Source of the DNA: an uncultured beta proteobacterium
Lineage (GTDB): Bacteria; Pseudomonadota; Gammaproteobacteria; Burkholderiales; Burkholderiaceae_C
Length of the DNA stretch: 15,044 nucleotides
Assembly: GCA_903958915.1 (NCBI GenBank)
Contig: CAJBVC010000770.1
Span: 1 to 15,044, forward strand
Direction of reading: 5' to 3'
Under the pieces are notes generated by a model. It did no database searches, was not told the DNA's origin, and worked only from the letters and a program-made list of their open reading frames with translations. The first letter of the stretch is position 1. The number at the start of each line of letters is the position of its first letter. Positions 1 through 15,044 of the stretch are shown one piece after another. Made by a program: the position numbers and the translations under genes.

Positions 1-818
1 AACAGCTGCATCACCTCGCGCGCATAGTTTTCGTCGGGTGCCCGCCCTGTCGCCGTGTTTTCCTTCAGGTTGCCTTTGGTGTTGAGGTAATAGCCCATGG
101 CCGCGTTGAGGGTGACGTCTTCCAGCAACTTGCGGTAGTTGCCAAACGCATTGGCCACCAGCATATCCCACCATGCAGCGATAGCAAAACTGCGCCAGTT
201 GAAATTCAAACCGGTGAGCGACACCACAAAAAATTCCGACAATGCCAACGCAGCCCGCTTGCGCACCGCATCTTTGGACGTCATGAGCTGATGCCAGACC
301 ATGTGGTCGCCAGGGTAGCGGGCATCGAAGAAGCGGGTGCTGTCACTCACCACGTCATAGCCGCGCTCGACCAGCCAGGCAAATCCCGTGATGCCAGCCG
401 GCGCGCCGAATTGTGCCGTCAGCCAGCCGGCGTAGCCTTGGCTGCGTACTTCGGCGATTTCTGCGTCGGATGCAGACAATTGCGCCTGCAACAGAAAACG
501 GGCTGCCTGTGCATCGGTGATACCCACCACCACCGGCGGCACGACGACCGGTGGCGTGACGACCGGCGGCGTTACCACGGGTGGAGTCACGACAGGTGGC
601 GTCACAACTGGAGGTGTTACTACCGGCGGAGTGACGACAGGAGGTGTCACGACGGGTGGTGTCACTGGAGGCACCACCGCTGTGGGCGCTTCTCCGCCAC
701 CACCTCCGCCACAGCCTGCCAGCAGGCTGGCCACTGCAGCGATGGTCACGCCACCACTGGTTGCAGACTGCGCTAAGGGTGGAATCACTGCAGCATCGGA
801 ATCAGATTGAGCGAGCAT
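1..818 (-). CDS. DUF1800 family lipoprotein, 5' part (runs off the window)
   Basis: The minus frame is open from an ATG at 818 to the window edge, about 272 residues, so the C-terminal part is missing. Residues 31-36 read SLLAGC, a lipobox with Cys36 as the likely lipidated residue. Next come a Gly run and a linker of about eight VVTPP units, then the DUF1800 core: ITDAQAARFLLQAQLSASD, a long helical region, and near the edge GYYLNTKGN and DENYAREVMQL, which is the family's hallmark (usually NExYARE-L-E/Q-L). DUF1800 proteins are exported, their function is unknown, and they are often encoded beside DUF1501 genes; the neighbour that would show this is outside the window. Oddities: the 22 residues before the hydrophobic stretch have no Lys or Arg, which is unusual for a lipoprotein signal, so the true start may be internal. 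I see no clear ribosome binding site. The family call is firm; the start is uncertain. Confidence 0.88.
   Translation of the reverse strand, partial: MLAQSDSDAAVIPPLAQSATSGGVTIAAVASLLAGCGGGGGGEAPTAVVPPVTPPVVTPPVVTPPVVTPPVVTPPVVTPPVVTPPVVTPPVVVPPVVVGITDAQAARFLLQAQLSASDAEIAEVRSQGYAGWLTAQFGAPAGITGFAWLVERGYDVVSDSTRFFDARYPGDHMVWHQLMTSKDAVRKRAALALSEFFVVSLTGLNFNWRSFAIAAWWDMLVANAFGNYRKLLEDVTLNAAMGYYLNTKGNLKENTATGRAPDENYAREVMQL
531..675 (-). repeat. 15-bp tandem repeat coding (VVTPP)n linker
   Basis: About eight to nine units of 15 bp lie in the DUF1800 gene. On the minus strand they encode VVTPP, with one shortened VTPP at the N-terminal end and one VVVPP at the C-terminal end. Wobble positions differ from unit to unit (ACA/ACG/ACT, CCA/CCT/CCG/CCC), so the protein repeat is better conserved than the DNA. 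This looks like an extended Pro-rich spacer between the lipid anchor and the folded domain. The plus strand is also open here as a TTGGV repeat, which is a by-product of composition. Confidence 0.85.
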
Positions 819-908
819 AAGGCGTACCCGACCAGGATAAAAGGTCCCAGCTTAACGCCTTTGCAGGCCGCTGCGTTGGCTCGAATGCGTAAAGAATTGT
901 GTCAGGCG

Positions 909-1754
909 TCAGCGCCCGTTACGGGCGGCCTGCAAAACGTCGCGGGTGCGGATCGCTTCGAGCCGGGCGGCAGCAGCATAGCCATCGTCCGCGCCGGCGT
1001 ACAGGATGGCGCGGGACGAATTCACAATGATCGGCCCGGTGCTGGTCTCTGCAGTTCCGCGCCAGCCGGCCTTGACGGTCGCCAGCGCATCGCCACCCTG
1101 CGCACCCACGCCGGGTATGAGCAATGGCAATGTCGGGGCGATGGCCCGCACGCGTTCGATTTCGGCAGGATAGGTGGCACCCACCACCAGGCCGAGTTGA
1201 CCGTTGAGGTTCCAGGGACCCTGCGCCAGCGCCGCGATGTGTTCGTACAGCAGTGGCGCACCGTCCACACTGGAGAGGCGCTGGGACTGAAAGTCATCGC
1301 CCCCGGGGTTGGAGGTACGGCACAGCAGAAACGCACCCTTGCCATGGTGCTTGAGGTAGGGCGCGACCGAATCAAAACCCATGAAGGGCGACAGGGTGAC
1401 GGCATCGACACCATAGCGCTCAAACGCTTCGATGGCGTACTGCTCCGCGGTGCTGCCGATGTCGCCACGCTTGGCGTCCAGAATGATGGGCACGTGCGGC
1501 GCTGTGCTGCGTATCAGTGCAATGAGGTGCTCGAGTTGGTCCTCGGCGCGGTGGGCGGCAAAGTAGGCAATTTGCGGCTTGAACGCTACCACCAGGTCGG
1601 CGGTGGCCTCCACAATGTCGGCGCAGAAATTGAAAATCTTGCTGGCGTCACCGCGCAGGCGGCCCGGGAATCGGCTGGGCTCGGGGTCCAGCCCGACACA
1701 CAGCATGGAGCCGTTTTCGCGCTCGGCATTGCGCAGTTGGTCAAGAAACATCAT
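909..1754 (-). CDS. pyrF: Orotidine 5'-phosphate decarboxylase, PyrF type 2
   Basis: Decarboxylates orotidine 5'-phosphate to UMP, the last step of de novo pyrimidine synthesis, in the cytoplasm. The product is 281 aa, matching the longer type-2 PyrF family rather than the shorter E. coli type. Visible motifs are LCVGLDPEPSRFP (18-30), VVAFKPQIAYF (55-65), the catalytic DAKRGDIGST (93-102, Asp93, Lys95 and Asp98 being the D-x-K-x-x-D charge network), TLSPFMGFDS, the phosphate-loop-like LLIPGVGAQGGD, and IIVNSSRAI near the C terminus. I chose the ATG at 1754 because it overlaps the upstream glycosylase stop as ATGA (translational coupling) and yields MMFLDQL. The next codon at 1751 is also ATG, so the start could be one residue later. 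A further in-frame ATG at 1802 would lie inside the upstream gene and adds an unconserved leader. It is the last gene of the five-gene minus-strand run. Confidence 0.97.
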   Translation of the reverse strand: MMFLDQLRNAERENGSMLCVGLDPEPSRFPGRLRGDASKIFNFCADIVEATADLVVAFKPQIAYFAAHRAEDQLEHLIALIRSTAPHVPIILDAKRGDIGSTAEQYAIEAFERYGVDAVTLSPFMGFDSVAPYLKHHGKGAFLLCRTSNPGGDDFQSQRLSSVDGAPLLYEHIAALAQGPWNLNGQLGLVVGATYPAEIERVRAIAPTLPLLIPGVGAQGGDALATVKAGWRGTAETSTGPIIVNSSRAILYAGADDGYAAAARLEAIRTRDVLQAARNGR

Positions 1755-2593
1755 GGCGCTGATTGTAGGGACGCGTCGCGCACCACCTGCACCGCCAGGC
1801 ACAGGTCGGCCCAGGCCTTGGCCTTGTCCGGGCTGGAACGTAGCAGCACCTGGGGATGGTAGGTAAGCACCACCGGCGTGGCGGCGTAATGGTAGACGGT
1901 GCCTCGCTGCTTGCCCAGCGGCAGTGCCGCTTGATCGGGATGCTCAGCCAGCAAGGCTTGCACGGCAAAGCGCCCCATCGCCACGATGACTTTGGGTTGC
2001 ACCAGCGCGATCTCACGGCGCAAGTAGGTGCTGCATGCGGCCCAGTCTGCAGGCTGAGGCAGCTTCCCTATGGGTGGCCGGCATTTGACGATGTTGGTCA
2101 GGTAAGCGCCAGCTGCACCCTCACCGTGTCGGCTGACGCGCACTGCCTTGAGCATGTTGTCCAGCAACACGCCTGCCTGATCGGCAAAGGGACTGCCCAA
2201 GCGGTCTTCGTCCGCGTCTGGCGGGTCGCCCACCACCATCCAGTCAGAGGTGCCATGGTGCACGGGTGCGCACAAGGTGGTTTGTTTGCGCCCGGCGCAC
2301 AACCCGCAGGCCTGACAGCTTGCTGCCGACTGCGCCAGGTGGTCCCAACCCGAATCGTCGCTCTCCAGCGCGGGCGCGGGTGTCTGCAGAGGCAGTGCAG
2401 GTGACGCTGTGGGCGCAAGCACTGCCGAAGTCGCAACAGGCGCAGCTATGCGCTGGAGCGGAACTGCCTCGGGCTTTGTAACGACAGCAGCAGGCGCGAC
2501 CGCTTCTGGCGCAAAGTCGGTGCCTGGCATCCAGACGCGCACGCCCATTTCCTGCAGCATGGCGCGTTGGCGTTCGTCAAGTTCAAGTGCCAT
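1751..2593 (-). CDS. Uracil-DNA glycosylase, family 4-like (Fe-S type)
   Basis: Predicted to excise uracil from DNA. The 280-aa product has an N-terminal helix (about 1-25), a low-complexity Ala/Pro linker (about 30-78) and a C-terminal UDG-superfamily domain (about 80-275). Cys93-x2-Cys96, with Cys99 close by, plus Cys171 (in NIVKCRPP) and Cys187 fit the four-cysteine 4Fe-4S pattern of family 4 enzymes. His246-Pro247 in TYHPQVLLR is the conserved motif II. Oddity: motif I, usually GEAPG followed by ED, reads GDPPDADEDRLGSPF (122-136), so Glu and the second Gly are replaced. Activity is therefore less certain than family membership. The start at 2593 lies 14 nt after the rimI stop, with AGGA upstream. 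Its TGA overlaps the pyrF ATG. The order tsaB-rimI-udg is one I recall from Burkholderiales. Confidence 0.88.
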   Translation of the reverse strand: MALELDERQRAMLQEMGVRVWMPGTDFAPEAVAPAAVVTKPEAVPLQRIAAPVATSAVLAPTASPALPLQTPAPALESDDSGWDHLAQSAASCQACGLCAGRKQTTLCAPVHHGTSDWMVVGDPPDADEDRLGSPFADQAGVLLDNMLKAVRVSRHGEGAAGAYLTNIVKCRPPIGKLPQPADWAACSTYLRREIALVQPKVIVAMGRFAVQALLAEHPDQAALPLGKQRGTVYHYAATPVVLTYHPQVLLRSSPDKAKAWADLCLAVQVVRDASLQSAP

Positions 2594-2607
2594 GGGGGTC
2601 CTGCAAT

Positions 2608-3075
2608 CTACAAACGAAAACTCCTGACCAGCGCATCTTCGCGCAGGTTTCCCCCAGCCGGGTAGTAATCCTTGCGCTGGCCCATGCGTCGAAACCCGTA
2701 CGCCTCATACACCCGCATGGCCCGCTGGTTGCTCACCCGTACCTCTAGCCACACCCATTGCGCGCCCTGGCCCCGGCCCCAAACGGCCAGCGCATCGAGC
2801 ATGGTGCGCGCCAGCCCCTGGCCCTGTTGCTCCGGCACCACGGTGATATTGAGCAGGTGCACTTCATCCACACCTTTCATGGCCACAAAGTAACCCAGCA
2901 CCGTGTCGTTCGCCATCAGGATCTGCGCCTGGTAGCCGGCGTGCAGGGCGTCCAGAAAATTGGTCCGGCTCCAGGGGTGGTCGTAAGCGCGCTGCTCCAC
3001 ATGGAGTACCAAGTCGAGCCGGTCGGCAAACAAAGGTTCGAACCGAATCTCTGCGGAAACATCCAACTGCTCCAT
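2608..3075 (-). CDS. rimI: RimI-type ribosomal-protein-alanine N-acetyltransferase (GNAT)
   Basis: A 155-aa GNAT enzyme expected to transfer an acetyl group from acetyl-CoA to the N-terminal Ala of ribosomal protein S18. The acetyl-CoA loop is visible as VVPEQQGQGLARTML (79-93, the Q/R-x-x-G-x-G/A signature). WLEVRVSNQRAMRVYEAYGF (109-128) contains Glu111, Asn116 and Tyr123 in the positions of the catalytic Glu and Tyr known from RimI. The C-terminal RRMGQRKDYYP is also typical. The ATG at 3075 starts 4 nt after the tsaB TGA and gives the normal family length. The longer open frame upstream of it is only the antisense-free overlap with tsaB. A rimI directly after tsaB is common in proteobacteria, which supports RimI over a generic GNAT. 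Confidence 0.93.
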   Translation of the reverse strand: MEQLDVSAEIRFEPLFADRLDLVLHVEQRAYDHPWSRTNFLDALHAGYQAQILMANDTVLGYFVAMKGVDEVHLLNITVVPEQQGQGLARTMLDALAVWGRGQGAQWVWLEVRVSNQRAMRVYEAYGFRRMGQRKDYYPAGGNLREDALVRSFRL

Positions 3076-3079
3076 GCCA

Positions 3080-3847
3080 TCAGACTCCCGGCACCGGCGC
3101 TGCTTTGGCCGCCACGCGCTCCTGCGTGGTTTGCGCCACCTTGTCACGCACATAGCGCGGCAGCGCCTGCGCGGCGTCCACAGCCTCCCCCCGCTGCAGT
3201 GCAGCGGGCGCCAGCAGCAGCAGGGCGCGCGCAGTGGGCAATGCGGTGATGCAGCCAAAGGGCGTGCCCGCGCCGACCACGCCTTGCAGCGCGGCTGCAC
3301 ATTCATCAAACACATTGCCTGCCACACACCAGTGCCCCAGACCTTGCGCAAGAGGTTCCAATCCGGTCAGATAGTCAGCCAGCGTGTCGGGTGCGATCAG
3401 ACAACGTTCCTGCAGGGTTGACCAACGGCCCGCATCGAGCGCGTAGGTGGCTGCATAGAGCTCGTTCATCCGGGCATCCAGCAGGGCCGTCACTACGCCG
3501 CGCCCGGGCAGGGTGGGCTCGCACAAAAGCGCTTCCTGCGCCACCGCCTGAAGCGAATCCATCGGCAGCACTGGCACGTTGGCGCCAAAGGCCAGACCCT
3601 GCGCCACCGAGCACGCCGTGCGCAGCCCGGTAAACGAACCTGGTCCGGCACCAAAGCAGATGGCATTGAGCGACGCCAGCGGCAATTGGGCTTGTTGCAG
3701 CAGGTCGAGAATGCTGGGAATGAGACCGGTGGAGGCCAGCGCGCCGCCAGTGGCCTCGTGCTGCCAGGTGTGCGAGGCACCGTCGATGGTGCGTGACACC
3801 GCAATCGACATGCGCTCCGTACCGGTGTCAAATGCAAGCAGATTCAT
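3080..3847 (-). CDS. tsaB: tRNA threonylcarbamoyladenosine biosynthesis protein TsaB
   Basis: TsaB is the non-catalytic partner of TsaD and TsaE in the complex that transfers the threonylcarbamoyl group to A37 of ANN-decoding tRNAs (t6A). The 255-aa product has the ASKHA-fold start MNLLAFDTGTERMSIAV (1-17) and the family hallmark FGAGPGSFTGLRTACSVAQGL (about 69-89). LDARMNELYAATY follows, the region that in relatives contacts TsaD. The start at 3847 overlaps the stop of the upstream permease as ATGA, which fixes it. The frame is open further upstream, but only inside the permease gene. A sua5/tsaC gene, which makes the threonylcarbamoyl-AMP substrate for this complex, is at the right end of the window. 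Confidence 0.95.
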   Translation of the reverse strand: MNLLAFDTGTERMSIAVSRTIDGASHTWQHEATGGALASTGLIPSILDLLQQAQLPLASLNAICFGAGPGSFTGLRTACSVAQGLAFGANVPVLPMDSLQAVAQEALLCEPTLPGRGVVTALLDARMNELYAATYALDAGRWSTLQERCLIAPDTLADYLTGLEPLAQGLGHWCVAGNVFDECAAALQGVVGAGTPFGCITALPTARALLLLAPAALQRGEAVDAAQALPRYVRDKVAQTTQERVAAKAAPVPGV

Positions 3848-4899
3848 GGCTTTGCGCCCGCAGGGACTGCGTGGGCAGCTCCCGTTTTGATAGCAATCTG
3901 CTTGACCGCCCGCACGCCAAACACAATGCCCAGGGTGACCAGCGCCAGCCCCGCGAGCAAGTTCCAGGGCAGCGGTTCGCCCAGAAACACGGCTGCTGCT
4001 ATCGCAGACATCCCTGGCACCAGCGCGGTGATCATGGTCGAGCGCACCGGGCCGAAGTACTGAATCATCCGGGTGAAGGTGATGCCCGAAATCACCACCG
4101 ACCCTACGCCCTGGAAGCCCATCTGAAACAGCACATCCTGCCAGGGCGCCGTGAACACGTTGCCTGGTACCCACTGCAGCAGGACCAGCACCGTATAGGC
4201 CGGCACGTACAACACAAAGGTAAAGGCTGTAATGGCAACGGTGGCGCGCACCGCGTCCAGGCCCCAGCGCCGTACCAGCACGCTATAGACCGACCAGACA
4301 AACGACGCCAGCATGAACAGCACATCGCCACGCCAGACGCCGCTGCCGTCAAAAGCATGCAAGAGGCTGCTGCCACCCACCAGCAGGTCGCCACCGACGA
4401 TCAGCGCCAAACCGAGCGCACGCATCGCCGTCATGCGCTCGCCCAGCAAGGCGATCGCCAGCAGTGCGGTCCACAGCGGGAGGCTGCCGGGCATGAGCAC
4501 CGAGGCATGTGCCGCCGGGGCAAACACAAAGCCGTTGTAGGCCAAAGTGGCGTAGAGCAACCCGCCGAACAGACCAGCCTGCAGGGTTTGGGATAGCGGC
4601 AGCGGTGACAGACCGCCCAGTGATCCAAAAGCCCGCGCCTGCGCCACGCCCAGTTCCTCCGAGCGGATGCGGTCGCGCCAGTTCAGCCACAGACCTAAAG
4701 GCAGCAGGAACAGGCCAGCACCGCACAACCGGGCATAAACAATGTCGAAGGGGTTGAGCACACCGCCCCGCGCCGGATCCGCAGATGCGCGGGCAATCAC
4801 GATGAAGGAGGTCCAGATCAGTACCGTTACCACCGCAGCCGTCCAGCCCACCGCCTTAGGCGACAGGCCTGCAACGGATTGGGAACCTTGATTGGGCAT
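3844..4899 (-). CDS. EamA/DMT-superfamily transporter
   Basis: An inner-membrane protein of 351 aa with two tandem EamA-type halves and roughly ten hydrophobic segments, starting with WTAAVVTVLIWTSFIVIARA after a short polar N terminus. The drug/metabolite transporter superfamily exports small metabolites; I cannot infer the substrate. Family features are the ALLAIALLGERMT stretch, ending the first half in the usual xLGER manner, and AAAVFLGEPLPWNLLAGLALVTLGIVFG ending the second. I chose the ATG at 4899 (MPNQGSQ) over one at 4941, whose extra peptide MCRRGCRCVPDNPG is not transporter-like and would run into the divergent promoter region. It heads the five-gene run and is coupled to tsaB by ATGA. 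The last 20 or so residues (IAIKTGAAHAVPAGAKP) appear to be encoded by an interspersed repeat, described separately. Confidence 0.9.
   Translation of the reverse strand: MPNQGSQSVAGLSPKAVGWTAAVVTVLIWTSFIVIARASADPARGGVLNPFDIVYARLCGAGLFLLPLGLWLNWRDRIRSEELGVAQARAFGSLGGLSPLPLSQTLQAGLFGGLLYATLAYNGFVFAPAAHASVLMPGSLPLWTALLAIALLGERMTAMRALGLALIVGGDLLVGGSSLLHAFDGSGVWRGDVLFMLASFVWSVYSVLVRRWGLDAVRATVAITAFTFVLYVPAYTVLVLLQWVPGNVFTAPWQDVLFQMGFQGVGSVVISGITFTRMIQYFGPVRSTMITALVPGMSAIAAAVFLGEPLPWNLLAGLALVTLGIVFGVRAVKQIAIKTGAAHAVPAGAKP
3850..3905 (-). repeat. Probable Comamonadaceae interspersed repeat inside the permease 3' end
   Basis: On the minus strand the end of the permease gene contains GCTATCAAAACGGGAGCTGC followed by CCACGC. 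This fits a short intergenic repeat that I remember as frequent in Comamonadaceae chromosomes (GCTATCAAAA then GAGCTGCC). A second copy-like stretch at 9834-9900 shares the ten bases TTTTGATAGC on the plus strand and sits between genes. Here the repeat is translated as IAIKTGAAHA and supplies the protein's C-terminal tail. The match to a wider family comes from memory, not a search, and the boundaries are approximate. Confidence 0.5.
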
Positions 4900-4903
4900 G
4901 CCC

Positions 4904-4951
4904 GGATTATCGGGGACGCACCTGCATCCGCGGCGGCACACCGGATAATCC
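4904..4951. promoter_or_regulatory. Mirror-image GATAATCC elements between divergent genes
   Basis: GGATTATC (4904-4911) and GATAATCC (4944-4951) form a perfect 8-bp inverted repeat 32 nt apart. Each copy lies directly before a start codon: minus strand GATAATCCGGGCATG for the EamA gene, plus strand GATAATCCTGCCATG for the SemiSWEET gene, 13 of 15 positions alike. GATAAT resembles a sigma-70 -10 box and ends 6 nt before each ATG, as in leaderless promoters. I see no good -35 box for either. It could instead be a shared operator. Confidence 0.5.
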
Positions 4952-4955
4952 TGCC

Positions 4956-5210
4956 ATGCAATTCATTGACCTCATCGGCTTTCTCGCCGCGGTGCTCACC
5001 ACCGCCAGCTTTGTGCCCCAGGCCATCCACACCTTTCGCACGCGCGATGTGAGCGGCATCTCCCTGGTGATGTACAGCGCATTCACGGGCGGCGTGGCGC
5101 TGTGGCTGGTCTACGGGTTGCTGCTTGGGGCCTGGCCGATTGTCATTGCCAATGTCATCACGCTGTCTTTGGCGTCGTCCATCCTGGTGATGAAACTGCG
5201 CTACCGCTGA
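4956..5210 (+). CDS. SemiSWEET-type sugar transporter (PQ-loop/MtN3)
   Basis: An 84-aa membrane protein with three hydrophobic helices (about 4-24, 38-58, 61-79), the size and plan of a bacterial SemiSWEET half-transporter, which works as a homodimer to move sugars across the inner membrane. The PQ motif is Pro21-Gln22 in SFVPQAIHTFRTRDVSGISL. Trp50 and Asn66 stand where the known structures have substrate-pocket Trp and Asn residues. I start at the only nearby ATG (4956); there is no Shine-Dalgarno sequence, but a GATAAT box lies 6 nt before it, so the mRNA may be leaderless. The gene stands alone, divergent from the EamA transporter, with a short T-rich hairpin after it. The sugar transported cannot be told from the sequence. 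Confidence 0.93.
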   Translation: MQFIDLIGFLAAVLTTASFVPQAIHTFRTRDVSGISLVMYSAFTGGVALWLVYGLLLGAWPIVIANVITLSLASSILVMKLRYR

Positions 5211-5234
5211 GGCCCGACCCGGCACGCGCCACAC

Positions 5235-5250
5235 AAGGCGGCCTTTTTTT
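5235..5250 (+). terminator. Weak intrinsic terminator after the SemiSWEET gene
   Basis: AAGG and CCTT can pair around a CGG loop (5235-5245), followed by a run of seven T (5244-5250). The stem is only four base pairs, so the U-tract is the main evidence. The site lies 25 nt after the SemiSWEET stop and before the ECF sigma promoter, where a terminator is expected. Confidence 0.35.
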
Positions 5251-5268
5251 ACTTCTTTTACGCGATCC

Positions 5269-5303
5269 GGGAACTTTTCGGTCGCCCAGAGCCAATAGAC
5301 GGT
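5269..5303 (+). promoter_or_regulatory. Putative ECF-type (autoregulated) promoter
   Basis: GGGAAC at 5269-5274, followed by TTTT, matches the GGAAC -35 element recognised by most ECF sigma factors. About 16-17 nt downstream lies GCCAATAGACGG (5291-5302), where the -10 element should be. The ATG of the sigma gene follows immediately at 5304. If the promoter is real, transcription would start at or very near the start codon, giving a leaderless or nearly leaderless mRNA and a positive feedback loop. The -10 assignment is an inference. Confidence 0.5.
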
Positions 5304-5918
5304 ATGCAGTCCCCCGTTGTGTCCTGGTTTTCCGATCGATCACCTGATGATCGGACGCTGTTCGCACGGATCGCCGCGGGCGACCAGCATGCATTTGACC
5401 AACTGTACCGCCGCGAATCGGGCGCGGTGTACCGCTACGCACTGGCTGTCTGCGGCAATGAAGCCTGGGCCGCAGACGCATTGCAGGAAGCATTCCTGGC
5501 CTTGTGGCGCGGGACACTGGCATTTGATCCAGCCAAAGGCAACGCGGCTGCGTTCCTGTGTGGCGTCGCACGTCACCATGTGCTCGCGCTCGTGCGAGAC
5601 CGACTGCATGGCGCGCAGGTGTGGGAGCCCGAACGGGATGAAGATGGTGCGCTGGACCATGGGTCCGACCCGCAGGCGCTGGCCATGCAGGTGCAATCCA
5701 TGTCGGCCCTGCACGGCGCGTTGCAGTCATTGCCATGGCATCAGCGTGAAGCGGTGGTGCTGGTGGATCTGCAGGAGCGCGACTACGCCCAGGCGTGTGC
5801 CATCGCCGGCGTTGCGCTCAACACCCTGCGCACGCGCTTGCTGCGAGGACGGCGGCAACTGCAAAAGCTGCTCAACCCCACACAGGTCGACCAACTCGAC
5901 CACAGGAAGATCGCATGA
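5304..5918 (+). CDS. ECF sigma-70 family RNA polymerase sigma factor
   Basis: A 204-aa ECF sigma factor. Sigma region 2 spans about residues 15-90, with AFDQLYRRESGAVYRYALAV and DALQEAFLALWR (the core-binding/-10 recognition helices). Sigma region 4 spans about 130-195, with LPWHQREAVVLVDLQERDYA and AGVALNTLRTRLLRGRRQL, the helix-turn-helix that reads the -35 element. No extra C-terminal domain is present. The stop overlaps the next gene's start by ATGA, and that gene encodes a one-TM protein, the usual layout of sigma and anti-sigma. I start at the ATG at 5304 because region 2 begins at normal distance from it; no ribosome binding site is visible. The ECF subgroup and signal are unknown to me. 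Confidence 0.94.
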   Translation: MQSPVVSWFSDRSPDDRTLFARIAAGDQHAFDQLYRRESGAVYRYALAVCGNEAWAADALQEAFLALWRGTLAFDPAKGNAAAFLCGVARHHVLALVRDRLHGAQVWEPERDEDGALDHGSDPQALAMQVQSMSALHGALQSLPWHQREAVVLVDLQERDYAQACAIAGVALNTLRTRLLRGRRQLQKLLNPTQVDQLDHRKIA

Positions 5919-6433
5919 GTACCCCCAAAGAACTGCTGGATGCGTGTGAACCGCCCGCATGGGTCTATGTGCAATTGCGTGGATCCCTCGACACAAGACG
6001 CCTAGGAACCTGGGCGGCAGAGGGTTCTGCGCAGGTAAAAGGAGGAGCCCGCAGGGCGGGCGACTCGGAGCAGGGCCCTCTGCCGCCCAGGCTCCTGGAG
6101 CGCCGTGGGCTCGGCGTAGCCATGCGGCAGTGGCTGGAACGCTGGCGCTGGCAGGGTGCCGCATTGGCGCTGACGGCGCTGTTTTCACTGGCATGGATTC
6201 TCGACAGCCAACTTGCCGGACCCGACCCGGTCACCGGGCAATTCATGGCGGTCACAGAACTCGGCGCGTTTCCCGCAGAAGACGAGGTCTGGCTCGTCTC
6301 CGCAGAGCTACCACAGCAGCAATTGGCGGCCATGGGGCTGCCGTTTGATCCGGCACGCGCAGGCGAGCGGGTGCCGACCCAGGTTTTGTTGCGTGCCAAC
6401 GGAGAGTTGTTGGCCGTGCGTTTGGACCATTGA
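5915..6433 (+). CDS. Probable membrane anti-sigma factor with palindromic-element insertion
   Basis: A 172-aa protein with a cytoplasmic N part (1-79), one membrane helix (about 81-97, GAALALTALFSLAWIL) and a periplasmic C part of about 75 residues (TGQFMAVTELGAFPAEDEVWLVS onward). Its ATG overlaps the sigma gene's stop. Topology and position argue for the cognate anti-sigma factor, holding the sigma factor at the membrane until a signal arrives. The C part has an anti-sigma-K-like flavour, but no zinc-binding H-x3-C-x2-C motif is present, and the family assignment is inference. The notable oddity is that about residues 30-62 are encoded by a 97-bp palindromic element, so roughly two fifths of the presumed sigma-binding region is Gly/Arg-rich insert peptide. 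Either that segment is a tolerated loop or control is impaired. Confidence 0.75.
   Translation: MSTPKELLDACEPPAWVYVQLRGSLDTRRLGTWAAEGSAQVKGGARRAGDSEQGPLPPRLLERRGLGVAMRQWLERWRWQGAALALTALFSLAWILDSQLAGPDPVTGQFMAVTELGAFPAEDEVWLVSAELPQQQLAAMGLPFDPARAGERVPTQVLLRANGELLAVRLDH
6002..6098. repeat. 97-bp palindromic element inside the anti-sigma coding region
   Basis: Arms 6002-6024 and 6076-6098 pair over 23 positions: 21 Watson-Crick pairs, one T-G pair and one A-C mismatch. The left-arm core is CCTGGGCGGCAGAGGG and the right-arm core CCCTCTGCCGCCCAGG. The 51-nt interior holds a second perfect hairpin, GCCCGC-AGG-GCGGGC (6047-6061), and just before it the purine tract AAAAGGAGGAG. The element is read through in frame. 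A long imperfect palindrome with an inner hairpin is the plan of small non-autonomous repeats (REP/MITE-like), and in-frame residence recalls Rickettsia palindromic elements. I see no second copy in this window, so mobility is inferred only from the structure. Confidence 0.7.
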
Positions 6434-6453
6434 AGTACAACAGGAGAACTTGC

Positions 6454-7605
6454 ATGAAAAATCGTTACCGCAAAGGGGGTTTGCTGTTCGGACTGACGGG
6501 CATGGCCGCGGCAGTCTTTGCCCAGGCTGGCACACCGGGAATTGCCCTCGAACACCAGATGGAGCACCGCATCGAGTTGCTGGCCCAGGCGGGCGGCAAT
6601 GTGATGGCGTTCCCGCCCGAAATCATCATCAGTGACAGTCGCACCGACCACCAGGCGTCGCGCATTGTGAAGGGTGCACCCTACTGTGCCGAGGTAAGCA
6701 ACGAGACCACCGAGTGGTTGATGGACCCCGCTGGAGCGTCGGCGAACAAGATCGTGAAGAAGACTGTGGGCCAGATGTGCCGTGACAGCGAGGGACGCAC
6801 CCGCCAGGAGCGCGAAGATGGCGGTCGCAAACGGGTGCTCCTGCACGATCCGCTGGCACGCGAGCATTGGGTTCTGGACCCGGTAGAAAGGACCGCGCGC
6901 AAGACCGGCGTTGCGATGGTGACCATCGGCGCAAACACGGGCAACGAAGGTGCTGGCACCTGGCGCGAATACGGGCAGCGCGTACGCGATTGGGCAAGAA
7001 ACATGGCCGGGCGGGCACGCGAAGAAGTCATCATTGAAAACGTCCATCCCGGTGCACCAGGCGCACATCCCATGCCGCCAACACCAAACGCCGAGCCGGT
7101 GACGGTGACCCGCAATGAAACGGTATCGCCCGACGGAAAGCGCCGGGAAGTGGAAGTGCGCGTCATTCGCAAAGGCGGCCACGATGGAGCGGCCAGTGGA
7201 CTGCCTCCGCTGGCACCCCTCCCACCCGGCATCCAGCTTCAGGCGCACCGTCTGGCGCCACGCGGCCCGGGGGTGGTGACCGCATTGCCGGCCAAGGACA
7301 TGGAAGGCGTCAAGGTCCATGGTGAGCGCACCACCTGGACCACGGAGGCCGGCAAGATCGGCAACGAAAAGGCAATCGTGCAGACGCGCGAGGTGTGGAC
7401 CTCCCCCGAACTGATGCTCACGGTATACAGCAAGGACTTTGATCCACGCCAGGGCGAGGCGGTGTACCGGTTGTCCAACATCAAACTCGGTGAACCGCAG
7501 GCGTCACTCTTCAAGGTGCCACCAGGTTATGAGATCAAGGAGGCCCCCCCGCTGCCGAAACTGCCGGCGCTGCCTGCACCACCAGCCGCGCCAGCCAAAG
7601 GCTGA
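6454..7605 (+). CDS. Secreted protein of unknown function, ECF-linked
   Basis: A 383-aa protein with an N-terminal signal peptide (MKNRYRKGG, then a hydrophobic stretch ending AAAVFAQA, likely cut near residue 25), so periplasmic or exported. The start at 6454 is set by AGGAGA seven bases upstream; an in-frame ATG at 6430 overlaps the previous gene and breaks the signal peptide. Two cysteines (in GAPYCAEVS and VGQMCRDSEG) could form a disulfide. The region around GRTRQEREDGGRKRVLLHDPLAREHWVLDP and the C-terminal stretch EVWTSPELMLTVYSKDFD, GEAVYRLSNIKLGEP, LFKVPPGYEI resemble secreted LolA/RseB-like beta-sheet proteins that I have seen near ECF genes; this is weak pattern recognition only. 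The end is Pro/Ala-rich. It starts 20 nt after the anti-sigma stop, so it is very likely in the same operon, and may be a sensor or a target of the sigma factor. Confidence 0.75.
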   Translation: MKNRYRKGGLLFGLTGMAAAVFAQAGTPGIALEHQMEHRIELLAQAGGNVMAFPPEIIISDSRTDHQASRIVKGAPYCAEVSNETTEWLMDPAGASANKIVKKTVGQMCRDSEGRTRQEREDGGRKRVLLHDPLAREHWVLDPVERTARKTGVAMVTIGANTGNEGAGTWREYGQRVRDWARNMAGRAREEVIIENVHPGAPGAHPMPPTPNAEPVTVTRNETVSPDGKRREVEVRVIRKGGHDGAASGLPPLAPLPPGIQLQAHRLAPRGPGVVTALPAKDMEGVKVHGERTTWTTEAGKIGNEKAIVQTREVWTSPELMLTVYSKDFDPRQGEAVYRLSNIKLGEPQASLFKVPPGYEIKEAPPLPKLPALPAPPAAPAKG

Positions 7606-7622
7606 GGACTGCCACAAGTCCT
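7605..7622 (+). terminator. Hairpin at the end of the ECF operon (weak)
   Basis: AGGACT (7605-7610) and AGTCCT (7617-7622) form a perfect 6-bp stem with a 6-nt loop, starting on the last base of the stop codon. No T-run follows, so this is not a standard intrinsic terminator. The rest of 7623-7815 before the kinase gene shows no gene and no convincing promoter to me. Confidence 0.3.
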
Positions 7623-7815
7623 TCGCGCGCCGGATAGACTTGCAGCGAGTACAGCAGGTGGCACGGAGTCGGCGCGCTGAGGCTGCGTGACGGCTTCGCA
7701 CCGGATGAGGCCGGTTTCGCGCCACTATTTGCTGGGTTTGTCGGATGCCGCTGGCCCACACGCGCTGGCGACCCTAAAGTGAGCGCCATTCCAACCTGCC
7801 GCACAGCGTGTACCT

Positions 7816-9057
7816 ATGCAATCCTCCAGAACCCGCCCTTCCGAAACCATACAGTTTGGCGCCCGCTATGTGGTGGCCTGGTCCCTTGCGCTGGCCTTCT
7901 GCGTGGTACTGCTCTGGACTTTTGCGGGCTACAACGAGCGCATGGGCCGTGTCGGGTGGGCAATATCGACCATTGCATTGGTGGTGGTCGTGGGGGTACT
8001 TATCAACCACATCTCGCGCAGCCATGCATTGGCAGGCTACACCGACGCGCAGGTTCTCGCAAACCGGCATCTGCGTGTGCTGGAATTTCCAGGATCGGCC
8101 GACGAGGCATTGGACATGGCGGAGGCCGCGGTGCGCGGTCTGCGCCTTTTTGCCTCCATCGATGTAGACCGCACGTACCACCGCCTGACGGCGCGTCTGA
8201 AAAACATGGACCGCTACGCAATGGAGGGGACGAGCAAATCAACCAGCCTGGTACGCGTAGTGCTGGAGCCCGCGGATGGATTCTGCCGTGCCAACGTCAG
8301 GTTTGAGCCGGCTAGCGCTCCCTGGCTCGACTGGTGGGTCCTGGACAACGGCCGCAATCTGGACAACGCACTGACTGTCACCGCGCTGCTGGAAGAGCGC
8401 ATTGCCGAGCGACGGCGCAGCGACCGCGAGGCTGCACAGCGTACTGCCCTGGAGCGCCAGCTCGCACAAACCCAGCTGCACCTGCTGCAGGCCCAGGTGG
8501 AACCGCACTTTCTGTACAACACCCTGACCAGCGCCCAGGTGTTGACGCGCAGCGACCCGGTACGTGCCGACCTGATGCTGGGCCATCTGGTCGCATTTCT
8601 GCGCAGCTCGCTGCCGGGTGAGAATGCCGAGCAGTCCACACTGGGCGTGGAGGTGGAGCGTTCGCGCGCCTATCTGGACATTCTGAAAATCCGCATGGGC
8701 GAGCGGCTTGGCATGGTGGTGGACGTGCCCGACAGCTTGCGTTCGCTTCCCATGCCACCCTTGCTGCTGCAAACCCTGGTGGAAAATGCCATCAAGCATG
8801 GCCTGGAGCCCAAATCCGGCGGCGGCACCATCTGGATTCGAGCCACACAGGAAGGCGACATGGCGTGCGTTTCCGTGGCCGATGACGGTCTTGGACTGCG
8901 GGCCGAGTCCAGTGGTTCGGGTATGGGTCTGAAGAACGTGCGCGAACGGCTTAAGCTGCTTTTTGGAGAGCGTGCTGCGCTGGTACTGGCGACCAATTTC
9001 CCGGCCGGGGTTACGGCCAGCATGCGGATTCCTTTGACCAGCCCACAGAGCGCCTGA
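7816..9057 (+). CDS. LytS/AlgZ-type sensor histidine kinase
   Basis: A 413-aa kinase partner of the LytTR regulator that follows 1 nt later. Two membrane helices (about 18-38 and 47-64) form a hairpin with almost no periplasmic loop, so the signal is probably membrane-borne or cytoplasmic. Residues about 85-195 form an extra domain (see findings), followed by a charged coiled coil (192-222). The His_kinase-type H-box is LLQAQVEPHFLYNTL (223-237) with His231 as phosphoacceptor. The ATPase has LVENAIKHGLEP (N-box, Asn324), VADDGLGL (G1) and GSGMGLKNVRERL (G2). I start at the ATG at 7816, which precedes the first membrane helix by a normal distance; no clear ribosome binding site is seen. All catalytic motifs are intact. 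Confidence 0.93.
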   Translation: MQSSRTRPSETIQFGARYVVAWSLALAFCVVLLWTFAGYNERMGRVGWAISTIALVVVVGVLINHISRSHALAGYTDAQVLANRHLRVLEFPGSADEALDMAEAAVRGLRLFASIDVDRTYHRLTARLKNMDRYAMEGTSKSTSLVRVVLEPADGFCRANVRFEPASAPWLDWWVLDNGRNLDNALTVTALLEERIAERRRSDREAAQRTALERQLAQTQLHLLQAQVEPHFLYNTLTSAQVLTRSDPVRADLMLGHLVAFLRSSLPGENAEQSTLGVEVERSRAYLDILKIRMGERLGMVVDVPDSLRSLPMPPLLLQTLVENAIKHGLEPKSGGGTIWIRATQEGDMACVSVADDGLGLRAESSGSGMGLKNVRERLKLLFGERAALVLATNFPAGVTASMRIPLTSPQSA

Positions 9058-9058
9058 C

Positions 9059-9826
9059 ATGACAACTGCCATCATCGCCGAAGACGAAGACATTCTTCGT
9101 ACCGAATTGCAGGACCGCCTGACCGAAGTCTGGCCTGCGCTGCAGATCGTTGCCAGCCTGGACGATGGTGCCGCGGCGCTGGAGGAAATCTGGGAGCGCA
9201 AGCCCGACATCGTGTTTCTGGATATTCGCATGCCGGGCATGAGCGGCCTGGAGGTGGCCGCAGCGGTGGTGGCGCAGGGTATCTCCACACAAATCGTGTT
9301 TGTCACGGCGTTTGACCAGCACGCGATCGAGGCTTTCGACCGCGGCGCGGTGGACTATCTGCTCAAACCGGTGACTGCCGAGCGGTTGCGGCACACCGTT
9401 GCGCGCCTGCAGGCCCGCACCACCAGCCCTTCATTGAGCGCCGACGCACTGGCCGCACTGTCACAGGCGCTGCGCGAGCAGCCCGAGGCGCCCAAGACCG
9501 CGCCGATTCGCTGGATCGTCGCCAGTAGCGGCAACGAAGCCCGCATGGTTCTGGTGGAAGACATCCTCTACATTCAGGCGGACAACAAGTACTGCGTGGT
9601 GATGACGGCAGAAGGTGAGTCCCTCATTCGCAAACCCATCAAGGAACTGGCAGCGGGGCTTGACCCCGAGATGTTCTGGCAAGTCCACCGCGGCACCATC
9701 GTCAATGTGCGCGCGGTGAAGTCATTGACCCGTGATGACGCCGGGCGCGGTGTGCTCAAGCTCAGGCAGCGAACGGAAACGCTGGCGGTGAGCCAACCCT
9801 TCATGCACCGGTTTCGCGGAATGTAG
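9059..9826 (+). CDS. LytTR-family response regulator
   Basis: A 255-aa two-component regulator. The receiver domain (1-120) has the acidic pocket EDED (8-11), the phosphoacceptor Asp55 in DIVFLDIRMPGMSGLE, Thr83 in VFVTAFD and Lys103 in DYLLKPV, so it is complete. A linker follows (about 120-145), then the LytTR DNA-binding domain (about 148-255) with VLVEDILYIQADNKYCVV, SLIRKPIKELAAGLD, FWQVHRGTIVNV and the C-terminal VSQPFMHRF. It starts one nt after the kinase stop, so the pair is one transcription unit. LytTR proteins bind direct repeats upstream of target genes; I could not identify such a repeat pair with confidence in this window, so targets are unknown. It is followed by the repeat at 9825-9900. 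Confidence 0.95.
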   Translation: MTTAIIAEDEDILRTELQDRLTEVWPALQIVASLDDGAAALEEIWERKPDIVFLDIRMPGMSGLEVAAAVVAQGISTQIVFVTAFDQHAIEAFDRGAVDYLLKPVTAERLRHTVARLQARTTSPSLSADALAALSQALREQPEAPKTAPIRWIVASSGNEARMVLVEDILYIQADNKYCVVMTAEGESLIRKPIKELAAGLDPEMFWQVHRGTIVNVRAVKSLTRDDAGRGVLKLRQRTETLAVSQPFMHRFRGM

Positions 9827-9900
9827 AGCGCTCTTTTTTTGATAGCTGTCTGCGCTTGGTGCGTAAGCGCAAGCGACCCTTTTTGCTTGCAATACTATCG
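9825..9900. repeat. Interspersed hairpin repeat between convergent genes
   Basis: The gap between the response regulator and the next minus-strand gene is filled by a structured repeat. AGAGCGCTCT (9825-9834) is a perfect palindrome overlapping the TAG stop, followed by a T-run. TTTTGATAGC then leads into TGCGCTT-(7 nt)-AAGCGCA (9851-9871). GATAG (9841-9845) pairs with CTATC (9895-9899) around the outside, and GCAAGC (9869-9874) can pair with GCTTGC (9885-9890) as an alternative. The right end supplies the TAG stop of the minus gene. It may act as a two-way terminator. Membership of a Comamonadaceae-wide repeat family comes from memory. Confidence 0.6.
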
Positions 9901-10629
9901 CTGCAACAGATTGACCAGTTCGGCACCCTCACGTGCCGAAGCGGCAATGGCCTCTTTGGTGACTTTGGGTGTCAGCCAGTGCAGTGTCAGACCCTGGGCG
10001 TCCCAGAGGGCCGCCACACCGCTGTCATGGTGCTGCGCCAGCCATTCCCGTGCGGGCGGGGTCAGGCGTTTTGGCAGTTCGGCGTCATTGCTCCACACCG
10101 CGTAACCACCGCCAAAGTCCCCAGAGCCCAACTGCACCCGCTGCGTTGGCTCCAACTGCACACCTGCAGCGCGCGCAGATCCAAAACGCTGTCGCACGTA
10201 GAGCTGCAACGCCAGCATCGCGCCCTGGGCCTTGAGCTGTGACATCAGGCCGGTCGAGCCCTCTTCCACCGTGAACTGGGAACTCTGTCCCTTTGGTAAA
10301 TTCATGAGTAACAGGCTGCCACGCTCAGGCTTGCAGTGGGGAGCAGTCCAGCGGGTGAAGTTGATGCTGGTGGCACGCCGCACGCTCACACCGTCGTCCA
10401 CTTCAGAAGCCAGTCGCAGCACCTCGACCGTCCACGCCACGCCATCGGTGGTGCCCGCACTGCGATGCAGGCCAGACTCGTCCACATCCACCGGCTCGCC
10501 CTGCGCAACGGAATTGGGATCGGTGAAATTGCCACGCTCGATCCTGCCGCGCCCTTTGTAGAAGAAAAAGCCGATCACGGCCAGCGCGATCAGCGCCGGC
10601 CAAAGCTGGGTCCACAGTTGCGGCAGCAT
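9895..10629 (-). CDS. Hypothetical membrane-anchored protein
   Basis: A 244-aa protein that I do not recognise. It has one N-terminal membrane helix (about 6-22, WTQLWPALIALAVIGFFFY), then a basic stretch KGRGRIERG. A soluble domain of about 210 residues follows, with INFTRWTAPHCKPERGSLLLMNLP, a FGGGYAVWSND stretch and a C-terminal helical part ending ELVNLLQR. The basic stretch just after the helix suggests, by the positive-inside rule, that the soluble domain is cytoplasmic. I start at the ATG at 10629, which has AGGAAGG nine bases upstream, rather than at an ATG at 10740 whose extra peptide is not conserved-looking and overlaps the putative promoter. It stands alone; the neighbours on both sides are convergent or divergent, so context gives no function. 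Confidence 0.7.
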   Translation of the reverse strand: MLPQLWTQLWPALIALAVIGFFFYKGRGRIERGNFTDPNSVAQGEPVDVDESGLHRSAGTTDGVAWTVEVLRLASEVDDGVSVRRATSINFTRWTAPHCKPERGSLLLMNLPKGQSSQFTVEEGSTGLMSQLKAQGAMLALQLYVRQRFGSARAAGVQLEPTQRVQLGSGDFGGGYAVWSNDAELPKRLTPPAREWLAQHHDSGVAALWDAQGLTLHWLTPKVTKEAIAASAREGAELVNLLQR

Positions 10630-10656
10630 GGGCGATCCCTTCCTGAGTGAGATCTC

Positions 10657-10662
10657 AGTATA
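10657..10662 (-). promoter_or_regulatory. Putative -10 box of the hypothetical membrane protein
   Basis: The minus strand reads TATACT, a good sigma-70 -10 match, 28 nt before the chosen ATG. The -35 region is poor (GCTTGC with a short 15-nt spacer). A GAGATCTC palindrome directly downstream may mark the transcription start or an operator. Confidence 0.35.
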
Positions 10663-10734
10663 GAACTCCACTTGTTTGCAAGCGTGGTATTCGGCAGCAA
10701 ATTCTTGGAGCGGGATTTTCCGGCGAGCAATCGT

Positions 10735-10762
10735 CACCAAATTGGTGCGTCTCCACTATGAT
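10735..10762 (+). promoter_or_regulatory. Dyad and -10-like box before the diguanylate cyclase gene
   Basis: CACCAA-A-TTGGTG (10735-10747) is a perfect 13-nt dyad. TATGAT (10757-10762) follows and ends 5 nt before the ATG at 10768. If TATGAT is the -10 box, the dyad would cover the -35 region and could be a repressor or activator site, and the mRNA would be leaderless. No Shine-Dalgarno sequence is seen, which fits. Inference only. Confidence 0.4.
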
Positions 10763-10767
10763 GAAGC

Positions 10768-12510
10768 ATGCCCGTCTTGCACGCACTTTCTCTAACGTTA
10801 ACGCATGCCAAGTGGTGGGCGCTCTGCTGGTTCTTTGCCCTTGCGATGCCAACCATGGCGAGTGGCCAGACCCAGGCCGTGACCGACGGGATGGCGATTC
10901 GGAGTGGCAATGCGGCGTTGAAATTGGATGGGTCGTGGCGCTTCTCCGCCGGGACCGATCTGGAGGGCGGCCAGGTGCCGGCGCGCGCCCTGTTTGAGAA
11001 GTCCGCCGGGCACACGCTGCTGGTTCCTGGCAACTGGAGCGCAAAACAACCCGCCGCAGGGCAAGGAACCTACCAAGTCCAACTCCAGGGGCTAGAAGTG
11101 GGCAGACTGTATGCCATGCAGTTCAAGGGCATTTCCAGCAGTGCCAGTGTTTGGCTGGATGAAGCGTTGTTGGGACGCTGGGGCACGATGGGGCTGCAGT
11201 TCTTTCCAAAAACGTATTACTTCGAAGCCTCAACACCGCAGGCTCTGTTGTCCGTGTCAGTCAACAACCATCTGCTCAACTTTGGCGGCCTGTGGTATCC
11301 AGTGGTTCTCGGTCCAGTGGAAGCGGTGGATGCCGCCGCGCAGACTGATCGGTTTTATGAGGCCATTCTCATGGGTGGCATTGTGATCATTGCGATCTAC
11401 CACATGGGCCTATTTTGGTTTCGCCGTCAGGACCCAGCGCCTTTGCACTTCGCAGTTTTCTGTTTGATGGCGGTTTTCAAAGCCAGCCTCTCTGGTGAGC
11501 AACTGATGTATTTGCTGCTTCCTCAGTTGGATCAGGGTGTTGGCCTGCGCATTGCCTTTTTGCTGGTCATTGCCATGCCCATGGCCTTCTCGGTGTACAT
11601 CCACGCCTTGTTTCCCACAGCACGCTATGTTCCATTGATGAAGGCGTTGGGCCTTATCGGTGCACCTACGGCATTGCTTTGCACTTTTGGCACTTACGAG
11701 ATGATGCAAACGTGGTTCTGGGTCTACCAGCTTGCGATCGTGGGGGCCATGGTGCACATCATCGCCACCCTGGTGCGCGCGTGGCGCAGCCATCTGCCGG
11801 GCGCCGCCATCATGCTCGCGGGCTTTGTGCTGCTTTTTGTCGGTGCCTTAAACGACATCTTGCATGACAACAAGATCATCGTCACGTTTTACGCGCTGAA
11901 TCTGGGTGTGTTCGCGTTCCTGATCATGCAATCCTTGCTGATGGGCGGCATGTTTGCCCGCGCCTTCCAGCATGTGGCAGAACTCAACGAGTCGCTCGAA
12001 CACAAAGTGGCTCTGCGCACGCAAGAGCTGGAAGAACTTGCCCGTCGCGACTCCCTGACCTGGCTGATGAATCGCCGCTGGTTCTTGCAGGAATTGCAGC
12101 AGGAGTGGGAGCGCTGGAGCCGCTATGGTCACGACTTCTGTGTCGCCCTGATTGACCTGGACCACTTCAAGAAGATTAACGATACGCAAGGCCATGGCGC
12201 AGGGGATGAATCGCTCAAAAAGGTGGCTGCGTTGCTGCAAAGCCAGGTGCGCAAAACTGACCTGGTAGCACGTTATGGCGGTGAGGAATTCTGCATTCGT
12301 TTTCCATCCACCAGCGTGGCCGAGGCCGGCGCGGTGATGGAGAAGGTGCGTGAGCTTTGCGTTACTCAAAATGGGCTAAGTTTCAGCTACGGGGTCGCAC
12401 GGGCTTCTCACCGCACGGGGGCACAAGAACTGGTGGCAACGGCCGATCAACTCATGTATGCAGCCAAAGAGGCAGGTCGTAACCAAGGCCGGCTTGACAC
12501 TGAAGCGTAA
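10768..12510 (+). CDS. 7TM-DISM-type diguanylate cyclase (GGDEF)
   Basis: Makes the second messenger c-di-GMP from two GTP. The 580-aa protein has, in order: a signal sequence or first helix (about 12-33); a periplasmic beta-sandwich (about 45-190), with LDGSWRF, VPGNW and ASVWLDEALLGRWG, like carbohydrate-binding jelly-roll domains of 7TM-DISM receptors; a seven-helix membrane region (about 198-395); a short coiled coil (402-427, LNESLEHKVALRTQELEELA); and a GGDEF domain (about 428-575). The active site is RYGGEEF (502-508), with DLDHFKKINDTQGHGAGD carrying the metal and guanine contacts. The inhibitory I-site R-x-x-D is present (Arg495-Asp498, five residues before GGEEF), so product feedback is expected. 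The start at 10768 is the only ATG in frame before the signal sequence. No EAL domain is present. The ligand is unknown, although the sandwich domain makes a sugar plausible. Confidence 0.93.
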   Translation: MPVLHALSLTLTHAKWWALCWFFALAMPTMASGQTQAVTDGMAIRSGNAALKLDGSWRFSAGTDLEGGQVPARALFEKSAGHTLLVPGNWSAKQPAAGQGTYQVQLQGLEVGRLYAMQFKGISSSASVWLDEALLGRWGTMGLQFFPKTYYFEASTPQALLSVSVNNHLLNFGGLWYPVVLGPVEAVDAAAQTDRFYEAILMGGIVIIAIYHMGLFWFRRQDPAPLHFAVFCLMAVFKASLSGEQLMYLLLPQLDQGVGLRIAFLLVIAMPMAFSVYIHALFPTARYVPLMKALGLIGAPTALLCTFGTYEMMQTWFWVYQLAIVGAMVHIIATLVRAWRSHLPGAAIMLAGFVLLFVGALNDILHDNKIIVTFYALNLGVFAFLIMQSLLMGGMFARAFQHVAELNESLEHKVALRTQELEELARRDSLTWLMNRRWFLQELQQEWERWSRYGHDFCVALIDLDHFKKINDTQGHGAGDESLKKVAALLQSQVRKTDLVARYGGEEFCIRFPSTSVAEAGAVMEKVRELCVTQNGLSFSYGVARASHRTGAQELVATADQLMYAAKEAGRNQGRLDTEA

Positions 12511-12568
12511 GCCTCCAGGGCAGTCCAAATCCGGATTGCGCCCGAACGAAATTTTGAGCAAGGCCCCT

Positions 12569-13390
12569 TCAATTAGACACCCGGGACTCTGACCGCCCCA
12601 GGGTCCAGCTCAGACCGATTCCCACGGCACTGCCGGTCGTTTGCAGGAACAGGGGACTATGCTGGTTGGCGGCGCCGGCATAGCTCTCCAGCCGGGCAAA
12701 ACCAATCAGCCGCAAGTCCTGGGTCAGCTTCTTCGTGGTGGCAAAAGCAAGACGGGTAGCGATCAGGCCTGCCTGCGCTTCAAATGCCGGGCGTTGCGAT
12801 GTGGCGTACTGCTTGTCTACATCGTAGAAATAGCCATTGAGCTTGCGGTCGCCAAAAATCAGGCTGGCGCGGGTCGACAAACTCCAGCCACCGCCCACAT
12901 CACGGCTTTCGTGCACCAGACCAGGCTCGAACGCCACGCCCTGGTCGCGAACACCGCCATTGAATTCCAGCACCGTGCGCAGGGGCAATTCCAGCCGCAA
13001 GCGGCTGCCGGGTGTAGGCTGTCCCAGCGTCCATTTCAGGCGCGGACCAAACTCGACCAGTGTGCCCAGATCTGGCATGCCGCGGCGCACGGGAATGGCC
13101 TCAGAACTGGCGGGCAGTGCACCAGAGAAACCGACATCCAGCTCCATGGTGTCGGTACGCATGACACGTGCACCAACACCGGAGTTGTCAGCACGGAAAA
13201 TTTCTCCACGGTACACAAAGACCGGCAGGACGAGTGCGCGAGATGCACGGTCGGACGAGCCCGGGTAAGCCGGTGTGGAGCCAGCGCTTGCAAACACACC
13301 CACTTCCCACAGCGGCAAACCAGCCTCCTGCGCCTGCACTGACAGTGCTCCAAACAGAAGGGTGGCGCAGAGCGTAATCGCATTTTTCAT
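12569..13390 (-). CDS. MipA/OmpV family outer-membrane protein
   Basis: A 273-aa protein with a signal peptide (MKNAITLCATLLFGALSVQA, cut before QEAG) and alternating beta-strand sequence. The family opening is clear: PLWEVGVFASAGSTPAYPGSSDR, then LVLPVFVYRGEIFRAD and GVGARVMRTDTMELDVGFSG. The C terminus, VGIGLSWTLGRSESRVSN, lacks a terminal aromatic residue. The MipA/OmpV family includes E. coli MipA, which links the murein transglycosylase MltA to PBP1B, and OmpV-like porins; which role applies here is open. I prefer the ATG at 13390 because it yields a standard signal peptide with Lys2. One at 13402 (MDSAMKN) is also in frame, and neither has a good ribosome binding site. It is transcribed divergently from the fasciclin gene across a dyad. 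Confidence 0.88.
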   Translation of the reverse strand: MKNAITLCATLLFGALSVQAQEAGLPLWEVGVFASAGSTPAYPGSSDRASRALVLPVFVYRGEIFRADNSGVGARVMRTDTMELDVGFSGALPASSEAIPVRRGMPDLGTLVEFGPRLKWTLGQPTPGSRLRLELPLRTVLEFNGGVRDQGVAFEPGLVHESRDVGGGWSLSTRASLIFGDRKLNGYFYDVDKQYATSQRPAFEAQAGLIATRLAFATTKKLTQDLRLIGFARLESYAGAANQHSPLFLQTTGSAVGIGLSWTLGRSESRVSN

Positions 13391-13467
13391 AGCAGAGTCC
13401 ATTGGGGTAAGTTGGGGAGAATTGTGTGCATAAAGCAATCTAAAACCGGCAGTGTAGCCAAAATTAC

Positions 13468-13510
13468 TTATCAGTCTAATTAATGACATTATAGTATGTA
13501 TGGATACTAT
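13468..13510. promoter_or_regulatory. Overlapping divergent promoters with a dyad, mipA-like / fasciclin genes
   Basis: This AT-rich stretch carries TTATCA (13468-13473), a 16-nt spacer and TATAGT (13490-13495) on the plus strand, a fair sigma-70 promoter for the fasciclin gene. On the minus strand TATAAT (13493-13488) could serve the MipA-type gene, although its -35 region is poor. The inverted repeat ATAGTAT-(6 nt)-ATACTAT (13491-13510) overlaps both -10 boxes and is well placed for a regulator acting on both genes. Confidence 0.5.
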
Positions 13511-13580
13511 CTGGTCGCTACCATTCGCCTCAGCCACATTTTTGGCGCTTTCAGGTGAACCCTGTCAACCGGAGATTTTC

Positions 13581-14036
13581 ATGAAAAAGACACTCATCGC
13601 TTCTGTGCTGGCCCTTGGTGTAGCGTTTTCGGCGCATGCCAAAGATATCGTCGACACCGCTGTCGGCGCAGGCAACTTCAAGACGCTGGCCACGGCACTC
13701 ACCGCTGCCGGACTGATCGATACGCTCAAGGGCAAGGGTCCGTTCACGGTATTTGCGCCCACGGACGCAGCCTTTGCAAAGATTCCGAAGGCCGATCTCG
13801 ATGCCTTGTTGAAAGACAAGGCCAAGCTGACCGCGGTGCTGACCTACCATGTGGTGGCCGGCAAGGTGATGGCTGCAGACGTCAAGGCGGGCAAGGTCAA
13901 GACAGTGCAAGGCTCTGAGCTGACCGTTTCCACCACCGGTGGTGTGATGGTGGACGGCGCCAAGGTGTCCGCAACCGACATCATGGCCGACAACGGGGTG
14001 ATTCACGTCATCGACAGCGTGATCATGCCCAAGTAA
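13581..14036 (+). CDS. Secreted fasciclin (FAS1) domain protein
   Basis: A 151-aa exported protein: signal peptide 1-20 ([20 protein letters not shown], cut before KDIV) and a single FAS1 domain filling the rest. The two family motifs are present: H1 as [17 protein letters not shown] and H2 in the [10 protein letters not shown] region, followed by the closing strand [17 protein letters not shown]1 domains act in adhesion and protein-protein contacts; bacterial single-domain forms like this are common but mostly uncharacterised. The start at 13581 has CCGGAG eight to thirteen bases upstream and gives a perfect signal peptide; an in-frame ATG at 13500 lies within the promoter dyad and is rejected. 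The SOUL-family gene follows 12 nt later and is probably co-transcribed. Confidence 0.95.
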
Positions 14037-14048
14037 CGAAAGACACCG

Positions 14049-14717
14049 ATGCGCCTTCTGATTTGCTTTTTTGCCTTGTTTTCACTGGGGAGTGCTGCGA
14101 TGGCGGTGGAAGAACCCAAGTTTGAGACCGTGCTGCAGGAAGCCAAGTTTGAAGTGCGCCAGTATGCACCGCTCATTGTTGCCGAGACCTGGGTTGATGG
14201 CGACATGAGCGCTGCATCGGGAAAAGGTTTTCGGCTCATCGCCGACTACATTTTTGGCAACAACAAGGCACCCCAGGGTGCGCAAAGCGCCAAGGTGGCC
14301 ATGACGGCGCCGGTGACGATGGAGCCGCAAAGCGCCTCGAGCAAGATTGCAATGACTGCGCCGGTGGCGATGGAGCCGGCACCTGGTGCAGCCGGTCTGG
14401 CGGGAGCGCAACGCTGGCGGGTGCACTTTGTGATGCCCAGCCAGTATTCGATGGCGACACTGCCAACCCCGAACAACGCTGCAGTCACCTTGCGTGAGGT
14501 GCCTGCCAAGCGCGTGGCGGTCGCTACTTACTCCGGTTTCAACACCGACAGCCGCATTCAGGAGGAAACGCAGACGCTGGTGGCCTGGATGCTGGAGCGC
14601 AAACTGGCGGCTGCAGGTCCGGCCCAGTTGGCACGCTATGACCCCCCATGGACGCTGCCGATATGGCGGCGTAACGAAATCCACATCGAAGTCAGCGCAG
14701 CAACCCAAACCCCGTAG
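14049..14717 (+). CDS. Secreted SOUL-family heme-binding-type protein
   Basis: A 222-aa protein with a signal peptide (1-19, MRLLICFFALFSLGSAAMA) followed by a SOUL/HEBP domain: EEPKFETVLQEAKFEVRQYAPLIVAET at the start, FRLIADYIFGNN, then IAMTAPV motifs, WRVHFVMPSQYSMATLPTPNN, RVAVATYSGF, and the C-terminal ARYDPPWTLPIWRRNEIHIEV. All are typical of the bacterial branch. SOUL proteins bind heme or other tetrapyrroles in some animals and plants; the role of the exported bacterial forms is not established. The AMTAPV-MEP segment occurs twice, 51 bp apart. The start at 14049 is 12 nt after the fasciclin stop, with only a weak GAAAGA ribosome binding site, so translation may depend on coupling. 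The stop is 10 nt from the convergent sua5 stop. Confidence 0.93.
   Translation: MRLLICFFALFSLGSAAMAVEEPKFETVLQEAKFEVRQYAPLIVAETWVDGDMSAASGKGFRLIADYIFGNNKAPQGAQSAKVAMTAPVTMEPQSASSKIAMTAPVAMEPAPGAAGLAGAQRWRVHFVMPSQYSMATLPTPNNAAVTLREVPAKRVAVATYSGFNTDSRIQEETQTLVAWMLERKLAAAGPAQLARYDPPWTLPIWRRNEIHIEVSAATQTP
14292..14393 (+). repeat. 51-bp tandem duplication inside the SOUL gene
   Basis: Two adjacent 51-bp units starting at 14292 and 14343 encode K-V/I-AMTAPV-T/A-MEP plus a divergent spacer. Both are in frame. From memory, doubled IAMTAPV motifs occur in other bacterial SOUL proteins, so this is probably an old duplication within the family rather than a recent one. Confidence 0.6.
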
Positions 14718-14727
14718 TTCGACGCCA

Positions 14728-15044
14728 TTAGCTGACCGCGGCGCGGGTCAGCCGGTCGAGCACCCCTTCCCACACCTCGGTTTCGGGCGGCGTTTCCACC
14801 CAGATCAGCTTCACTGCCGCAGCATCCAGATCACGCAGAACCGCAAACAGCTGCTGTGCGACCGCCTGCGCGTCGTCGGGCATGCGGCGAAACAGAATTT
14901 GCCGTGGCACTTTCTTCAAGACGGTGCGTGCGTAAATGGCAATCGTGGGGCTGCCGGTGGGGGCACTGGTCTCGCTGAGCAAGTCCACCGCCGTCTGTAG
15001 CGCCCGGGCGTCCATCAGCCGCACCCGGGCATGGGGTGCATAGT
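14728..15044 (-). CDS. L-threonylcarbamoyladenylate synthase, Sua5 C-terminal part (runs off the window)
   Basis: The minus frame is open from the window edge to a TAA at 14728, about 105 residues of C-terminal sequence. The first residues in the window, YAPHARVRLMDARAL, match the linker that joins the YrdC catalytic domain to the small C-terminal Sua5 domain. The rest (AIYARTVLKKVPRQILFRRMPDDAQAVAQQLFAVLRDLDA, then VKLIWVETPPETEVWEGVLDRLTRAA) fits the Sua5 domain. Sua5 makes threonylcarbamoyl-AMP from Thr, bicarbonate and ATP, the substrate used by the TsaB/TsaD/TsaE complex for tRNA t6A. The catalytic domain lies outside the window, so completeness cannot be judged. The GTG at 15024 is an internal codon, not the start. 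Confidence 0.85.
   Translation of the reverse strand, partial: YAPHARVRLMDARALQTAVDLLSETSAPTGSPTIAIYARTVLKKVPRQILFRRMPDDAQAVAQQLFAVLRDLDAAAVKLIWVETPPETEVWEGVLDRLTRAAVS
14731..14752. terminator. Hairpin at the convergent SOUL/sua5 junction
   Basis: GCTGACC (14731-14737) and GGTCAGC (14746-14752) form a 7-bp stem with an 8-nt loop, lying in the last codons of sua5 and 14 nt past the SOUL stop. There is no T-run on either strand, so a role in termination or 3'-end protection is only possible. Confidence 0.3.

Follow-up and report, generated by a model that had tools for sequence, protein, structure and literature searches.

A 97-bp palindrome lying in frame within a putative anti-sigma factor gene (6002–6098) is likely to belong to a family of hairpin elements dispersed in chromosomes, probably of the Beta-proteobacterial repeat element (BRE) type, and to have been inserted whole into a working gene. 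The palindrome lies in a stretch of 15,044 nucleotides, hereafter the window, which contains the following features:

5304–5918, + strand: ECF-type sigma factor gene (Pfam Sigma70_r2 and Sigma70_r4_2; TIGR02937 above cut-off)
5915–6433, + strand: host gene, putative membrane anti-sigma factor of 172 aa (from its position, one hydrophobic stretch and homologues P0001–P0006)
6002–6098, + strand: hairpin element, apparently inserted in the host gene, sense to the host; exact DNA ends not fixed
6002–6027, + strand: left arm of the outer stem (pairs 26 to 1)
6028–6046, + strand: conserved core, 5′ strand, TGCGCAGGTAAAAGGAGGA
6047–6057, + strand: apical hairpin GCCC-GCA-GGGC, short-loop subtype
6058–6072, + strand: conserved core, 3′ strand, here GGGCGACTCGGAGCA
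6073–6098, + strand: right arm of the outer stem (pairs 1 to 26)
6454–7605, + strand: gene downstream of the host gene, with a similar gene following the orthologue in locus L181; no Pfam family

Direct reading bore out the 97-bp palindrome with 23-nt arms and an inner hairpin that a preliminary description had placed in frame here, the arms (6002–6024 and 6076–6098) forming 21 Watson-Crick pairs, one wobble and one A/C mismatch around the hairpin at 6047–6057. The outer stem goes on inward through 6025–6030/6070–6075, with wobbles at two of these six pairs. RNA folding, which had been proposed as a check, gave −84.9 kcal/mol for 5990–6110, far stabler than 200 dinucleotide shuffles of the same segment (−53.5 ± 3.7 kcal/mol; z −8.45), none of which (0/200) was as stable. 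The 5′ core strand carries one A more than most copies of the family, and this extra base together with the short apical loop makes a core of 45 nt, divisible by three. The 3′ core strand departs from the family sequence at two nearly fixed positions, 6061 and 6065, and for this reason the window copy stands outside the statistics on 252 copies given below. As an element the window copy may have had its day, while still being kept as protein. In the conserved core strand (6028–6046 in the window) lies AAGGAGG, complementary to the ribosome's anti-Shine-Dalgarno sequence; where a copy is sense to its gene, this motif is part of coding sequence. On the minus strand, a terminator-like site at the window element was judged weak.

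The host gene overlaps the sigma factor gene by ATGA, and the element occupies residues 30–62 of its 172-aa reading frame (5915–6433) without a stop. We regard the protein as a putative anti-sigma factor, as previously proposed, from its place behind an ECF sigma gene and its single hydrophobic stretch; these two features stand, whereas the family search, in which the protein matched nothing in Pfam or NCBIfam, lends no confirmation. Orthologues lacking residues around 30–62 had been named as support for an insertion, and three close homologues of 141 aa (P0002–P0004) match the host protein throughout except that they are short of exactly 31 residues (93 nt) at the element. A fourth (P0006, 151 aa) is likewise without the segment, while P0001 (172 aa, 92% identical to the host protein) has the 31 residues. 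In L181, which comes from a different genome of the genus, an orthologue within a comparable set of three genes also lacks it, in a looser alignment. Since the segment is a dispersed repeat, it was gained rather than lost. P0031, a UvrD-like protein, and P0037, of the HybE family, contain the same peptide in the same phase. The structure model of the host protein is poor (mean pLDDT 55.5, pTM 0.24), and in this low-confidence model the inserted stretch has no ordered structure and separates helices at the N-terminus from the membrane helix; because the segment falls in a stretch modelled in this way, the host protein probably still works despite the insertion. At the DNA level no empty site was close enough to fix the ends of the element, the relatives fetched being too diverged. 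No clear direct repeat marks the element ends in 198 copies, the 4-mer at boundary 22 giving z 2.3 (7 full matches vs 3.6 expected), and the target-site duplication expected of a MITE of a DNA transposon does not stand out.

Many dispersed copies, intergenic ones included, had likewise been named as support, and they are present: the window's own draft genome yields 33 matches (the query and its own reverse match included), two of the 33 rows together making up a single copy whose apical arm is enlarged, and a covariance model matches 49 of 61 genomes of the window's genus. The same model found the element in 13/300 genomes of a sample of the order (the window's own included, with the 12 others belonging to 7 further genera) and in 9/81 genomes of one other family. 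Of 101 genomes searched with an exact core pattern, 33 matched, each belonging to the window's genus, with up to 50 copies per genome, and the pattern read backwards matched none of the 101; among the matches listed for the exact pattern are many from Rhodoferax, together with other Comamonadaceae and other Burkholderiales. Most copies were collected by this pattern, so the conservation of the core reported here is inflated and partly built in. No match turned up among plasmids, phages or viruses at the sensitivity used, nor did a diverged copy match any plasmid, and these negatives fit a chromosomal-only distribution. Individual copies depart from the common form: one (L027, 1501–1651) has its apical arm enlarged by ~65 nt with further hairpins, and two loci from another genus (L279, 1501–1700; L287, 1–200) have one further, coreless repeat of the 3′ arm plus ~12 nt downstream of the hairpin.

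Across the family, a core made up of TGCGYAGGTMAAGGAGGA, an apical stem and GGGGGACACGGAGCA is enclosed by an outer stem, the core reading AAGGAGGAG...GGGGACA in short form. The G/A-rich internal loop is conserved and a small hairpin stands at the apex, with apical loops of three bases being commonest, while the outer stem of ~24–29 pairs (about 24 plus TGC/GCA) differs in sequence between copies, its changes compensated. Standard pairing in 198 copies is 92–98% at pairs 1–20, 87–88% at pairs 21–22, 70% at pair 23 and 55% at pair 24. In a set limited beforehand to copies with 20/23 or more positions paired (60 of 147), changes on both sides are seen at 31 of the 33 pairs, compared with 20.9 ± 1.4 in shuffles (0/500 as high). 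The element measures ~93–96 bp and full-length model matches mostly 91–119 nt, with a G+C content of 0.57–0.79 and ends that are not fixed; the outer ends vary, with only a weak C..G at position 26. At the element in the window stretch and at 10 further loci, no Rfam family exceeded its gathering score, and the hairpin hits returned were far below it. A REPIN with conserved outer ends was ruled out, the conserved part being the internal loop.

The two strands of the stem are not equivalent. Over 22 pairs, G·T mismatches outnumber A·C mismatches by 317 to 61, and by 227 to 46 when one copy is taken per orthologous site (144 sites). The ratio is 12:3 in copies antisense to their coding sequence, 51:7 at one site whose 25 copies all run against the upstream gene, and 108:12 in 78 copies of other genera (duplicates removed), a count for which the right-arm offset was chosen for best pairing. 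Because an effect acting on both strands predicts parity, the G·T excess shows that selection favours folding of the element's own strand, in the form of either RNA or single-stranded DNA; and because the bias persists in copies antisense to the upstream gene, this selection acts irrespective of the neighbour's transcription.

Coding context was called not from annotation but with a purpose-made codon-usage classifier that had the long ORFs in the fetched loci as its training set, and 237 of the 252 copies had usable flanks. Coding sequence lies on both sides and on one strand in 71/237, with the same frame in 61 (60 of them stop-free) and differing frames in 10, which may represent either neighbouring genes or frameshifts. 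A core of 44 nt, which would shift the frame, is present in 4/71 copies with coding sequence on both sides and in 38/166 others (Fisher p 0.001). Being in frame is part of the definition of the 60 coding copies, which comprise 51 sense and 9 antisense; a single phase is used by 50/51 of the former and 8/9 of the latter, and counted by distinct site the same phase is used by 21/22 sense sites (p 5e-9; the 22 being 23 clusters with two merged as one site) and 6/7 antisense sites (p 1e-3). In the 176 other copies the used phase is open in 62% of cases in the sense direction, against 76% and 39% for the other two phases, and in 46% against 76% and 73% in the antisense direction. The used phase is thus not the most open one, and open frames alone fail to explain the preference. 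The Gly/Ala/Arg-rich peptide noted in the preliminary description is characteristic of the short-loop subtype found in the window, whereas the commonest subtype encodes something else (SAQVKEEPAQRAGDTEQ). Where only one side is coding, the orientation of the element is unlinked to its neighbour (13:15 for a gene before it, 28:25 for a gene after it).

In 259 pairs of orthologous copies, 821 double changes and 533 single changes kept the pairing, while 543 single and 144 double changes broke it. At 32 sites the unpaired core is 98–99% identical, the flanks 83–85% and the stems 74–75%, such that the arms diverge faster than the flanks yet stay paired; these orthologue comparisons are biased by the pattern-based collection of copies. 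One intergenic site was followed in 50 of 97 matching genomes (the 30 best loci and 20 chosen genomes). The 30 best loci include 25 with a copy and 5 with none; 19 of the 20 further genomes have no remnant with filters off, and in the remaining one an intact copy stands ~550 nt away from the gene and may occupy another site. The core at this site is exact in 18/25 copies, carries one or two changes in 6 and several in one (L396), and the intergenic flanks hardly align. At 12 of the 25 loci the well-kept copy has a partner nearby that scores only 19–60 bits, and from these low scores decay does occur. Close neighbours (<260 nt) are divergent in 91/102 cases and in the same orientation in 4/102 (orthologous sites included), with mostly ~45–60 bp between the hairpins of divergent pairs. 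The spacers of many divergent pairs (L402, L404, L384 and L400) contain GCTGCGAAG / CTTCGCAGC or a near variant beside one hairpin. We tentatively suggest that the family is an unrecognised class of functional folded nucleic acid, present at dozens of sites in Burkholderiales, with many copies kept by selection; 'many' and not 'each', since partner copies at the followed site decay. Held just as tentatively, a fixed loop in a stem of free sequence would be active in the form of the element's own single strand whatever the transcription around it, and the element might be tolerated inside genes as its length and one phase give an acceptable peptide.

As to how copies arise, the element would be moved, now or formerly, in trans by a putative enzyme that would use the conserved internal loop to recognise the folded single strand. 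The form recognised would most likely be single-stranded DNA, a choice that we hold at a little short of even confidence, and RNA is given a lesser chance. Insertions in genes would survive when their length keeps the frame and their phase yields a hydrophilic, flexible peptide. Strand asymmetry and a fixed loop together predict a specific binding partner, making the DNA-or-RNA question testable.

The best-surviving alternative, which we consider possible while leaning against it, is that the element is an RNA gene whose own strand is a structured RNA of ~80–95 nt, with the AAGGAGG loop binding a protein or the ribosome. Compensation in the stem and the excess of G·T on one strand both agree with this, and paired copies face away from a spacer of ~50 bp, an arrangement that suits divergent transcription. 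If BRE is the same element, a transcript of 70–80 nt running opposite to both neighbouring genes, given for a BRE locus in the part of the published account consulted (PMC3110155), also speaks for it. However, no conserved promoter-like sequence lies beside the copies, composition being nearly flat beyond position 28, and none was found in 5850–6250 of the window; furthermore, intergenic copies show no orientation to their neighbours (the 13:15 and 28:25 above) and coding copies occur in both orientations.

It is unlikely that the family is a REP/REPIN-like repeat mobilised by a Y1 (HUH) transposase of the RAYT/TIRYT type. Like REPs, REPINs and BIMEs with their RAYTs, it consists of hairpins with G·T pairs in the stem, in inverted pairs (the 91/102 divergent neighbours) and sometimes inside genes; the consulted part of one account likewise places REPs inside genes in several species, describes G·T pairing as frequent in their stems, and gives for the TIRs of TIRYT transposases, found as single, dimeric or grouped copies, the motif GGGGWSAS, which the core GGGGACAC fits (PMC3733652). 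A Y1 hit is also present in 54/61 genomes of the genus. Against this, REPs and REPINs measure 20–40 bp with a GTAG or CGTC tag at the foot and flank the RAYT gene, whereas the element here is ~95 bp, is conserved inside rather than at the outer foot, where the arms are free, and lies within 1.5 kb of none of 45 Y1 loci. A RAYT/TIRYT transposase as adjoining mobiliser was rejected on this absence at all 45 loci, which also sets the element apart from the TIRs of TIRYT transposases. Of 33 RAYT-like ORFs (38 loci), 31 have their own GGGGWSAS motif no more than 250 nt away, and five genomes with 13–47 matches, all drafts of 66–91% completeness, gave no Y1 hit. At L032 (1168–1866) and similar loci, a RAYT-like gene (MARLPR...) has its own GGGGTCAG-type repeats close by.

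Equally improbable, in our view, is selfish DNA without function at its sites, in which template-switching at replication corrects one arm from the other. The arms that outpace their flanks and yet stay paired, the patchy distribution and the decay of partner copies would all follow. Correction in double-stranded DNA nevertheless predicts equal G·T and A·C, in conflict with the observed 317:61 (227:46 per site), and the core is exact in 18/25 copies at one site though the flanks there hardly align. Native coding sequence that is palindromic by chance, the outcome that the preliminary description tied to a segment conserved throughout the genus with no copies elsewhere, is compatible with the open frame and with the segment kept in the close homologue P0001, and is refuted by the dispersed copies and by the homologues short of exactly this segment, leaving it a negligible chance.

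Returning to a dispersed element inserted into the gene, we consider it probable, with slightly less assurance than for the insertion itself, that the element is of the same kind as BRE, described by Hot et al. in 2011 (PMC3110155), the likeness being one of description. The preliminary description knew of no such elements in this kind of bacterium, and on this point it is superseded by BRE being in print, with some copies in coding sequence (PMC3110155, as far as the consulted part of that account goes). That part describes a chromosomal repeat of ~90 bp (Bordetella copies 75–91 bp, 63.7–78.9% G+C), counted at >70% similarity to a Bordetella query in Rhodoferax ferrireducens, Polaromonas, Delftia, Acidovorax, Azoarcus and Bordetella, mostly intergenic with some copies wholly in coding sequence, and with the transcript of 70–80 nt against both neighbours at one locus. 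Both repeats are G+C-rich and of broadly similar size, the full-length matches here, with ends not fixed, being mostly 91–119 nt. Chromosomal-only occurrence and hosts including Rhodoferax and other Burkholderiales agree with the element here, as does the mostly intergenic placement with some coding copies (here 61/237 in coding sequence by the classifier). At some Bordetella loci, however, BREs stand in tandem with few or no nucleotides between them, whereas here 4/102 neighbours share an orientation and pairs are ~50 bp apart. The consulted part of the BRE account reports no conserved core, covariation, phase or strand asymmetry, all of which are present here, and the strict reading phase and one-strand fold look new relative to the 2011 repeat; if the element is BRE, that repeat gains a structure and a likely mode of action. 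For R. ferrireducens, the repeats mentioned in the consulted part of its account are CRISPR only (PMC2755013), and a limited literature search recognised no further paper describing this Rhodoferax hairpin family. PARCEL repeats also encode palindromic sequence but are tandem units of 25 residues and not single dispersed hairpins (PMC2996958, consulted in part).

As a repeat the element is ordinary; what sets it apart is the fixed loop, the strand-specific fold and the use of one reading phase. Rickettsia palindromic elements are likewise palindromic, dispersed and inserted in frame in unrelated genes. The parallel with them drawn in the preliminary description holds in part: in-frame palindromes do occur in other genes here (60 coding copies, 22 distinct sense sites), though in another class of bacteria and with a likeness drawn from description, and we know of no Rickettsia element with arms varying freely around a fixed loop. 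Repeat-made protein sequence, ~31 residues per event, thus appears outside Rickettsia in hrpA, mpl, putA and a putative regulator, and its coding copies follow a measurable rule, one phase with 51 sense vs 9 antisense. Scanned hosts include Mpl, HrpA, PutA, a DsbA-like protein, AlkA/Ada and MeaB. HrpA has three different element sites across species, as judged by shared flanks, and four loci with an hrpA-type gene (L098, L161, L178 and L185) each carry two element sites at once.
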